Origin: Cyanobacteria bacterium FACHB-471
Lineage (GTDB): Bacteria > Cyanobacteriota > Cyanobacteriia > Elainellales > Elainellaceae
DNA length: 64,000 nucleotides
Direction of reading: 5' to 3'
Assembly: GCA_014695345.1 (NCBI GenBank)
Contig: JACJOC010000044.1
Location: 62,001 to 126,000 of the forward strand
Within the stretch, counting starts at the first letter, position 1. Each line of letters opens with the position of its first letter. Of this stretch, positions 1 through 64,000 are shown piece by piece. A program made the translations under genes and the position numbers. The notes beneath the pieces are model-generated. The model made no database searches and was not told where the DNA came from. It saw nothing but the letters and a program-made list of their open reading frames with translations.

Positions 1-77
1 CTCAACCGGATGCTTGGCGTTATATCCAGGAGGTGACAGAGATGGGTAAACCTGCTGATGCGACTGGATACAGGTAA
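1..77 (+). CDS. C-terminal end of an unidentified protein (cut by window edge)
   Basis: An open frame enters the window and runs to a TAA at 75-77. It gives a hydrophilic tail that begins QPDAWRYIQEV and ends DATGYR. The residue composition looks like real protein, but 24 residues are too few to name a family. It is the only frame here that is open from the edge and reads plausibly. The start lies outside the window. Confidence 0.5.
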   Translation, partial: QPDAWRYIQEVTEMGKPADATGYR

Positions 78-389
78 GGTTAACCATTTAATTTGGAGCA
101 ATTAAAGAGACTTTAGCCAGAATTGAAATGCAGTTCGTGCCCTACATACAACTTCTCTTGATCACCTCTGCAAAACACAGTTATTTCACTATATACTTCC
201 GTTTAAATTGCTTATGCAAGTTTTGGGTTGCAGTCTCACCAAATGACGCTTTGACAAGCGCAAAACTAGAAAAGTCTTTTGCACGCCACTCATTTTGTGG
301 GACCTCTTCAATGTAGTAAAAATAATCCCAGAGGATGGCTTCCCAGCTTGTGCAGCGAAGCAGTTTGCTGCCAAGACTTCCCGTAGGCT
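78..389. other. Intergenic, no gene recognised
   Basis: This stretch separates the tail of the plus-strand edge gene from the convergent minus-strand hydrolase. Short overlapping frames of about 60 codons exist on both strands, but none has a recognisable motif, a ribosome site or a hydrophobic pattern. I see no clear terminator hairpin. Confidence 0.5.
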
Positions 390-1235
390 CTAACGTGCGG
401 TGTGTCGCTGTATTGCCTCAATCATGATGAACCAATCATCATGATGCAGCTCATGTCCTGTCCCAGGCAACGTGAGTAATTCAGCGTTAGGAATCTCTGC
501 TTTTAATGCCAAAGCATGAGCATAGGGCAGCACAAGATCTTCTGTACCGTGAATAATCAGTGTTGGAGCAGCGATCGCGGCGAGACGGTTCAGCCATTTC
601 TCTCCTCCTTGAAGCAGGGCATGGTTAAAAGCAGTTGTTGGATTGGGTGTGCGATCAAAATCAGCAATCACCAATTCACGTATAGCTGATTCATCAAAGG
701 GATGGGCCGAGCCAGAGAGCAACCGCCATGCCTCAACCTGGTATTCAACCACTGCCTCACGGTTCGTCCAATCCAGTTCACTGGCTTTTGCATGATAGTT
801 GAGGACAGACGGATCAATCCCAGGTATAGTGGGGTCTGTCTCAGCCAACCGTTCTGAGGCAATCAAGGTTAAACTTTTGATGCGTTGAGGATGCTTAAGC
901 GCCATGAGTTGACTGAGATAGCCTCCCAGTGACATCCCAACTAAATGAGCACTCTGAAGACCATAGCCATCGAGTACCCCAAACGCATCATCTGCCAGAT
1001 CTTCAACGGAATAGTTGATCTGTCCTGGCTCGTAGCTGGTTGAGCATCCAGTATCTCGGTGATCATAACGAATCACATATCGTCCCACAGCAGCCAACTG
1101 ACGGCAGAATGCTTCCGGCCACCAGATCGCTGAAGCCGTTGCTCCCATGATTAACAAAATTGGAGTATCCTCTGGAGAACCAAACGATTCTGAAAAAAGG
1201 TGAACTCCGTTGATGCTAATTTGTTTGCTTTTCAT
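390..1235 (-). CDS. Alpha/beta hydrolase (serine esterase type)
   Basis: A 281-residue cytoplasmic alpha/beta hydrolase. The oxyanion strand is followed by [13 protein letters not shown], then the nucleophile elbow GMSLGG carries the catalytic Ser at about residue 102. A late Asp (HGTEDLVLP) and a C-terminal His ([10 protein letters not shown]) complete the triad. The layout resembles the aclacinomycin methylesterase-like (RdmC-type) group of small-molecule esterases, but the substrate cannot be read from sequence. The length is normal for a single-domain hydrolase. It is followed on the same strand by no close partner, and the cupin gene lies upstream about 180 bases away. Confidence 0.85.
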
Positions 1236-1411
1236 ACGTTGCTTTATTCAGTTCGGTTTTGTAATTCCAGTTGCTTGAACTGGTGCTGCATATTTAGTTC
1301 GCTGTAATTGGCGATCGCTTCTAAATTCGCAATCGTTCCTCAAGGAATTACATGATGAACGCTGCAAAGCTCAAGCTATGTCTCCATCGGAACTCCAATT
1401 AATGTTTATTG

Positions 1412-1894
1412 TCATGGTTCTAATGGTTCAAAGGGCTTGGCATCTGAGAAATCATAGATTTCGACCGCTTCTTCACGCCGAATCATCCGTTTTCTCAAAC
1501 GAGGAAACTCAGCAATCTCAACATCCAGGTTCTCTCCTCCTGCCAGATACACGAGGTCTTGAGTCCCTGTATTCCTGAGATGGTGAGCTACTGAAGGGGT
1601 AGGAAATCCCATAAAATCTCCAGCACTCACCTCAAATTCTGCCCCATCAATTTCTGCAACACCATCACCCGATAGGACATAAATCCATTCTTCTTCCCGA
1701 TGATGGGAATGATAGATAAACGATTCTTTACCGGGAGGCACTTTGATGAAGTTCACTCCTGTACGCTGTAGCCCAACCGTTTTGCCTAACTGCATTCCTG
1801 CCAACTCAGAGTTTGGATTCCAGGGATGTGAGAAGTTTTGCAAGTTTTCAACAATTTGTTTGGATTGGAGAAGCAAAGGGTGTTGATCTGTCAT
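1412..1894 (-). CDS. Cupin-domain protein
   Basis: A 160-residue single-domain cupin. The first cupin motif has clustered histidines and acidic residues (IYHSHHREEEWIYVLSGDG), and the second ends in PSVAHHLRNTG, so a metal site of His/Glu type is likely. The N-terminal part resembles proteins annotated as cupins of unknown substrate. No export signal is seen. It precedes the coiled-coil lipoprotein gene by about 20 bases in transcription order reversed (lipoprotein first, cupin second on the minus strand), so the two may be co-transcribed. The function is unknown; cupins include sugar isomerases, dioxygenases and storage folds. Confidence 0.8.
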   Translation of the reverse strand: MTDQHPLLLQSKQIVENLQNFSHPWNPNSELAGMQLGKTVGLQRTGVNFIKVPPGKESFIYHSHHREEEWIYVLSGDGVAEIDGAEFEVSAGDFMGFPTPSVAHHLRNTGTQDLVYLAGGENLDVEIAEFPRLRKRMIRREEAVEIYDFSDAKPFEPLEP

Positions 1895-1917
1895 GCTAAT
1901 TATCCTCCGAAAACTAA

Positions 1918-2454
1918 TTAGTACAGCTCACTCGTAAGTTGGTATGCCCTACCGTACTCTAACTTTGGTTTGTGTGCTGGCGAGATGGATGCGATCGCAC
2001 TCAGTCGCAGGATGAAAGCCGGAACTCCCCTAGCTTGCCATTTCAGTGAGCGAATCCCTGGATCGGGAAAGCGAGTCAAGGAAATACGATATCCGTTGGC
2101 ACGTTGCTCTAGCAGTTTTGCTCCAATATGACTAAGCTCAACAGGCAGTATCAACTCAGGTGGAGACGCATAGGGCTGTGGATAAAACACATCTGTTTCG
2201 CCAACTCCTAGTACAGCTGATAAATCACCTGATTGCATGAGTAATGCATCATCACCTTCTGCACAAATGATACCCACCTGGCGACTTTGCAAAGTTACCA
2301 TTTCAATTTTCAATCTTGCTACTTCAGCCTCTGACTCAGCGAGTCTAGCCTCCAGGAACTTCAGTTCTGCATCACTTGTAGAAGCATTGCACGAGGCTAG
2401 ACTGGCGAAACAAGCAGTAGCAAGAAATACCTGGTGCCAAGAAAGGTTAAACAT
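1918..2454 (-). CDS. Small secreted or lipoprotein-like protein with coiled coil
   Basis: A 178-residue protein I cannot assign to a family. The N-terminus is hydrophobic and ends in a lipobox-like LASCN near residue 22, which suggests a lipid-anchored protein outside the cytoplasmic membrane. Residues about 27-58 form a heptad-like coiled coil (LEARLAESEAEVARLKIEM). The rest is a compact soluble domain with one further Cys. The stop lies about 23 bases before the cupin start, so an operon with it is plausible. Confidence 0.65.
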   Translation of the reverse strand: MFNLSWHQVFLATACFASLASCNASTSDAELKFLEARLAESEAEVARLKIEMVTLQSRQVGIICAEGDDALLMQSGDLSAVLGVGETDVFYPQPYASPPELILPVELSHIGAKLLEQRANGYRISLTRFPDPGIRSLKWQARGVPAFILRLSAIASISPAHKPKLEYGRAYQLTSELY

Positions 2455-2777
2455 TGCTTCACACTCTCAATTGAGCAAATTGAGGCGATCGCTTTTCAGG
2501 TCGTGGATTTGCTTTAATTTATCTAAGCAAAATAACTCACGTAAAGAAATTTGCTCAACATTATTTTTTCCGTACTACGCCCATCCTTACAACTTTTCTA
2601 GAGTAGAGAAATTGTTTGGATCTGGCTATCTGCTTCCTGCCATACTATCAAAATCTTGCGACCAGCTTTCAAAAGCCAGAGTGAGCCGCGCAAAAGTGAC
2701 TACAATCGAAACAAGGCTTTTCATATACACAACCAGATTTATAGAATGAGACATCAACAACCACCTAGTAGCTTTGT
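2455..2777. other. Intergenic between divergent genes
   Basis: This is the space between the minus-strand lipoprotein start and the plus-strand membrane-anchored protein, so it should hold both promoters. It is AT-rich and contains one HIP1 octamer. A long plus-strand frame crossing it starts inside the opposite-strand lipoprotein and shows no family features, so I regard it as a shadow. Confidence 0.4.
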
Positions 2778-3140
2778 ATGAACCGTGCTGTATCTTTATT
2801 AATGGCTGTGTGTATTAGTTTCACTGCAGGGTTACTCATTTGCATAGGAACCTATTGGTTTGTCCAAGCTTACTTATTTCCACCAGCAACTCTCGAAGTT
2901 CGTGGAGTTTTGAGGTTTCAATCACAACCCAGTGCTCCAAGTGCCACTGGTAATCCTCCCAATGGCTATTTTATTGAATCAACTGCAATTGATCGATTTT
3001 ATCTGGAGGGCGATTTGATCAAGACTTACGTTGGTTCTCTAGTTCTTGTGAAAGGAACGATTTCGACCGTGTGTGGTCCTGATACTTATCCTTGTTACCC
3101 AAATCTCTTAGTAGAATCTGTAATTCAAGTTCCAGGGTAA
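2778..3140 (+). CDS. Membrane-anchored small protein of unknown function
   Basis: A 120-residue protein with one N-terminal transmembrane helix (about residues 5-32) followed by an exported domain of about 85 residues that is rich in beta-forming segments. Two Cys residues (VCGPDTYPCYP) near the C-terminus could form a disulphide outside the membrane. No family was recognised. It is a lone gene upstream of the DsbA-like gene with about 300 bases between them. Confidence 0.6.
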   Translation: MNRAVSLLMAVCISFTAGLLICIGTYWFVQAYLFPPATLEVRGVLRFQSQPSAPSATGNPPNGYFIESTAIDRFYLEGDLIKTYVGSLVLVKGTISTVCGPDTYPCYPNLLVESVIQVPG

Positions 3141-3239
3141 GGCTAATGATCGAGAGGATCAAGACTCATCAGGTCTAAAACATCCTTTAATACTCTACTA
3201 ATAAAAAGGCGATCGCACTAACTCAAGTTTGACAATCAA

Positions 3240-3255
3240 GTGAACTTAAGTTCAC
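3240..3255. promoter_or_regulatory. Perfect 16-bp palindrome upstream of the DsbA-like gene
   Basis: The bases GTGAACTTAAGTTCAC read identically on both strands and lie about 185 bases before the DsbA-like start. The sequence AACTTAAGTTCAC recurs at 5845-5857 upstream of another small secreted-protein gene. It could be an operator for a dimeric regulator; the regulator is not known. Confidence 0.4.
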
Positions 3256-3440
3256 CTTGTTCCAATACTTTAGATTGCTTGATTAGCAATCGTTCTGTTA
3301 CTTAAAGTGCAAACTCTAAGTTGACGACGGATTTGGATTTGTTTCCTATAGTGAATACTACAAACTGCTATCCAAGATTGAAGAGAAGCGATTTCACAGT
3401 GCCTCTAGTACAAGAATTTATTTTTCTTCAGAGGTTTAGA

Positions 3441-4025
3441 ATGAGCCACGATATTTTTACTGAAACAGTTAGCGATCGCGACCAATTAAGTGTACCTCCC
3501 TCAGAACAAGATCATCTTCAGGGATCGCTCAGTGCCAAAGTTGTACTTGTTGAATACGGAGATTATCAGTGTCCTCAATGTGGAAAACTTCATGCTTTAA
3601 TTCAGACGATCCAAAACCATCTCAATGCAGCCGGTTCTCAACAAAATAATCTCTGCTATATATTCAGGCATTTTCCTCAGCCCCAAATTCATCCATACGC
3701 TCAAAAGGCAGCGGCAGCAGCAGAAGCAGCGGCAGCACAAGAGCAATTCTGGCAGATGCACAAAGTTTTACTGCAGCATCAGCTAACTTTGAGCGATGGT
3801 CATCTAGCGGAGTATGCTCACAATTTAGGGCTTGATGTGACTCAGTTTGTTCGTGACATTGTTAGAAAAGTGTATGCTGATTCCATCAGTCAAGATGTCA
3901 CCAGTGGAAAGCACAGTGGCGTGATCAGCACTCCGGCTTTGTTTATTAATGGTGTTCGTTATAGAAACGCTCTAGAACTTGAACCGTTATTGGCTGCGAT
4001 CGCCAAATCTGACAATTCTCCATGA
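3441..4025 (+). CDS. DsbA-like thioredoxin-fold protein with CPQC motif
   Basis: A 194-residue DsbA/thioredoxin-fold protein. The active site CPQC is at residues 44-47, after a typical beta strand (VVLVEYGDY), and the cis-Pro loop TPALFINGVRY lies near the C-terminus. A helical insertion with an Ala/Glu-rich run (AAAAAEAAAAQEQFW) matches the DsbA-type helical domain. I start at 3441 because a GAGG ribosome site precedes that ATG; an in-frame start at 3321 adds 40 residues without domain support. No signal peptide is evident, so it may act in the cytoplasm like the domains fused to some NhaA antiporters. Its stop overlaps the ATG of a broken response regulator. Confidence 0.85.
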   Translation: MSHDIFTETVSDRDQLSVPPSEQDHLQGSLSAKVVLVEYGDYQCPQCGKLHALIQTIQNHLNAAGSQQNNLCYIFRHFPQPQIHPYAQKAAAAAEAAAAQEQFWQMHKVLLQHQLTLSDGHLAEYAHNLGLDVTQFVRDIVRKVYADSISQDVTSGKHSGVISTPALFINGVRYRNALELEPLLAAIAKSDNSP

Positions 4026-4073
4026 CAAGCCATTCGCGTTTTAATTGTCGATGACCACTCTATTGTTCGGTGA
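4022..4073 (+). pseudogene. Stub of a NarL-type response regulator
   Basis: From 4026 the DNA encodes QAIRVLIVDDHSIVR followed by TGA. This is the first beta strand and acidic pocket of a receiver domain, almost identical to IRVLIVDDHSLVTEG in the intact regulator at 58612-59271. An ATG at 4022 overlaps the DsbA stop (ATGA) and begins MTS, as the intact regulator does, but is one base out of frame with the receiver segment. The rest of the gene is missing. I infer an ancestral overlapping DsbA-regulator operon whose second gene was deleted. Confidence 0.75.
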
Positions 4074-4079
4074 GAAATT

Positions 4080-4355
4080 ATGACCCAACATCAAGATCAA
4101 TTCGATCAGAAGCATCCCAGTCAGAATATTGAAGGACAAAAAGAATCTCGTTATAAAGACGAAGCATCCATCAGCGGAGTCATGGATGAGGCACAACTTA
4201 GCAATGAAGAGCTTGCCGGTATTTCTGGTGGCTTGAAAAATTCGAGCGACTTACTTCAGCAAGAAATTTCACACGATGTCCTTGGCGAGGAAACCAAGTC
4301 ATTTGAACCTGAGCCAACTTTTCCAAAGCCATCTCATCTAGAAGACTTGTCATAA
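4080..4355 (+). CDS. Small protein with double-glycine leader-like motif
   Basis: A 91-residue very hydrophilic protein with a GAGAAATT ribosome region. Residues 40-51 read LSNEELAGISGG, which matches the L-x-x-E-E-L-x-x-(I/V)-x-G-G pattern of leader peptides processed by C39-peptidase ABC exporters (Nif11-, bacteriocin- and microcin-type). The 40 residues after GG (LKNSSDLLQQ to LEDLS) have no Cys and are acidic and Pro-containing, so this is not a typical lanthipeptide core. No exporter or modifying enzyme lies beside it. It could be an orphan precursor or a small stress protein that only resembles one. Confidence 0.6.
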   Translation: MTQHQDQFDQKHPSQNIEGQKESRYKDEASISGVMDEAQLSNEELAGISGGLKNSSDLLQQEISHDVLGEETKSFEPEPTFPKPSHLEDLS

Positions 4356-4387
4356 GCATCGTCGATTCCAGACTTAAGGAGTAATTC

Positions 4388-5257
4388 ATGACGACCTATC
4401 GCACGGTTGCGATCGATGGTTTAGATATTTTTTACCGCGAAGCAGGTTCTCGTGATAATCCAACAATTCTGCTGTTGCACGGATTTCCGGCTTCATCACA
4501 TATGTTTCGCAATCTGATCCCTACGCTTGCTGATCAGTTTCATTTAGTTGCCCCCGACTATCCGGGCTTCGGCAACAGTTCGATGCCAACTGTAGATGAG
4601 TTTGATTACACATTTGATCATCTGGCTGAGATCATCGAGAAATTTATCGATGCGATCGCCGTCCAGAAATATAGTCTTTATGTGATGGATTATGGTGCTC
4701 CCGTTGGTTACCGCATTGCAGTTAGACATCCAGAGCAGGTAGAAGCATTAATTGTCCAGAACGGGAATGCCTACGAGGAAGGATTTGGCAAGTTCACGGA
4801 CCCGATTAAGGAATATTGGCGAAACCCTTCTCCTGAAAATACTGAAAAGATGAAACAATCTTTCATCCTGGAAACAACAAAGTGGCAGTATACCAACGGT
4901 GTTAGTAATCTAGAAGCAATCAGTCCTGACGCCTGGACGATGGATCAATTCTTTCTTGACCGCCCAGGAAATGAAGAGATTCAGCTGGCACTGTTTTATG
5001 ATTACAGAACGAATCCACCGCTCTATCCACAATGGCAGGAGTATTTTCGCAATCATCAACCTCCTACCTTGATTGTTTGGGGTCAGAACGACGACATCTT
5101 TCCTGCCGAAGGCGTTTATCCCTACCAGCGTGACCTGCAAGACGTTGAGTTTCATCTGCTCAATACCGGACACTTTGCGTTGGAAGAGGAAGGAGAGGCG
5201 ATCGCCAATTACATCCGTCAATTTCTCACATCACGACTGCAACCCATTTCTGCTTAA
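4388..5257 (+). CDS. Alpha/beta hydrolase with Asp nucleophile (epoxide hydrolase/dehalogenase group)
   Basis: A 289-residue alpha/beta hydrolase. The oxyanion motif [12 protein letters not shown] is followed by the elbow [11 protein letters not shown], where Asp replaces Ser as nucleophile, as in soluble epoxide hydrolases and haloalkane dehalogenases. The C-terminal acid is in [12 protein letters not shown] and the His in [12 protein letters not shown] ribosome site AGGAG precedes the ATG by about 7 bases. The substrate is not determined by the sequence; a Trp/Asn halide site cannot be confirmed by eye. A hairpin terminator follows. It is 32 bases downstream of the double-glycine peptide gene and may be co-transcribed with it. 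Confidence 0.85.
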
Positions 5258-5283
5258 TCAAATCGCACAAACAGCTATCCCGA

Positions 5284-5313
5284 CCACTACATCATCTGCG
5301 GTTGATGTAGTGG
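5284..5313 (+). terminator. Hairpin after the alpha/beta hydrolase gene
   Basis: CCACTACATCA at 5284-5294 pairs perfectly with TGATGTAGTGG at 5303-5313 across an 8-base loop, 27 bases past the stop of the hydrolase. There is no long T run, so termination is inferred from position and stem quality. Confidence 0.5.
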
Positions 5314-5360
5314 CAGCAATTCAGCGTCAACAATCGCTCGTGCCATCCTTGGGACAGTTT

Positions 5361-5708
5361 CTATGCAGAAGGACGGCAGGTCATGACTCCTTCCCTCTGA
5401 GTATCGGCATTAGGGTTACTGCCCATTGCCCGAACTGTAATCGTAGGTTCATAGCCAGGGTAACAACGGATCAAAACAGTGTCTGCAGCTTGGGTCACGT
5501 ACAGCACATAAACAGGTCTACCTCCTAGTACAGCAGGAACCAAGTCGGGGGGTGCCGGAGCAGTTGCAACAAGTGTTGATTGATTCAGAGCATCTACATC
5601 CGGCGTTTCAGATAAAACAGACCGTGCTTGAACAGACTGCAAACTGATCAGGACTAATGCCACGAGAGTAGCTAGTGCAGCAAAGAATTTAGCGGATAGT
5701 TTGAACAT
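5361..5708 (-). CDS. Small secreted protein of unknown function
   Basis: A 115-residue protein with a clear Sec signal: positive start (MFKLSAKFF), a hydrophobic core to about residue 24 and a probable cleavage after VQA at about residue 28. The mature part of about 85 residues has a Pro/Ala linker followed by a compact domain with two Cys (LIRCYPGYEP and MTCRPSA) that may form a disulphide. No family was recognised. The upstream spacer contains the palindrome-like AACTTAAGTTCAC also seen near 3240. Confidence 0.6.
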   Translation of the reverse strand: MFKLSAKFFAALATLVALVLISLQSVQARSVLSETPDVDALNQSTLVATAPAPPDLVPAVLGGRPVYVLYVTQAADTVLIRCYPGYEPTITVRAMGSNPNADTQREGVMTCRPSA

Positions 5709-5884
5709 GACTTTAAAGTATGTGTGTAGCGTTATATGACTTTAATTTAAGGAACAAATTCCAATCTGTCGTCAACTCAAAGTCCTGATTTGAAGCAACA
5801 GAATGATTGCTTACTGGGCAAACTGAGGTACTGCTGTTGCATCAAACTTAAGTTCACGCAACATTACTACAGGCTAAGCAATAT

Positions 5885-6784
5885 TCACTGTCCTGCTAGA
5901 GCTTGAGCCTGCTCTAACAGTTGTTCAGCATTCTCTGCCCATTCTGGCTGTGCCTGAGTGGTAAACAGATCTTTGGCATATTGCAAAACTCGCTCGGCAC
6001 TAGCGTATTGCCGCTGCTGAATAAATACTAGTCCGGCTCCGTAATATGCATTGGGATAATTAGAGTTGGCTTCGGCAGCTCGACGAAATGATTCTAGTGC
6101 GTCGTCCAGATTACCCTGAGCAAACTGAATTGAGCCCAGATTGTAGTGTGCCTCTGGATAGTTGGGACTGATCCGAATTGCCTGACTAAAGGCAGTAGCA
6201 GCTTGTTCAAACTGTTCTTGTTGAAGGTGAACCAAGCCTAAGTGATAGTGTGGCTCTGGTGCGGAGGGGCTGAGTTCGGTGGCGCGTTGAAAGGCAGCGA
6301 TCGCCCTACCCCAATCTTGCTGTTGTTCTCGCACCAGTCCCAAATTGTAATGAGCTAAACCTAAGTTTGGATCAAGGGCGATCGCCCGCTCCAAATAATC
6401 GTCTGCCTGGTCAAAGTTGTTTCCCTCTAGCAGTGCTGCTCCTAAATTGGCAAAAGCCAGAGCAAATCTTGGTTCTGCCTGAGTTGCTTGATAAAAGGCA
6501 GTGGCCGCATCCTGAAGCTGTCCTTGCTGGCGCAAAGCTAATCCCAGGTTGTAGTGGGCGGGTGCAAGTCCAGGATTCAGTTCAGTAGCTTGACGGAAGG
6601 CGGCGATCGCCTCATTCATCTGCCCTTGCTGCACAAACTGCAAGCCTTGATTCAGCCGATCTTCTGCCGTTTGTGAAACCGTCTGTGCCTGAGCCACGGA
6701 AATCGCACTTAAACCAATCGGAGCAAACAGCACTGGAATCAAAGACAAACTAACGAGTAAAGATCTTGCAACCATGCCAACCAC
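5885..6784 (-). CDS. Secreted TPR-repeat protein
   Basis: A 299-residue protein with an N-terminal signal peptide (hydrophobic to about residue 30, cleavage near AQA) followed by seven or so tetratricopeptide repeats. Each unit carries the AxxxLGxAL...A..A...A..L.P pattern, for example PGLAPAHYNLGLALRQQGQL. TPR arrays are protein-interaction scaffolds; export implies a periplasmic or thylakoid-lumen role. It stands alone and is transcribed away from the Uma2 gene. The partner is unknown. Confidence 0.85.
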   Translation of the reverse strand: MVGMVARSLLVSLSLIPVLFAPIGLSAISVAQAQTVSQTAEDRLNQGLQFVQQGQMNEAIAAFRQATELNPGLAPAHYNLGLALRQQGQLQDAATAFYQATQAEPRFALAFANLGAALLEGNNFDQADDYLERAIALDPNLGLAHYNLGLVREQQQDWGRAIAAFQRATELSPSAPEPHYHLGLVHLQQEQFEQAATAFSQAIRISPNYPEAHYNLGSIQFAQGNLDDALESFRRAAEANSNYPNAYYGAGLVFIQQRQYASAERVLQYAKDLFTTQAQPEWAENAEQLLEQAQALAGQ

Positions 6785-6915
6785 ACTCCTGGGCGATCGC
6801 CGCTATTGTACTGCGTTCATCGTTCTAATCGAACTGTCATCGAACTGTTGAAGTCTGACCTGACAAAACCAATCCCTTATTATTAAGTCAGTGAACTGTT
6901 GCGATCGCCCATACC

Positions 6916-7671
6916 ATGTCTGCCCCAGCTACCGAAATAATTGAAACCGTCCTGGAGGAAGCGGTAGACGGCATCGTCCTTCCCCCTAGTGACCTCTACA
7001 GCGACGAACCCCCTTTGGAAACACATCTCCACCTGCAGCAAATGCTGCTGCTGCTTAAGTGCCTGGATTGGCTATGGCGCGATCGCAATGATTACTTCGC
7101 CACGGGCAACCTCACAATTTATTACAGCTCTCGTCGGCTCAAGTCAGAAGATTTTCGTGGTCCAGACTTTTTTGTAGTGCTGGGTACGGAATGCAAGCCG
7201 CGCAAAAGCTGGATGGTGTGGGAAGAGGAAGGAAAATATCCAAACGTAATCGTTGAATTGCTCTCAAATTCCACCGCCAAAACCGACCGAGGGTTAAAAA
7301 AACAAATCTACCAAGACACCTTTCGCACGCCCGATTACTTCTGGTTTGACCCCGATTCGCTGGAGTTCAAGGGTTTTCATTTGGTGGATGGCACCTATCA
7401 TGACCTTCAGCCAAATGAGCAAGGGCAGTTGTGGAGCCAGCAGCTAAACCTTTACTTGGGCATTCACAACCATCAACTGCGGTTCTTTACTCCAGAAGGA
7501 CAACTCATTCCCACTCCAGAAGAGTCTGCCCAAGCGGCTGAGGCAATGGCGACAGCGGAACGACAGCGGGCAGAAGTAGAACGGCAGCGGAATGAAGTAG
7601 AACGGCAGCGGAATGAAAAACTAGCAGCAAAGCTACGAGAGCTAGGCATTGATCCCGATACAGAGGTCTAG
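6916..7671 (+). CDS. Uma2-family (DUF820) endonuclease-like protein
   Basis: A 251-residue member of the Uma2 family, PD-(D/E)xK-fold proteins that are expanded in cyanobacteria. The core motif PDFFVVLG is followed by PNVIVELLSNSTAKTDRGLKKQIY, which supplies the Asp, the Glu and a downstream Lys. A tail of two to three RQR-(A/N)EVE units forms a charged helix ending LRELGIDPDTEV, a very common end in this family. The cellular role of these proteins is not established. The gene lies upstream of, and separate from, the DnaJ-TPR gene. Confidence 0.85.
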   Translation: MSAPATEIIETVLEEAVDGIVLPPSDLYSDEPPLETHLHLQQMLLLLKCLDWLWRDRNDYFATGNLTIYYSSRRLKSEDFRGPDFFVVLGTECKPRKSWMVWEEEGKYPNVIVELLSNSTAKTDRGLKKQIYQDTFRTPDYFWFDPDSLEFKGFHLVDGTYHDLQPNEQGQLWSQQLNLYLGIHNHQLRFFTPEGQLIPTPEESAQAAEAMATAERQRAEVERQRNEVERQRNEKLAAKLRELGIDPDTEV

Positions 7672-7785
7672 AACACCTTTGAGGATGACTCCGATCCCGC
7701 AAAAAATTCTAGGTTTTGTTTAATTCTCAATCTTAAGCAAAGTACACTAGAAGGAATTTAGTGGTGGTGAAGTGGGACGTACAGA

Positions 7786-8721
7786 ATGTCTTTAAAGATT
7801 GAGCAGGGACTATTTAACTCAGACTTCATTGACTACCATGCGATTTTGGGAGTTCCCGTTGACGCAAATCCGAAAGAAATCCGGAAGCGCTACCTCAAAA
7901 TTGCTCGACGGCTCCATCCAGATAGTTTCGCGACAGAAGATCAGACAGAGCGCGATCGCGCCAGTGAATTGCTTTCAAAGCTGGTCAACCCCGCCTATGA
8001 AAAAATCTCTCAGGAAAAAAGCTACAGCGAATACTGTGTTGTGCTGCGGCTCAAAGGACAGCAGGCGCTCAAGCAGCAAGATACAGTCGTGTTGATGAAC
8101 GAAGCCTCTCGCACTCTAGCTTCAACCAACGACTTGGAAAACTACTACAAATCGACTCTAAAAGAGTTGGCAGAGCAGCAGTATCAATTGCTCAACCAAA
8201 CTCTAGAACTAACGGGGCGGATCAGCGAACTCAACCTGGTCTACCTGATGCGTAAAGAAGCGCGCGGAGAGCCTGCAAACCATCAGCCCGTTCAGTCTGA
8301 TTCTAAAAAAGGCTCGACGCAAAAAGCTCCATCCGCCCCAACAACGCCTAAACCCCCACCCACCAAAGAGGCGATCGTAACAGCCTATTTGCGTCGAGCT
8401 AAGGAATTTGAGGCAAAGCAGGATTTTCCCAGGACAATCCTTGAACTGCGTGAAGCGATTCAAATTGACCCTCGCAATAGCAGCTGCCATAGCCGCTTGG
8501 GAGCAGTCTACCTGAAGACGAATCAAGCGACGATGGCAAAAATTTACTTTAATCAAGCATTAAGCCTTAACCCCCAAGACCCAATTGCGCTGGAGGGTAA
8601 ACGTCAACTTGAGGAGGCAGGCGGTCAGTCTGCCAAATCTCAGCAGACGAGTGCGAAGAGCAGCAAAGCCAGTAAGCCAAGTGGCGGGCTGTTTGGATTG
8701 TTTGGCGGAAAGAAGAAGTAA
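7786..8721 (+). CDS. DnaJ-domain protein with C-terminal TPR repeats
   Basis: A 311-residue protein. Residues about 16-85 form a J domain (YHAILGVPVDANPKEIRKRYLK) with LHPDSFAT in place of strict HPD spacing but the HPD triplet itself intact. A central linker is rich in Pro, Lys and Thr, and residues about 205-275 hold two TPR units (QDFPRTILELREAIQIDP). The C-terminus is a low-complexity basic tail ending GLFGLFGGKKK. Such J proteins recruit Hsp70 to clients bound by the TPRs. hisZ begins 13 bases downstream, so the two genes are probably co-transcribed. Confidence 0.85.
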   Translation: MSLKIEQGLFNSDFIDYHAILGVPVDANPKEIRKRYLKIARRLHPDSFATEDQTERDRASELLSKLVNPAYEKISQEKSYSEYCVVLRLKGQQALKQQDTVVLMNEASRTLASTNDLENYYKSTLKELAEQQYQLLNQTLELTGRISELNLVYLMRKEARGEPANHQPVQSDSKKGSTQKAPSAPTTPKPPPTKEAIVTAYLRRAKEFEAKQDFPRTILELREAIQIDPRNSSCHSRLGAVYLKTNQATMAKIYFNQALSLNPQDPIALEGKRQLEEAGGQSAKSQQTSAKSSKASKPSGGLFGLFGGKKK

Positions 8722-8734
8722 CAAAGAAGTAGCA

Positions 8735-9976
8735 ATGTATCAACCTCCCTCTGGAGCCAGAGATCTGTTTCCTCTGGATGTGGCTCAAAAACGCTGGATC
8801 GAAAACCGTTTGCAGCAGGTTTTTCAACGCTGGGGCTACCACCGCATCATCACCTCTACCCTGGAACGGGTAGATACGCTGATGGCAGGTGGGGCTGTGC
8901 AGCAGTCTACGGTCATTCAATTGCAAGAACTTGAGGATGAAACGCTGGGGTTGCGTCCAGAGTTGACCGCTTCGATCGCCCGTGCAGCAGTGACTCGTAT
9001 GGCGGGCGTGAGCCATCCCCAGCGCCTCTATTACAATGCCAATGTGTTTCGACGGGCGCAGCGGGGCAGCCACAACCGCCAGCAGGAATTTTACCAGGCA
9101 GGGGTGGAGTTGTTGGGCAGTGGCGGCATAGTGGCCGATGCTGAAGTGGTGCTGCTGTTGATGGATTGCCTTAGCACGTTGGGACTAAAAGATTGGCATC
9201 TGGTTTTGGGGGAGGCTGGGCTGACGCGATCGCTCCTTTCCCCTTTCCCAGAGGAACTGCGCGACCGGGTAAGACGGGCGATCGCCCACCTCGATCGAAT
9301 CACCCTAGAAACTTTGCCCCTATCTACCGAGTTGCGCGATCGAGCGCTGCTGCTGCTAGACCTGCGCGGTCGTCCGGCAGATGTGCTGCAACGAGTTTCC
9401 AGTCTGGACTTGGATGAAACCCAGCGGGCTACTGTGAATGCCCTAAAGTCGCTGATGGAAGTGTTGCAAGCCAGCTTTGAGGCTGAAGGGGAGGCAATTG
9501 CCCCCTCCCTAATTCTGGATTTAAGCTTAATTCAAACCTTTGACTACTACACGGGCATCGTCTTCGAAGTCGTAGGAGATGCCAACACGGGGCGGCGAGT
9601 GCTGGGTCAGGGCGGTCGCTATGATCAGCTTTTGGGCATCTATCACCCACAAGCAGAAACCTATCCCGGTGTCGGATTTGTCTTTAACCTGGAAGAGGTG
9701 CACCAAACGCTGCTGCCTACAGGTCAACTGCCCCATAACACTCCAGCGACCAACTGGTTAGTTGTTCCATCTAGCCCACAGGACTGTGCAGTTGCCTTTG
9801 CTTATGCCCAGAAAATTCGCGAATCAGCCAACCTGGTCAGGGTAGAAGTTGACCTGGATCAGCGGGACAGCCAGGATGCGGTGCGCGACTATGCCCGTCA
9901 TCGCGGCATTAGCCAGATTGCCTGGCTCAATGCTGACGGTGTGCCTGAGATTGAGACCCTGTCTTCTGTAGGATAA
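8735..9976 (+). CDS. hisZ: ATP phosphoribosyltransferase regulatory subunit
   Basis: A 413-residue HisRS-like paralogue. The N-terminus MYQPPSGARDLFPLDVAQK and the class II synthetase motif 2 region (LYYNANVFRRAQRGS...EFYQAGVELLG) identify HisZ, the regulatory partner of short-form HisG that opens histidine biosynthesis. Motif 3 (GLGQGGRYDQLLG-like, here VLGQGGRYDQLLG) is present, but the tRNA anticodon-binding domain is short, as expected for HisZ. The ATG at 8735 is chosen because the upstream in-frame extension lies within the DnaJ gene. hisG is not in the window. A strong hairpin follows. Confidence 0.9.
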   Translation: MYQPPSGARDLFPLDVAQKRWIENRLQQVFQRWGYHRIITSTLERVDTLMAGGAVQQSTVIQLQELEDETLGLRPELTASIARAAVTRMAGVSHPQRLYYNANVFRRAQRGSHNRQQEFYQAGVELLGSGGIVADAEVVLLLMDCLSTLGLKDWHLVLGEAGLTRSLLSPFPEELRDRVRRAIAHLDRITLETLPLSTELRDRALLLLDLRGRPADVLQRVSSLDLDETQRATVNALKSLMEVLQASFEAEGEAIAPSLILDLSLIQTFDYYTGIVFEVVGDANTGRRVLGQGGRYDQLLGIYHPQAETYPGVGFVFNLEEVHQTLLPTGQLPHNTPATNWLVVPSSPQDCAVAFAYAQKIRESANLVRVEVDLDQRDSQDAVRDYARHRGISQIAWLNADGVPEIETLSSVG

Positions 9977-10003
9977 ATCTCACCCATAAATCACCTCTTG
10001 AGA

Positions 10004-10042
10004 CGTGAATGGTAGCGCGGTTCCATCGTGCTACCATTCACG
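10004..10042 (+). terminator. Terminator hairpin after hisZ
   Basis: CGTGAATGGTAGC (10004-10016) and GCTACCATTCACG (10030-10042) form a perfect 13-bp stem with a 13-base loop, 28 bases past the hisZ stop. No T tract follows. Confidence 0.6.
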
Positions 10043-10174
10043 CAAGAAATCTAATGAGCCTTTGCCTGTAAAAGTAGATACGGTTGCAGTCGTGTCTACA
10101 CCTGTTAGGCTAGAAAAAGCTGAATCAGGCTCATCCTGCTGATTCTTCAAGAGAGAACACTGAGAGAGAACACT

Positions 10175-10402
10175 GTGCCGCATACGATTCTGACCAATAC
10201 CTGTGAGGGCATTGCTGATTGCGTTGATGCCTGCCCGGTTGCTTGCATCCATGAAGGGCCAGGCAAAAACGAAAAAGGGACAGACTGGTACTGGATCGAC
10301 TTTGCTACCTGCATCGACTGCGGCATCTGCCTGCAAGTCTGCCCGGTAGAAGGGGCGATCGTGCCGGAAGAAAGACCCGATCTGCAAAACACGCCTGAGT
10401 AG
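10175..10402 (+). CDS. 4Fe-4S ferredoxin, bacterial type
   Basis: A 75-residue ferredoxin starting at GTG. Two cysteine clusters are visible: CEGIADCVDACPVACIH at the N-terminus and CIDCGICLQVCPVEGA after it, giving one complete CxxCxxCxxxCP set and a more widely spaced first set. This is a small soluble electron carrier found widely in cyanobacteria; the partner is unknown. It lies between two strong hairpins, so it is its own transcription unit. Confidence 0.85.
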   Translation: MPHTILTNTCEGIADCVDACPVACIHEGPGKNEKGTDWYWIDFATCIDCGICLQVCPVEGAIVPEERPDLQNTPE

Positions 10403-10425
10403 GGTAAAAGATCTAACCGATCTGA

Positions 10426-10469
10426 CCATTAAAGCGGGATTGCGGCTAGCTGCAATCCCGCTTTAATGG
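10426..10469 (+). terminator. Terminator hairpin after the ferredoxin gene
   Basis: A perfect 18-bp stem (CCATTAAAGCGGGATTGC paired with its complement at 10452-10469) with an 8-base loop lies 23 bases past the ferredoxin stop. The remaining spacer to 10690 shows no credible gene. Confidence 0.7.
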
Positions 10470-10690
10470 CTTATACCAGTTCTCCAAAGTAAGGGGATAG
10501 ATGGTGTAAAGCTTGTAGAGGGTTCAACGGTAGGATATGGCAGGAGAATCCAGGCTAGAGATTAAAGAGATCTCAAGCAACTACCCATTGGAGAATGGCT
10601 GTAAATTACTGCTTCCTCCACAGAAGTTTATTGCTTTCATCCTTTGCAACACAACCAAACTGAGTCCATGGAGGAGTCATAGTGAAAGGG

Positions 10691-11611
10691 TTAGGCGATC
10701 GCTAAATCTTGCTCCTTGCGGATAAAAACAGCAGGTTGTTGTAGGTCATCAGACATATAAGCAACTGCCATATCCTGGGAGTTATATGCCCAGCCGATCT
10801 GCCCGTCTCGGTCGAGCAAAATGCAGCCTGCTTCTCCCGGAACCCGCTGTTTTAGTACCTCAATTGCTTTCTCCGCCGCTTTTTCGGGATGGCAGGCGAC
10901 GATTCCATTCATACTTGCAGCATTACCTGACAGAAAATCAACCGCCGTCTTCGCTAATACGACTGGAATGATCGACTCACCGTCGCCCGTCGTGGAGCAA
11001 GCACCCCGACCATCGGCATATAAGCCACAACCAACCAACGCTGTATCCCCAACGCGACCCTGATTTTGATCCGTCACTCCGCCTGTCGAAGTACCAGCGA
11101 CCAGTCTGCCATTAACATCTAGCGCTACACAGCCAACAGTGTTAGGACGATCTACAACTTCTGCCTCTTCTTCCCACTCCTGTTTTTGCTCCTCACTGAC
11201 TAAATCCTCTTTAGCACACAGTTCCAGTCCATGCTCCAGAGCAAAGCGTTCCCCGCTACGGGCTACTAGCAGTCGGGGCTTATCTTCCATGACTTTGCGG
11301 GCCACGGAGATTGGATGACGGACTCCTTGCACTGCGGCTACAGATCCCCATCCGAAATTCATACTCTCCATGATTGCAGCATCAACCTCTACCTCTCCTT
11401 CACTGTTGAGGGTCGAGCCAAACCCTGCATTAAAGGTCTGGTCAGATTCGAGCACTCGAATGGCCGCCTCAACTGCATCTATGGCATCCCCGCCCCGTTG
11501 CAGAATTTCCCAGCCTGCCTGGACAGCTGCCAAACAACCGTCTTTATTGGGTTGTTCTTTACCTTTGGAAATAGTTTTTGCTCCACCGTGCACAATAATT
11601 GCTACAGTCAT
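10691..11611 (-). CDS. Isoaspartyl peptidase/L-asparaginase (Ntn hydrolase)
   Basis: A 306-residue plant-type asparaginase. The autocleavage site and catalytic Thr are in NTVGCVALD near residue 156, followed by the substrate loop GTSTGGVTDQNQGRVGD and the binding motif TTGDGE. The enzyme matures by self-cleavage and degrades isoaspartyl dipeptides, and asparagine less well. The normal Gly or Ala before TSTGG is Gly here, within family range. No signal peptide is visible. It is encoded alone, convergent with the ferredoxin unit. Confidence 0.9.
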   Translation of the reverse strand: MTVAIIVHGGAKTISKGKEQPNKDGCLAAVQAGWEILQRGGDAIDAVEAAIRVLESDQTFNAGFGSTLNSEGEVEVDAAIMESMNFGWGSVAAVQGVRHPISVARKVMEDKPRLLVARSGERFALEHGLELCAKEDLVSEEQKQEWEEEAEVVDRPNTVGCVALDVNGRLVAGTSTGGVTDQNQGRVGDTALVGCGLYADGRGACSTTGDGESIIPVVLAKTAVDFLSGNAASMNGIVACHPEKAAEKAIEVLKQRVPGEAGCILLDRDGQIGWAYNSQDMAVAYMSDDLQQPAVFIRKEQDLAIA

Positions 11612-11730
11612 GTTCTTTTACCAATCGGGTGTTCAGTTAATCAAAAAATTCTCAGTCCAGTTCAGACTGTGTTACAGCCACAAGTACAGTGACTAGCGTG
11701 TACGGAGACAGAATAAATCTCATTTAGCCT

Positions 11731-11913
11731 CTACCGCTGAGGGTAGGTGTCGCTAAAAGTGTTAGTGCAGCTACTCCTAACGCAGCGATCGCTTCTTGCT
11801 GCCACAATCGATTTTGCGCCTCTTTGAGCAAACTGGAGCGCTGTTTCTCGTCCGATGCCGTTGGAGGCACCAAAGATGACAACCACCTGCTGGTCTATAG
11901 GCTTCAGATTCAT
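11731..11913 (-). pseudogene. N-terminal stub of a short-chain dehydrogenase
   Basis: The first 44 codons give an ordinary SDR start: QQVVVIFGASNGIGRE carries the GxxxGxG cofactor motif and QRGAKSIVAARSD continues to the end of the second strand. After a HIP1 octamer the frame reads unrelated residues and stops. SDR enzymes need about 240 or more residues and the active-site Tyr/Lys is missing, while the asparaginase gene begins only 120 bases further on. I infer a deletion remnant. Confidence 0.65.
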
Positions 11914-12417
11914 ATTGCTATTCCAAAAGTTCTTGCGGCGATTAGCCTGGAAGCGATGTCGTATTTTATGAGTAACAGCGTAATGGTTGCCTTTTCGGTC
12001 AGACTCTACCGCAGGGACAAGTTCAGCTTCTCTGTGGATAGAATTGTGAGTTAAGTAAAGTGGTGTTTCGTAAACGAAGGCACTAATCCTAAACTTAGGT
12101 TTCAGCTTTCACAGGCAAATTGCCTGAGCAAATCCATCCTAATGAGTTCTCCGTTCGTGCAGCCCGTAGTGCCCCGCTGCCAACATTGAACTAGTTTTGA
12201 AGATGGCGATCGCCCTTTGTATACTCCAACACAAGTAAAAGTAACATTAGCTGTCGTGTAGTTACTATTCTTAAAGTAGTGTAAACCACTTTTTTAAGGA
12301 CGAATGCAATAGCCATTACACAATATATTTACAATAAATCTTCCTGGAGCAGTTGCCAGAGTAGGAACATAAAGCGAAGCTTCAGATTATCCATGAAACT
12401 TTAAAGATAAACTTCTT
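11914..12417. other. Intergenic, galE upstream region
   Basis: This spacer lies between the SDR stub and galE and should hold the galE promoter. An imperfect inverted repeat, AAAGTAGTG at 12273-12281 against CCACTTT at 12286-12292, lies about 125 bases before the galE start and could be an operator. No SD-like site precedes the GTG start strongly. Small frames here lack family features. Confidence 0.35.
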
Positions 12418-13419
12418 GTGTCACAACCTGAACAGACCATTTTAGTGACTGGAGGGGCAGGATACATTGGCTCCCACGCGGTACTAGCGCTACAAAGAGC
12501 AGGCTATCGAGTGATTGTGTTAGACAACCTCTCTGCGGGTCATCGAGAGCTAATAGAGCCATTGCAAGTTGAGTTGATTGTGGGAGATGTGAGCGATCGC
12601 CCCTTCCTTGACGACCTGTTTGCAACCCACTCGATTGCAGCAGTGATGCACTTCGCCGCCTACATCGCAGTGGGTGAGTCAGTAACAGACCCAGCGAAGT
12701 ACTATCACAATAACGTCGTTGGCACACTGACCTTACTAGAAGCGATGGTGGCGGCATCGGTCAAAACTTTTGTTTTTTCCTCCACCTGTGCCCTGTATGG
12801 TGTACCAAAATTTGTTCCCATTACAGAAGAACATCCCCAAGATCCAATTAGTCCCTATGCCACGACGAAGTGGATGGTAGAGCGAATTCTGGCAGATTTT
12901 GACGCAGCATATGGTTTAAAGTCAGTGCGATTTCGCTATTTCAACGCGGCAGGAGCTGACCCCGAAGGGTTACTTGGGGAAGACCATTCTCCTGAAACTC
13001 ATCTAATTCCGCTGGTACTGTTAGCGGCTCTGGGAAAACTTCCCGCCATTAAGATTTTTGGTACGGATTACCCAACTGAAGACGGTACCTGTATCCGAGA
13101 TTACATTCATGTTGCTGATTTGGCACAGGCGCACGTTTTAGGACTGAAGTATTTGCTGGACGGCGGGGATAGCGATATGTTTAACCTGGGCAACGGCAGC
13201 GGGTTTTCAGTCAGGCAAGTGATTGAGGCAGCCCAACAGGTTACTGGGAGGGAAATTAAGACGGTGGAGAGCGATCGCCGCCCTGGAGACCCATCCATTC
13301 TAGTAGGCAGCAGTGAAAAAGCTAGAAATATTTTGGGCTGGCAGCCGCAATATGCAGACCTAAACAAGATTTTGGCTCATGCATGGCAGTGGCACACCCA
13401 TCGGCACGGGCAATCTTAA
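12418..13419 (+). CDS. galE: UDP-glucose 4-epimerase
   Basis: A 333-residue SDR epimerase that interconverts UDP-glucose and UDP-galactose in the Leloir pathway. The start MSQPEQTILVTGGAGYIGSH carries GGxGxxG, the catalytic SSTCALYG...YATTKW gives Ser and YxxxK, and the GalE signature FRYFNAAGADPEG follows. GTG is used as start. The next gene begins immediately after the stop. galT and galK lie 8-12 kb away on the same strand, separated by glycosidase genes and psaB. Confidence 0.92.
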   Translation: MSQPEQTILVTGGAGYIGSHAVLALQRAGYRVIVLDNLSAGHRELIEPLQVELIVGDVSDRPFLDDLFATHSIAAVMHFAAYIAVGESVTDPAKYYHNNVVGTLTLLEAMVAASVKTFVFSSTCALYGVPKFVPITEEHPQDPISPYATTKWMVERILADFDAAYGLKSVRFRYFNAAGADPEGLLGEDHSPETHLIPLVLLAALGKLPAIKIFGTDYPTEDGTCIRDYIHVADLAQAHVLGLKYLLDGGDSDMFNLGNGSGFSVRQVIEAAQQVTGREIKTVESDRRPGDPSILVGSSEKARNILGWQPQYADLNKILAHAWQWHTHRHGQS

Positions 13420-13806
13420 ATGGAAAACCCATTTTCCCAACCTGACATTACTTTTGGGAATGCCAAGACAGATGGTGTTGAGCGCCGAGGCTGGTTTGTA
13501 GGGCACTTTGTCAACGCTGCTAACCTACGCTCAACCGAAATTCTAGAAGTAAAGTGGGGCATTCACGCAGCAGGAGATAGTCGCTCAGAGTGGAGCGTTA
13601 ACCAGGTCGCAACGACGCTATCTATCCTGATCAAAGGACGCTTTCGCCTGCAATTTCCTGAGCAGGAGTGTCTATTGGCTGAGGAGGGCGATTACGTCAT
13701 CTGGTCAGCAGGAGTGCCTCATACCTGGATTGCCGAACTGGCTTCTACGGTTGTTACAGTTCGCTACCCCTCGCTAGAAGGAGATAGCATAGAGAAAGCA
13801 GAGTAG
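13420..13806 (+). CDS. Cupin-like small protein coupled to galE
   Basis: A 128-residue protein whose ATG follows the galE TAA without a gap, so translation is probably coupled. The fold looks like a single cupin: a Gly-rich beta pattern with EEGDYVIWSAGVPHTWIAE as second motif, while the first motif lacks the usual His-x-His and reads GIHAAGDSRSEWS. Metal binding is therefore uncertain. The position suggests a role in sugar-nucleotide or galactose metabolism; this is inference from context only. Confidence 0.7.
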   Translation: MENPFSQPDITFGNAKTDGVERRGWFVGHFVNAANLRSTEILEVKWGIHAAGDSRSEWSVNQVATTLSILIKGRFRLQFPEQECLLAEEGDYVIWSAGVPHTWIAELASTVVTVRYPSLEGDSIEKAE

Positions 13807-13975
13807 AAGCAAGTTTGCCAAGATGACCAGGCCTTGTCAAGATGATGTATGGCCTTTATCTACTGACTCAAGCGAGGGAGCTGTTCCTTTGACATCTCCA
13901 GCTAAGTCTGCTAACAAAGGTTAAATCATAAATCAATAAGGGCACCCTTTCTTGAGCAGCTAGGGTTGAACTTTA

Positions 13976-15886
13976 ATGAAAACATTCGGTAAGTGCCTCG
14001 AAGACCGCTATCCTTGCCCCATTGGGACTGACGACGTTCTACAAACGCCTCTACAGGGGTATCCGCGCCCACAGTTGCAGCGATTGCACTGGCTTTCTCT
14101 CGACGGGCCGTGGAAGTTTATGTTTGATGATGAAGGGCAGTACACCAAGCCCGACCAGATATCCAGTTGGAGTCATACTATCGAGGTTCCCTTTGCACCG
14201 GAATCTACCCAAAGTGGGATTGATGATCATGGCTTCCACCCCAACTGCTGGTACGAGCGAGAATTTCTCTTGCCAGCTAAAGAAGGACGAGTACTGTTGC
14301 ATTTCGGTGCAGTAGACTACCAAACACGGGTTTGGGTCAACGGTCAGTTCATGGCAGAACACGTAGGCGGACACACCCCGTTTAGCATGGACATCACGCC
14401 TGTCCTGAATGCTGATGGAGTGCAACGGGTTACCGTTTGGGCACAGGACGACCCTCACGATTTAGCAAAACCGCGCGGCAAGCAAGATTGGCAGCTTCAA
14501 CCCCATAGCATTTGGTATCCACGCACTAGCGGCATTTGGCAAACCGTCTGGGTGGAACAGGTGCCAGAAACCTATATCGACCGTCTGCGCTGGACTCCCC
14601 ATTTTGAGCGCTGGGAAATTGGCTTTGAAGCCTTTGTCAATGGGGAAGAGCAGGGCGACCTTCAGGTTAAAGTGCGGCTAACCGTAGGGCAACAGCTTCT
14701 TGTCAATGACACCTATGCTGTACTCAATGGAGAAATTCATCGCCGCATCGCGCTGTCTGACCCCGGTATTGACGATTACCGGAATGAATTGCTCTGGAGT
14801 CCTGAGAAGCCAACCCTCATCCATGCTGAGATTCAGCTTTGGCAGGACGGGCAGCTTTTAGATCAGGTGCAATCCTACACCGCTATGCGAACTGTGGGAA
14901 TTCAGCGCGATCGCTTCATGCTCAACGGACATCCCTACTACCTGCGTTTGGTGCTAGACCAGGGTTACTGGGAAGAAACACTCATGACCCCTCCCTCCGA
15001 CGAAGCCCTGCGGAGAGATGTAGAGCTAGTGAAGCAAATGGGCTTCAATGGTGTCAGAAAGCACCAGAAAATTGAAGATCCTCGCTTTTTGTATTGGGCA
15101 GACGTGCTGGGGCTACTCGTCTGGGAGGAAATGCCCAGTGCTTATCGCTTTACCCCTAAAGCCGTTGAACGCATGACCCGAGAATGGGCAGAAGTGATCG
15201 AGCGAGATGCCAGTCACCCCTGCATTGTTGTTTGGGTGCCGTTTAATGAGTCGTGGGGTGTGCCTGACCTGACTGCGACTCCCGCCCACCGCAACTACGT
15301 TCAAGCGCTTTACCACCTGACCAAGACGCTTGACCCGACTCGCCCTGTGATCGGTAACGATGGTTGGGAAAGTACAGCCACCGATATTTTGGCAATCCAC
15401 GATTATGACAGTCATCCGCAACGGTTAGCAAACCGTTATGGTCCTGAAGTTAAGCTGTCTGACCTGTTCGATCGCCAGCGTCCGGGTGGGCGTATTCTCA
15501 CCTTAGATGGCTACCCTCACCAGGGACAGCCAATTATGCTCACCGAGTTTGGTGGTATTGCCTACACACCCCCGGATGAGGCTCACAAAACCTGGGGCTA
15601 TGCCCGATCTGACAATGCTTCTGAGTTTTATCAGCAGTACGCAGACTTGTTGAGAGTAATAAATCAGGTTGAGATCTTTAGCGGTTTCTGCTATACCCAG
15701 CTGACCGACACTTTCCAGGAAGCAAACGGGCTGCTCTACGCCGATCGCACTCCTAAGTTCGCATTAGAGGCGATCGCCGCTGCCACTCATGGTAGAGGCT
15801 TCAGCCCTGATGTCGTATCAGGGCAGTGGACACCCCCCTCCGAACAGCCTCAACTCGTGGCCCACTGCGGACCTAACGGTTGTTGA
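13976..15886 (+). CDS. Glycoside hydrolase family 2 protein
   Basis: A 636-residue GH2 enzyme. An N-terminal sugar-binding jelly roll ([12 protein letters not shown]...WYEREFLLP...[14 protein letters not shown]) is followed by an Ig-like domain and a TIM barrel. The acid/base Glu is in WVPFNESWG and the nucleophile Glu in PIMLTEFGG, both at expected places. Family members cleave beta-galactosides, glucuronides or mannosides. The galactose cluster makes beta-galactosidase a reasonable guess. No signal peptide is visible, so the substrate would be taken up first. It lies 170 bases after the cupin gene. Confidence 0.88.
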
Positions 15887-15919
15887 AGTTCGGGAAGAAC
15901 AAGAAACAAAAACAACTGC

Positions 15920-15963
15920 GCCCACTCCAGTTCCTCTCCTACGGGAGAAGGACTGGGGTGGGC
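15920..15963. terminator. Hairpin after the GH2 gene
   Basis: GCCCACTCCAGTTCCTCTCC (15920-15939) pairs with GGGAGAAGGACTGGGGTGGGC (15943-15963) with minor mismatches and a 3-base loop. It lies between convergent genes and may terminate both, or may be a dispersed palindromic repeat. Confidence 0.5.
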
Positions 15964-16002
15964 GGAATTAGGACACCCTACTGGCTAGACCTACTGGCTA
16001 GA

Positions 16003-16239
16003 CTAAGGATTAATCAGACCGTAATAAATCGCTGCGATAAAAAGAAGCGATGCCAGAAAAAGTCCTACAACAACCCTAAAACCTAGTGAATAAGCAGAAG
16101 CTTTGTTAACGTTTCCCCGATCCACTTGGACCTGTTCTAAGGGTATGGTTGATGTTCCTAAAACGTGTATTTGAGCGGAATAATCACGGTCGAGAGCTTC
16201 GCTCGTAGATTTTTTTGTTCTCTCTTTTGAATAACTCAT
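16003..16239 (-). CDS. Small single-pass membrane protein of unknown function
   Basis: A 78-residue protein with a charged N-terminal half and one C-terminal transmembrane helix (about residues 52-74, VVVGLFLASLLFIAAIYYG) ending LINP. This is a tail-anchor-like layout. It does not match the chlorophyll-binding pattern of HLIP proteins. It is the next gene downstream of psaB on the same strand, separated by a hairpin, and a photosynthetic-membrane role is only a guess from that. Confidence 0.55.
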   Translation of the reverse strand: MSYSKERTKKSTSEALDRDYSAQIHVLGTSTIPLEQVQVDRGNVNKASAYSLGFRVVVGLFLASLLFIAAIYYGLINP

Positions 16240-16300
16240 TGTTCGCTTGCCACTTTAACCCGTGGTGGGATATGAAGAGTTCGCTTGAAAAGAAACAAGC

Positions 16301-16329
16301 GCCCAATCCAAAAGATCTCCGGGTTGGGC
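16301..16329 (-). terminator. Hairpin after psaB
   Basis: GCCCAATCC at 16301-16309 and GGGTTGGGC at 16321-16329 pair with one wobble. The hairpin lies 35 bases beyond the psaB stop on the minus strand and probably ends most psaB transcripts before the small membrane-protein gene. Confidence 0.5.
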
Positions 16330-16363
16330 ACTTATCAATGGTTAACGATGAGGAGTTAGCGAC

Positions 16364-18592
16364 TTAAGCAAATCTACTGGCGGTTGAGGCTATCAGGAAG
16401 GCTGCATAAGTGAGAATGTAGCCAACCGTAAAGTGAATTAGACCGATCAACCATCCCTGAACAATGGACAGAGCAACAGGCTTATCCTTCCAGCGAACCA
16501 AGTTCGCTAAAGGCGTGCGTTCATGGGCCCAAACAAGAGTTTCAATTAACTCTTGCCAGTAACCTCTCCAGGTAATCAGGAACATGAAACCCGTCGCCCA
16601 AACTAAGTGTCCAAATAGGAACATCCAATCCCATACAGCAATATTGTTCATGCCGTAGGAGTTGTAGCCATTGATGATTGGCGCAGAATAGAGCCACAGA
16701 TAATCCCGTAGCCAACCCATCAAGTAGGTCGAACTTTCATTGAACTGAGCAACGTTGCCTGACCAAATGCCCAGGTGTTTCCAGTGGAAGTAGAAAGTAA
16801 CCCAGCCCAACGTATTCAGCATCCAGAACATCGCCAGGTAGAAAGATTGCTGCCACGCAGAAGACTGACAGGTGCCGCCCCGTCCAGGACCATCGCAGGG
16901 GAAGGAGAAGCCAAAGTCCTTTTTGTCAGGAAATAGCTTGGTTCCACGTGCATCCAGGGCACCCTTCACACAGATCAAGGTGGTGGTGTGCAGACCTAGG
17001 GCGATCGCATGGTGAACCAGAAAATCGCCAGGTCCAATGGTTAGGAAAAGAGAATTGGTACCACTGTTGATACCTCCTAGCCAACCCGGTAGCCAGACGT
17101 TGCCGTGATTTGGCCAAGCTGTAAAAGCAAGGCTGTCTGGGTTAGACAGAAGTGTGTCAAAGCCATACAGTGCTTTACCATGAGCAGCTTGAATGAACTG
17201 AGCAAACACAGGCTCAATCAAGATTTGCTTCTCAGGCGTTCCAAAGGCAACCACCACGTCATTGTGAACATACAATGCCAGCGTATGGAAGCCCAGAAAT
17301 AGCGATACCCAGCTTAGGTGAGAGATGATTGCCTCTTTGTGCTCCAAGACGCGAGCTAGCACGTTGCCCTGGTTCTGAACGGGGTCATAGTCCCGCACCC
17401 AGAAAATCGCACCATGAGCAAACGCACCAATCATTAGGAAGCCCGCAATGTACTGGTGATGAGTATAGAGCGCTGCCTGAGTGGTGAAATCCCTGCCCAT
17501 GAAAGCATAGGGTGGCATGGAGTACATGTGCTGAGCCACCAGAGACGTGACAACACCTAAAGCTGCTAGGTGAATGCCTAGCTGGAAGTGCAGGGAGTTG
17601 TTGTAGGTATCGTACAAACCCTGGTGAGGCAAGTTAAACTGCCCTTCAGTTTTGATGCCGAAGAAGTTCTTGGCGTTCAACATCTCCTTGATGTTGTGAC
17701 CAATCCCAAAGTTGGTGCGGTACATATGTCCCGCAATGATGAAGATCACGGCGATCGCCAAGTGGTGATGCGCCATATCCGTCAACCACAGAGACTGAGT
17801 CTGAGGATGAAAACCACCCAAGAAGGTCAGAATTGCATCTCCAGCACCTTGAGAGGTGCTGAAAAGGTGATCAGGGGTGTCAGGATTCTGAGCATACACG
17901 CCCCAATTGCCCGTAAAGAATGGTTTTAGACCAGCGGGGTGAGGTGGGGTCGTCAGGAAGTTATTCCAACCTACGTGCTGTCCGCGAGACTCGGGGATGG
18001 CAACGTGGATTAGGTGACCTGCCCAAGCCAAGGAGCTAACCCCAAACAAACCAGCCAGGTGGTGGTTAAGTCGAGACTCAGCATTCTTAAACCAGGACAA
18101 GCTAGGACGGAACTTGGGCTGGAGGTGAAGCCAGCCTGCAAACAGAAAAACTGCTGCTAGTAACAACAGAAAAACTGCACCCATGTACAGTTCTCCATCG
18201 GTTCTCATGCCGATGGTGTACCACCAGTGGTAAACACCCGAGTAGGCAATGTTAACCGGGCCAGAAGCACCACCTTGGGTGAACGCATCAACGGCAGGTT
18301 GACCAAAGTGAGGGTCCCAAATCGCGTGGGCGATCGGTTTAGTGTTCAGCGGATCTTTGATCCACTGCTCAAAGTTGCCTTGCCAGGCGACGTGGAAGAG
18401 GCTGCCAGATGTCCAGAGGAAGATGATTGCCAGGTGACCGAAGTGCGAGGCAAAAATCTTTTGGTAAAGATTCTCCTCGGTCATTCCGTCATGGCTTTCA
18501 AAGTCATGGGCGGTGGCAATCCCATACCAGATCCGACGTGTAGTCGGATCTTGAGCCAAGTCCTGGCTAAATTTTGGGAATTTAGTTGCCAT
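16364..18592 (-). CDS. psaB: Photosystem I P700 apoprotein A2
   Basis: A full-length 742-residue PsaB, one of the two large subunits that carry P700 and the first electron carriers of photosystem I in the thylakoid membrane. The N-terminus [20 protein letters not shown] and the FX iron-sulphur loop [17 protein letters not shown] with both Cys are diagnostic, and eleven membrane helices are expected. No stop, frameshift or missing ligand is seen. psaA normally lies directly upstream but is absent here: the 600 bases upstream hold no gene, and the next gene is a glycosidase. This could be a second copy or a split locus. Confidence 0.97.
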
Positions 18593-19188
18593 ATATTTTG
18601 CCTATTTCATCCTTTAAGCTATGGCGCATTATTCTTGAGTTGAACCACTGTATCTTGTGGCTAAACGTCCACTGAAGTGAGTTATTAAGTTATCTCTCAG
18701 ACAAGCTCCAAACGCTGCTGCAAAGGGAACTAAACGGCTAGCGTTCTGTAACTATGTTTCGATTAGCCGATCTCAACGGTTATACCTTTCCTCCTATAAC
18801 CACAGAAGGAGAGCTATTTAGCTAATTACTCTACCGACTACCGCTTTATCTCAGGTCTGACCTAGGAAGGAGTATTGCATTACAGGATTTTGTGATACCA
18901 AACACTATCTATGTTTTTCTAAGAAACGTAAATTTTGTTGAATTCCTGTTTCTTAAACAAACAAATTGTGTGTCCCATCCAAGCGGTGCGCAATGCTTAC
19001 TCTGCCAATGCTTAATGACGTTTTTTAAAAAGAGGTTACAGATGGAAGGGCACCCCGCAGCGCGGGGTGCCCTTCCATCTGTAACCCTAGTTTTTGGAAT
19101 TGCTATAGTGCCAAGTTGGAGATTCAGTATGAAGTTGAAACAGGCTGTTGTTTACTGGGTTGGCTAATAGCGTTAGCACCATAATCTC
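18593..19188. other. psaB upstream region without a gene
   Basis: About 600 bases lie between the GH43 stop and the psaB start, both on the minus strand. It should hold the psaB promoter and a long leader. It contains one palindromic repeat at 19034-19106. There is no remnant of psaA that I can read in any frame. Confidence 0.5.
19034..19106. repeat. Palindromic dispersed repeat, copy 1
   Basis: A perfect 25-bp stem (19034-19058 with 19062-19086, 3-base loop) is followed by the tail CTAGTTTTTGGAATTGCTATA. A second copy of the same 73-base length is at 26381-26453. The first may also end GH43 transcripts. The pattern is that of a small non-autonomous palindromic element. Confidence 0.7.
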
Positions 19189-20220
19189 TTAGCTATTTCT
19201 ATTACCCATGCTTATCATCTGCGGTGTCCAGGTAGGTCCGTTGCAACGTGGACCTTCTGGTGTCCAGACCAGTTTATCCAGGCACAGTCGGCGGGCAGTT
19301 CGATTTGTATCCCAAGCGTGGTAGACGATGTATTCAGTTTGGCGATCGGGAGCTAGCACAATGGAGTTGTGTCCTGGACCTAAAACTCGGTGAGCAACGG
19401 TTCGTAACACTCGCGGACCTGCCTCATTGCCTGCGTCAGAGTAAGGCCCCATCACCTGGTCGGCAACACCATAATCCACTCCATAGTTTTCTGTTTCCCA
19501 GCGTCCACCACTATAGAAGCAGTAATAGCGCCCCTCATGCTTGCGAACCGATGCACCTTCGAGGGTATGCCAATCATAGGTACCGCCGTACATCGGGCGA
19601 TTTTCCAGAAACCGCTGCCAATCCTGATGAGCGCGTAGGACGACTTTTGCCTCTCCTGCTAGCTTGGTCATGCTTTCCAGGCGATCTACCATTAGTGCAG
19701 TTCCGGCTCGTGCATCTCCTTCCGTATCTAGGAAATCACAAGCATAAAATAGATACCATTGCCCGTTGTCATCTTGAAACGGATGGGGGTCGATCGCAAA
19801 GGGATAAGGCTCTGCTTCCAGGAGTGGCTTGCCGATATCTTGGTAGGGACCAAGGGGGCGATCGCTAGTTGCTACCCGCAACTGGTGATTTTTGTCCTCA
19901 TGCCCGACAGAGTAGTAAAGATAAAAGGTGCCATCCCAGTAGGCAACTTCGGGTGCCCAAAAGTTATTGCCAAGGGAAGTATCGGGTCGCAGCATAGCTC
20001 GCCCGGCTGCCTGCCAGTCCACCAAATTGTGAGAGCGTAGAAGTGGAAAGACGCGCTGTTCGCCAGCTTCATCTACTTCTCCTTCGGCTTCGGCTTCCCC
20101 CGTGCCGATCGCGTAATAAACCCCTTGATACTCCCAAACAAACGGGTCAGCAAAGTAGCTGGGATAAACTGGATTGGTGTAAGCGAGTGTAGTAGACTCT
20201 ATTGGCGTGGATTGAGACAT
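19189..20220 (-). CDS. Glycoside hydrolase family 43 protein
   Basis: A 343-residue five-bladed beta-propeller glycosidase. The three acidic residues expected for GH43 are visible: the base Asp in YFADPFVWEY, the pKa-tuning Asp in AIDPHPFQDD, and the acid Glu in LEGASVRKHEG. The family acts on arabinans, xylans or galactans. Short YLYY and YYCFYSGG motifs mark the blades. There is no signal peptide, so the substrate is probably a short oligosaccharide. It sits with GH2 and galactose genes. Confidence 0.85.
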   Translation of the reverse strand: MSQSTPIESTTLAYTNPVYPSYFADPFVWEYQGVYYAIGTGEAEAEGEVDEAGEQRVFPLLRSHNLVDWQAAGRAMLRPDTSLGNNFWAPEVAYWDGTFYLYYSVGHEDKNHQLRVATSDRPLGPYQDIGKPLLEAEPYPFAIDPHPFQDDNGQWYLFYACDFLDTEGDARAGTALMVDRLESMTKLAGEAKVVLRAHQDWQRFLENRPMYGGTYDWHTLEGASVRKHEGRYYCFYSGGRWETENYGVDYGVADQVMGPYSDAGNEAGPRVLRTVAHRVLGPGHNSIVLAPDRQTEYIVYHAWDTNRTARRLCLDKLVWTPEGPRCNGPTWTPQMISMGNRNS

Positions 20221-20414
20221 TGTGACTTTCCTTGAAGCTACCGAGTGCAGGAGTACTAAAGCCGTAGGTAAAATGCGGCAATAATTTCGCTAAACAGAAT
20301 TGCACTGACATCAACCAGTGCGCTTATTCCTTATCATAGAAGGCGCAATTTACCGCTCGGTACACTCCGTAACATCGAGGTTGGTGCTAACACTTCGAAA
20401 AGTGAATGTAAAAC

Positions 20415-20469
20415 AGAGTAAAGCAAACGTGGGGGTGGGCAATGCCCACCCCCACGTTTGCTTTACTCT
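20415..20469 (-). terminator. Very strong terminator-like hairpin after the PhyH gene
   Basis: A perfect 26-bp stem (20415-20440 with 20444-20469) and a 3-base AAT loop lies 10 bases past the stop of the dioxygenase gene. The G-rich stem centre is followed on the minus strand by TTTTAC, a weak T tract. Confidence 0.7.
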
Positions 20470-20478
20470 TGTCGGTTC

Positions 20479-21282
20479 TTAATACTTAAAATTGATGTAA
20501 CTTTCGGCTTTTTCTGGCAATTGATCTACCACTTCACAGCGGAGTAATTGCCGGGTTTGCTCTGGTAAGCTCTCGTAATAGTCTTGCGTTACGGTCAAAT
20601 CAACCTTGGGAGTATGTAACCAGTGCATCACGTAACCCATCACAACCATTGGACGAGGTTGTTCCGTTTGGTTCGGTGAGCCTCGGTGTAGTGCCAGGGG
20701 CGATCGGATCATCACGTCTCCTGGCTTTAGGTAGAAAGACTCCAACGGAATTTCGCCAGCCGTGACTTTGACTAACCCTTCTTCACGGGGAAGAACATGA
20801 GTACCACGGGCCATTTGAAAAGGACCATTGTCTGCAGTTACTTCAACGAGTGGAAAATTTACCGCCACTGCATATAAAGGTGTAACGATTTGATCGGAGA
20901 AAAGCGGGCGAAAATCCCGATGAATTTCTTGATAATCTGAGCCTTTTGTTGGAATATCAACCCCCAACTGAACCAGGCGATATTCCTGATGAAAAACTCG
21001 ATTTAGCACAGCCAAAATTACCGGATTGGCAAACACCTCTGTATTTGCAAAGGGGGCAACCCAGGGCAGGGTTAAATAGTAGCGAGCTTGCTCACGCGGG
21101 GCTAATCCGCCTGGTTGGTTTTGGCGCTGCTTAAAGAGTTGGTTGAAGGCTTCTGCCCACTCTTTAATCAGTTGCGGATCGAAAAGTTGACGAATAATGC
21201 AGATTCCATCTCGATTCAGGTCTTCGGCAAGCTGATTGAAATCTGCTGTTGTGAATTTAGTAACACCTGTAGCTTGAATCAT
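20479..21282 (-). CDS. Phytanoyl-CoA dioxygenase (PhyH) family protein
   Basis: A 267-residue Fe(II)/2-oxoglutarate oxygenase. The metal site is HxD in YQEIHRDFRPL with the distal His in LALHRGSPNQ, followed by an Arg (QPRPMVV) that can hold 2-oxoglutarate. These enzymes hydroxylate or halogenate small molecules; the substrate here is unknown. It is transcribed divergently from galT across a 320-base spacer and ends in a strong hairpin. The N-terminal FNQLAEDLNRDGICIIRQLF is a usual family start. Confidence 0.85.
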   Translation of the reverse strand: MIQATGVTKFTTADFNQLAEDLNRDGICIIRQLFDPQLIKEWAEAFNQLFKQRQNQPGGLAPREQARYYLTLPWVAPFANTEVFANPVILAVLNRVFHQEYRLVQLGVDIPTKGSDYQEIHRDFRPLFSDQIVTPLYAVAVNFPLVEVTADNGPFQMARGTHVLPREEGLVKVTAGEIPLESFYLKPGDVMIRSPLALHRGSPNQTEQPRPMVVMGYVMHWLHTPKVDLTVTQDYYESLPEQTRQLLRCEVVDQLPEKAESYINFKY

Positions 21283-21604
21283 TTCACTATTTGCTGAACT
21301 CGGGCATTAAATCTAGATGCTGCCCTTGGGGGCAGACTGAATAGAGAAGTAGCGCTCTATACACTTTCAATTATTCCCCTGGATAGAGGCAATGGGGCGA
21401 TCGCCAACCAAATTGTAAAAAAAGTTTGAAATACCTCTCCCGATGGGGTGAACCGTTAGGAAATTTAGCCAAGAAATTGTTGGATTAAATCATGAAAAGT
21501 GTGTTTATTATCACGAATTCCTGTTACAAAGAACCCGTCTTTAAGGGAATGTGTGAAACAGCTTGAAACGTAAAGCTTGATATATCCTCTATTTGTGTCC
21601 AGAG
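21283..21604. other. Divergent promoter region between PhyH and galT
   Basis: These 320 bases carry one HIP1 octamer and AT-rich stretches. They must hold promoters for the dioxygenase on the left and galT on the right. No clear operator or conserved RNA structure was recognised. Confidence 0.4.
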
Positions 21605-22705
21605 ATGCATTCTCAGGAGTTGTCCAAGCCGGATGGTCGAACGTTGACTTTGTACAGTCGTACTCCGATTGCGACAGACATTCAGGCTCCCAGTCCAAGC
21701 AATGAACCTGTACAGGCAAATCCCCATTTGCGTTGGCATCCGCTGCGGGGTGAGTGGGTTGCCTATGCCAGTCACCGGCAGGGACGAACGTTTATGCCGC
21801 CCCCGGAGTATAATCCGCTGGCTCCAACTCACAATCCTCAATTTCCGACTGAGCTTCCCCAAGGCAAATATGATGTGGCGGTGTTTGAAAACCGTTTTCC
21901 ATCAATGACTCCAGCGGCTCACGATGCACCTCCTGAAATTGTCGAAACCTTGCCTTCTAACGGAGCCTGTGAAGTGGTGGTCTTTACTCAAGACCCCCAA
22001 GCTTATCTCGGTTCTCTAGAGCTGGATCATTTGGAACTGCTATTGGAGGTGTGGGGCGATCGCACCCGTCAGTTAGGAAATATCTCTCAAATTCAGTACG
22101 TGCTGCCCTTCGAGAATAAAGGGGTAGAAGTCGGCGTGACGCTACACCATCCGCACGGACAAATTTACGCGTATCCGTTTGTGCCACCTGTTCCTGCGCG
22201 GATGCAGTCCTGCCAACAAACCTATTACGACCAGCACCAGCAGGGACTGTTACAAGACCTGATTCAACAGGAAATTAAGGACAATCAGCGAATTTTATAT
22301 CGAGATGAGTGGGCGATCGCCTTTGTACCGGTGTGTGCTCGCTACCCCTATGAAGTTTGGATTGCCCCCATTCAACCCGTGCCAGGTTTTTTAGAACTCA
22401 CTTCAGAGCAGCGTGGGGGACTGGCTAGAGCCATCAAAACAGTCACCTTGAAATATGACGGACTGTGGAATCGTCCTTTCCCCTATTTGATGGCGTGGTT
22501 TCAGGCTCCTACCGATGGTCAACCCCATCCAGAATGGCATCTCCACGCTGAGTTTTACCCTCCTTACCGCACCTCAGAGCGGCTGAAATACTTAGCAGGA
22601 ACGGAGCTAGCAGCCGGAATGTTTGCCAACGATGCGCTACCCGAGGAGAAAGCAAAAGAATTACAGGCTGTAAATGTCAATTTGGAGGAATTACACACTG
22701 TATAA
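21605..22705 (+). CDS. galT: Galactose-1-phosphate uridylyltransferase
   Basis: A 366-residue GalT of the Leloir pathway, which swaps UMP between UDP-glucose and galactose-1-phosphate. The active-site LHHPHGQIYAYPF contains the nucleophilic His of HPHGQ, and the second His motif is in WHLHAEFYPPYR. ATG 21605 is preferred over GTG 21593, four codons earlier; neither has a strong ribosome site. Zn-binding Cys residues at the N-terminus are not evident, as in many bacterial forms. galK follows after the M24-like gene on the same strand. Confidence 0.9.
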   Translation: MHSQELSKPDGRTLTLYSRTPIATDIQAPSPSNEPVQANPHLRWHPLRGEWVAYASHRQGRTFMPPPEYNPLAPTHNPQFPTELPQGKYDVAVFENRFPSMTPAAHDAPPEIVETLPSNGACEVVVFTQDPQAYLGSLELDHLELLLEVWGDRTRQLGNISQIQYVLPFENKGVEVGVTLHHPHGQIYAYPFVPPVPARMQSCQQTYYDQHQQGLLQDLIQQEIKDNQRILYRDEWAIAFVPVCARYPYEVWIAPIQPVPGFLELTSEQRGGLARAIKTVTLKYDGLWNRPFPYLMAWFQAPTDGQPHPEWHLHAEFYPPYRTSERLKYLAGTELAAGMFANDALPEEKAKELQAVNVNLEELHTV

Positions 22706-22732
22706 GAGGGCGTTTGGAAAGTAGCAAATTCC

Positions 22733-22860
22733 GTAGGTTGGGTGAAGCGAATGCGGAACCCAACAGAGGCAAAATGCGAACAGGCGTAGGTTGGGTAAAG
22801 CGAAGGTAGAGCTACGAGACTAGGCAAATGTTGGGTTCCGCCTTGCTTCACCCAACCTAC
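22733..22860. repeat. Dispersed repeat with near-perfect terminal inverted repeats
   Basis: GTAGGTTGGGTGAAGC...CGGAACCCAACA at 22733-22764 is repeated in inverse orientation at 22829-22860, and a third partial copy starts at 22775. The 128-base unit is typical of the GTAGGTTGGGT-type repeats scattered in cyanobacterial spacers, and it resembles a small non-autonomous element. It lies between galT and the M24-like gene. Confidence 0.7.
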
Positions 22861-22923
22861 ATCAGAGAGTTTTTAGTCAAACAACTTTTATCATTTTTAT
22901 TCATTTATATTCACGTTAAACCA

Positions 22924-24075
22924 ATGATTTCTACCTCAGTTCAAAACTCGTCATCTAACACTCACTATGCCGCCGAAATTGCTCGCAAACTAGAGCTGAT
23001 GCGGGCGGCTCTAAGCGATGGAGTGACAGGGCTACGACTGCGCGGCACAGATTGGTTTTCTTGGGCAACTGCCGGAGCAACACACACTGTTTTGCTTGCA
23101 GCGGAAACTGGAGCCGCAGAAATTTTAGTAACGTCTGAGGGTGCCTGGTTGTTGACCGATGAAATTGAAGCCCAGCGGTTTATAGATGAGGAACTTCCGG
23201 GACGAGATGAGTCTGCTGGAGGCTATAAACTCTTTGCTCACCCCTGGGCTGATTCAACCGCACAAGACACTTTTGTGCAAGAGGTGGCTGGTGGCGGAAA
23301 GATTCTGAGTGACAAACCCTCTACGTCATCAGATTTCACTGAGCTTCCGATTCCGGCATCCCTAATCACCCACAAGCGAGTCATGATGCCTAGCGAACTG
23401 GAGCGATATCGACTAGTTGGGCGGTTAGCCAGTGAAGCGATGACAGAAGTATTACTTGAAGCACAACCAGACTGGACAGAATATCAACTCGCCGGAGCCG
23501 GAGCAAGAGCAATGTGGGCAAGGGGACTACATCCCGCGCTAACCCTAGCAGCAGGGGAGAAACGATTGCCTCTCTATCGCCATCCTGTTCCTAAGCATGA
23601 GGCACTTGGGCGAGTCGCCATGCTGGTCTTTTGTGCGCGGGGCTATGGCTTGGTTGCTAGTCTGACCCGCTTTGTTTACTTTGGTGGATTGTCATCGGAG
23701 CAGGCGAAGTTACATCAGCAGGTGCGAGAAGTAGAAGCAGCAACACTGGATGCGTCTAAGCCCGGTGTGTCTTTGCGGGAAGTGTATGAGGCGATCGCCC
23801 AGTCCTATACCCAGCAAGGCTATCCCCAGTCCATTCAAGAACATCATCAGGGCGGCACCGCAGGCTATCTGGCACGAGAAGTGATTGCAACGCCTACCAG
23901 CACCGATTCCTTAGCCGAAAACATGGTTCTGGCGTGGAATCCTAGCCTGCCTGGAGCAAAAGTTGAAGATACCTTTGTGCTTTCTAATGGCGGTTTGGAA
24001 AATCTCACCCTTGACCCTAACTGGCAAAGCATTGATGTGAATGGACGTGCCAGACCCTTACCTCTGGAAAGGTGA
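22924..24075 (+). CDS. M24-fold (pita-bread) protein lacking metal ligands
   Basis: A 383-residue protein with the two-domain layout of creatinase/Xaa-Pro peptidases. In active enzymes two Asp residues lie 11 apart before a TR motif. Here the TR is kept (ASLTR near residue 248), but the first Asp position is Val/Cys around 235-237 and the second is Ser246. The usual EPG is replaced by NPS, although the final Glu (KVEDTF) and a His region (EHHQGG) remain. It is therefore probably not a metallopeptidase. ATG 22924 is chosen since the earlier frame reads repeat DNA. It is encoded between galT and galK. Confidence 0.75.
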   Translation: MISTSVQNSSSNTHYAAEIARKLELMRAALSDGVTGLRLRGTDWFSWATAGATHTVLLAAETGAAEILVTSEGAWLLTDEIEAQRFIDEELPGRDESAGGYKLFAHPWADSTAQDTFVQEVAGGGKILSDKPSTSSDFTELPIPASLITHKRVMMPSELERYRLVGRLASEAMTEVLLEAQPDWTEYQLAGAGARAMWARGLHPALTLAAGEKRLPLYRHPVPKHEALGRVAMLVFCARGYGLVASLTRFVYFGGLSSEQAKLHQQVREVEAATLDASKPGVSLREVYEAIAQSYTQQGYPQSIQEHHQGGTAGYLAREVIATPTSTDSLAENMVLAWNPSLPGAKVEDTFVLSNGGLENLTLDPNWQSIDVNGRARPLPLER

Positions 24076-24135
24076 GAAATCTACGAGGACAGGCGGTTTG
24101 CCTGCCTCACACTCAAAACAGGCAGGTTGTGACTT

Positions 24136-25209
24136 ATGGACTTTCAACAGATCTTTAATGCAGCACCCACAGTCCAATCCAGCGCTCCGGGACGAGTAAA
24201 TCTGCTAGGCGAACACACTGATTACAATGATGGCTTTGTTTTACCGACGGCGATTCCTCAGGAAACAACCGTTTATTTAGGGCTTAGCCCAAACAATCAA
24301 CACCACCTTTATTCTGCGGAACTGGAAGAATGGGTTGACATTACCGATTCAAACATGGACTCCTCCCTAAAGCCGCAAGGATTTGCCAGTTACGTAGTTG
24401 GCTGCATTCGCATGTTGGAACAAGTAGGACACTCGATCCCACCTGTGAACATATTTATCACTTCGGCTGTGCCCATCGGTTCTGGACTGTCGAGCAGCGC
24501 CGCACTAGAAGTTGCGACCTTACGAGGATTGCGATCGCTCCTCCACCTCGACTTAGACGATGTAAAAATCGCCCAACTAGGACAGCAGGCAGAAATTCAG
24601 TATGCCGGGGTTAACTGCGGTATTATGGATCAAATGGCATCCAGTTTGGCAGATCCTCAACACCTGCTGTTTTTGGATACTCGAACGCTCGAACGTCAAA
24701 AGATTCCGCTTCCTCAAGATACAGAAGTTGTTGTAATCGATAGCGGCATTCCTCGGAAACTGGCAACTAGCGGGTACAACCAACGTCGAGCAGAATGTGA
24801 AGAAGCAGCCCGGCTATTGCAGGTCAAGGCACTCAGAGATGTAACTGACCCAAAAGTCGTAGAGATATTACCCGAACCTTTGCGACGACGGGCACGTCAT
24901 GTGGTAACCGAAGACAATCGGGTGTTGGAAGCGCGTCAAGGCGTTTCAGCAGAACGGTTTGGTGAGTTGATGAATGATTCTCACGCTAGCCTCCGAGATG
25001 ATTACGAAGTATCCGTAGCCGGACTTGATCAGCTTGTAGAACTTCTGCAAAAAACACCTGATGTATTAGGGGCACGGTTAACCGGAGCAGGATTTGGTGG
25101 GGCATGTGTGGCTCTGGTAACTGCTGGGAAAGGAGAGGCGATCGCCCACGAAGTCCTCGAAAACTACAACAAATTAGGCTATTCAGGACATATCCTGGTT
25201 CCAGAGTAA
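24136..25209 (+). CDS. galK: Galactokinase
   Basis: A 357-residue GHMP kinase that phosphorylates galactose at C1. The galactokinase signature [17 protein letters not shown] is near residue 20, the ATP loop is [13 protein letters not shown], and the third GHMP motif is [14 protein letters not shown]. The catalytic Asp is in [11 protein letters not shown]. Length and motif order are standard. It lies 60 bases after the M24-like gene, so galT, the M24-like gene and galK are likely one operon. Confidence 0.95.
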
Positions 25210-25280
25210 AACCAACCTTCTGTACAGCTTTGATAGACGATTACTGTGGCTTTCCTAAGTGAAAGAAAGCAGTTGTTACT

Positions 25281-26315
25281 CTATGCCCACTCGCGAAAGA
25301 AGCTAAAGTTCTGCCAGTCAGCGGCTGTGCGTTGCTCGATTGCAGTCATTTCTTCACTTGTTAAGGGTTGAAATGTTTGAGCTACAGTAACGTTGTGTTC
25401 TAGCTGCTGCACGGTTTCTGCGGCAATGATGCAGCAGTGTACTCCCGATTGAGACAGAGCATATCCCATTGCCTGACGCATTCCATCTACAGCTTCCGTT
25501 TCGATTAGCCGACCATAGGCAGGAACCTTCATTGCAATCAACCCCGTGTTGTGTTGCTGAGCAGTAGGCAAGACTTCTGTGATAAATGGGCTAGCAGTAT
25601 GTTTATCAGCAGCATTAACCGGAATCAAGGCTGTATCAAACGGGTAACGACGTAACCCCTCAGCAATGATTGCTGGGTTGTAGTGTCCTGTGATGCCAAT
25701 GAAACGAATGATTCCTTGCTGGCGTGCCTCCTCTGCGGCTTTGATTGCACCTTGCTGCTGATCTAGCAGAGTGTTCAAATCCCAATCGTATGTCAGAGCA
25801 TGAAACTGCCAAAGATCAAGATAGTCCGTTTGTAAACGCTGGAGAGACTGCTCTAAGTCTTGCCATGCACCATCCCGATCTCGGTGGCCTGTTTTGCTGG
25901 CTAAAAATAAGTTTGCTCGATGAGAAGGTAAAACTTTTCCCAACCTTTCTTCACTGGGGCCGTAGCTAGAAGCAGTATCAAAGTAACGAATTCCCAAGTT
26001 TAAGGCTCGTTCGATGATGGTGATCGCCTCTTGCTCTTCTCCAGCACGAGATAGCGGAGTACGACCCGCTCCTCCCAAACCCAAAATTGGTATATTAACC
26101 TCGGTACGTCCGAGCACTTGTTGGGGAATTTCTACTGGAGCAGAAGGTGTAGATGACGAAGTAGCAGGCTCAGAAAGTATAGAGGATGAGTCGTTTTGTA
26201 CTTGGGCTGTTGTAGTCGTCTGAGATTGTTGGCAAGCCCCATTACTCACTGCTCCACCTGCCGCAATCATGCTGGTAATCAGGAAATTCCGCCGCGTTGT
26301 TTTAGAGCTTGCCAT
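25281..26315 (-). CDS. Aldo/keto reductase with Tat signal
   Basis: A 344-residue aldo/keto reductase. The N-terminus has twin Arg (KTTRRNFLITSMIAAGG) and a Cys near residue 28 (NGACQQ), so it is probably Tat-exported and possibly lipid-anchored. A Ser/Thr-rich linker leads to the barrel. The tetrad is visible: Asp and Tyr in FDTASSYGPSEE, Lys in LASKTGH and His in WQFHALT. Such exported AKRs are uncommon, and the NADPH source is unclear. It is convergent with galK across a 70-base spacer. Confidence 0.85.
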   Translation of the reverse strand: MASSKTTRRNFLITSMIAAGGAVSNGACQQSQTTTTAQVQNDSSSILSEPATSSSTPSAPVEIPQQVLGRTEVNIPILGLGGAGRTPLSRAGEEQEAITIIERALNLGIRYFDTASSYGPSEERLGKVLPSHRANLFLASKTGHRDRDGAWQDLEQSLQRLQTDYLDLWQFHALTYDWDLNTLLDQQQGAIKAAEEARQQGIIRFIGITGHYNPAIIAEGLRRYPFDTALIPVNAADKHTASPFITEVLPTAQQHNTGLIAMKVPAYGRLIETEAVDGMRQAMGYALSQSGVHCCIIAAETVQQLEHNVTVAQTFQPLTSEEMTAIEQRTAADWQNFSFFREWA

Positions 26316-26380
26316 AGTTCACCTTTAATGAATGGTAAATATTACTCAATCATCGTTCTTATACCTTTTCGATCGAAAAC

Positions 26381-26453
26381 GGTTATAGATGAAAAGGCAC
26401 CTCACTTAGCGGGGTGCCTTTTCATCTGTAGCCTTAGTTCTTGGAATTGGTAT
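26381..26453. repeat. Palindromic dispersed repeat, copy 2
   Basis: This 73-base copy matches the element at 19034-19106 in stem (GATGAAAAGGCACC against GGTGCCTTTTCATC), loop position and tail (TTAGTTCTTGGAATTGGTATT). Its tail supplies the last codons and the stop of the small gene at 26434-26637. Confidence 0.7.
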
Positions 26454-26637
26454 TACGGTTCTGCTCAGCCGTCAGCTTTGCAGCATCTGGCGTAGTGATA
26501 TCTGGCTTGGATATACCTGCTTCATGAATATCTCCAGTATTAGGGTCTTGCTTTTCCCCTTTGCCGGGAACAGCATCTAGCTCAGTTTGAGGAAGTTGTT
26601 CTAAGCCAAGGGATTCATCCTGTTGTTCATCAGACAT
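26434..26637 (-). CDS. Small acidic hydrophilic protein of unknown function
   Basis: A 67-residue protein without Cys or hydrophobic segments, likely disordered. The ribosome site AAGGAGAAGTTAAG directly before the ATG is excellent, which argues that it is translated. The final residues TNSKN and the stop come from a palindromic repeat, so the original C-terminus may have been different. No family was recognised. ELDAVPGKG faintly recalls a double-glycine leader but breaks the GG. Confidence 0.55.
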   Translation of the reverse strand: MSDEQQDESLGLEQLPQTELDAVPGKGEKQDPNTGDIHEAGISKPDITTPDAAKLTAEQNRNTNSKN

Positions 26638-26688
26638 CTTAACTTCTCCTTTAATGTGGCTTCGCCACTTATTTTTACTCCTTACCCA

Positions 26689-28884
26689 TTACACTGACTG
26701 TCGCTCGCGCAAATAACGGGCGATCGCCTGATCCAGCTCAGGCAACAAGGTGCCCCGCTCGCTACCCAGAGCACTGTAAACCGGGCGAGGTGCGACCCAG
26801 CCAAGTGAGTGGGATGGGCGGGCTTCGATGCGGCTAACATCCATGCCTGCTAGCTTCGCGGTGAGTTGGGCTAGCTCTGCCCAGGCGATCGCTCCCGGAT
26901 TCGCTAGATGCCACAGACCACACTCACCATCAATTAACAGATCAAGAGTGGTGTTAACCAAATCAGGAACATAAGTGGGAGAAACAATCGCATCATTCGC
27001 AGCAACAAATGGATTTCCATCCGCAAGCGTCTGCAACAGGATCGTGAGGAAGTTATGACGATCCCAGGGCCCAAAAAAGGCACTAGTGCGAATCACCAGT
27101 GAACAAGGATGGGTCTGCAACACCCACTTTTCGGCAACAGCTTTGCTGTGTCCATACACGTTGAGCGGTGAAACTTGATGGCTTTCTAGATAAGGCTTTG
27201 TGTGAGTACCATCAAACACCAGATCAGAGGAGAAAGTCACCAACCCAACACTTCGTTCAACACAAGCCTGTGCTAGAATTGCGGCTCCATCAGCGTTAAT
27301 TTTCTGACATAGATGAGGTTCACGTTCGGCATCGTCAACTCGCACATATCCTGCTGTGTTGATCACAGCCCAGGGTCTTAATTCGTCTAGCGATCGCTCC
27401 ACTGATTGAATATCTGTAATGTTCATTTCCTGTCGAGTTAACAGTCGATAGGAAATGCCTCGGATATCACAGATTCGAGCAAATGCTTGTCCTAGTGTTC
27501 CGGTTGCACCCGTGATTACGAGTGGAGAGAGAGAGTCATGACGTGCTGGGGAAGTAGTGGATGATGAGAAATTACAGTTAACAGCGGGGTAGAACAAGCG
27601 TTCTGGGCGTTGCCACCATCCTGGTGTTTCGAGGATAGGGTGCTCGTAAGTTTTGCCTTGGGAGAAATGGCTCACCATTGTAGCCAAGGCAGTGGCACGA
27701 GGGGTAGGCGATCGCAAATCAAACACACCCGGTTCGTAGAAGTTATTGGCACGAGTGACTAAACTGTTCCAGTCATAGGCTCCTAATAACGACCAAGCCG
27801 TGATCGCCCGGATGTCTGCTCCTTCGCCGCGTAACTGTTGCGCTGCCTCCCAGGCTTGCTTGAGCCAGCGCAACTGCTCCTCACGGGTACAACATAGGTG
27901 AACTTCTGTCACCGCAACTGGGAGTTGATATCGTTCCCAAGTTTCTCGTAGCAGGCGATAATGTCCAGCGACTCCCTCTCCACAAACCCGCACAGCTTCT
28001 ACATCAGCGTATTCGTGCTGACCGTTACCACCGTGAAAGTGAGTTGGATATTTTTCCAACTGTTCATCGAGTAGGCGATCGCTCGTCAGGTAATAGTTGA
28101 TGCCAACAATATCTGGCGGGCAGGGATGCTCTAGGAACCATTCCAATTCAGCCGCCTCAATGTCAGCCTGACAAAAGTAATGCCAGAGTGGATGATCTGG
28201 ATTAATCCGACCGCAGAGCAAATCCAGGCTCAACCAACGGCGTTGGTTTTCCAGTTCTGCCTGGTATGCCAGCAGGGGTGTGCTAAACGTTTTGCCCATA
28301 TCCTCAGTTTGCACCAGTTGCGCATCAGGATTGACCTGACGGACGGCTTGCATGGAAAGAGCAACGCTGCGGCACTGAACCAGCAAAGCACGCAGAAAGG
28401 TGCGATCGTCGCGACCGTGCGGATACCAGTGTCCGTACAGTCCGCTAAATCGAGCAGTTGTGAGCGGTTCATTCACGGGTGTGTAGTGAGTCACCCAAGG
28501 ATAGCGATCGCTCACCGCATGGGCAAACTCCGCCAGCCGCTCTGGAAATGCTGGATCAATCAAACTGGTATCCCGTGGGCCACTGCCATGATGCACCAAT
28601 CCTACAATTGGACAAATCCCCAACTCCCGCAGCCGTTCCAACCGTTCATCGGTCCAAGTCCAATCTGCCTTTTCCAATCCGTTTGGAGCAACCCGTTCCC
28701 ACAGCACTGGATAGCGAATGGCACGAATGCCTAATGCAGCAAAGCGATCGAGGTCATTTAGCCTCGTCGCGTGACCATTGCGCTCCAACTGATCAAAATA
28801 CTCATCACCCACACGATTAACCGTACACTCCACTCCAGCCCACATCTCCAAAGGTGGAAGTGAGAGAGGTTCCAAGTTCATCAA
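26689..28884 (-). CDS. Fusion: family-1-like glycosidase + RmlD-type sugar-nucleotide reductase
   Basis: A 731-residue two-domain protein. Residues 1 to about 430 are a GH1-type barrel with the acid/base Glu in TPVNEPLTTARF and the nucleophile Glu in PVAVTEVHLCC. From about residue 450 an SDR domain of the dTDP-4-dehydrorhamnose reductase type begins (VITGATGTLGQAF), with the YxxxK in YGHSKAVAEKW and a Ser in FSSDLVFDG. One protein thus joins a glycoside-cleaving and a sugar-nucleotide-reducing module. The stop-to-start distance to the glycosyltransferase-mutase gene upstream is about 90 bases, with a hairpin between. Confidence 0.85.
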   Translation of the reverse strand: MMNLEPLSLPPLEMWAGVECTVNRVGDEYFDQLERNGHATRLNDLDRFAALGIRAIRYPVLWERVAPNGLEKADWTWTDERLERLRELGICPIVGLVHHGSGPRDTSLIDPAFPERLAEFAHAVSDRYPWVTHYTPVNEPLTTARFSGLYGHWYPHGRDDRTFLRALLVQCRSVALSMQAVRQVNPDAQLVQTEDMGKTFSTPLLAYQAELENQRRWLSLDLLCGRINPDHPLWHYFCQADIEAAELEWFLEHPCPPDIVGINYYLTSDRLLDEQLEKYPTHFHGGNGQHEYADVEAVRVCGEGVAGHYRLLRETWERYQLPVAVTEVHLCCTREEQLRWLKQAWEAAQQLRGEGADIRAITAWSLLGAYDWNSLVTRANNFYEPGVFDLRSPTPRATALATMVSHFSQGKTYEHPILETPGWWQRPERLFYPAVNCNFSSSTTSPARHDSLSPLVITGATGTLGQAFARICDIRGISYRLLTRQEMNITDIQSVERSLDELRPWAVINTAGYVRVDDAEREPHLCQKINADGAAILAQACVERSVGLVTFSSDLVFDGTHTKPYLESHQVSPLNVYGHSKAVAEKWVLQTHPCSLVIRTSAFFGPWDRHNFLTILLQTLADGNPFVAANDAIVSPTYVPDLVNTTLDLLIDGECGLWHLANPGAIAWAELAQLTAKLAGMDVSRIEARPSHSLGWVAPRPVYSALGSERGTLLPELDQAIARYLRERQSV

Positions 28885-28912
28885 CGATTCTCCTAGTTAA
28901 ATTTGATCTAGC

Positions 28913-28953
28913 AGATTCCTGGTTCCTAACTCTAGCTTAGGAACCAGGAATCT
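28913..28953 (-). terminator. Hairpin between the two fusion genes
   Basis: AGATTCCTGGTTCCTAA (28913-28929) and its complement (28937-28953) form a perfect 17-bp stem with a 7-base loop, 18 bases past the stop of the glycosyltransferase-mutase gene. It may end or reduce transcription into the GH1-RmlD gene. Confidence 0.6.
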
Positions 28954-28970
28954 CACGCTTTACCTACGCT

Positions 28971-31412
28971 CTAGCTAGTTGCTTCTAAGCGTTGTTTGCT
29001 AGCAATTTGCTTGTATACGTTGAGTGCTTGAGCTACACATTGATCCATGTTGTAGTACTTGTAGGTTGCCAGCCGTCCAACAAAGTACACCCCAGGAGTA
29101 GTATCTGCTAGCGCTTTGTAGTTCTTATACACTTCAGCGTTTTCGGGGCGCGGCACAGGATAGTAGGGATCACCCTCAGCACGGGGAAACTCGTAAACGA
29201 TACTGGTCTTAGAGTGTTCCTGTCCGGTCAAATACTTAAACTCCGTGACGCGAGTATAGAGATGCTCGTTAGGATAATTGATTACAGGAGCAGTTTGATG
29301 GACAGGTGTATTGTGAGTTTCGTGTTTAAATTCCAGCGATCGGTAGGGCAGCTTGCCATAACGATATTCAAAAAACTCATCAACTGGTCCCGTATACACC
29401 ATTTCACGACAGGGAATCGCTTTCTCAATCTCGCGGTAATCGGTGTTTAACATTACCTTGATATTCGGATGGTTTAACATGTTTTCAAACATACGAGTGA
29501 AACCATGTAGCGGCATCGCCTGGTATGTATCCGTGAAATAGCGATCGTCCCGATTAGTGCGTGTGGGAATGCGAGCAATTACAGATTTATCCAGTTCTGA
29601 CGGGTCAAGTCCCCACTGCTTCCGAGTGTAGCCCCGGAAAAACTTCTCATAGAGAACCCGTCCAACCTTGCTTACTACCACGTCTTCAGAAGAACGGATC
29701 TGCTCTTTGGGTTCCGCCAATGATTGTAGAAACTCTTCAACCTGGAATGAGTTGAGGTTTAACCCGTAGAGTTTGTTGATGGTATTCAAGTTGATTGGAA
29801 TAGGAACTAGCTGACCATCAACACTGGCAAGTACGCGGTGTTCATAAGAACGCCATTCTGTGAATTGAGAGAGGTACTCAAATACCTCACGAGAGTTGGT
29901 ATGAAAGATGTGAGGACCGTACTTGTGAACTAGAACGCCCGCATTGTCGTAGTGGTCATAAGCGTTGCCAGCAATATGGTTGCGACGATCGACTATCAGC
30001 ACTTTTTTGCCAGATTTTGCCAGTCGCTCTGCAATGACGCTACCCGAGAAACCTGCTCCCACGATCAGATAGTCAAATACAAAGTCTCTGGTTACAACCG
30101 CTGGGGTTTGTCCATATCCTGTTGCGTGAGTAGTCGTGAGATGGGTAGATGAATGAGTATCAGCGATCGCCTCTCCAATCAATTTTTGCATTGAAGACAG
30201 CGTCCGATCCCAGGAGATCTTCTCCAGGAAAGCATCTACTTGACTGAGCCAGCCCGATGTTGGAGTGTCTTCTCGCATCGCAGCTTCAGCCGCCGCAACA
30301 AAATCTGCAACGTTGTCAGCAATTCTCACCATACCCTGCTGTCCATAAGGACGAACTACATCTCGAATGGAGGTAGATACAACGGGTTTCCCAGCGGCCA
30401 AATATTCGGGAGTCTTGGTGGGGCTAATGAATCGAGTCGATTCATTACGAGCAAAGGGCAGCATTGCCAGATCCCACCGTGCCAGATAGGAGGGCAACTC
30501 TTTATAATCTTTGCTGCCCAGGTAGTGAATGTTTTCACCCTGCGGCAAATTGGCGGGATCAACCTTAGCAACGGGTCCAATCAGAACTAAATGCCAATCA
30601 GGACGGGCTGCAGCAATGCCTGCGATTAGCTCGATATCCATCCGCTCATCAATTACCCCATAAAAGCCGAGTCGAGGATGGGGAATGTTTGCTTGATCTG
30701 CCGGATCTTCGGTGAGTTTTCTAGATTGAGCGAAGTGAGGCACATCCACACTGCTGGGGAAAGCATACACATTTGGATGATGATCCCGCTTTGATTCGTA
30801 TAAGCTTTGCCCACCCGTAAATACCAGATCAGCACGACCAAACAGCTCAGCTTCCCGCTGTTTCATGATAGGAGAAGCACCCTTAAAAGCTGATAGTTCA
30901 TCCATGCAGTCATAAACTACTGCCAGTGGCTCAAGGTGACGAGTGAAGGCGATCGCCATTGGCGTGTAATACCAACAAATGTACTTTTGAATATTTCGCT
31001 CTGCTAACAAGTCATCAATCAAACTCCGTTGAACCGTGTTGATCGCCTCTTCACTCATCCCTTCAGGCAACTGTGGCACAACTACCCAAACACCAGCTTC
31101 AGGCTGGCTTACCTCTAGCTGTGCCTGAATAGAAGGGTGAAAAATAGGTTCTTCGATAAAAAAGATCCGCTGCGTTTGAGCACAACGGCTCAGCAATTGC
31201 TGCGGCCGCTGGTAAACAAAATTCCACCGTAAATGGGATAAGCAAACCAAATCAGGCGCTTGAACAGACGCAGTCACAGAAATACTTTTCTCAATTGTGG
31301 ATTGAGAGTGAGATGAATATAGGCTAGACGAAGGTGTACTCATTGCTAAAGATTTTTTAGAACTTTGAGATTGACCGTTGCGTTCATCAAACGTCTGTTT
31401 TTTTTGTGGCAT
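28971..31412 (-). CDS. Fusion: glycosyltransferase + UDP-galactopyranose mutase
   Basis: An 813-residue fusion. Residues about 50-420 form a GT-B glycosyltransferase-like module (LRWNFVYQRPQQLLSR near the start, GFYGVIDERMDIELI and PTKTPEYLAAGKPVVS near the donor site). From about residue 440 a complete flavin-dependent mutase starts at YLIVGAGFSGSVIAERLA, with the UGM motifs KYGPHIFHT, FFRGYTRKQWG and DQCVAQALNVYK. The mutase converts UDP-galactopyranose to UDP-galactofuranose, and the joined transferase could use it. A start at MSTPSSS, 23 codons in, is possible. The upstream galE product would supply substrate. Confidence 0.88.
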   Translation of the reverse strand: MPQKKQTFDERNGQSQSSKKSLAMSTPSSSLYSSHSQSTIEKSISVTASVQAPDLVCLSHLRWNFVYQRPQQLLSRCAQTQRIFFIEEPIFHPSIQAQLEVSQPEAGVWVVVPQLPEGMSEEAINTVQRSLIDDLLAERNIQKYICWYYTPMAIAFTRHLEPLAVVYDCMDELSAFKGASPIMKQREAELFGRADLVFTGGQSLYESKRDHHPNVYAFPSSVDVPHFAQSRKLTEDPADQANIPHPRLGFYGVIDERMDIELIAGIAAARPDWHLVLIGPVAKVDPANLPQGENIHYLGSKDYKELPSYLARWDLAMLPFARNESTRFISPTKTPEYLAAGKPVVSTSIRDVVRPYGQQGMVRIADNVADFVAAAEAAMREDTPTSGWLSQVDAFLEKISWDRTLSSMQKLIGEAIADTHSSTHLTTTHATGYGQTPAVVTRDFVFDYLIVGAGFSGSVIAERLAKSGKKVLIVDRRNHIAGNAYDHYDNAGVLVHKYGPHIFHTNSREVFEYLSQFTEWRSYEHRVLASVDGQLVPIPINLNTINKLYGLNLNSFQVEEFLQSLAEPKEQIRSSEDVVVSKVGRVLYEKFFRGYTRKQWGLDPSELDKSVIARIPTRTNRDDRYFTDTYQAMPLHGFTRMFENMLNHPNIKVMLNTDYREIEKAIPCREMVYTGPVDEFFEYRYGKLPYRSLEFKHETHNTPVHQTAPVINYPNEHLYTRVTEFKYLTGQEHSKTSIVYEFPRAEGDPYYPVPRPENAEVYKNYKALADTTPGVYFVGRLATYKYYNMDQCVAQALNVYKQIASKQRLEATS

Positions 31413-32184
31413 AGGGCTACCAATATTGCTGTTTTTAAGGTGAGGTTTGCTTTGGGACTAGCGACAGAAGAATCACGAGTCCCAAAATTGGCAACTGTTT
31501 ATTTGAATCAGGGTGATACGAGCGGCAAACATCAGCCAGTAAGGTGAAAAGAACCTAATTACTACTCGGCGATCTCTACCAAAAACTATGAGTCAGATAA
31601 AACCAGTTTCAATCGTCGAGTAAAGAATTCAGGCAATAGGCTGAGCTGATTCTTTAGCCATTAACTAAGAACAATATCTGCTGTCATCTGCTTTATCCTC
31701 TATCTCAGGAACAGCGTGATTTGCGTCTGAGGAGTTATGCCATGTTACGGAAGATGATGCTAACGGCTACAGTTTCTTGTTACAAACTACGATTTAGGAC
31801 TGATTTTCTTTAGAGCTTTGTATTTTGCAGCTTGTATAGAGTACGCTACAAAATGTGAACTATTGTGTGGAATCGGTATAATTTAGTTTTCAATAATAAA
31901 TAAAACTCCTCAAGAAATTGTGATCTCGAGGAGTTGGTTTGAGCACGAAAAATCCTCAACAGGCAACTGTTTCCCATCAGTCATCCTACGAGAAGTTTCA
32001 TTTGCTAGCTGCTAAGTTATAAATTTACTTTTGCCTTCCTATCCAATCTTCCACCCGGAGGAGGGGGATTAAATGAAGCAAGTTTGTGATTCTGAAAACA
32101 TTTGAGCTTGAGAATTATTTACAGGTTCACTCCAGGTAATATCCTTTCGGTTTGCTCTCGTGCAATTAATTTTGAGGAGGAACT
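31413..32184. other. Long intergenic region, no gene recognised
   Basis: These 770 bases are AT-rich. A weak hairpin (AACTCCTC 31904-31911 with GAGGAGTT 31928-31935) is the only clear structure. The start of the glycosyltransferase-mutase gene faces it, so it holds that promoter. No frame with family features was found on either strand, and a small RNA cannot be excluded. Confidence 0.4.
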
Positions 32185-32610
32185 TTACAATCTGTCCAAG
32201 CTTAGTGCAGGGCTAAGGGAAGAACCATCGGGCAGAATTGTTCGACTCAGAATTGCATCGTCTAAGTCTGCACCTTCTAGGTTTGCGCCTGCTAGGGATG
32301 CCCACTTCAGGTTAGCACCCACCATCCTTGCTTGGGACAAGTTTGTTCTAAGTAACAGTGCAGCAGACAAATCTGCACCTCTTAAATCTGCACCTTCTAA
32401 ATTAGCGTCTGTTAAATCTGCATTTGCTAGACATGCATTGCTTAAGTTTGCCTGCTGTAGATTAGCTCCGATGAGTCTAGCTCCTCTTAAGTCTGCTTGA
32501 GACAAGTTGATGTTGCTTAATTCTGCTCGATTTAACTTTGCATTGGCTAGTTTTAATCCGACAAAATCTCTTTCTCCTGCCCAATAACGCTGCAAGACAT
32601 TGGTGTCCAT
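32185..32610 (-). CDS. Pentapeptide-repeat protein
   Basis: A 141-residue protein made of A(D/N)Lxx repeats, about 18 consecutive units between residues 20 and 120 (LSQADLRGARLIGANL is typical). Such proteins fold as a right-handed quadrilateral helix; a biochemical role is known for only a few, such as gyrase mimics. A short non-repeat head (RYWAGERDF) and tail are present. It follows hflX by 20 bases on the same strand and may be expressed with it. Confidence 0.88.
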   Translation of the reverse strand: MDTNVLQRYWAGERDFVGLKLANAKLNRAELSNINLSQADLRGARLIGANLQQANLSNACLANADLTDANLEGADLRGADLSAALLLRTNLSQARMVGANLKWASLAGANLEGADLDDAILSRTILPDGSSLSPALSLDRL

Positions 32611-32630
32611 TATGTTTAAAGCCGTTTCAG

Positions 32631-34340
32631 TTATACGGGTATGGTTACGTGATCGATGAGTTGTAGTAGTCGCTGTCGGAGAGTGTCTAAGCCCAAACCT
32701 TTAGTGGCTGAAATAAACACTGATTGTGGATATTGTTGCTGGGCGATCGCCAACGTCTCACTATCCACCTGATCTAGTTTGTTAAACACTAGCAAGGTGG
32801 ACATTGGCAAATTTGGGTCAGGAAGAGTTGATAAATCTGCCAATACTGCTTCTACCGAATGGATATGACTTTCCCAGGCGGGATGAGACAAGTCAATCAC
32901 ATGCAAAAGTGCATCTGCCTCAGTTACTTCTTCAAGTGTGGCGCGAAATGCATCAATCAGTGCAGGTGGCAGTTCGTGGATAAAACCAACCGTATCAGTG
33001 AGCAGCAATGGACGCTGTTCTTGAGATAACGGCTCAGAAATCGTGAGTCGGCGAGTTGTGGGATCAAGGGTTGCGAATAGCTGATCGGCAACATAAACCT
33101 CAGCCTGGGTCAAAACATTAAGCAGGGTCGATTTGCCTGCATTAGTGTAGCCAACCAATGCAACGGTAGGAATATCCTGTTGTTGGCGCTGTTGGCGTTG
33201 GCGAGAACGATGTGCCTGGAGTTGGTTGACCTCATGCTGGAGATGACTAATTCGTTGTTGAATGGTGCGTCGCTCTACTTCCAAGCGGGTTTCTCCTGGT
33301 CCTCGCGTGCCGATGCCAGCACCCAAACGAGACATCTCTCGTCCGCGCCCCCGTAGGCGAGGCAGCAGATATTCCATTTGCGCTAATTCGACTTGCAATT
33401 TGCCTGCTTGAGATTGGGCGCGTTGAGCAAAGATATCCAGAATAACCTGAGTTCGATCTACAACTCGAATGCCAATCTGTTCCTCCAAGTTGCGGCTTTG
33501 GGAGGCGGAAATGTCTCGGTCAAATGCAATCAAGTTAGCGTTTAAGGTTTGAGCCTGAAGCGTAATTTCTTCAACCTTGCCTTGACCTACCACAGTCTGG
33601 GGATGAGGGCGCGATCGCTTTTGCCGCACTGTCCCCACGACTTCGCCTCCAGCCGTTTCTACGAGTCGAGTCAGTTCTGCTAAACCATCGTGAAACCGTT
33701 GTTCTGTTAGATCATCGGTCATCAGTCCGACCAGAAGGACGCGATCGTCATCAGACTCAATTTGCTGAAACTGCAATGCTGCAAAGCCAGATTCCTGAAA
33801 CTCCGTTTCCCACTCATCAACCCAATCAATTGAGTCCTGTTCCACCAAATCTTCTAGTTTAAAGGGGGGTGAAACAGCCCAAGGTGTTTTCAGGTCAGAT
33901 ACCAAATGGGCGAGATAGGCTTCTTTGATTGAGGCTGGATTATGGTTTCCCGGTCGCTTCCCATCTGTTTCATTCGGAATCAGGATGACTAGTGCATCTA
34001 AGCGTTGTCGTACCATTGCAAGTAGGCTTGCAGCATCAGGAGGGGTAGGCTGGACAGCCACACAGTGAATGCCACTCAAGCGTTCAGCACTTTGCCGAGG
34101 TAGCTCAGAAGCAGCAAGCTGAGTTTGGGCAGGAGTTCCTATCGCGATGCGGACAATTTGCCCACGACGATTGATGTAGCTGCATAAAGGATGGTGAGTT
34201 TCAAGGCTGAGAGCCGTTAACTGTTGGGCAAATTCAGAGGTTACAAAGCGATCGCCCGGCTGTCGCTGCTCATACAATTGCTGAAGCTGTTTGAGATGAC
34301 TCGATCTAATGCCTTGTGTATTCCCGTAAACTTTTTCCAT
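32631..34340 (-). CDS. hflX: Ribosome-associated GTPase HflX
   Basis: A GTPase of about 569 residues. The HflX-specific helix GRGREMSRLGAGIGTRGPGE precedes the G domain, whose P-loop is GYTNAGKST, G3 DTVGFI and G4 NKLD. The N-terminus is longer than the E. coli protein (about 180 extra residues), as is common in cyanobacteria. HflX splits stalled 70S ribosomes under stress. ATG 34340 is used; a GTG at 34361 adds seven residues and has no better ribosome site. Confidence 0.9.
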   Translation of the reverse strand: MEKVYGNTQGIRSSHLKQLQQLYEQRQPGDRFVTSEFAQQLTALSLETHHPLCSYINRRGQIVRIAIGTPAQTQLAASELPRQSAERLSGIHCVAVQPTPPDAASLLAMVRQRLDALVILIPNETDGKRPGNHNPASIKEAYLAHLVSDLKTPWAVSPPFKLEDLVEQDSIDWVDEWETEFQESGFAALQFQQIESDDDRVLLVGLMTDDLTEQRFHDGLAELTRLVETAGGEVVGTVRQKRSRPHPQTVVGQGKVEEITLQAQTLNANLIAFDRDISASQSRNLEEQIGIRVVDRTQVILDIFAQRAQSQAGKLQVELAQMEYLLPRLRGRGREMSRLGAGIGTRGPGETRLEVERRTIQQRISHLQHEVNQLQAHRSRQRQQRQQQDIPTVALVGYTNAGKSTLLNVLTQAEVYVADQLFATLDPTTRRLTISEPLSQEQRPLLLTDTVGFIHELPPALIDAFRATLEEVTEADALLHVIDLSHPAWESHIHSVEAVLADLSTLPDPNLPMSTLLVFNKLDQVDSETLAIAQQQYPQSVFISATKGLGLDTLRQRLLQLIDHVTIPV

Positions 34341-34523
34341 CGTTTTAATCTGTTTACTCACACAGGTTCTTTAAAGTGATATTAAGTCAGTGAAGTAGAT
34401 GCAACCAAGCATGCCCTAAAAACTGGAACCCTTTGAGGAGCGCGCCTCCAGCTTTTACAGTTGTCCACCTCATTCTTTAATCACAGCAATTAGATTTGAG
34501 GGCACGACAATTGCTGTTTTTAT

Positions 34524-34718
34524 CTACCTGAACGGTTTAAAGTGGCTGTTAAGCCAACCAAATCCTCTGCTAATGCAGACAGGGCAAACATTGCCGTAGA
34601 TGCTTCCTTTGTCATCACAGACCATGACCTGTGCGGCTTGCATTTCAAAGGAGCGATTGCAAATCTGGCAAACCTGCTGTTTTCCAACTGTGTTACTGCA
34701 CTCGACTTGAAGCTGCAT
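34524..34718 (-). CDS. Small zinc-ribbon-like protein
   Basis: A 64-residue protein with two CxxC pairs, CQIC at about residue 17 and CPVC at about residue 45, spaced as in zinc ribbons. The rest (GFGWLNSHF) is aromatic. Such proteins commonly bind zinc and may contact nucleic acid or proteins, but no function is known here. It lies upstream of hflX on the same strand with a 160-base gap. The start region SD is weak (AAGAGAAACTT). Confidence 0.65.
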   Translation of the reverse strand: MQLQVECSNTVGKQQVCQICNRSFEMQAAQVMVCDDKGSIYGNVCPVCISRGFGWLNSHFKPFR

Positions 34719-35515
34719 AAGTTTCTCTTAATATGTTTAATAATTAATGTGTTTGTTAGAAGCGAACTAGTGATGGTGAAGAAACGAGGTTAAACTTCAC
34801 CCCTAGAGTGTAGAGGGCGATCGCTCTAGCTAACGTCTGCCTCAAGCGCTAGGACTACTCTGTCTTCAGAGTTGAACTAAAGGTGAAGCCGAGGTGTGTT
34901 CAGAAATACAGTTCGTAGACATATGAGTGGAGGCGATCGCTCAAAGAAAGAATCAATATTCTAGATTGAACTTTGGCGAAAGGATAGCTTATTGAGTGAC
35001 AAAAGCTTAGCTTAAATCAACACTGTGCTTTGAAGAAAACTCCTGCCGTAGCGATAAGCATCGTCTTTAAACACAGAGCAGCAAATATATGCTCTATTAT
35101 CAATCAGCGTGAGTGCTCCTTCCTTATACGTTGTTTGAGTAACTGCCACGTTGCTCCAGCTTCTATTAGTAACAAAAGGATATGCACGAGCTCGATCGCC
35201 CACTATAGCCATTGCCACATCTATTCTGCTCCAGCTTGCCCTAGATTCATTAAGAAAGCTTATTAGCACTTAAGATTTTAGGTTAATCTGGTCTAATTTC
35301 TTCGGAATCCTCGCTGTATCAATATCAAGCTCTACTAGTGATATCAGTGAATGGTTGTTTGAGTATTAGAAAATTGAATCGACAGCGAAGGTCTATAACT
35401 ATTGGCTGAAATAGCTTCTAGAAAGTCTCAGCCTTGAGAAGATGAATTACTAGATCCCAATTGATATGCTCTAAATAGAAATAAGAGAAATTTATCTTTC
35501 AAGAGGATTTACTTT
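34719..35515. other. Long intergenic region with two doubtful frames
   Basis: About 800 bases between the zinc-ribbon start and the LEA-like gene. A minus-strand frame at 35012-35269 (85 codons, GTG start directly after an in-frame stop) contains two loosely similar segments (SWSRIDVA and SWSNVAVT), but has no ribosome site. A plus-strand frame over the same bases is no better. The 3' part holds the promoter for the LEA-like gene. I do not annotate a gene. Confidence 0.4.
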
Positions 35516-36475
35516 ATGACGAGTGCAAGCAATAACCAATATCCATCTGGAAATCCTGATAAAAACATTGTAAGTCAGGATACTAATTTTCCTTCTACCC
35601 AATCCGAGCAGACAGAGAAGGACAAAAAAAATCAAAGCGGTGGACATACTGTAGCTAAAGCAGTTGGCGCAACCGGAGGTAGTGTTGCAGGCGCGGTAGT
35701 TGGTAGAATGGTCGGTGGTAAAATGGGTGCAGCCGTTGGTGCTGTAGGTGGCGCGATCGCAGGTGCAGCTATTGGTGACCAAGCCGCTACAAATATGGAC
35801 CAGCAAGTAGAAAATGCGGTGGGATCAATTAAGGACGCAGCTGAAAGCGTTACCCATCGGGTTGAAGATGCTCTCGATAGTGTCAAAGAAAAGATTGATG
35901 AAACAGATGTTAAAGGGCTAGCTGAGTCTGCAAAGCAGAAGATCGAGGAAGCGGATGTTCGCGGTGTCAGCCAATCTATTCAAGGCAAAATTGACGAAGC
36001 AGATGTTCGCGGCGTAACCCAGTCTGTACAAAGCAAAATCAATGAAGCAGATGTTCGTGGTGTAACCCAGTCTGTACAAAGCAAAATTAATGAAGCAGAC
36101 GTCCGCGGCGTAACCCAGTCTGTACAGGGCAAAATCAATGAAGCAGATGTTCGCGGTGTCAGCCAATCTATTCAAGGCAAAATTGACGAAGCAGATGTTC
36201 GCGGCGTAACCCAGTCTGTACAAGGCAAAATCAATGAAGCAGACGTTCGCGGAGTCACCGATTCTGCTAAAAAAACAATCAATGATGATGTAAGGCCCGC
36301 GATTCAAAACACCATTAACCAAACCTCTCAAAAAGCTAAAGATGTTGCCGATAGTGCAACTTCGGCAGCAAAGAAGACCCTAGAGGAACCCTCCTCTGGA
36401 AATAGTGCGGAGCCAACGGGTTGGCAAGATCCTCTAATTGAGCAAAAGCTCCACGACAGGCGAGGAAAGGCTTAA
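35516..36475 (+). CDS. LEA-like repetitive protein with glycine-zipper segment
   Basis: A 319-residue hydrophilic protein. A disordered head is followed by a Gly/Ala-rich zipper segment (about residues 45-92, VAGAVVGRMVGGKMGAAVGA), then eight tandem 16-residue repeats at residues 129-256 with consensus EADVRGVTQSVQ(S/G)KIN, then a KA-rich tail. Helical amphipathic repeats without Cys or Trp are typical of group 3 LEA-type desiccation proteins, and the Gly zipper may associate with membrane. The ribosome site AGAGGA precedes the ATG by about 9 bases. A strong hairpin follows. The stress role is inferred. Confidence 0.75.
   Translation: MTSASNNQYPSGNPDKNIVSQDTNFPSTQSEQTEKDKKNQSGGHTVAKAVGATGGSVAGAVVGRMVGGKMGAAVGAVGGAIAGAAIGDQAATNMDQQVENAVGSIKDAAESVTHRVEDALDSVKEKIDETDVKGLAESAKQKIEEADVRGVSQSIQGKIDEADVRGVTQSVQSKINEADVRGVTQSVQSKINEADVRGVTQSVQGKINEADVRGVSQSIQGKIDEADVRGVTQSVQGKINEADVRGVTDSAKKTINDDVRPAIQNTINQTSQKAKDVADSATSAAKKTLEEPSSGNSAEPTGWQDPLIEQKLHDRRGKA
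35900..36283 (+). repeat. Eight tandem 48-bp coding repeats
   Basis: Eight 48-base units encode 16 residues each. The first (ETDVKGL) and last units diverge most, while the middle ones are nearly identical; the SQSIQGKID and TQSVQGKIN variants recur in the same order, which points to duplication of two-unit blocks. Confidence 0.85.
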
Positions 36476-36497
36476 TTGTTCTGATTCTTAGTGCATG

Positions 36498-36537
36498 AAA
36501 AGTTGGGGAGCACCTCTTCAGGTGCTCCCCAACTTTT
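36498..36537 (+). terminator. Terminator hairpin after the LEA-like gene
   Basis: AAAAGTTGGGGAGCACCT (36498-36515) pairs perfectly with 36520-36537 across a 4-base loop and ends in CTTTTATG, 23 bases past the stop. This is a good rho-independent shape. Confidence 0.75.
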
Positions 36538-36551
36538 ATGTTTGTGTACGC

Positions 36552-36599
36552 CTAGCTTTCCTGACCACTTCCAATCACAATGATATCTGCTGTTTCCAT
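36552..36599 (-). pseudogene. 15-codon stub of a flavoprotein oxidoreductase
   Basis: With the ribosome site AGAGGTAGTC intact, the DNA encodes METADIIVIGSGQES and stops. DIIVIGSGQ is the first strand and the start of the GxGxxG dinucleotide loop of FAD-dependent disulphide reductases and related enzymes. Everything after the loop start is gone. I infer a gene remnant left at the left edge of the accessory island. Confidence 0.55.
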
Positions 36600-36653
36600 G
36601 ACTACCTCTATTGATAGCTAGTCATTTTACCGAGTGAATATATTGGTCTTCAA

Positions 36654-38102
36654 CTAACGCAGTGACCTGAATGCTGCGCGGATTTCCTCGGAAAAGAGCT
36701 GCGGCTCCTCCCATGCTGCGAAGTGACCGCCCCTGCCAGCCTCATGGAAGTAGATCAGGTTGCGATAGGCACGCCGAGCCCACGTCTCTGGAGCTTGATA
36801 GATCTCCCCTGGAAACACCGTGATGGACACTGGCAGCGAGATTTCGTTGGTCTTCTGGGCGATCGCGTTCAAGAGGCTGGCTTTGTTCTCCCAGTACAGC
36901 CGAGCTGATGAAACCGCGCTATTTGTTAGCCAGTACAGCGTGATGTCGTCCAGCACCTCGTCTTTTGTCGGGGACTTTTCGGAATCGTCGCCACTGGAGG
37001 TCCACTGCGCGAAGCCTGGATGCCCAAGCAGCCACGCCGCAAGTCCGGTTGGCGAGTCCGACAGACCATACCCGACCGTCTGTGGACGCGTGCCCATCAT
37101 CACAGCGTAGGCTCGGTCCTTCTTATTAAACGTGTCGAGTGAGTCAAACGCTGCACGTTCCTGCTCGGAGAGGTCGGCTGGTGCGGGGTTGCCGCTAGCA
37201 AGCACTGTGGCTATCTCGGGCGGTATCGTCGCTGGCAGATTGAGGTGGACTCCGAGTAATCCTGCTGGTGCCTGGCGCGCCATCGCGCTAGTGATAGGAG
37301 ATCCCCAGTCGCCGCCTTGGGCAACGTAGCGGGTGTAACCGAGGCGTTGCATCAGTTCTGCCCAGGCTTGTGCAATGCGATCGGGGTCCCAACCAATGCC
37401 CGTCGGCTTGCCGGAGAAGCCGTAGCCAGGAATCGACGGAATCACCAGGTCGAAGGCATCCTCTGGTTGTCCTCCGTAGGCAGTGGGATCGGTTAGCGGA
37501 CCGATGACCTTTAGCTGTTCAATGACCGAGCCGGGCCAGCCATGCGTGATGAGCAACGGCAACGCATTAGGATTTTGGGAGCGGACATGGATAAAGTGAA
37601 TGTCTAGCTCGTCGATGTTTGTTATGAACTGCGGTAAGGCATTCAGCTTCGCCTCGGCTTTCCGCCAGTCGTACTCCGTGCCCCAGTAGCGCACTAGCTC
37701 CTGCATGGTTGCCAGTTGCACACCCTGTGACTGGTCAGCAACAGTTTCCTGGTCAGGCCAGCGAGTCGCCACAATGCGTTGGCGGAGGTCGTCGATCGCC
37801 TCTTGCGGAACGTGGACTTGAAAGGGGCGAATTGCAGTTGTGTCGGTGGACTGCGCGGTTTCGAGTTGAGTTGTGGCAGTTTCATTGCCCAAGGGGCGGA
37901 GTGTGTTGTCTTGGGTTGCGATCGCCTCGGTTACAACCTGAGCTTGTGCGCCACTCTGTGTAGGCTGCTGCGCCAGCACGCGGCTGAGTGGTGCTAGAAA
38001 CACTGTTGCCACAAAAAGCGCAACAAGGAATCGTGAGAGGAAGACGAAGGCACCTATCGTGCGGGTTTTGGTTGGGTAACGTACTTTTTTTAGTTGGGTC
38101 AT
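36654..38102 (-). CDS. Exported epoxide hydrolase (EHN type)
   Basis: A 482-residue epoxide hydrolase. After a long hydrophobic signal (about residues 17-44, cleavage near VLA) and a low-complexity linker, the EHN domain begins at AIRPFQVHVPQEAID. The catalytic core shows HGWPGSVIEQ, nucleophile Asp in QGGDWGS and the C-terminal His in GGHFAAWEEP. It shares about two thirds of its core with the gene at 46586-47938. Such enzymes open epoxides to diols; the natural substrate is unknown. It closes the left end of the island. Confidence 0.88.
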   Translation of the reverse strand: MTQLKKVRYPTKTRTIGAFVFLSRFLVALFVATVFLAPLSRVLAQQPTQSGAQAQVVTEAIATQDNTLRPLGNETATTQLETAQSTDTTAIRPFQVHVPQEAIDDLRQRIVATRWPDQETVADQSQGVQLATMQELVRYWGTEYDWRKAEAKLNALPQFITNIDELDIHFIHVRSQNPNALPLLITHGWPGSVIEQLKVIGPLTDPTAYGGQPEDAFDLVIPSIPGYGFSGKPTGIGWDPDRIAQAWAELMQRLGYTRYVAQGGDWGSPITSAMARQAPAGLLGVHLNLPATIPPEIATVLASGNPAPADLSEQERAAFDSLDTFNKKDRAYAVMMGTRPQTVGYGLSDSPTGLAAWLLGHPGFAQWTSSGDDSEKSPTKDEVLDDITLYWLTNSAVSSARLYWENKASLLNAIAQKTNEISLPVSITVFPGEIYQAPETWARRAYRNLIYFHEAGRGGHFAAWEEPQLFSEEIRAAFRSLR

Positions 38103-38154
38103 GGTGTTTTCTCCGTGCTGTAAATTGTCTGTTCACGACTCAGGTAAAACACCA

Positions 38155-39207
38155 TCAATAACCGTCAACTTCGACGATCGCATTTGCAAACTCCTGTGGC
38201 GCTTCTTGAGGTGGGTTGTGTCCAATGCCGCCACTGATAACCCGGTGTGAGTATCTGCCCGAGAATTTCCTGGCATAGGAACTGGCATCTGGGTGTGGTG
38301 CACCGTTAGCATCCCCTTCAAGCGTGATGGTGGGCACGGTGATTACTGGAGCTTCGGCAAGTCGCTTCTCAAGCTCGTCGTACTGCGGCTCACCTTCAGC
38401 CAGACTGAGCCGCCAGCGGTAGTTGTGAATGACGATGCTGACATGATCGGGATTGTTGAAAGACTCGGCACTGCGATCGAATGTCGCGTCATCGAATTGC
38501 CATTGCGGCGAAGCAAGCTTCCAGATGAGCTTGTTAAAGTCATGCCGATATTGTTCGTAGCCCGCGCGGCCCCGCTCCGTCGCGAAATAAAATTGATACC
38601 ACCATTGAAGTTCAGCTTGCGGCGGCAGTGGCATCTGGTTGGTTTCAGGGTTGCCGATCAAATAACCGCTTACAGAGACGAGCGCCTTGGTGCGTTCGGG
38701 CCAGAGTGCTGCGATGATGTTGGCGGTTCGGGCTCCCCAATCAAACCCGCCGATGATCGCCTTCTCGATGTTGAGTGCATCCATTAACGCGATGATATCG
38801 ACTGCAAGTGCCGACTGCTGCCCATTCCGGAGTGTCTCGCTCGAAAGAAAGCGCGTCGTCCCATAGCCGCGTAGATAGGGGACAATCACTCGGTACCCCG
38901 CTGACGCTAACAACGGGGCGACATCGACATAGCTGTAAATGTCGTAGGGCCAGCCGTGCAGGAGGATTACTGGATCACCATCCACAGGACCCGCTTCAGC
39001 GTATCCAACATTCAGAACCCCAGCATCGATCTGCTTGAGTGAGCCAAACGATGTGGTTGTCCCCGACTTCATCCTGTCCAGAGCGGCTAGTTTTGTTTGG
39101 CTTGATTGGGCGATTGCAGAACCAAATCGGACTAGCTGTGTAGTCGCAATGGTTGTGGCCGCAATGCCCAAAAAGCGGCGGCGTTGACGGTTGATTTTTT
39201 CAGACAT
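38155..39207 (-). CDS. Tat-exported alpha/beta hydrolase
   Basis: A 350-residue protein with a Tat signal (NRQRRRFLGIAATTIATT) and cleavage near AIAQ. The hydrolase has HGWPYDIYSYVD, the elbow GGFDWGART with Asp as nucleophile, and a C-terminal His in GGIGHNPPQE. It belongs with epoxide-hydrolase-like or dehalogenase-like members. The first 40 or so residues are nearly the same as those of the proteins at 46586-47938 and 48186-48770. The ribosome site is GAGG about 8 bases before the ATG. Confidence 0.85.
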   Translation of the reverse strand: MSEKINRQRRRFLGIAATTIATTQLVRFGSAIAQSSQTKLAALDRMKSGTTTSFGSLKQIDAGVLNVGYAEAGPVDGDPVILLHGWPYDIYSYVDVAPLLASAGYRVIVPYLRGYGTTRFLSSETLRNGQQSALAVDIIALMDALNIEKAIIGGFDWGARTANIIAALWPERTKALVSVSGYLIGNPETNQMPLPPQAELQWWYQFYFATERGRAGYEQYRHDFNKLIWKLASPQWQFDDATFDRSAESFNNPDHVSIVIHNYRWRLSLAEGEPQYDELEKRLAEAPVITVPTITLEGDANGAPHPDASSYARKFSGRYSHRVISGGIGHNPPQEAPQEFANAIVEVDGY

Positions 39208-39290
39208 ATTCTCTGCCTCTTTTGAGGGGCAATGATGGCTTCCAGTGTGAGATTGACTGGTGCGCCTCCTTGCATGTGATAACTCTGCGC

Positions 39291-39887
39291 CTAGTCCTGT
39301 TCACCGATCGTCTGAGCGTAGGTTTTACCATACGGGTAAAAGAGTTCTTTGTGGCCTTCCTGCCACGCTGCTTTCATTTCAGGTGTTGTGATTTCCCAAT
39401 CTGGTCGGCATTTCTTGAGAACGGCGCGCAGATCCTGACGCAGCTCCTCCAGAGTCGGTCGCCCGAAAAACCAGTAGCCCATGTAGATCTTGTAAATGAC
39501 TAGACCCGGTTCCAGGACGATCGTGTATGGGATCATGGGATTGTGGAGCGGGTCGGTGTATTCGGCAATGTCGAGGTCTTTTTGAACTTTGCGGCCGGCA
39601 TCGGAGAGAAATGGCCAGTGGGCCCCAACGCCGCTGCGATACTCATTCGTTTCGGTGAGGTTGTCAGTGCTGATCGTGACCAAACGGCAATAGCCGACCT
39701 CGATCTCACGATGGAGTTGGACTAGTCCCTCAGCTTGTCGGCGATCCTTGGGGCAGTACCCGCCACGACTGAGGACGAGGACCATCGGATGTTGTCCTTG
39801 CAGCTCGGAGAGCTTCCGGCGCTTGGTAGTGTGGTCGGGCAGTTCGTAGTCGGGAAAGACCGCTCCTGGAACAATGTCAGATCGCAT
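39291..39887 (-). CDS. AhpC/TSA-family peroxiredoxin-like protein
   Basis: A 198-residue thioredoxin-fold protein. The peroxidatic Cys is in LSRGGYCPKDRRQ near residue 47, where most Prx have PxxxT/SxxC; the Pro/Thr context is different here, so activity needs checking. FPDYELPDHTTKRRKLSEL is a usual redoxin start. It may reduce peroxides in the cytoplasm. It lies 80 bases from the hydrolase downstream and upstream of none closely coupled; a ribosome site AGGAGG lies before the ATG. Confidence 0.8.
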   Translation of the reverse strand: MRSDIVPGAVFPDYELPDHTTKRRKLSELQGQHPMVLVLSRGGYCPKDRRQAEGLVQLHREIEVGYCRLVTISTDNLTETNEYRSGVGAHWPFLSDAGRKVQKDLDIAEYTDPLHNPMIPYTIVLEPGLVIYKIYMGYWFFGRPTLEELRQDLRAVLKKCRPDWEITTPEMKAAWQEGHKELFYPYGKTYAQTIGEQD

Positions 39888-39929
39888 ATGAAATCCTCCT
39901 AAATAGTTTCATGTACGTTGTCGCGCTTT

Positions 39930-41693
39930 CTAGAGATCGATGACCATGTCTTCCTGCGGGCGTGAGCAGCAAATCAATAGGTTCCCAACCGCCGGAGCGT
40001 CGAGCGGCTCAGGGTCATATTGCACCGACCCGGAAATTAGCCCAGACTCGCACATGTGGCAAACTCCGCTCCGGCAGGACCAACGCACCGGGACATCACA
40101 GGCTTCAGCAAGTTCTAACAGGTTCTGAAACTTGGAGTCCCAGGAAACCGTGAGCCCGGTGCGGGCAAATGAAATGCTTGGACCTTCGCCAGCAGGACCA
40201 TCCGGCGCGTGTGGTGGACGGTGTGCTGCGTTCGTTACGCCCGGGGTGATGGACTTGCCTGAACCGAAAACTTCGGTGTGGATGCGATCGCGCACTACTC
40301 CTCGATCGGCAAGTCCGGCGGTGAAGTCTGCTAGAAACGCGGGTGGTCCGCACAGATAAAAATCGGATTCGAGGGGAAGCTCCAACGCTTTGAGGACAGT
40401 GGCAGTCAGGCGACCGGCTGCATTGAAATCAGAACCTAACTGGTCAGTGGAATCAGGCTGGCTGTACTGGACGTAGTTCCTGGCGTTGGGAAGCTTCGCC
40501 AGCAGATCGCGTACTTCCTGGGCAAAGGGATGATCCTTGCGGTTCCGTGCGCCAAAAATCCACCAAACTGGGCGCACCGATGCCTGGGCTGCCAGCGCAT
40601 GGAGCATAGCCAGCACCGGAGTTACGCCTACGCCCGCGCTCAATAGCACCACAGGGCGATCGCCTGGTTGCAGGGTGAAGGCACCCCGTGGCTCGCTGAC
40701 CTCTAGCACATCGCCAATCCGGAGCTGTGTGTTTACGTAGGTGCTGGCGAGGCCGTGCGGCTCCTGCTTAACACTGATGCGGTAACGATGGGCATCCGGC
40801 AGACCCGAAAGTGAGTAGCTGCGCAAAACTGGAGGTCCATCCGGTTGAGGACGAAGTCGCAATGCTACGAACTGCCCAGCCAGAGGGACGGTGAGCGGAC
40901 GATCGTCTGTTGGCTCCAGTATCAGCGAGACGACGCTCCTGCTCTCGCGATCGATCCGAGCTACTTTGAGGGACCGAAATCCAGGAGTGGCTGTAGCCAT
41001 CTGTTCTGGTGAAGCGAGACCCGCATTGCCGGTGCGTGACCCCGATTGTGCCATCTGCTGGAGCATCGCCTCAAAAGAAGACTGCCAGCCAGGGCTCAGA
41101 GCTGAGATCCGCAGAGCCCGCTCAACGTCTTCTTTGGCAGGTTTGGGAAGATAGAGCAGCGCATCGACTGCGGCAACCGTCAGTTGCTCCGTCCCCTCAG
41201 CAACTTTAATGATTTCGTCACCAGCCTCAACCTCGCCTTCTTCGAGCACGCGAAAGTAGAACCCTGGGCGGCGATGCGCCACGAGCAAAGCCGGTATTCT
41301 GGGATCATCCATGCGGATGCCAACGCGATAGCAGGTTACACGCGGCTGGGTGACTTCAAACAACGCTTCGCCAATCCGGTAGCGATCGCCGATGCAGACC
41401 TCACTATCAGCCAGTCCCTCCACCGTGAAGTTTTCACCGAATTGCCCGAATGTGAAATCACTCCGATCCAGTTCACGTTCCCAATAGCGATAAGACTCGA
41501 TCTGGTAAACAAACACCGCGCGCTGTTCGCCACCGTGACCGGCCAGGTCGCCTTGTGCATCACCATCGATGTTGAGTCGTCGCACCATGCAACGTCCTTC
41601 GACCGGCTCCTTCCATACTGCTGTATATACGGTCTGCCCGCGCCATGAAATCTCGCGAGGAAGACCAACGTTGACTGATAACAACCTTGCCAT
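39930..41693 (-). CDS. MOSC - flavin reductase - 2Fe-2S ferredoxin fusion
   Basis: A 587-residue multidomain protein. Residues about 1-160 are a MOSC domain (PVEGRCMVRRLNIDGDAQGD), then a short 3-alpha segment (about 170-215, LPKPAKEDVERALRIS). From about 240 there is an FAD/NAD(P)H reductase module (LRSYSLSGLPDAHRYRISVK, SAGVGVTPVLAML), and at about 505-587 a plant-type 2Fe-2S domain (CRSGVCHMC...C). It can pass electrons from NAD(P)H to a substrate held at the MOSC site, as in YiiM-like systems that act on hydroxylated or oxidised compounds. The exact reaction is unknown. Confidence 0.85.
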   Translation of the reverse strand: MARLLSVNVGLPREISWRGQTVYTAVWKEPVEGRCMVRRLNIDGDAQGDLAGHGGEQRAVFVYQIESYRYWERELDRSDFTFGQFGENFTVEGLADSEVCIGDRYRIGEALFEVTQPRVTCYRVGIRMDDPRIPALLVAHRRPGFYFRVLEEGEVEAGDEIIKVAEGTEQLTVAAVDALLYLPKPAKEDVERALRISALSPGWQSSFEAMLQQMAQSGSRTGNAGLASPEQMATATPGFRSLKVARIDRESRSVVSLILEPTDDRPLTVPLAGQFVALRLRPQPDGPPVLRSYSLSGLPDAHRYRISVKQEPHGLASTYVNTQLRIGDVLEVSEPRGAFTLQPGDRPVVLLSAGVGVTPVLAMLHALAAQASVRPVWWIFGARNRKDHPFAQEVRDLLAKLPNARNYVQYSQPDSTDQLGSDFNAAGRLTATVLKALELPLESDFYLCGPPAFLADFTAGLADRGVVRDRIHTEVFGSGKSITPGVTNAAHRPPHAPDGPAGEGPSISFARTGLTVSWDSKFQNLLELAEACDVPVRWSCRSGVCHMCESGLISGSVQYDPEPLDAPAVGNLLICCSRPQEDMVIDL

Positions 41694-41822
41694 GGGGACT
41701 ATCTCCCTCCTTTGAAATATGGTGTGAATGTTGCAGGTTAGGTGATAGTCAAAGCCGTTTGGGCCTCGGTTTTAGGCGCTGACTGGTGAGCTGATATCCA
41801 CGCCGACGCGCCGATGGGCTGC

Positions 41823-43295
41823 TTAATCGCGTAGGTAATGGCAGGTGTATCCGCCGGGATGCTTGCGCAGGTAGTCCTGGTGGTACTCCTCAGCGCTGTA
41901 CCAGGTTGCAGCGGGTTCAATGCTTGTGGTAACCGGTCGCTTCCAGTGCCCTGACACGGCGACACGCGCGATGACACGTTCCGCGATCGCCTGCTGCTCC
42001 TCCGTCTGCGGAAAGATCGCCGAGCGGTACTGCGTCCCGATGTCGTTGCCCTGACGGTTGAGCGTCGTGGGGTCGTGCAGGCGGAAAAACCAGCGATCGA
42101 GCAGATCCTCGAAGCTAAGCACCGATGGATCGAAAGTGACGCGAACCGCTTCGGCGTGTCCAGACTGGCTGTCGTGCGTGTCCTCGTATGTCGGGTTCTC
42201 AAGCCAGCCGCCCGTGTAACCGACCTCGGTGTCAATCACGCCAGGCACCTCACGCAGGATGTCCTCGATGCCCCAAAAGCAACCGCCAGCAAGCACGGCT
42301 ACCTCCACCTGCTGCACATTAGTCGTCACCGGGAGAGCCGCTCCATTCTCCTCGTTGATGTCGCTTGATCGGGGGTCGGCGATCGCGTAGCCTCTATCCC
42401 ACCAATTTGTGACGAATGCCGCGTACTCGTCGGCAGCATCCTCCCATGTGAAGTGCCCCGCTTCGAGGACGGCAAGTTTGCTCGCGGGCAGTCGTTCGAG
42501 GAGAAACTCCGCGTTGACCAGGGGTACGACGTGATCCCGTCGTCCGGCAATGATCAACACTGGCGTTTGGATAGTCGGCAGCAGACCAGCGAGGTCGGGA
42601 AGCTGCGTTGGATACGCACGCACGTAGCGCATTGACTCGACGAACCTTTCACCCTCATAGGACGAGAGATAATCCTCGCGTGCAGCATCGGTCGGCGTGT
42701 ATCGCTCGAACTTCGCGATCGCTGCACTGACAATCTGTCGCCCATCGATGTTGCGATATGGCTCGATGTCGGGAGCCTCGACCCACTCCTTCAGCAGTCC
42801 ACCCAACTGTAGCGGAACTGCCGCACCCCCGCTCCCGACGACAAGGCTGCGTAGCCGTCCTGGATGGAGGGCTGCGGCGAAGAGCGCAGCACTGGTGCCA
42901 ACGTCAGGTGCGACAACGTGCGGCTGCTCTAGCCCGAATGCGTCCGCAAGGTGCACGATAAACTTGCCCATTGCGCGTGAGGACATGAGCGCGTCGCGTC
43001 GCTCGGAGTGTCCGAAGCCTGGAAGGTCCACCGCCACAAGGTGCGCGTACTGGGAGAGCTGCAACCACGTTGGCTCAAACGCATATAGGCTCTCCGGCCA
43101 AGGGCTGAGAAGGAGAGCATGCACACCTCGCCCTGGGTCCTCGCTCTCGGCATAACGGATGGATAGCCCGTCAATGGTGCGGAATTGTGGCTGGATGGGC
43201 AAATGCAACGGGACGGTTATGGGTTTATTCCTTCCGATCGCATTGGCATCAGATGCCTGCCCGCTGTTTCGTTGTGTAACTTCTGATTGAGTCAT
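41823..43295 (-). CDS. Fusion: alpha/beta hydrolase + peptide methionine sulfoxide reductase A
   Basis: A 490-residue protein starting at the ATG 43295, which follows the ideal site AGGAGGACATT; a longer in-frame start runs over a pseudogene remnant and is rejected. Residues about 25-310 are an alpha/beta hydrolase with Asp at the elbow (VAPDVGTSAALF) and a late His (EAGHFTWED). From about residue 330 MsrA follows, with its catalytic Cys in LAGGCFWGIED and the usual HDPTTLNRQGNDIGTQYRS. MsrA reduces S-epimer methionine sulfoxide. Joining it to a hydrolase is unusual. Confidence 0.88.
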   Translation of the reverse strand: MTQSEVTQRNSGQASDANAIGRNKPITVPLHLPIQPQFRTIDGLSIRYAESEDPGRGVHALLLSPWPESLYAFEPTWLQLSQYAHLVAVDLPGFGHSERRDALMSSRAMGKFIVHLADAFGLEQPHVVAPDVGTSAALFAAALHPGRLRSLVVGSGGAAVPLQLGGLLKEWVEAPDIEPYRNIDGRQIVSAAIAKFERYTPTDAAREDYLSSYEGERFVESMRYVRAYPTQLPDLAGLLPTIQTPVLIIAGRRDHVVPLVNAEFLLERLPASKLAVLEAGHFTWEDAADEYAAFVTNWWDRGYAIADPRSSDINEENGAALPVTTNVQQVEVAVLAGGCFWGIEDILREVPGVIDTEVGYTGGWLENPTYEDTHDSQSGHAEAVRVTFDPSVLSFEDLLDRWFFRLHDPTTLNRQGNDIGTQYRSAIFPQTEEQQAIAERVIARVAVSGHWKRPVTTSIEPAATWYSAEEYHQDYLRKHPGGYTCHYLRD

Positions 43296-43350
43296 AATGT
43301 CCTCCTTTTGAGTAGCTTTGAATTTTTTTTGTTTGTAAGTGGTGAGCCAA

Positions 43351-43428
43351 CTAGCGTCGCGATCGAAACGCAGCACGGATCTCCTTAGAGAAGAACTGCG
43401 GCTGTTCTCACGCGGCAAATTGTTCGGC
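43351..43428 (-). pseudogene. C-terminal remnant of an EHN epoxide hydrolase
   Basis: Reading the minus strand gives EQFAA, a stop, EQPQFFSKEIRAAFRSRR and a stop. This aligns with GGHFAAWEEPQLFSEEIRAAFRSLR, the end of the epoxide hydrolase at 36654, with the Trp codon changed to TGA. It lies between the NmrA gene and the hydrolase-MsrA fusion. No other part of that gene remains nearby. Confidence 0.8.
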
Positions 43429-43460
43429 GTCTACTCGGTGACATCTGGGCGACCTGCCCT

Positions 43461-44396
43461 TTAAGCCGCGGCTTGACTTCGCGTGAATTCTGCGGCGTGC
43501 AATTTCACGAAGTCGTATAGGCTCGTTGGCGTCTTGCCCGTGAGCTTGAACAGGTCATCCGTCATGCGGTCATACCGCCCCTGAGCATGAAGTTCAGCCA
43601 TCACCGCGAGGTGGTTGATGAGGTGCGTTGGCACTGCAAACTCACGAAGCGTGTCAGTCCACCCGGAGAGCGGCACGTCGCGATAGCGAATCGTTCGACC
43701 GAGTGCTTCGGAAAACGCGCGTGCATAGTGGTCGAGATCGGCTGACTCAAATCCGGTCAGATTGTAAACCTGACCGATGTGAGGGGCAGGGTCGTCGAGG
43801 ATCTCGGAAACGGCGCGCGCTACATCAACCGCTGAAACTGGTGAAGTCTTGCTGTTGCCCAGCGGCAGTGCCAGTTCGTCGTTATCCCGGACGCCAGCAG
43901 CGGCGAGACGCAGGAAGAAGCCTTCGAGGAAGACCGTCGGCCGCACTGTGACGACCGGCAGCCCCGACCACGCCAATGCCTGTTCTGCAAGCCAGTGCAG
44001 CTTGTGCTGCGGGCTGTCAGTGGTCTCCGTGATGCTCATCTGCGTCACCGTCATCTGCGACATGTTCACGAAGGCTTCGACGCCGTGGTGTTTTGCCACC
44101 GCAGCAGTGTTGACCGTAGCTTCAAGATAAGCTGCCGAGACTGACATGCCAAAATAGACGCGCTTAACCCCTTCAATCGCCCGGTGCATTGAGGCGAGAT
44201 CGGTCAGGTCGCCCTTCACAACCTCGGCACCAAGCTGACGCAGCGCTTCAGCGCGTTCATCCTCCCGGCGGACCAGGGCGCGCACCTGGTGCCCTTTGTC
44301 GAGCAGCATTGCAGTGAGGTTGCGACCAATCGCACCGATATCGCCAGCCGCTCCAGTCACGAGGATTGGGCTGTCATGTGTGGAGTTCATCGTCAT
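43461..44396 (-). CDS. NmrA-type NAD(P)-binding protein
   Basis: A 311-residue atypical SDR. The N-terminus PILVTGAAGDIGAIGRNL contains the Gly motif and an extended loop; VRALVRREDERAEALRQLGAEVVKGDL follows, a typical NmrA/quinone-reductase-like second strand. The YxxxK is replaced by the NmrA pattern. The ATG 44396 has AAGGAGGTAAATGAT just before it. Members act as NADPH sensors or quinone reductases. It is the next gene after the redoxin gene. Confidence 0.82.
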   Translation of the reverse strand: MTMNSTHDSPILVTGAAGDIGAIGRNLTAMLLDKGHQVRALVRREDERAEALRQLGAEVVKGDLTDLASMHRAIEGVKRVYFGMSVSAAYLEATVNTAAVAKHHGVEAFVNMSQMTVTQMSITETTDSPQHKLHWLAEQALAWSGLPVVTVRPTVFLEGFFLRLAAAGVRDNDELALPLGNSKTSPVSAVDVARAVSEILDDPAPHIGQVYNLTGFESADLDHYARAFSEALGRTIRYRDVPLSGWTDTLREFAVPTHLINHLAVMAELHAQGRYDRMTDDLFKLTGKTPTSLYDFVKLHAAEFTRSQAAA

Positions 44397-44445
44397 ATCA
44401 TTTACCTCCTTGTCACTTGTTGTGAGGACATATCTGTTTGCGTGA

Positions 44446-45534
44446 TCAACCAAACGTGAATGCAAACGCCTCTACCCCAGCATCTAGAAACTCGATCTCG
44501 AATTGGCGATCGCGGATAGGCTCCGATTGCCGAACCAGTTGGTACAACCGCTGTTCGGTCACGGTGCCTTCGCCTCGTTCATCAACGTCAAGTCCACGAG
44601 CCTCAACTGCTGGCTGCCCATCTATGAGCAGGCGAAACCGCACGGACGTTCCTGGTGCGGACGGACCCATGACAAGATGAAGGTCACGGGCGTGGAAGCG
44701 GTACACAATTCGCCCACCGGGCTGGCTTAGGACAATGGCTTGTCTGCCGATTGTCCAATCGCCCGAAAGTGCCCATTGATTTCGTTGCAATTGCGCAGGG
44801 GCGGTATACGAATGAGGCTTGTTTAACATCGCGCCGGAAGACGCAAAATTGTCTGTTCTTGCGTAGCCGAGGTAGTTTTCAGGCGATCGCAGACTGTCCC
44901 AATCAGCAGCAGCCTCAAGACCGCGAGCGTTGACTTCGACCATTTCCTGACTGACACCACCCGCTCCAGCTTCTGATAGGAGCTGTTGAATGACCCTTTC
45001 CGATCGCTCATACTCGCCCTCGCCGAAGTGGTGATGACGGATGCGTCCTTGCGTGTCTATAAAATAAAGGGCCGGCCAATAACGGTTCCCGAACGCACGC
45101 CACACTGCATAATCGTTATCCACGGCGATCGGGTAATCAATTCTCATGTCCGTCAAAGCTCGGCGGACATTATCGAGATTCTTCTCGAATCCGAACTCCG
45201 GTGTATGTACACCAATTACTACTAGTCCCTGATCCTGATACTTTTCGGCCCACGCGCGAACATAAGGAAGTTGGCGCAACCAATTAATGCAGGTATAAGT
45301 CCAGAAGTTGATGAGCACAACTTTTCCGCGCAGTTCGTCAACCGTTAATGGCTGCGAATTGAGCCATGTGGTTGCGCCGACCAGAGAAGGGAGTTCGCCT
45401 TCAATCGGTAACTCAGCCGTTGCCGGTGTAGCGTGCTGTTTTGTGAAACCAAGCCTGCCAAGCTGGGTAGCAGCAATGGTTTGAACCGTGGTTGTTAAAA
45501 AGGAGCGGCGATTAGGATTGATTGCTTCGGACAT
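44446..45534 (-). CDS. Tat-exported redoxin with altered active site (TlpA/DipZ-like)
   Basis: A 362-residue protein. A Tat signal (NRRSFLTTTVQTIAATQ) is followed by a thioredoxin-like domain (residues about 50-190). The usual CINC site of DipZ-type proteins reads CINW here (Cys82, Trp85), so only one active Cys remains. The C-terminal about 150 residues form a beta-rich domain seen in DipZ-type proteins (GRIVYRFHARDLHLVMGP). The stop overlaps the start region of the NmrA gene by about 50 bases from the longer frame but not from the chosen start. It may act as a periplasmic thiol or peroxide protein. Confidence 0.82.
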   Translation of the reverse strand: MSEAINPNRRSFLTTTVQTIAATQLGRLGFTKQHATPATAELPIEGELPSLVGATTWLNSQPLTVDELRGKVVLINFWTYTCINWLRQLPYVRAWAEKYQDQGLVVIGVHTPEFGFEKNLDNVRRALTDMRIDYPIAVDNDYAVWRAFGNRYWPALYFIDTQGRIRHHHFGEGEYERSERVIQQLLSEAGAGGVSQEMVEVNARGLEAAADWDSLRSPENYLGYARTDNFASSGAMLNKPHSYTAPAQLQRNQWALSGDWTIGRQAIVLSQPGGRIVYRFHARDLHLVMGPSAPGTSVRFRLLIDGQPAVEARGLDVDERGEGTVTEQRLYQLVRQSEPIRDRQFEIEFLDAGVEAFAFTFG

Positions 45535-45572
45535 GTGCTGACCTCCCTGTCGTTGGTTCAGGTACGGTGGAA

Positions 45573-46583
45573 TTAGAGAACTTCGACTGGCCTCTCCTCC
45601 GCGACAGCCATCAGCAAGCCATCAGCGTTGGGGTAGGCGGTGCGCTCATGGACGTACGATGCGGGTGTCCGGTCGATCAGCAAGCTGAGCAGTTCGGGGC
45701 GGCTGTAGTGACCACGCGCATCCATAACTCTTTTGCGGGCGTCAATTTGCGCAAAGTCAAGATCGGCAATTATTTCGCCTTCACCAGCCTGGATCGGCCC
45801 ATCAGTAATCGATCCGTCCGGGCTCACGATCGCAGTAAAGTTACCACCCGAAATTGGTCCGATCGGACAACCCGTGTCTTGCATGATCTGGGCCTGCTGA
45901 TCGGCATCGAGCCACGCGGTCGCACTGACGACAAAGCAGCCAGATTCAAGGGCGTGCTGGCGGACGTTAATTTCTGCCTGCTCCGCGAACAACGGCCCGG
46001 CAAACGATCCGGGATACATCGCCGAGTGAATCTGCTCACCATCGGCGATCAGCGCGTACCGTGCCAAAGGGTTGTTATGCTCAAAGCAGGCAAGTTGTCC
46101 GATGCGCCCAACAGCACTATCGACGGCGCGCAGTCCCGAGCCGTCACCCTGACCCCAAAGTATCCGCTCGTTATAAGTCGGCGTGATCTTGCGGCGACGT
46201 TGGATCAGCGTACCATCTGAGTCGAAGAGAAGCTGCGTATTGTAGATCGAGCCGCCGTCGCGCTCATTGACGCCGATCGAAACGACCATGTTTGCTTCTC
46301 TCGCGGCTTCGGCGATCGCCCGGGTTTCGGCAGACGGCACCGTGACTGACTCTTCAAGCAACCGCAGATGTTCCTTAGCCAGCGCGAACGGGGCTAGCAC
46401 ATAGGTGAAGTAGGGGTAATAGGGAATGATGGTCTCGGGGAAAGTGGCGAACTGGACGCCTTGTTGTCCCAGCTCACGAATCTTCTTCACGACCTTTTCC
46501 ACGGTGCCCTGCCGACTGTACAGCACAGGGCTGATCTGCACGGCAGCGGCTTTAACGATTGGACTAGCAAAGGTATTTTTCAT
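45573..46583 (-). CDS. Nitrilase-family carbon-nitrogen hydrolase
   Basis: A 336-residue nitrilase. The Glu-Lys-Cys triad is seen in FPETIIPYYPYF, RRRKITPTYNER and GQLACFEHNNP. The pattern fits true aliphatic/aromatic nitrilases that turn nitriles into acids. ATG 46583 lies two bases after the epoxide hydrolase stop, so translational coupling is likely. No signal peptide is present, unlike the coupled hydrolase. The substrate is unknown. Confidence 0.88.
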   Translation of the reverse strand: MKNTFASPIVKAAAVQISPVLYSRQGTVEKVVKKIRELGQQGVQFATFPETIIPYYPYFTYVLAPFALAKEHLRLLEESVTVPSAETRAIAEAAREANMVVSIGVNERDGGSIYNTQLLFDSDGTLIQRRRKITPTYNERILWGQGDGSGLRAVDSAVGRIGQLACFEHNNPLARYALIADGEQIHSAMYPGSFAGPLFAEQAEINVRQHALESGCFVVSATAWLDADQQAQIMQDTGCPIGPISGGNFTAIVSPDGSITDGPIQAGEGEIIADLDFAQIDARKRVMDARGHYSRPELLSLLIDRTPASYVHERTAYPNADGLLMAVAEERPVEVL

Positions 46584-46585
46584 GA

Positions 46586-47938
46586 TTAGCGCAGCGACCT
46601 GAACGCTGCCCTGAGTTCTTGAGTAAAAATTGTTGGCTCCTCCCACGCTGCAAAGTGTCCGCCTTTGTCGAGCTGGTTGTAATAAATGAGATTGGGATAC
46701 GCCTGCTCAGTCCAGCTTCGTGGGGCCTCATATTGCTCACCAGGAAAGATGCTCACCGCCACCGGAATGGAGACACCCTTAGCGTTGAAAAAGCCACCCT
46801 TGTATTCCCAGTAGAGACGGGACGCAGAGACTCCCGTATTTGTCAGCCAATACAGCGTAATGTTGTCAAGGATCTCGTCGCGGGTCAGCTCGCCAGTGGT
46901 GCTGCTCGTTCGGTTTAGGGCTGAGGCGACTGCTGCCGCTGGCTGACCGCCAGCATCATTGTGGTCTAGAAGCCAAGCAGCCAGACCGACGGGTGAATCC
47001 GCAATTCCGTACAAGGTTTGCGGGCGCGACGCCATTAGTCTGGCGTAGTCCACTTGCTTGAACGTTCTGACCAGTTGCTCATAGGCGCGCTGTTCGTCAG
47101 ATGAGAGACCCGATGGCGCTGGGCTGCCAGCTAGGAGCGCCCTATCGACATCCTCTGGAACGGTGGCAGGCATGTTGGTGTGGATGGCGAGCAATCCCGC
47201 TGGTGCCTGCAAACCCATCTGATCAACAACAAACGCACCCCAATCGCCGCCCTGGGCGACGTAGCGGGTGTAGCCCAAACGCTTCATCAACACATCCCAG
47301 GCTTGACCCATGCGCTCGGGACCCCAGCCTGTGGTGGTTGGTTTGCCGGAGAAGCCATAGCCCGGCATCGACGGAATCACCACATCGAAAGCATCGGATG
47401 CGCTCGCACCATACGCTGTGGGATTAGTCAGTGGATCGATAATCTTTAGCTGCTCGATGATTGAACCGGGCCAACCGTGCGTGACGATGAGCGGTAACGC
47501 GTTCTCATGCTGCGATCGCACGTGAATGAAATGAATGTCTAGCCCATCGATCTCGGTGATGAAGTGCGGCAAGGCTTTCAGGCTTGCCTCAACCTTGCGC
47601 CAGTCGTAGTCTGTCGCCCAGTAGTGCGCGAGTTCTTGCATCGTTGCGAGCTGCAAGCCCTGCGACTGGTCGGGGACAGTCTCCTTTTCGGGCCAGCGGG
47701 TCGCCACGATGCGTTGGCGGAGATCGTCGAGGTCTGCTTGCGGGATGTTGATTTGGAAGGGGCGGATTGCGGTTGGATCGGTGTGTACGGTTCCAGATTG
47801 AGCCGTGGTAATTTCCTTGGGGTGTGGTTGGCTTGATTGAGCGTTCGCAGAACCGAATCGACCTAGCTGTGTAGTTGCGATCGTCCCGGCTGCAATGCCC
47901 AAAAAGCGGCGGCGTTGATGGTTGATTTTCTCAGCCAT
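46586..47938 (-). CDS. Tat-exported epoxide hydrolase (EHN type)
   Basis: A 450-residue enzyme with a Tat signal (HQRRRFLGIAAGTIATTQ) and cleavage near ANAQ. The EHN domain begins AIRPFQINIPQADLDD, then HGWPGSIIEQ, nucleophile Asp in QGGDWGAF and C-terminal GGHFAAWEEP. It is a paralogue of the gene at 36654-38102 but uses Tat instead of the Sec-like leader. The nitrilase gene follows at once. Its first 60 codons match those of the DUF6130 gene at DNA level. Confidence 0.88.
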   Translation of the reverse strand: MAEKINHQRRRFLGIAAGTIATTQLGRFGSANAQSSQPHPKEITTAQSGTVHTDPTAIRPFQINIPQADLDDLRQRIVATRWPEKETVPDQSQGLQLATMQELAHYWATDYDWRKVEASLKALPHFITEIDGLDIHFIHVRSQHENALPLIVTHGWPGSIIEQLKIIDPLTNPTAYGASASDAFDVVIPSMPGYGFSGKPTTTGWGPERMGQAWDVLMKRLGYTRYVAQGGDWGAFVVDQMGLQAPAGLLAIHTNMPATVPEDVDRALLAGSPAPSGLSSDEQRAYEQLVRTFKQVDYARLMASRPQTLYGIADSPVGLAAWLLDHNDAGGQPAAAVASALNRTSSTTGELTRDEILDNITLYWLTNTGVSASRLYWEYKGGFFNAKGVSIPVAVSIFPGEQYEAPRSWTEQAYPNLIYYNQLDKGGHFAAWEEPTIFTQELRAAFRSLR

Positions 47939-47976
47939 TGATCTTTCTCCAATTGATTTAACTCAGCCTGCTCTGA

Positions 47977-48186
47977 TCAATTTCGTGATACCTGTCGTGC
48001 TTTTCGACCCAGAACAGAGACCAGTTTCGTCGGTGCTGATACCTCTGGTGGGCGATCGCGATCTACGCTGGCAGCAAAGGTCTTTCTCCCATTAGTGCTT
48101 GGGTCCAATTGCCTGCTGTGCGAAACTTGAAGCGGGTTTACGTACTCTTTTACTCCGGCGAAGCGGGCCGGGTATAGAGGCTCCAT
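47977..48186 (-). CDS. Doubtful small ORF downstream of the DUF6130 gene
   Basis: A 69-codon frame begins in the TAATG overlap at the end of the DUF6130 gene, which would allow coupled translation. The sequence is basic and unlike any family I know (NPLQVSHSRQLDPSTNGRK). Without a ribosome site or similarity it may be non-coding spacer. Confidence 0.25.
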   Translation of the reverse strand: MEPLYPARFAGVKEYVNPLQVSHSRQLDPSTNGRKTFAASVDRDRPPEVSAPTKLVSVLGRKARQVSRN

Positions 48187-48770
48187 TAGTGCGCGTGCGC
48201 GCTCTGGTATTCAGGGATGGTGAACATCTGCGTCACCACCTGTCCGGGGAAAACGTTGTGGTTAGGGTCAACTAACTCGATCTTTACCTTGTGCGGTCCG
48301 GGTGGCAGTCCGGCTATGTCGATTGTGTTGGTATCACTCGCATCCGCCCACCACCAGGGCAGATCGTCGACGGTGATGTGCAAATGCCCGACCCGCGGAG
48401 AGGTCTGGATTGCACCTGCTCCAAAAACGGGTACGATACGCAAATTCTCTACTCGGTACTGGGCCCAGAAGATGCCCAAAGCCAGCCCTTGAGGAAGTGG
48501 GGGATCTACGATCAGCTTGGGTTCGGGCTCGTTCTCGAGCGGGAGATACGGTGAAGCGCCGCGAATGTCCCTCGCGCTTGGGGTGGAGGGGCGGATTGCG
48601 TTTGGGTCGGTGGACTGCGCGGTTCCGGGTTGAGGTGTGGCGGCTTCCTTTGGCTGTGTTTGGCTCGATTGTGCGTTCGCCAAACCGAATCGACCTAACT
48701 GTGTAGCAGCAATGCTCAGGGCTGCAATGCCCAAAAAACGGCGGCGTAGTGGGTTGATTTTTTCAGACAT
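48186..48770 (-). CDS. Tat-exported DUF6130-type protein with a leader borrowed from an epoxide hydrolase gene
   Basis: A 194-residue protein. Residues 1-61 (Tat motif PLRRRFLGIAALSIA, cleavage near ANAQ, then STDPNAIRP) are nearly the same as the start of the epoxide hydrolases, including the AIRP that begins their EHN domain. From residue 62 a different domain follows, with PEPKLIVDPPLP, PVFGAGA and VGHLHITVDDLPWWWADAS, which I recognise as the DUF6130 type of unknown function with a beta-sandwich look. The join at about 48587 looks recombinational. It lies upstream of the epoxide hydrolase. Confidence 0.75.
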   Translation of the reverse strand: MSEKINPLRRRFLGIAALSIAATQLGRFGLANAQSSQTQPKEAATPQPGTAQSTDPNAIRPSTPSARDIRGASPYLPLENEPEPKLIVDPPLPQGLALGIFWAQYRVENLRIVPVFGAGAIQTSPRVGHLHITVDDLPWWWADASDTNTIDIAGLPPGPHKVKIELVDPNHNVFPGQVVTQMFTIPEYQSAHAH

Positions 48771-48907
48771 TGGTCTTGCTCCAATTGGGTTTAACTGAGG
48801 TTATGTATTGGTCATCCATATGACTCAGTTGTGATGGCGGGGCGAGCTGTGGGTTTGAGTTCCGTCGCTCGCCCCATCGCTCAATGCAACGAGGAAAAGG
48901 CGATCGG

Positions 48908-49588
48908 TTATTTGGAAAGAACAGGCAAAATTGTCTCCATGTATCGGTCAGCAGCTGCGGCAGCTTCTTCTGGGTTGCTACCACTCTGACGTGCACTTAA
49001 GTAGGGCGCATACCAGTCCCACCAGTTATGCTCGCCGTGAGTCTTCTCGTAATGGTCGTGACGCTCTGCCGTCTCGTGGAGAAGGGTTGCAAGGGTGGCA
49101 ACGTCTGCTTGTAGAGAGTCCCACAGGCGACCAGGAAACCGCGTTGTGATTTCCTGGAGCAACCAGAGGTTTCCATCTGGGTCTTCAAAAGAGGCAAATG
49201 AGAAGTAGGAACGACCTTCCGGGTCGCGCCCGCTGACGCGCGGGTTCTCCACCGCGTTATTGAAGGGACCGCCAGCGTAGTGGAAGATCTCACTGACGTT
49301 GACACCACGATCGAGCAAGTCTTTGCGGGCGGCATCGAGGTCGTCTACAGCGAGAACCAGGTTTTGCACCGAGCCAGAATTAGCTGGAGTGACTCCCTTG
49401 CCGAAAATGATCGAGGCGTCTGACTGAGGTGGCGTCACATGCACGTTGCGGTAGCCGCCCGCTGCGATATCGATATCGAGCCGCCAGCCGAGCTTCTCGT
49501 AGAATGCCTTCGTGCGATCGACGTCGGAAACGGTGAACACCACGACTTCGAGTTTCATGTTTGGACGGTTTACTTGATTGCTACTCAT
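48908..49588 (-). CDS. VOC-family (glyoxalase/bleomycin-resistance type) protein with C-terminal extension
   Basis: A 226-residue protein from the ATG 49588, which has AGGAGAACAAG before it. Residues about 8-135 form a VOC module (MKLEVVVFTVSDVDRTKAFYEKLGW, FEDPDGNLWLLQEI). The extension of about 80 residues ends in a helical stretch (AAAAADRYMETILPVL) not found in the paralogue at 57130. A metal site is uncertain. The family includes glyoxalases, dioxygenases and resistance proteins. Its promoter matches those of three other island genes. Confidence 0.8.
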   Translation of the reverse strand: MSSNQVNRPNMKLEVVVFTVSDVDRTKAFYEKLGWRLDIDIAAGGYRNVHVTPPQSDASIIFGKGVTPANSGSVQNLVLAVDDLDAARKDLLDRGVNVSEIFHYAGGPFNNAVENPRVSGRDPEGRSYFSFASFEDPDGNLWLLQEITTRFPGRLWDSLQADVATLATLLHETAERHDHYEKTHGEHNWWDWYAPYLSARQSGSNPEEAAAAADRYMETILPVLSK

Positions 49589-49627
49589 CTTGTTCTCCTT
49601 TTGGTTGGTAAGTTTGCTGTTCAAATT

Positions 49628-49700
49628 CGTTACTTTTCATTCTTCTGCGATCGCCCTATTTACACCACTCAAGTTATTTGAGTTAACACGCGACTTAAAT
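49628..49700 (-). promoter_or_regulatory. Shared promoter module, copy A (upstream of VOC gene 48908)
   Basis: Contains the inverted repeat ACTCAA-GTTAT-TTGAGT at 49667-49683, a HIP1 octamer and the CATTCTTC block, in the same order as three other copies. Confidence 0.6.
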
Positions 49701-49742
49701 GTGTGTTCACTAATGAGAAGTGCAATGAAAAGTGTGGTGGTT

Positions 49743-51440
49743 TTACGGTGCGACTGAGACTGTTTTTACAGGGGTTTGCAGCTGGTATTCGAGCTGTAAA
49801 ATTTCCGCTGCTCGCTCCCCAACGATCACGCAGGGAGCCATCGTGTTGCCCGTCGTTACTCGCGGCAGAATTGAGCCATCCGCGATCCGGAGATTGTCGA
49901 TTCCATACACTCTCAGGTTGCTATCCACCACCGACATGGAATCTCTACCCATCTTTGCGGTGCAGGTTTCATGCCAAAAACTTGTCGCAGCATCTCGAAC
50001 AAAGCGTTCGAGTTCGGCTCCTTTCAAATTCCCTGGCATGACTTCGCGCTTGATAAACGGACGAAGCGGGGCGGAGTTACCGACTTCGCGGCAAAGTTCT
50101 ACGCAGGCGATCGCGGTTTTGAGATCGTCTGGGTCAGACAGCGTATTCGCATCAATCAGAATCGGGTCGGATGGATCGGCTCCCGTCAGGCGCAGACGAC
50201 CCCGGCTTTTGGGGTGCACGATCGCCCCAAATAACGTCCAGCCTGCATCAGGTAGCCCAAACCGGGCGGCATTCTCAGCAGTGGTTTTTGGCACCTCAGC
50301 CTGGCAAACAAATACGTCTGGACTGTCAAGCCCGGACTGGCTCGTCGAGAAAAAGATTGCCTCGGACAAGTTGTTTCTGGGTTCGAGAGCGGTTTCATAT
50401 TCCCAGACACAGTCAAATGCAACGTGGTCTTGAAAATTTTGCCCCACACCGGGAAGGTGCTGCACGACAGGAATTCCAAATCGTCGCAACTCGGACTCAT
50501 CACCGATACCGGATTGCATCAGCACTTTCGGCGTATGAATTGCACCCAGTGACAGCACGACTTCGACTGCTGCACCAATGCGATAGATCGCGTCACGATA
50601 AGCAATCTCCACGCCAGTGACCCGCTTGCCCTGGAACGTCAGCCGTGTGACTAGTGCATGACTGAGAACCGTCAGGTTTGGACGATCTAGATAAGGGAAG
50701 ACGTAGGAACGGAATATCGATTCGCGCTTGCCATTGCGGACTCGCACATCGGTGATAGAAGCACCCTTCGCCGCTTCCATCATTTGTCCGTTCGCATTTT
50801 CAAACGTAGGAATACCGACTGATCGCGCTGCTTCGACCGTTGCGGGTGCGATCGGGTTTGAATCTGGTGCAGGCTGGACAAATACTGGTCCTCCCGTTCC
50901 GCGATACATCGGGTCCGGTACACCATGCCAATCTTCCAGGCGGCGATAAATCTTCAAGACAGATTCATAACTCCAGGCTGGATCGTTGGCTTCGGAGGCG
51001 AAGAAATCCCAATCCTGTTTGTGTCCGCGTGCCCAAACCATGACGTTGATGCTCGATCCACCGCCGAGTACCTTGCCCATCGAGAACGGAATCGAACGAC
51101 CGTTCACATGTCGATTTGGCTGTCCCTGAAAGCTCCAGTCGCGATCGCTTCCAAGGTTCATCGGCCATTGATTGGCTTCCAGGACGGTTGGCAGATCATC
51201 GCTGCCTCCAGCTTCAATCAGCAGAACGCTGACATCGGGATTTTCAGCCAGTCTACGGGCGACCACTGAGCCAGACGATCCAGATCCGCAAACAATAAAA
51301 TCATACTGGTGTCTTAGCTCAGAGGTAAGCTGGCGCTGGTTGTTGCGAACCTGTTCGGTGAAAACATCGTGGCTATCAGTTTCACGTTGATAGGTTTCAC
51401 GCTCATCCTCAAAGGATTCGTTCTCAAAATTCGTCTTCAT
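49743..51440 (-). CDS. GMC-family flavin oxidoreductase (choline dehydrogenase-like)
   Basis: A 565-residue FAD enzyme. The ADP-binding loop is CGSGSSGSVVARRLAENP, with GMC signature 1 near GRSIPFSMGKVLGGGSSIN and signature 2 at SLGAIHTPKVLMQSG. The catalytic His is in SFWHETCTAKMG and the second conserved residue in GNTMAPC (Asn). It oxidises an alcohol to an aldehyde; the substrate is unknown. There is an unusual N-terminal acidic stretch of about 45 residues before the FAD loop and no signal peptide. Confidence 0.88.
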   Translation of the reverse strand: MKTNFENESFEDERETYQRETDSHDVFTEQVRNNQRQLTSELRHQYDFIVCGSGSSGSVVARRLAENPDVSVLLIEAGGSDDLPTVLEANQWPMNLGSDRDWSFQGQPNRHVNGRSIPFSMGKVLGGGSSINVMVWARGHKQDWDFFASEANDPAWSYESVLKIYRRLEDWHGVPDPMYRGTGGPVFVQPAPDSNPIAPATVEAARSVGIPTFENANGQMMEAAKGASITDVRVRNGKRESIFRSYVFPYLDRPNLTVLSHALVTRLTFQGKRVTGVEIAYRDAIYRIGAAVEVVLSLGAIHTPKVLMQSGIGDESELRRFGIPVVQHLPGVGQNFQDHVAFDCVWEYETALEPRNNLSEAIFFSTSQSGLDSPDVFVCQAEVPKTTAENAARFGLPDAGWTLFGAIVHPKSRGRLRLTGADPSDPILIDANTLSDPDDLKTAIACVELCREVGNSAPLRPFIKREVMPGNLKGAELERFVRDAATSFWHETCTAKMGRDSMSVVDSNLRVYGIDNLRIADGSILPRVTTGNTMAPCVIVGERAAEILQLEYQLQTPVKTVSVAP

Positions 51441-51496
51441 CGCGACTACCTCGCTTTCAAAATCGAATTAACTGAGTCCGGCGATCGCCCCACCGC

Positions 51497-51826
51497 TCAC
51501 TTCACCGAGGAAAAGGAGGTTGGTGCCAGCAACTCGCTATTGATGTTTTGCACAAGTTGACCATCCTTCTCGCTTTCAGCCTTGATCGCAATCCATTCGG
51601 GGTCGGTGAGGAATGCACTCCAACGCTCTTGGCGCTCAGCCATGCTGTCCCAGGCAAGCAGGTAGGTGAGCCGGTTACTCTCACTCTCGCCGATTAGCGT
51701 TGTCCAAAATCCTGCCTGGCGAATGCCATGCTTTTCCCAAATCTGTATCGTATGGTTCTGGAAGCGCGACAGCAGCGCGGGTAGTTGTCCGGGCATGGCG
51801 TAATAAATGCGCAATTCGTAGATCAT
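51497..51826 (-). CDS. NIPSNAP-family protein
   Basis: A 109-residue ferredoxin-like-fold protein: MIYELRIYYAMPGQLPALLSR and FWTTLIGESESNRLTYLLAW are typical for the NIPSNAP family of small enzymes or binding proteins. The start overlaps a 7-codon frame (MTQLEKA) whose first residues match those of the epoxide hydrolase at 38102, a possible stub. It follows the SDR gene and precedes the GMC gene on the strand. Confidence 0.82.
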   Translation of the reverse strand: MIYELRIYYAMPGQLPALLSRFQNHTIQIWEKHGIRQAGFWTTLIGESESNRLTYLLAWDSMAERQERWSAFLTDPEWIAIKAESEKDGQLVQNINSELLAPTSFSSVK

Positions 51827-51894
51827 GCTTTTTCGAGTTGGGTCATGGGGTGCGTTCCTTTGTCAGCAGGTTGGACGATCGAGCAATTTTATTT

Positions 51895-51915
51895 GGGAGC
51901 GTCATTGACGCTCCC
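51895..51915 (-). terminator. Hairpin after the SDR gene
   Basis: GGGAGCGTCA and TGACGCTCCC form a 10-bp palindrome around one base, 17 bases past the SDR stop. There is no T tract on the minus strand. Confidence 0.45.
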
Positions 51916-51931
51916 TAGGTGTAAGGCAGTG

Positions 51932-52642
51932 TCAGTGCCCCGCACTCTGTCCACCATCGACGTGAAGGATTTCGCCCGTCACAAAGTTAGCTGATTCGAG
52001 GTAGAGGATGGCATCGACGACATCAGACATCTCACCCAACTGACCAACCGGGTGCAGGGCAGCGAGTTGAGCATGGGTCTCAGGGGGATGCATCGGCGTT
52101 TTGATAGTTCCCAGCGCGATCGCATTCACCCGGATACCGCGCTTGGCATACTCGATCGCCAGTGATTTGGTTGCGGCATTCAGTCCACCCTTTGTCAGTG
52201 ATGCGAGCACAGAGGGTACACCAGCGATCGGGTTGTCAACCAGGCTTGTTGAGATCTGCACAACATGACCGCTACCCTGCTTCTCCATCTCGGCGATCGC
52301 CAGTTGCGTCATGTGAAAGAAGCCAGCAATGTTGGTGCCCAGGTACACGTCGTAGTCTGCCTGGGTGTACTCGGTGAACGGTTTGGCGATGAAGATGCCA
52401 GCGTTATTGATGAGTGTGTCGATGCGTCCGAAGTGTGCAACGCCTTTGGAAATCACAAGCTCAGCGGTTTTTCGATCGGCAATGTCGCCCGGCACTGTGA
52501 GAATTGCGTCATCGTTGGATGGCTCGATCGAGCGCGAGGTTGCAACTACCCGATAGTTGCGATCACGATATGCCTTGACTAGAGCTGCGCCAATGCCTTG
52601 TGATGCGCCGGTGATAATAGCAACTTTCTGTTCAGTGCTCAT
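51932..52642 (-). CDS. Short-chain dehydrogenase/reductase
   Basis: A 236-residue classical SDR. The cofactor loop is ITGASQGIGAAL, the NNAG motif is in LINNAGIF, the active site is Ser in QISTSL with an unusual VLASLTKGG in place of the usual YxxxK (Leu-Thr-Lys, Tyr missing). ATG 52642 is preceded by AAGGAGGTTTTCC. The change at the Tyr position may lower or alter activity. Its upstream region carries the shared promoter module. Confidence 0.82.
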   Translation of the reverse strand: MSTEQKVAIITGASQGIGAALVKAYRDRNYRVVATSRSIEPSNDDAILTVPGDIADRKTAELVISKGVAHFGRIDTLINNAGIFIAKPFTEYTQADYDVYLGTNIAGFFHMTQLAIAEMEKQGSGHVVQISTSLVDNPIAGVPSVLASLTKGGLNAATKSLAIEYAKRGIRVNAIALGTIKTPMHPPETHAQLAALHPVGQLGEMSDVVDAILYLESANFVTGEILHVDGGQSAGH

Positions 52643-52723
52643 TGGAAAACCTCCTTGATATGTTTGAGAGATGGGTGGAATGAGGGTCAAAGGTCAGATA
52701 TGTTGAATGGCACAGTGCAATTA

Positions 52724-52790
52724 CACTTCATTCTTTAGCGATCGCTCTTATTTAGACCATTCAAGTTAGTTGAGTTAACTGCCAGTTAAG
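52724..52790 (-). promoter_or_regulatory. Shared promoter module, copy B (upstream of SDR gene 51932)
   Basis: Contains ATTCAA-GTTAG-TTGAGT at 52759-52775 (one arm base changed), HIP1 and the CATTCTTTAG block. Confidence 0.55.
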
Positions 52791-52854
52791 CTTGCTCAAT
52801 TCAAAACTGGCAGGTTCGATGACATCCGAGGGTTAGAGTTAGGGGCAAGATGGT

Positions 52855-53709
52855 CTAAGCCGCGATCCGCTGGTCATGGTCGGTACTGGTCGCGACTGGT
52901 AGCCATGCTTGAACGTCCTGTGCTATTTTCGCAGCGCTGCTTCGGTATAGGGCGATCGTGTCGTTGCCGACGGGTAAATGCAGCGGTGGACGGTCTGTAT
53001 TAGCGAGTTGAAGCATTACTTGAGCAAACTTTTTCGGATCACCGGGCTGATTTCTGTGTAGCGCATCGGCTCCGCTCCGCATCGGTCCTACCGTTTCCTG
53101 GTAATCGTCGATGATGGTTCTAGCCGCGACATAGGAGTCAGTGCTCAAGAAGTCGGTGCTAAAAAGACCAGGAGCGACTACCGTGACATGAATGCCGAGC
53201 GGTGCCAGTTCGACTGCCAGCCCTTTCGAGAGTCCTTCAACTGCAAACTTAGTAGATCCGTACAAGCCCCAGCCTGGAATTGCGTCGTAGCCGAACAGTG
53301 ATGAGATATTGATGATGTGCCCAGACTTTTGTTGGCGCAGGTACGGCAACACGGCACGAGTTACGTTGAGTAAACCAAACACGTTGGTTTCATATTGTTT
53401 GCGAACTTCAGCATCCGTGATTTCTTCGATCGCACCAACCATGCCAAACCCGGCATTGTTGACTAAAACATCAACCCGACCGAAACGAGTAATACCTTCC
53501 TTAACAGCTTCACGTACCTGGTCTTCCTGAGTGACATCCATCTGCACCACGTACAGATCCGGGTGGTTGTGCAGGGTATTGGTGAGTTGTGCGGGATTAC
53601 TGCGAACCGTTGCTACGACCTGATCGCCTGCTGCCAGAGCGGCTTGGGCAATTTCTAACCCAAATCCTCTGGAAGCTCCGGTAATGAACCATACTTTCTG
53701 AGTTTTCAT
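52855..53709 (-). CDS. Short-chain dehydrogenase/reductase
   Basis: A 284-residue SDR. GASRGFGLEIA is the cofactor loop, NNAG is in VLVNNAGFGM, and Ser, Tyr and Lys are in NISSLFGYDAIPGWGLYGSTKF. Proteins of this type reduce ketones or oxidise alcohols with NADP(H). ATG 53709 has GAGGAAAGAAG before it. It is longer than the SDR at 51932 by a C-terminal tail with DHDQRIAA. The shared promoter module lies upstream. Confidence 0.87.
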   Translation of the reverse strand: MKTQKVWFITGASRGFGLEIAQAALAAGDQVVATVRSNPAQLTNTLHNHPDLYVVQMDVTQEDQVREAVKEGITRFGRVDVLVNNAGFGMVGAIEEITDAEVRKQYETNVFGLLNVTRAVLPYLRQQKSGHIINISSLFGYDAIPGWGLYGSTKFAVEGLSKGLAVELAPLGIHVTVVAPGLFSTDFLSTDSYVAARTIIDDYQETVGPMRSGADALHRNQPGDPKKFAQVMLQLANTDRPPLHLPVGNDTIALYRSSAAKIAQDVQAWLPVATSTDHDQRIAA

Positions 53710-53783
53710 CTTCTTTCCTCGCTTAAGTGTTGTTTTGTGTGTTGGCTTTAGCTTGGTAAGCTTGCTGCTCACCTCGATTAACT

Positions 53784-53850
53784 TCATTCTTCAGCGATCG
53801 ACCAATACACACCACTCAAGTTCTTTGAGTTAAAACGCGACTTAATTATT
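53784..53850 (-). promoter_or_regulatory. Shared promoter module, copy C (upstream of SDR gene 52855)
   Basis: Contains ACTCAA-GTTCT-TTGAGT at 53814-53830, a damaged HIP1 (AGCGATCGACC) and CATTCTTCAG. Similarity with copy D continues upstream through AGGAAAGCAGCAGAAAGTGA. Confidence 0.6.
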
Positions 53851-53970
53851 CAGACTGAAGGAAAGCAGCAGAAAGTGAAGTCATTAGACCTGATACGCTT
53901 CAGATGAGCTGCGTGATGAAGTGATTCTGAATTGTCGATACATTAAAATTTTTGTGTGCAATTTTGCGCC

Positions 53971-54420
53971 TCACTCTTCGTCGTTTATCACCAGATTCTG
54001 TTCATCGGTATCGACGATAAGCACTGCTAGCAAGCGTGCGGGTTCAGTATCACTGGCATTTGCGCTGACACGATGATGATCGCCAGGTAGTTCAGTGAAA
54101 TCCTCACCAGCGTGATACACCTGCTCTGGATTGTCATTGATTTTGCTACGAACCGCACCTTCCAAGACTGTTGCATAAATGAAAGCTGACGCTGCATGGG
54201 TGTGAGGGATCGATGAGACACCTGGTTCATATTCGACCGTCTGGACTTTAATGCTCTTACCAGGCACATTGGGAAGGGCACCATCGAAGACCAACGTTAC
54301 CTTTTCACCCAACACACCACCGGCTGAAGCTGCGAATACGGGGGAAGTGGCAAATATAGAGAGCGCCATGACTAGGGAGAGAGTCAGGAATGCAACTCTA
54401 CAGAAAAATCTAGTGAACAT
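53971..54420 (-). CDS. Secreted cupin-domain protein
   Basis: A 149-residue single cupin with a Sec signal (hydrophobic residues about 8-27, cleavage near VFA). Metal ligands are likely in SIPHTHAASAFIYATVLEG (His-x-His, no clear Glu) and in ELPGDHHRVSANAS. It is an exported cupin of unknown substrate. The gene lies between an SDR gene and an NmrA-type gene on the minus strand. Confidence 0.8.
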   Translation of the reverse strand: MFTRFFCRVAFLTLSLVMALSIFATSPVFAASAGGVLGEKVTLVFDGALPNVPGKSIKVQTVEYEPGVSSIPHTHAASAFIYATVLEGAVRSKINDNPEQVYHAGEDFTELPGDHHRVSANASDTEPARLLAVLIVDTDEQNLVINDEE

Positions 54421-54469
54421 TTAGGTTCTCCTTGCGTGAATACAAACGTGAATACAAACAGTCCGTCCT

Positions 54470-55219
54470 CTAGGCGATCGCGCGGTTAAGCCATTCCTCA
54501 AAGTGTGTCGAACCGATGAGCGAGTTACCCTGCGGAACGAGCTGATCGTTCAACGCTGCACCAAAATAACGGGCGTGGCTGTCTACAACCACCTGACGTG
54601 AGTCGTGAGTTGCGCTTAGGAATTGGTGGATGATTTCCTCAAAACGGAACCGATCTGGACCTGCTAGATCGATAATGCTGTTGGCTGGTGCTCCCAGTGT
54701 GATATCCACCAGCGCGTCAGCAACGTCCTCTGACAGGATAGGTTGGATAAAGGCAGGAGGCAGGTGGACTGTTTGCCCATCCGTGGGAAATTGAGCAATG
54801 ATCGTCTCGATGAACTCAAAGAACTGCGTAGCGCGGACGATTGTATAGGGGATTCCTGCGGACTGGATCAACTTTTCCTGAGCGACTTTCGCACGCATAT
54901 AGCCGCTATCGGGAATGCGATCGGCACCCACGATCGACACCACAACGTGATGAGCTACACCTGCGGCTGCCTCTGCTGCCAGCAGGTTCCGGGTTGACTT
55001 CTCGAAGAACTCTAATACCGCCGCATCCTCAAAGGAGGGCGAATTCGTCACATCAACAACAACTTGAGCACCCGCCAACGCCTCAGCCAGTCCCTCACCT
55101 GTAACCGCGTTGATACCTAAAGAAGGGGATGCTGCGATCGCCTCATGCCCAAGTTTCTGTAGCTTGCTCACAAGCTTCTTGCCAATCAGCCCACTGCCAC
55201 CAATAACAACAATTTTCAT
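54470..55219 (-). CDS. NAD(P)-binding NmrA-type protein
   Basis: A 249-residue atypical SDR with a clean start MKIVVIGGSGLIGKKLVS. The YxxxK-like motif is YMRAKVAQEKLI and the binding residues GADRIPDSG follow. Members reduce small ketones or bind NADPH as sensors; the group is often found near redox genes. It is the gene after the cupin in transcription order reversed, 50 bases apart, so probably in one unit. Confidence 0.82.
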   Translation of the reverse strand: MKIVVIGGSGLIGKKLVSKLQKLGHEAIAASPSLGINAVTGEGLAEALAGAQVVVDVTNSPSFEDAAVLEFFEKSTRNLLAAEAAAGVAHHVVVSIVGADRIPDSGYMRAKVAQEKLIQSAGIPYTIVRATQFFEFIETIIAQFPTDGQTVHLPPAFIQPILSEDVADALVDITLGAPANSIIDLAGPDRFRFEEIIHQFLSATHDSRQVVVDSHARYFGAALNDQLVPQGNSLIGSTHFEEWLNRAIA

Positions 55220-55288
55220 GACAACACCTTTGATAACTTAATGCGATGAAACCATGCTGCTTACGCAAGTTGAAATGCTCTACTTTGT

Positions 55289-55873
55289 TTAGACAGGAGA
55301 ATTGAGTTTGGCAGTCACCGTTGCGAGTTTGCGACCAAGTTGCAGGATGCTTGTCTGTTGGGCTTCATCCTTCAAATTGCCATTCTCATCAAACGCTTGA
55401 TACGCGCTGCTAATTGCCTGCTGATCTGGCAACACTAAAACCCCAATGTTGCCAAGAATGGAACGGACATGAACTAATCCTCGTAAGCCTCCCAAAGCTC
55501 CCGGGGACGCACTCATTAACACCGTAACCTTTTCTGCAAAACACGCCAATGGAGGTTCGCCCGGTTCAGAACGTGAAGCCCAATCGATCGCATTTTTTAG
55601 CAGCGGAGTGATCGAACTGTTGTATTCTGGGCTGGCAATCAGGAATCCCTGATGCGCTTTCATTAGAGCCTTGAGTTTGAGGACATTCTCCGGCAGTCCC
55701 TCAGCCTCCTCTAAATCGCCATCATAGAGTGGTATGGGCAGATCGCGGAAATCCAGGTAGGTCACTTCTGCACCCGCAGCTTTAGCGCCTTCAACGGCAA
55801 TTTTAACCAGTTTTTTATTAATAGAATCTTGGCGAGCACTTCCGGCAAAAGCAAGAATTTTGGCAGCGGTCAT
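55289..55873 (-). CDS. NADPH-dependent FMN reductase
   Basis: A 194-residue flavodoxin-like reductase. The FMN phosphate loop is FAGSARQDSINKKL and the second motif is SPEYNSSITPLLKNAIDW; these are typical of the ArsH/chromate/azo-reductase-like group. It uses NADPH to reduce FMN or quinones and aromatics. The ribosome site AAGGAGAAATTC lies just before the ATG. It lies between two NAD(P)-binding protein genes. Confidence 0.87.
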   Translation of the reverse strand: MTAAKILAFAGSARQDSINKKLVKIAVEGAKAAGAEVTYLDFRDLPIPLYDGDLEEAEGLPENVLKLKALMKAHQGFLIASPEYNSSITPLLKNAIDWASRSEPGEPPLACFAEKVTVLMSASPGALGGLRGLVHVRSILGNIGVLVLPDQQAISSAYQAFDENGNLKDEAQQTSILQLGRKLATVTAKLNSPV

Positions 55874-55999
55874 GAATTTCTCCTTTCCTTCGAGTTTTCA
55901 CATAATGAGTCTGTGGTTGCTGAGTTTTGAGCCATTCGGTTAAAACCGTAGAGAGAAACTTATATTGCTTTCTCTGATGGCTGAATCGTTCTCAATGGG

Positions 56000-56941
56000 T
56001 TAACTAGCATGAGTTACAGCAGTCTCAACCACCCATTCCAACGGCCGCGGTTGAAAATCCAATTCACGTTTTGCCTTGGCATTCGAGGCACCTCGCATTT
56101 GAGTCTGGTAGTAAACAATATCCGTACCACCCTCCAATTTGAGAGCATCTTCAACCGATACTCGTGGCAGGGGTGGAGCATTCAGTGATCGAGCAAACGC
56201 GGGGAGCCAGTCGCGCACTGCTAAAGGCTGATCATCCACAATCAGATAAACCCCAGGATTGCCTTGCTCTGCAGCTGCAACAGTGGCGATCGCTGCATCC
56301 TCAATGTGTAACCACGACCAGACGCCATCCCCATTACCCACAATTGGAAACTGTTGCTGCCGCACCTGTTGCGCTACATCACCATCCGGGTTGAACCAGG
56401 TGCCGGGTCCGTAGAAGAAACCATAACGTAAAGCGATTCCTTCTAGATCAGGCGTTTGGAGCAAACGACGTTCAGTGTCAAGGACGAGACGAGCATCGGC
56501 GGCAACGGCAGGGGAGGCATCAACCGATAACGGGGTTTCCTCATCTGCCAATCCAGCACCGGGAATTCCCCAGAAGGCCATCGACTGTTTCAGGAAACGG
56601 CGCACCCCTGCTGCCTTTGCTGCTGCCAGCACATTGGCACTGCCTTCCGAGCGAATGCGCGTATTTAGAGCCGCTGTCGCATTCATGGATTCGCGAGTGT
56701 AAGTTCTGGGTAGAGCGGTGAGTTGTTCAATCACTACGTCTGGTTTAGCTTGGGCGATCGCTGCTTTGACTGAATCTGGATCGAATACATCGGCGATCGC
56801 CGGTTCGATTCCTTGTGCCGCTAAGGACTGTGCTCTTTCTGGGGTGCGGGTCAGCGCGACAACATTGTGTCCTCTGGCAAGTAATTGGTCGAGCGTTGGG
56901 CGACCGATCGCTCCTGTTCCCCCGGCAACAAAAACCTTCAT
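56000..56941 (-). CDS. NAD-dependent epimerase/dehydratase-type protein
   Basis: A 313-residue extended-type SDR with MKVFVAGGTGAIGRPTLDQL as cofactor start. ATG 56941 follows GGAGGATTTACAG; an upstream TTG adds five residues. The YxxxK is not at the classical place. It is similar to proteins annotated as NAD(P)-dependent epimerases without sugar substrate. It is the first of a run that includes the FMN reductase. Confidence 0.82.
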   Translation of the reverse strand: MKVFVAGGTGAIGRPTLDQLLARGHNVVALTRTPERAQSLAAQGIEPAIADVFDPDSVKAAIAQAKPDVVIEQLTALPRTYTRESMNATAALNTRIRSEGSANVLAAAKAAGVRRFLKQSMAFWGIPGAGLADEETPLSVDASPAVAADARLVLDTERRLLQTPDLEGIALRYGFFYGPGTWFNPDGDVAQQVRQQQFPIVGNGDGVWSWLHIEDAAIATVAAAEQGNPGVYLIVDDQPLAVRDWLPAFARSLNAPPLPRVSVEDALKLEGGTDIVYYQTQMRGASNAKAKRELDFQPRPLEWVVETAVTHAS

Positions 56942-57129
56942 CTGTAAATCCTCCAAAACGGGTTGGCTAGTACAGCACTACATCGCGTTGATAGCGGAAG
57001 GGGTAGAAGGGTAAGGGGGTAGAAGGGATGATAAGTAGCTCCACCACCACTCCTCTACTTCTCCACCCACTTCCTTGTCATCATCTCTGTCGTGAACTTT
57101 GCTTCTGTCCTTATGCGATCAATATCCTG

Positions 57130-57597
57130 TTACCGTCCGGGAAGCCGCACCCTGACCTCTTGAAGTATCCAACCATTGCCGTCTGGATCACTGAACGAGG
57201 CGTAGGAGGCATAATCGCCACGCTTTGGATCGGGACCCGGTACTCGTCCCTCGGTGCCGGCGTGGTGGAAGATCCCGTCGATGTCGTGAAATACTTCACT
57301 CACCTCCACACCCCGCTCAACGAGTTCGGCACGGGCCGCTTCGATGTCGTAAACGATAAGATACAAGCCTTGAACTGAGCCTGGCTCGGCTAACGATACC
57401 CCTTTCCCGAAGATGATCGAGGCTTGTGATTCAGGTGGGGTAAATTGCACGACTCGGAAACCATTCTCGCCAGGGAAGTCGGCATCGAGTCGCCATCCCA
57501 ACGTTTTGTAGAAGTCTTTGGAGCGATCGACATCGGCAACAGGTATCACCACAACTTCGAGTTTCATGGCTTGGCTGGTTACAGGATTGTTACTCAT
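57130..57597 (-). CDS. VOC-family protein, single domain
   Basis: A 155-residue protein, paralogue of the VOC protein at 48908: MKLEVVVIPVADVDRSKDFY, then IIFGKGVSLAEPGSVQGL and FSDPDGNGWILQEV. It lacks the C-terminal extension of that protein. The start has AGGAGAACAAG before the ATG as in the paralogue, and the promoter region is nearly the same. The role may be glyoxalase-like or binding. Confidence 0.85.
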   Translation of the reverse strand: MSNNPVTSQAMKLEVVVIPVADVDRSKDFYKTLGWRLDADFPGENGFRVVQFTPPESQASIIFGKGVSLAEPGSVQGLYLIVYDIEAARAELVERGVEVSEVFHDIDGIFHHAGTEGRVPGPDPKRGDYASYASFSDPDGNGWILQEVRVRLPGR

Positions 57598-57642
57598 CTT
57601 GTTCTCCTTTAGATTGGTGGATTTGTTGTTCAGATTCGTTAC

Positions 57643-57720
57643 TTTTCATTCTTCAGCGATCGCTCCATCCAAGCCACTCAAGTTCTTTGAGTTAAGATGC
57701 AACTTAATTATTTGAATTAG
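57643..57720 (-). promoter_or_regulatory. Shared promoter module, copy D (upstream of VOC gene 57130)
   Basis: Contains ACTCAA-GTTCT-TTGAGT at 57676-57692, full HIP1 and TTTTCATTCTTCAG. Order and spacing match copies A to C. Confidence 0.6.
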
Positions 57721-57839
57721 AGGAAAGCAGCAGAAAGTGAGCCAGAAGCATATACCTGACAGGCTTCAGGAGAAAATTGCATTATTCACTGATTGAGCAG
57801 CACACTGATGATCCGGCTGATGTCTAACTCATTGCGCTC

Positions 57840-58409
57840 TCATGGTTTCCCTCGACTTATTGCGTTGATAATCGCTGTAATTAACTGCTCTACATTCCAG
57901 CGATCGCTATACAGAATTCCATTAACAAACAAAGCAGGTGCAGCCTTTACTCCACTTTGATGCCCACCTTCGCTATCTGCGTTGATACGAGCGATATGCA
58001 CTTTTCTAGATAAATCCTGCAAAAATCGAGAACCATCAAGTCCCAGGTAATTTGCATATTCCACGAGGTATCCGTCCTCTAGCGCTTGTTGATGGATAAA
58101 GAGTACCTCATGCATCTGCCAAAACTGACCTTGCACTGCTGCTGCTTCCGCTGCTTCCGCTGCCCGTTGAGCGTGAGGATGAATCAGTATCTGAGGAAAA
58201 TGACGAAAGATAAAACACACATCATTCTCCTGGCAAGAACAACTTAATTGTTGTTGAGCAGCTTTAATCAACCGGTAGACGTTTGCACTTTGAAAACATT
58301 CATAATCTCCATACATGACGAGTACAGCACTGGCATTTGGCACACCCCGAATGTGATCCTGCATCAAAGGCGGGACAAACAAGGAATGTTGCTCACGGGC
58401 ATTAGCCAT
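57840..58409 (-). CDS. DsbA-like protein with CXXS site
   Basis: A 189-residue paralogue of the protein at 3441. The usual CPQC is replaced by CFQS (Cys38, Ser41), so only one active-site Cys remains; the cis-Pro loop AAPALFVNGILY is kept. Such monothiol forms can act in isomerisation or glutathione-mixed disulphides, or be inactive. Two more Cys at about 55-60 (LSCSCQENDVC) could give another pair. There is no signal peptide. It is the gene after the response regulator on the minus strand, 200 bases away. Confidence 0.85.
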   Translation of the reverse strand: MANAREQHSLFVPPLMQDHIRGVPNASAVLVMYGDYECFQSANVYRLIKAAQQQLSCSCQENDVCFIFRHFPQILIHPHAQRAAEAAEAAAVQGQFWQMHEVLFIHQQALEDGYLVEYANYLGLDGSRFLQDLSRKVHIARINADSEGGHQSGVKAAPALFVNGILYSDRWNVEQLITAIINAISRGKP

Positions 58410-58611
58410 CTTTCAAACCTGCCAAGCAAACTTAAACCCTGCAACTAAATTGCTGTTACCGTTTGCATGGATTCAATATAAATAAATAGTTTTTGTGTGT
58501 CGTCCACTCAGAGTCCACAGTTTTGCACAACCCGGGGATGCACGAGGTACCTATTAAAAGTAGACCATCGACTCCGACTAAAGTCGGAATCTAATTTTCT
58601 TAAAGTACAAT

Positions 58612-59271
58612 CTATAAACTGACAAGCCCGCGTTTGACACCAACAATGACGGCTTGAATGCGATCGCTCACTCCCAGCTTGTTTAAAATACGAGTCACAT
58701 GAGATTTGACAGTGCTTTCACCAATATTTAAAGCAGCTCCAATGTCGTGATTACTCAATCCCTGCGCCATCAAACGAAACACTTCTAGCTCTCGATCGCT
58801 GAGTACTGGGTTGTTCATCCGCTCTACTAGCTTGCTTGCCACAGTCGAAGAAACGTACTGCCTACCACTATGAACCATCCGGATCGCATTCAAAAGTTCA
58901 TTGGGTTTTACATCTTTAAGCAGATAGCCCTGAGCACCTGCCTGTAACCCTCGATAAATATCTTCATCACCATCATAGGTGGTTAGCACAATAATTTGAG
59001 CTGACTTAAACTCAGCACGAATCGCAGTAATGGCTTCAACCCCTCCCATTCCTGGCATTCGTAAATCCATCAGTGTGATATCAGGCTGATGTTCACGATA
59101 CAGGGCGATCGCCTGCTGCCCGTTCTCTGCTTGAGCAACCACTACCATTTCTGGATCATAGTTAATGATGTTTGCCAATCCTTCTGTAACGAGGGAGTGG
59201 TCGTCGACAATCAGAACCCGAATTGGGGGTGTGGGGTGTGGGGTGTGGGGTGTGGGGTGTGAAGAAGTCAT
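58612..59271 (-). CDS. NarL/LuxR-type response regulator
   Basis: A 219-residue regulator from the ATG 59271. The receiver domain starts at IRVLIVDDHSLVTEG, with the phospho-acceptor Asp in DITLMDLRMPG and Lys in LLKDVKP. The HTH is NHDIGAALNIGESTVKSHVTRIL. Between ATG and receiver lie residues HPTPHTPHPTPP encoded by a 5-copy heptamer repeat; no other start codon lies between the repeat and the receiver. A longer in-frame start at 59439 would fuse a four-helix-bundle remnant in front. No sensor kinase is adjacent on this strand; the kinase at 61477 is 2 kb away. Confidence 0.85.
   Translation of the reverse strand: MTSSHPTPHTPHPTPPIRVLIVDDHSLVTEGLANIINYDPEMVVVAQAENGQQAIALYREHQPDITLMDLRMPGMGGVEAITAIRAEFKSAQIIVLTTYDGDEDIYRGLQAGAQGYLLKDVKPNELLNAIRMVHSGRQYVSSTVASKLVERMNNPVLSDRELEVFRLMAQGLSNHDIGAALNIGESTVKSHVTRILNKLGVSDRIQAVIVGVKRGLVSL
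59226..59260. repeat. Five tandem GGGGTGT heptamers in the regulator coding start
   Basis: Five perfect 7-base units. Because 7 is not a multiple of 3, one unit more or less would shift the reading frame between the ATG at 59271 and the receiver domain. Heptamer tandem repeats (STRR) are common in cyanobacterial spacers, but this one is inside the coding part. Confidence 0.8.
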
Positions 59272-59313
59272 CGGAGCATAGGGTGTGTGGCGTGGAGAAG
59301 TCAGTTGTCTATC

Positions 59314-59390
59314 CAAAGTTTCTAGTTCTTTGAGGCTTCCATTGGCAATACCGAAGAACTGAAGATACTCCTTACGATGATCCCGTCTAT
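59314..59390 (-). pseudogene. Fragment of a four-helix-bundle (23S rRNA intervening sequence type) protein
   Basis: In frame with the regulator, the DNA encodes HRKEYLQFFGIANGSLKELET near 59320-59390, a close match to the centre of four-helix-bundle proteins of the 23S-intervening-sequence (S23) family. The family's start and end are missing. It joins through short linker and repeat DNA to the regulator start. Confidence 0.6.
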
Positions 59391-59505
59391 ACTCCACACC
59401 AATTCTACGCTCAATCAATGGAAGTAATTCAACGAACACAAAAGCTCACTCTCACTGTTCGCTCACCCTTGCCGCATTAAGCCCGCTCTATTCTGCTCTG
59501 ATTCA

Positions 59506-59733
59506 TCAATTTTCAGATGCCTCAAGCCGTTGCCCCCACTTCTTCACAAGCTCTGCTGCCACTTCAACCATACGATCTTCAAAGGTGTTGAGATAAACTT
59601 CAAAGGATGCCAGTTGAGGATCAGCTTTTAACCGAGACAAAATCTCATTGGTTGGGTGGTCTATCGGGTAGTGAGCATTCAGTGCTTCCAGCAATGCAAC
59701 TTGAAAAGCTAATAAATCTTGATGAGTTTCCAT
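59506..59733 (-). CDS. Small partner protein downstream of the MNIO enzyme
   Basis: A 75-residue mostly helical acidic protein (METHQDLLAFQVALLEALNAHY...). The ATG at 59733 lies 11 bases past the MNIO stop with GGAGG between, so it is coupled to it. I recognise no family; the size is far below the partner proteins of bufferin and TglI-type systems. It may bind the precursor or the enzyme, or be unrelated. No Cys is present. Confidence 0.65.
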   Translation of the reverse strand: METHQDLLAFQVALLEALNAHYPIDHPTNEILSRLKADPQLASFEVYLNTFEDRMVEVAAELVKKWGQRLEASEN

Positions 59734-59743
59734 GAGCCCTCCA

Positions 59744-60625
59744 TTAGCCGCAGCGCTTAACAATTTGTTTAATTCGATTGAAGTCCTGGCGAAACTGCTC
59801 AATCTCTGGTTCACTGTTGAGGGTATGCCCCAGTCTCTCAAGAATCACAGCTTTGACATTAGTGCATTGCTTCAGAACGATCGCTAGCAGATCAAACACA
59901 GCTTCGGGAACCGCCCCATCATGTGTATCTCGTCGTACCAGATTTGAATCAGGAGTTGTTCGGCTCCAAGAACCACCGGAAAGATGCAATTCTCGCACGC
60001 GAGCGAGTGGGTAACTTGCCAGGAGTTCAGGAATTGATAGCTGAAAGTTGTGAATTTGGCAAAAAAGATTGTGCAAATCTAGAAGCAAGAACCCATCTAC
60101 AGGTTCCAGTAATTCAGTAATGAATTTTCCCTGATCTGCAACATCTTTTTGTCCAAACGCAAACGCTAAATTTTCAAGTCCAACGGGGACTTTGGCAGCA
60201 TCGGCTAATCGCTGGAGGCGATCGCGACCCAAGCTCACTGCATCCGGCGTATAGGGCATGGGCAGCGGTGCGCTTCGAGCAAAATTGCCTGCCGACATCC
60301 AGCCAAAATGCTCTGAAATGTGGACATAGCGATGCCGTGAGCATTCTGCCTGAAACTGCTTTAACCAGCGCATTTGGCGATCGCTCCACTCTGCCGACAG
60401 CAAGGAATAGGTCACACCATGACCCAACAGGCGATCGCGCTGGCTATAAAAATCAATCAGTTCACTTGCCCAGGAAGGAATTGTGTCTTCCCAACCTGCA
60501 TCAAAACTCCATTCCAACACTTCAACCTCTCCCTGCTCAAACAGAGGGCGAGTGGCTGTAAAGAAATGGGGGTCTGTCATCAAAGACAGACCCACCCAGG
60601 GCAAGTTTTGCTTCCGCTTAAACAT
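59744..60625 (-). CDS. DUF692/MNIO-family enzyme (RiPP-modifying type)
   Basis: A 293-residue TIM-barrel protein of the DUF692 family, multinuclear non-heme iron oxidative enzymes that modify Cys or nearby residues in peptides (MbnB, TglH, BufB). Family ligand motifs are in order: HGVTYS, ISEHFGW, GLENLAF, LLLDLHNLF, RELHLSGG, DTHDGAV and ILERLG. ATG 60625 is chosen; TTG 60649 adds eight residues. The preceding small Cys-tailed gene ends 34 bases earlier and the partner starts 11 bases later, so all three form one operon. It is probably cytoplasmic. Which Cys it acts on is inferred. Confidence 0.85.
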   Translation of the reverse strand: MFKRKQNLPWVGLSLMTDPHFFTATRPLFEQGEVEVLEWSFDAGWEDTIPSWASELIDFYSQRDRLLGHGVTYSLLSAEWSDRQMRWLKQFQAECSRHRYVHISEHFGWMSAGNFARSAPLPMPYTPDAVSLGRDRLQRLADAAKVPVGLENLAFAFGQKDVADQGKFITELLEPVDGFLLLDLHNLFCQIHNFQLSIPELLASYPLARVRELHLSGGSWSRTTPDSNLVRRDTHDGAVPEAVFDLLAIVLKQCTNVKAVILERLGHTLNSEPEIEQFRQDFNRIKQIVKRCG

Positions 60626-60658
60626 AAGTGATGTGCAGTGATCCTTCAATCCATTCGA

Positions 60659-60892
60659 CTAACCCATTCCGCAGGCAAGACAGGGCGAAGGAGGATTTGG
60701 TGTAGTGGACTGTTCTGTTTGAAGATCAGGTTGGGGATCTGATGGCAGCTCCGATAGAGTAACTGGCTGAAGTTGACTAGAATCAAACTGAACTTGAAAG
60801 TTTGGGCTTTGTTCTTTTGCCATGAGGGCAGCATTTAATCCAGCAATCAGGCTCAAAACAAAAGAAGCAGCGATCGTCAATAGCTTATTCAT
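60659..60892 (-). CDS. Candidate MNIO substrate: exported peptide with C-terminal PCLACGMG
   Basis: A 77-residue protein. Residues 1-25 form a Sec-type signal (MNKLLTIAASFVLSLIAGLN), then an acidic Gln/Pro/Thr-rich linker without Cys, ending in PSPCLACGMG. Only two Cys exist, at the very end, as expected for a small MNIO target. The ribosome site AAGGATCATTCC is good. Signal-bearing precursors are typical for bufferin-type MNIO systems; the short CxxCGMG tail is unlike the bufferin cores I know. Its direct position before the enzyme gene supports the pairing. Confidence 0.7.
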   Translation of the reverse strand: MNKLLTIAASFVLSLIAGLNAALMAKEQSPNFQVQFDSSQLQPVTLSELPSDPQPDLQTEQSTTPNPPSPCLACGMG

Positions 60893-60963
60893 GGAATGAT
60901 CCTTTTCATGAAATGACGCAATCAGACAAACAGAAACTCAAATCAACCCACCTTGAATAGGGT

Positions 60964-61143
60964 CTAGTTCATTTGAACTTCTGTTGGCTTGTAGACTAAT
61001 CTAGCCTCATCCTTGCCCACTGGCGATCGCGTTTCACTTTTTGAACTCTTTGCCCTCAATGTTCCCGAAAGCAGGACAACAAAACCTGGATTGAGAGACG
61101 CTGTCCTCCTTGTCACCTCCTGCGCTGGTCTTTTCAGCATCAT
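60964..61143 (-). CDS. Small basic protein at the start of the MNIO operon
   Basis: A 59-residue basic protein from ATG 61143, with GGAG eight bases before it. It has a short hydrophobic patch (LNPGFVVLLSG) and otherwise charged residues. No Cys. It is 70 bases upstream of the candidate precursor on the same strand. I recognise no family, and it may be a non-coding stretch. Confidence 0.35.
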   Translation of the reverse strand: MMLKRPAQEVTRRTASLNPGFVVLLSGTLRAKSSKSETRSPVGKDEARLVYKPTEVQMN

Positions 61144-61476
61144 ATTATCGCTCCAATCCCGCTGACAAATGTCTCTTGTGGTGCTCAAAGTCTTAAACCC
61201 ATCATCGGTGACACAACCCTACGTGTTGAGAAGAGTAACCAAATGGGCATCCTTGAGAACGAAGGTCGCTTTACCGCAATTTTAAATCCGCTTATCAAAA
61301 TGGAAAAATCTATGAAAGTCATGAAGAACAAATACTCAAGACAATTTTCTGATTGATAGCTGCAAACTACACCTTTAAGGAAGTTTTAGCAATTTTTTGC
61401 TTTAAGGAGCGACAAGTACTGTTCATACTCAACCTGTAAGTAGTAAGTATTTCTGTTTGTCAACCATGATTAGGAT
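61144..61476. other. Divergent intergenic region before the kinase gene
   Basis: AT-rich spacer between the minus-strand MNIO operon and the plus-strand kinase, so it carries both promoters. No clear operator or RNA was recognised. Confidence 0.4.
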
Positions 61477-63132
61477 ATGGAGTATTTGATGCAGATTCCT
61501 CTGCCAATTAATGAACTGGATAGACTTAACGATCTCTACCAGCATCAAATTTTAGATACTGAACCCGAACAATTATTTGATGACCTCACTCGTCTAGCTG
61601 CACACATCTGCCAAACTCCTATTGCACTCATAACCCTACTTGACACAGAGCGCCAGTGGTTTAAATCAAAAGTGGGTGTAGACATATCAGAAACACCGCG
61701 CAACATATCATTTTGCAACCATACAATTCTACAAACTGATGTATTAGTAGTTCCAAATCTTCTATTAGATGAGCGGTTTGCTGCCAATCCATTAGTTACA
61801 TCAGAACATCACATTCGGTTTTATGCTGGTTGTCCCTTAATTACGTCCAAGGGTCATGCTCTAGGAAGCATCTGCGTTGTAGACCGACAACCCAGGGAAC
61901 TCAGTGCAGAGCAAATAAACGCCTTGCGAGCATTAGGGCGTCAAGTCGTTTCTCAACTTAAGACACGACGGAACTTAGCTGCTGTAACCCGTTTAACAGT
62001 CAAACGCACGCAGACAGAAAATACGCTATGGCAGAGCAGAGAACAATTTCGTAGCCTAGTCGAACAGACGAACGACTGGGTGTGGGAAGTGGATGCCAAA
62101 GCTATTTTCACTTACGTCAGCCCAAAGGTAAAAGAAATTTTGGGACATAAGCCTGATTCTCTGCTGGGCAAGACGCTAGAGCATCTCATGCTACCTGATG
62201 AGGCGAAACGCTATGCGACAGTATTTGGTTACTCTGCTGCTCAACAGCAGCCCTTCACACAACTAGAAGAAACATTAATTCATAAAGACGGACACCCTAT
62301 CGTTTGTGAGAGCAGCGGTGCGCCCGTATTTGACCAACAAGGTCAGTTTCAAGGTTACCGTGGTATTACTCGGGATATCACTGAACGAAAACAGGTGGAA
62401 CGTGAGATTCGTAAAGCATTAACTAAAGAGAAAGAGTTAAATGAACTCAAATCTCGTTTCGTTAATACCGTGTCACATGAGTTTCGTACTCCACTCACTA
62501 CTATTCTTGCGTCAGCTGAATCATTAGAGTATTACAGCCATAAATGGTCTGAGGAAAAGAAACTCACCTATCTTAACAGCATTCAATCTGCAGTCCATCA
62601 CCTGCGTGAACTCGTTGATGGCGTTTTGGTGCTGGGGTGTGCAGAAGCAGGAAAGCTTGAGTTTAAGCCAACTCCTTTAGATTTAGAAAAGTTTTGCCGT
62701 GAATTAACGGAAGATATGCAGCTGAGCATTGGCAAAAATCATCAGCTAAGCTTTACTGTTCAGGGTCCGCGTACTCAAGCTTACATGGATGAGAGACTGC
62801 TAAAACAGATTTTCATCAATCTACTCTCAAATGCTATTAAGTACTCACCCAACAGAAGCCAAATTGATTTTAGGCTCATCTATGAACAAGACGCAGTAAT
62901 ATTCCAAGTTCAAGATAGTGGAATTGGAATCCCGCTAGCTGATCAAGAGCACTTGTTTGAGTCATTCCATCGGGCAACTAACGTAGGCAATATTTCTGGG
63001 ACAGGACTAGGGCTATCTATCGTCAAACGGTCTGTAGAGCTGCATAAAGGTCGCATCTCGGCTACTAGCACGGTTGGAGTTGGCACAACATTTACCGTTA
63101 TTCTTCCAACCCAAAATAATGTGTTCAACTAA
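61477..63132 (+). CDS. GAF-PAS sensor histidine kinase
   Basis: A 551-residue soluble kinase. A GAF domain spans about 25-165 (DDLTRLAAHICQTPIAL, YAGCPLIT), PAS about 195-315 (WVWEVDAKAIFTYVSP) and the HisKA domain has VSHEFRTPL with the phospho-accepting His. The ATPase domain has N (INLLSNAIKYSP), G1 (DSGIGI) and G2 (GTGLGLSIV) boxes. There is no membrane segment, so it senses an internal signal. ATG 61477 or 61489 can start it. The next gene, a hybrid regulator, begins four bases after the stop. Confidence 0.92.
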   Translation: MEYLMQIPLPINELDRLNDLYQHQILDTEPEQLFDDLTRLAAHICQTPIALITLLDTERQWFKSKVGVDISETPRNISFCNHTILQTDVLVVPNLLLDERFAANPLVTSEHHIRFYAGCPLITSKGHALGSICVVDRQPRELSAEQINALRALGRQVVSQLKTRRNLAAVTRLTVKRTQTENTLWQSREQFRSLVEQTNDWVWEVDAKAIFTYVSPKVKEILGHKPDSLLGKTLEHLMLPDEAKRYATVFGYSAAQQQPFTQLEETLIHKDGHPIVCESSGAPVFDQQGQFQGYRGITRDITERKQVEREIRKALTKEKELNELKSRFVNTVSHEFRTPLTTILASAESLEYYSHKWSEEKKLTYLNSIQSAVHHLRELVDGVLVLGCAEAGKLEFKPTPLDLEKFCRELTEDMQLSIGKNHQLSFTVQGPRTQAYMDERLLKQIFINLLSNAIKYSPNRSQIDFRLIYEQDAVIFQVQDSGIGIPLADQEHLFESFHRATNVGNISGTGLGLSIVKRSVELHKGRISATSTVGVGTTFTVILPTQNNVFN

Positions 63133-63135
63133 GGA

Positions 63136-64000
63136 ATGAAACAGATGAAGAAGATTTTGGTGATTGAAGACGAAAATGCACTTCGAAATGTCATTCTTGA
63201 CATTCTTGAAGCTGAAGATTTCTACAGCATTGGTGCGGAAAATGGGCGAGTCGGAGTACAGCTAGCTCAAGAACATTATCCTGATTTAATTATCTGTGAT
63301 GTAATGATGCCTGAATTAGACGGTTATGGTGTTTTAGCTGAGCTGCGGAAGAATGCAGCTATGGCAACAACTCCGTTTATTTTTCTGACTGCAAAAGCAG
63401 ATTACTCCAGCGTACGAGAAGGAATGGAGTTAGGAGCAGATGATTATCTAGCTAAACCATTTCAGCGGTTTGAACTGTTGAGAGCTGTTTCCACTCGGTT
63501 GGATAAGCAAGAGGCAGTTGATAGAAAAGTTCAGGAGAAGCTCACCGACCTACGAGATAACATTGCTTTTGCGCTTCCTGCCGAGTTGAATACACCGCTC
63601 AGCGCGATCGTTAATTCTTCTAGAGTACTGGTTAATGAATGCAATCTAATGGAGTCTGATGACATTCTTGATATTGCAGAAACGATTCATTCTTCTTCCC
63701 AACAGCTGCACAGGCTAATTCAAAACTTTTTGCTTTATGCTCAATTAGAATTAGCGTCAGCAGATCCAGAACGGGTTAAAGCTTTGCGAACAGGTTCTAC
63801 TCAGTCAGTCAAGTCCTTAGTTGTAGATTTGGCAACTCAAGCAGCTCAATATGTTGATAGACAAGCTGATTTGCAGCTAGAGCTTCAGGATGCAACCGTT
63901 CAAGTTTCTGAAATTAAACTCAAGAAGATTATTAGAGAGTTAATTGATAATGCTTTCAAGTTTTCTCAACCCGGAACACCTGTTCGTATTGTTAGCCTCT
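63136..64000 (+). CDS. Receiver protein with degenerate kinase domain (cut at window end)
   Basis: At least 288 residues from an ATG three bases after AGG. The receiver holds VIEDEN, phospho-acceptor Asp in LIICDVMMPELDG and Lys in YLAKPFQ. A following HisKA-like domain reads ALPAELNTPLSAI, where the usual phospho-accepting His of the H-box is Ala, and then an N-box (IIRELIDNAFKFS) typical of an ATPase domain. It likely takes phosphate from the upstream kinase without autophosphorylating. The rest lies beyond the window. Confidence 0.9.
   Translation, partial: MKQMKKILVIEDENALRNVILDILEAEDFYSIGAENGRVGVQLAQEHYPDLIICDVMMPELDGYGVLAELRKNAAMATTPFIFLTAKADYSSVREGMELGADDYLAKPFQRFELLRAVSTRLDKQEAVDRKVQEKLTDLRDNIAFALPAELNTPLSAIVNSSRVLVNECNLMESDDILDIAETIHSSSQQLHRLIQNFLLYAQLELASADPERVKALRTGSTQSVKSLVVDLATQAAQYVDRQADLQLELQDATVQVSEIKLKKIIRELIDNAFKFSQPGTPVRIVSL

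Follow-up and report, generated by a model that had tools for sequence, protein, structure and literature searches.

The three-gene operon described here belongs, as judged by sequence comparison, to the chryseobasin (ChrH) subfamily of MNIO systems in its cyanobacterial version. It lies in a 64,000-nt stretch (the window) of the Cyanobacteria bacterium FACHB-471 genome (GCA_014695345.1, contig JACJOC010000044.1, positions 62,001-126,000, forward strand), and we regard it with high confidence as a chryseobasin-type RiPP cluster with a tail-modifying enzyme made of two proteins. This two-part iron enzyme very probably closes the last seven residues of the precursor into a ring. The original prediction, made from the DNA letters, correctly read a tail-modifying MNIO system, and the observation is real and well conserved; the chemistry was already described between 2023 and 2025, making this a rare system and not a new one. 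Possibly new, if minor or unproven, are the Pro-free cores of the window and one Leptolyngbya, the set of Cyanobacteriia loci with short precursors, a second precursor of the double-glycine type, an upstream palindrome and a neighbourhood reminiscent of a copper switch.

Gene arrangement and affinities of the enzyme

All three predicted reading frames were recovered, intact and tightly spaced on the minus strand (Table 1), with 33 nt between precursor and enzyme and 10 nt between enzyme and partner; an upstream TTG would lengthen the enzyme from 293 to 301 residues. The precursor, read earlier as a Sec-like protein with Cys only near its end, indeed begins with a short basic segment followed by a hydrophobic stretch and carries both of its Cys, and no other, in the terminal PCLACGMG. 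On the 3' side, in the same orientation, lies a LuxR-type response regulator and on the 5' side a divergent GAF-PAS histidine kinase, neither of which is kept beside the other ChrH-type loci examined. The linker region of the regulator ORF contains a perfect GGGGTGT tandem repeat of 5.1 copies (window:59226-59261).

Table 1. Coordinates of the operon and of related features
Feature	Position	Strand	Description
Precursor peptide gene	60659..60892	-	77 aa; Sec-type N-terminus, low-complexity mature part, C-terminal core PCLACGMG
Codons of core heptapeptide CLACGMG	60662..60682	-	Predicted site of macrocycle and hydantoin; precedents CPACGMG, CPPCGMG, CPGCGLG (PMC12636315)
ChrH-type MNIO (DUF692, PF05114)	59744..60625	-	293 aa from ATG; TIM barrel, without C-terminal helical domain
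Partner protein	59506..59733	-	75 aa, four predicted helices; MelHc-like, probably the ChrH C-terminal helical domain as a protein of its own
Degenerate palindrome copy	61030..61048	.	3 mismatches in 14 positions; alone not above chance in the window
BlaI/CopY-type repressor and M48/M56-type protease pair (PetR/PetP-like)	L056:10141-11452, L057:10527-11833, L054:4230-5515		Two Acaryochloris genomes and Leptolyngbya FACHB-8

The enzyme matches PF05114 (MbnB_TglH_ChrH) at 6.9e-35 and 121 bits (cut-off 25) and has all eight His, Asp and Glu positions conserved across 38 MNIOs (H69, H106, E151, D183, H214, D233, H235, E263), which bears out its earlier description as a DUF692 protein with a full set of ligand motifs. 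Its AlphaFold model is a TIM barrel (pLDDT 78.4, pTM 0.84) whose closest solved structures are TglH (8hi7) and MbnB (7fc0/7tcr). Among NCBIfam models it scores 371 bits with NF050165 MNIO_ChrH versus 98 with BufB, 84 with HvfB and 45 with ApyH. The 371 bits fall below the curated cut-off of 600, as do the 400 bits of a full-length Hymenobacter ChrH with a CPACGMG precursor, so that the group delimited by this cut-off is smaller than the ChrH subfamily of PMC12636315. The Hymenobacter protein, a fused form of 377 aa from a plasmid record with a lipoprotein-type precursor ending in NCPACGMG in front of it, shares 48% identity with the window enzyme. In a tree of the 38 MNIOs, the window, cyanobacterial and Hymenobacter (Bacteroidota) ChrH proteins form one clade with support 1.0, to which the other cyanobacterial MNIOs, among them those encoded next to Cys/Gly-rich proteins, do not belong. 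We observed MNIOs of the latter kind at L013, L017-L019, L021, L024 and L025, next to large proteins whose Ser/Cys/Gly-rich C-termini end in CGGCGG-type runs; as candidate relatives these (L013, L017-L025) were dismissed because they belong to a different clade.

ChrH-type enzymes are rare and patchy in cyanobacteria. In about 900 genomes searched in all, with overlap between the sets, such enzymes scoring above 300 bits were found in 2 of 386 drawn across the phylum; two of the 36 genomes of the window's own family have one, and 390 genomes of the class yield seven strong or fragmentary matches, the window included.

Conservation of the precursor tail and of the partner

A precursor lies directly 5' of the enzyme in all nine ChrH-type cyanobacterial loci in which this side can be read: the window, L002, L003, L005 (G035, Leptolyngbya FACHB-8), G231, G528 (L004), G544 (L006), G547 and G536. 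Each is a Sec-type protein of 74-119 aa ending in C[P/L/I][A/P/G]CGMG, and thus none of the nine enzymes (0/9) is without the adjacent tailed gene. The partner follows the MNIO directly wherever that side is readable (8/8). This recurrence in diverged cyanobacteria of enzyme, tailed precursor and partner in the same order, which had been proposed as a check, indicates that the arrangement is not due to chance.

Instead of varying freely between relatives, the tail is strongly constrained: over the nine loci the mean pairwise identity of the precursors is 86% in its seven residues versus 27% elsewhere, CGMG is invariant, and variation is confined to two residues inside the ring. As 99 of 181 synonymous codon pairs within it differ, it is held at the protein level. 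A CxxCGMG tail next to the enzyme occurs at 9/9 loci, but the Pro of the CPxCGxG pattern is replaced by Leu in the window (CLACGMG) and by Ile in Leptolyngbya FACHB-8 (CIACGMG). Both this homology and experiments published for tails of the same type give good support to the predicted role of CLACGMG as the modified core. The precursor as a whole matches NCBIfam NF050125 (ChrA_rel_RiPP) weakly, at 18.9 bits and below the cut-off of 40, and neither it nor the partner has a match in Pfam.

The partner, expected from the original prediction to be a coupled helical protein of 75 residues, is all-helical in its AlphaFold model (four helices, pLDDT 76), which has no match among solved structures. It is not detected on its own by NCBIfam, joining its sequence to the end of the enzyme does not carry the ChrH model match on through it, and a search of plasmids for it returned no match. 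We rejected its assignment to a known MNIO partner, there being no Pfam or NCBIfam match, an all-helical prediction and no matching structure. The fused Hymenobacter ChrH closes with residues to which the partner's C-terminus, FExxMVExAAxLVKKWGxR, can be aligned. When scored with a profile of seven partners, that fused domain comes sixth in a set of 5001 made up with its own shuffles, and first among 609 proteins. This similarity is weak but above chance, and by itself would be modest evidence; it agrees with the report (PMC12636315, a 2025 preprint) of a separate small protein, MelHc, that constitutes the ChrH C-terminal domain in Cyanobacteria and is bound by MelH, both being required. On these grounds the partner is taken as the probable counterpart of the ChrH C-terminal domain.

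The precursors also show some individual features. That of Aphanothece (L002:5566-5925) has an internal duplication in which a post-signal element (ADVSMHFGNQNLQ / ADLSVQFSKQNLQ ... LRRQAPS) is present twice, and a similar element comes after the signal in several others. In one Acaryochloris (L004:1763-2005, also L058) a second precursor of 80 aa, with the leader MTMSQLFSDVSEQQQEKLSGG, a core containing CMFCGSDG and a C-terminal CPACGMG, stands beside the Sec-type one. Its leader matches the CTB family bacteriocin model NF038167 weakly (17.5 bits, cut-off 32), and another ORF with an LVAGG leader lies at L058:1323-1556. The presence of this double-glycine-type leader in L004 suggests that one MNIO serves two export routes. 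The clusters of Cyanobacteriia are minimal, with three genes and cores that vary only inside the ring, and in three genomes they lie beside or near a BlaI/BlaR-type pair similar to a copper-sensing one of Synechocystis; this combination offers a simple and testable route to function.

Predicted chemistry and its alternatives

Enzymes of the ChrH subfamily are reported to use O2 and two to three irons to link the two former Cys in a macrocycle and to generate a hydantoin together with a thiohemiaminal (PMC12636315, PMC10214503). The tail itself is recognised, a C-terminal tail on GFP being sufficient for modification by DybH, and MelA1 loses 4 Da in a reaction that needs both MelH and MelHc (PMC12636315). 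ChrH additionally adds a methyl group (+10 Da, PMC10214503), which the products of MelH, DybH and others lack (-4 Da, PMC12636315). By homology to MelA1, MelH and MelHc, the window product is most likely the -4 Da form, a four-electron oxidation to a thiohemiaminal macrocycle and a hydantoin. The substrates that the main text of PMC12636315 describes include no Pro-free core, so that we infer by extension that the same reaction takes place on CLACGMG, and the window core provides a natural Pro-free substrate for testing ring formation.

On the model of these homologues, the precursor would be synthesised with a Sec signal of the signal peptidase I type, and in the cytoplasm the MNIO and its separate C-terminal-domain partner would bind the C-terminal heptapeptide with no recognition of a leader. 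A centre of two or three irons would use O2 to take four electrons from the second Cys of CLACGMG, the sulfur of the first Cys would be bonded to the beta-carbon of the former Cys to close the macrocycle, and the hydantoin would be made from the backbone after the second Cys. The free-thiol thiohemiaminal so formed would carry no S-methylation, and we infer that the modified peptide is then exported and its signal cleaved off.

Among the closest parallels is the mel system of Melainabacteria bacterium SJ512 (PMC12636315), which shares with the window an MNIO with a separate ChrH C-terminal domain, a secretion signal and a CPxCGxG-type tail; MelA1, however, is a 34-kDa protein, whereas the window precursor has 77 aa and ends in CLACGMG. 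The chr system of Chryseobacterium (ChrA/ChrH/ChrI, PMC10214503) likewise combines a ChrH-family MNIO with a C-terminal CxxCGMG core and an SPI signal peptide, but differs in its fused C-terminal domain, its S-methylated +10 Da product and its chrI, chrE and chrP genes, none of which, nor the fused domain, is present in the window operon. The dyb system of Dyadobacter (PMC12636315) also has a ChrH-family MNIO, its core being CPACGMG and its product -4 Da, but DybA is a lipoprotein with a third Cys, and DybH is fused and has no need of a partner.

The original prediction had suggested that the two-Cys layout and the very small partner depart from known systems and may define a separate subclass. 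On such a reading the MNIO would catalyse a reaction of its own on CLACGMG, marked by the change from Pro to Leu. The common Pro-free core of the window and Leptolyngbya FACHB-8, whose enzymes are sisters in the tree (with a low support of 0.65), would fit such a subclass, yet all ligand positions are unchanged, cyanobacterial enzymes that mostly go with CPACGMG or CPPCGMG tails share 59-66% identity with that of the window, and DybH tolerates changed ring residues (PMC12636315). Moreover, a two-Cys tail with a small partner is the ChrH layout known from Cyanobacteria in the same report. Model scores, tree placement and literature all place the locus in the ChrH subfamily, and we reject the separate subclass as improbable.

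A copper-chelating cluster of the bufferin or oxazolin type, with a thiooxazole or an oxazolone thioamide formed on Cys, would also account for an MNIO fold encoded with a secreted Cys-bearing precursor, and the BufB and HvfB models do match the enzyme weakly. Bufferin (BufA/BufB/BufC), oxazolin, methanobactin and TglHI share with the window the MNIO superfamily, Cys chemistry and the TIM barrel, but have other precursor motifs and partners and belong to another subfamily by model scores. The ChrH model is ahead of BufB by about 270 bits, the enzyme is placed with ChrH in the tree, the tail has neither EGKCG nor the multi-Cys bufferin layout, and the helical partner of 75 aa fits no known MNIO partner family; searches of both small proteins against Pfam and NCBIfam gave no match to a BufA/HvfA-type precursor or a BufC/HvfC-type partner. 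Such a cluster is accordingly very unlikely. Decay of the locus into a non-functional state, with the tail kept by descent alone, would agree with the rare and patchy distribution and with the related locus of G472, a mere fragment with a stop codon; it is hardly credible for the window, where the three frames are intact and the tail has been kept though the rest of the precursor diverged and the codons changed.

Upstream palindrome and a possible link to copper

Upstream of the chryseobasin-type precursor genes, seven of the nine loci have the palindrome GGTT[T/G]CA-N5-TG[A/C]AACC, with 0-2 mismatches and at a distance of 62-76 nt from the start codon. The window copy, 137 nt before the start and with 3 mismatches, is at chance level, and there is no copy upstream of the G231 precursor. 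A scan of ten genomes returned matches only slightly above those of a reversed control pattern, and the twelve matches examined have no common target. The starts of petJ and petE in these genomes have no copy within 3 mismatches, leaving a role as PetR operator unsupported.

Just upstream of the ChrH-type genes of two Acaryochloris (G544 and G547), on the same strand, are genes for a BlaI/CopY-type repressor and a protease of the M48/M56 type, and in Leptolyngbya FACHB-8 such a pair lies about 5 kb from them, beside arsR-GAPDH-MFS genes. The pair resembles, by analogy, Synechocystis PetR/PetP (slr0240/slr0241), whose repressor is degraded by the protease in response to copper (PMC7896320, PMC12292863). 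The repressor search gave one match each in G544, G547 and FACHB-8, and one in the window's genome, on another contig. A universal petRP linkage was rejected, the petR-like gene lying away from the cluster in the window's genome, G231, G635 and G528. Two of the three linked genomes being close relatives, this neighbourhood is suggestive only; as the pair is near the genes in three genomes, it makes copper a testable lead for function. Our leading guess, a tentative one, is that the peptide handles metal, namely copper, at the cell surface. The fuller proposal of a copper-responsive, metal-handling cell-surface RiPP tied to a PetR/PetP-type switch, with one enzyme serving precursors of different export routes, is doubtful; if the copper-responsive reading were true, it would give chryseobasin chemistry its first biological role.

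Beyond the petRP-like pair, L056:11648-13454 and L057:13935-16312 encode a membrane protein of the DsbD_2 plus ferric-reductase-like kind along with a small secreted protein, and L057 additionally a His-rich (HHHHKHHK) secreted protein; together these genes look like a metal-handling set.
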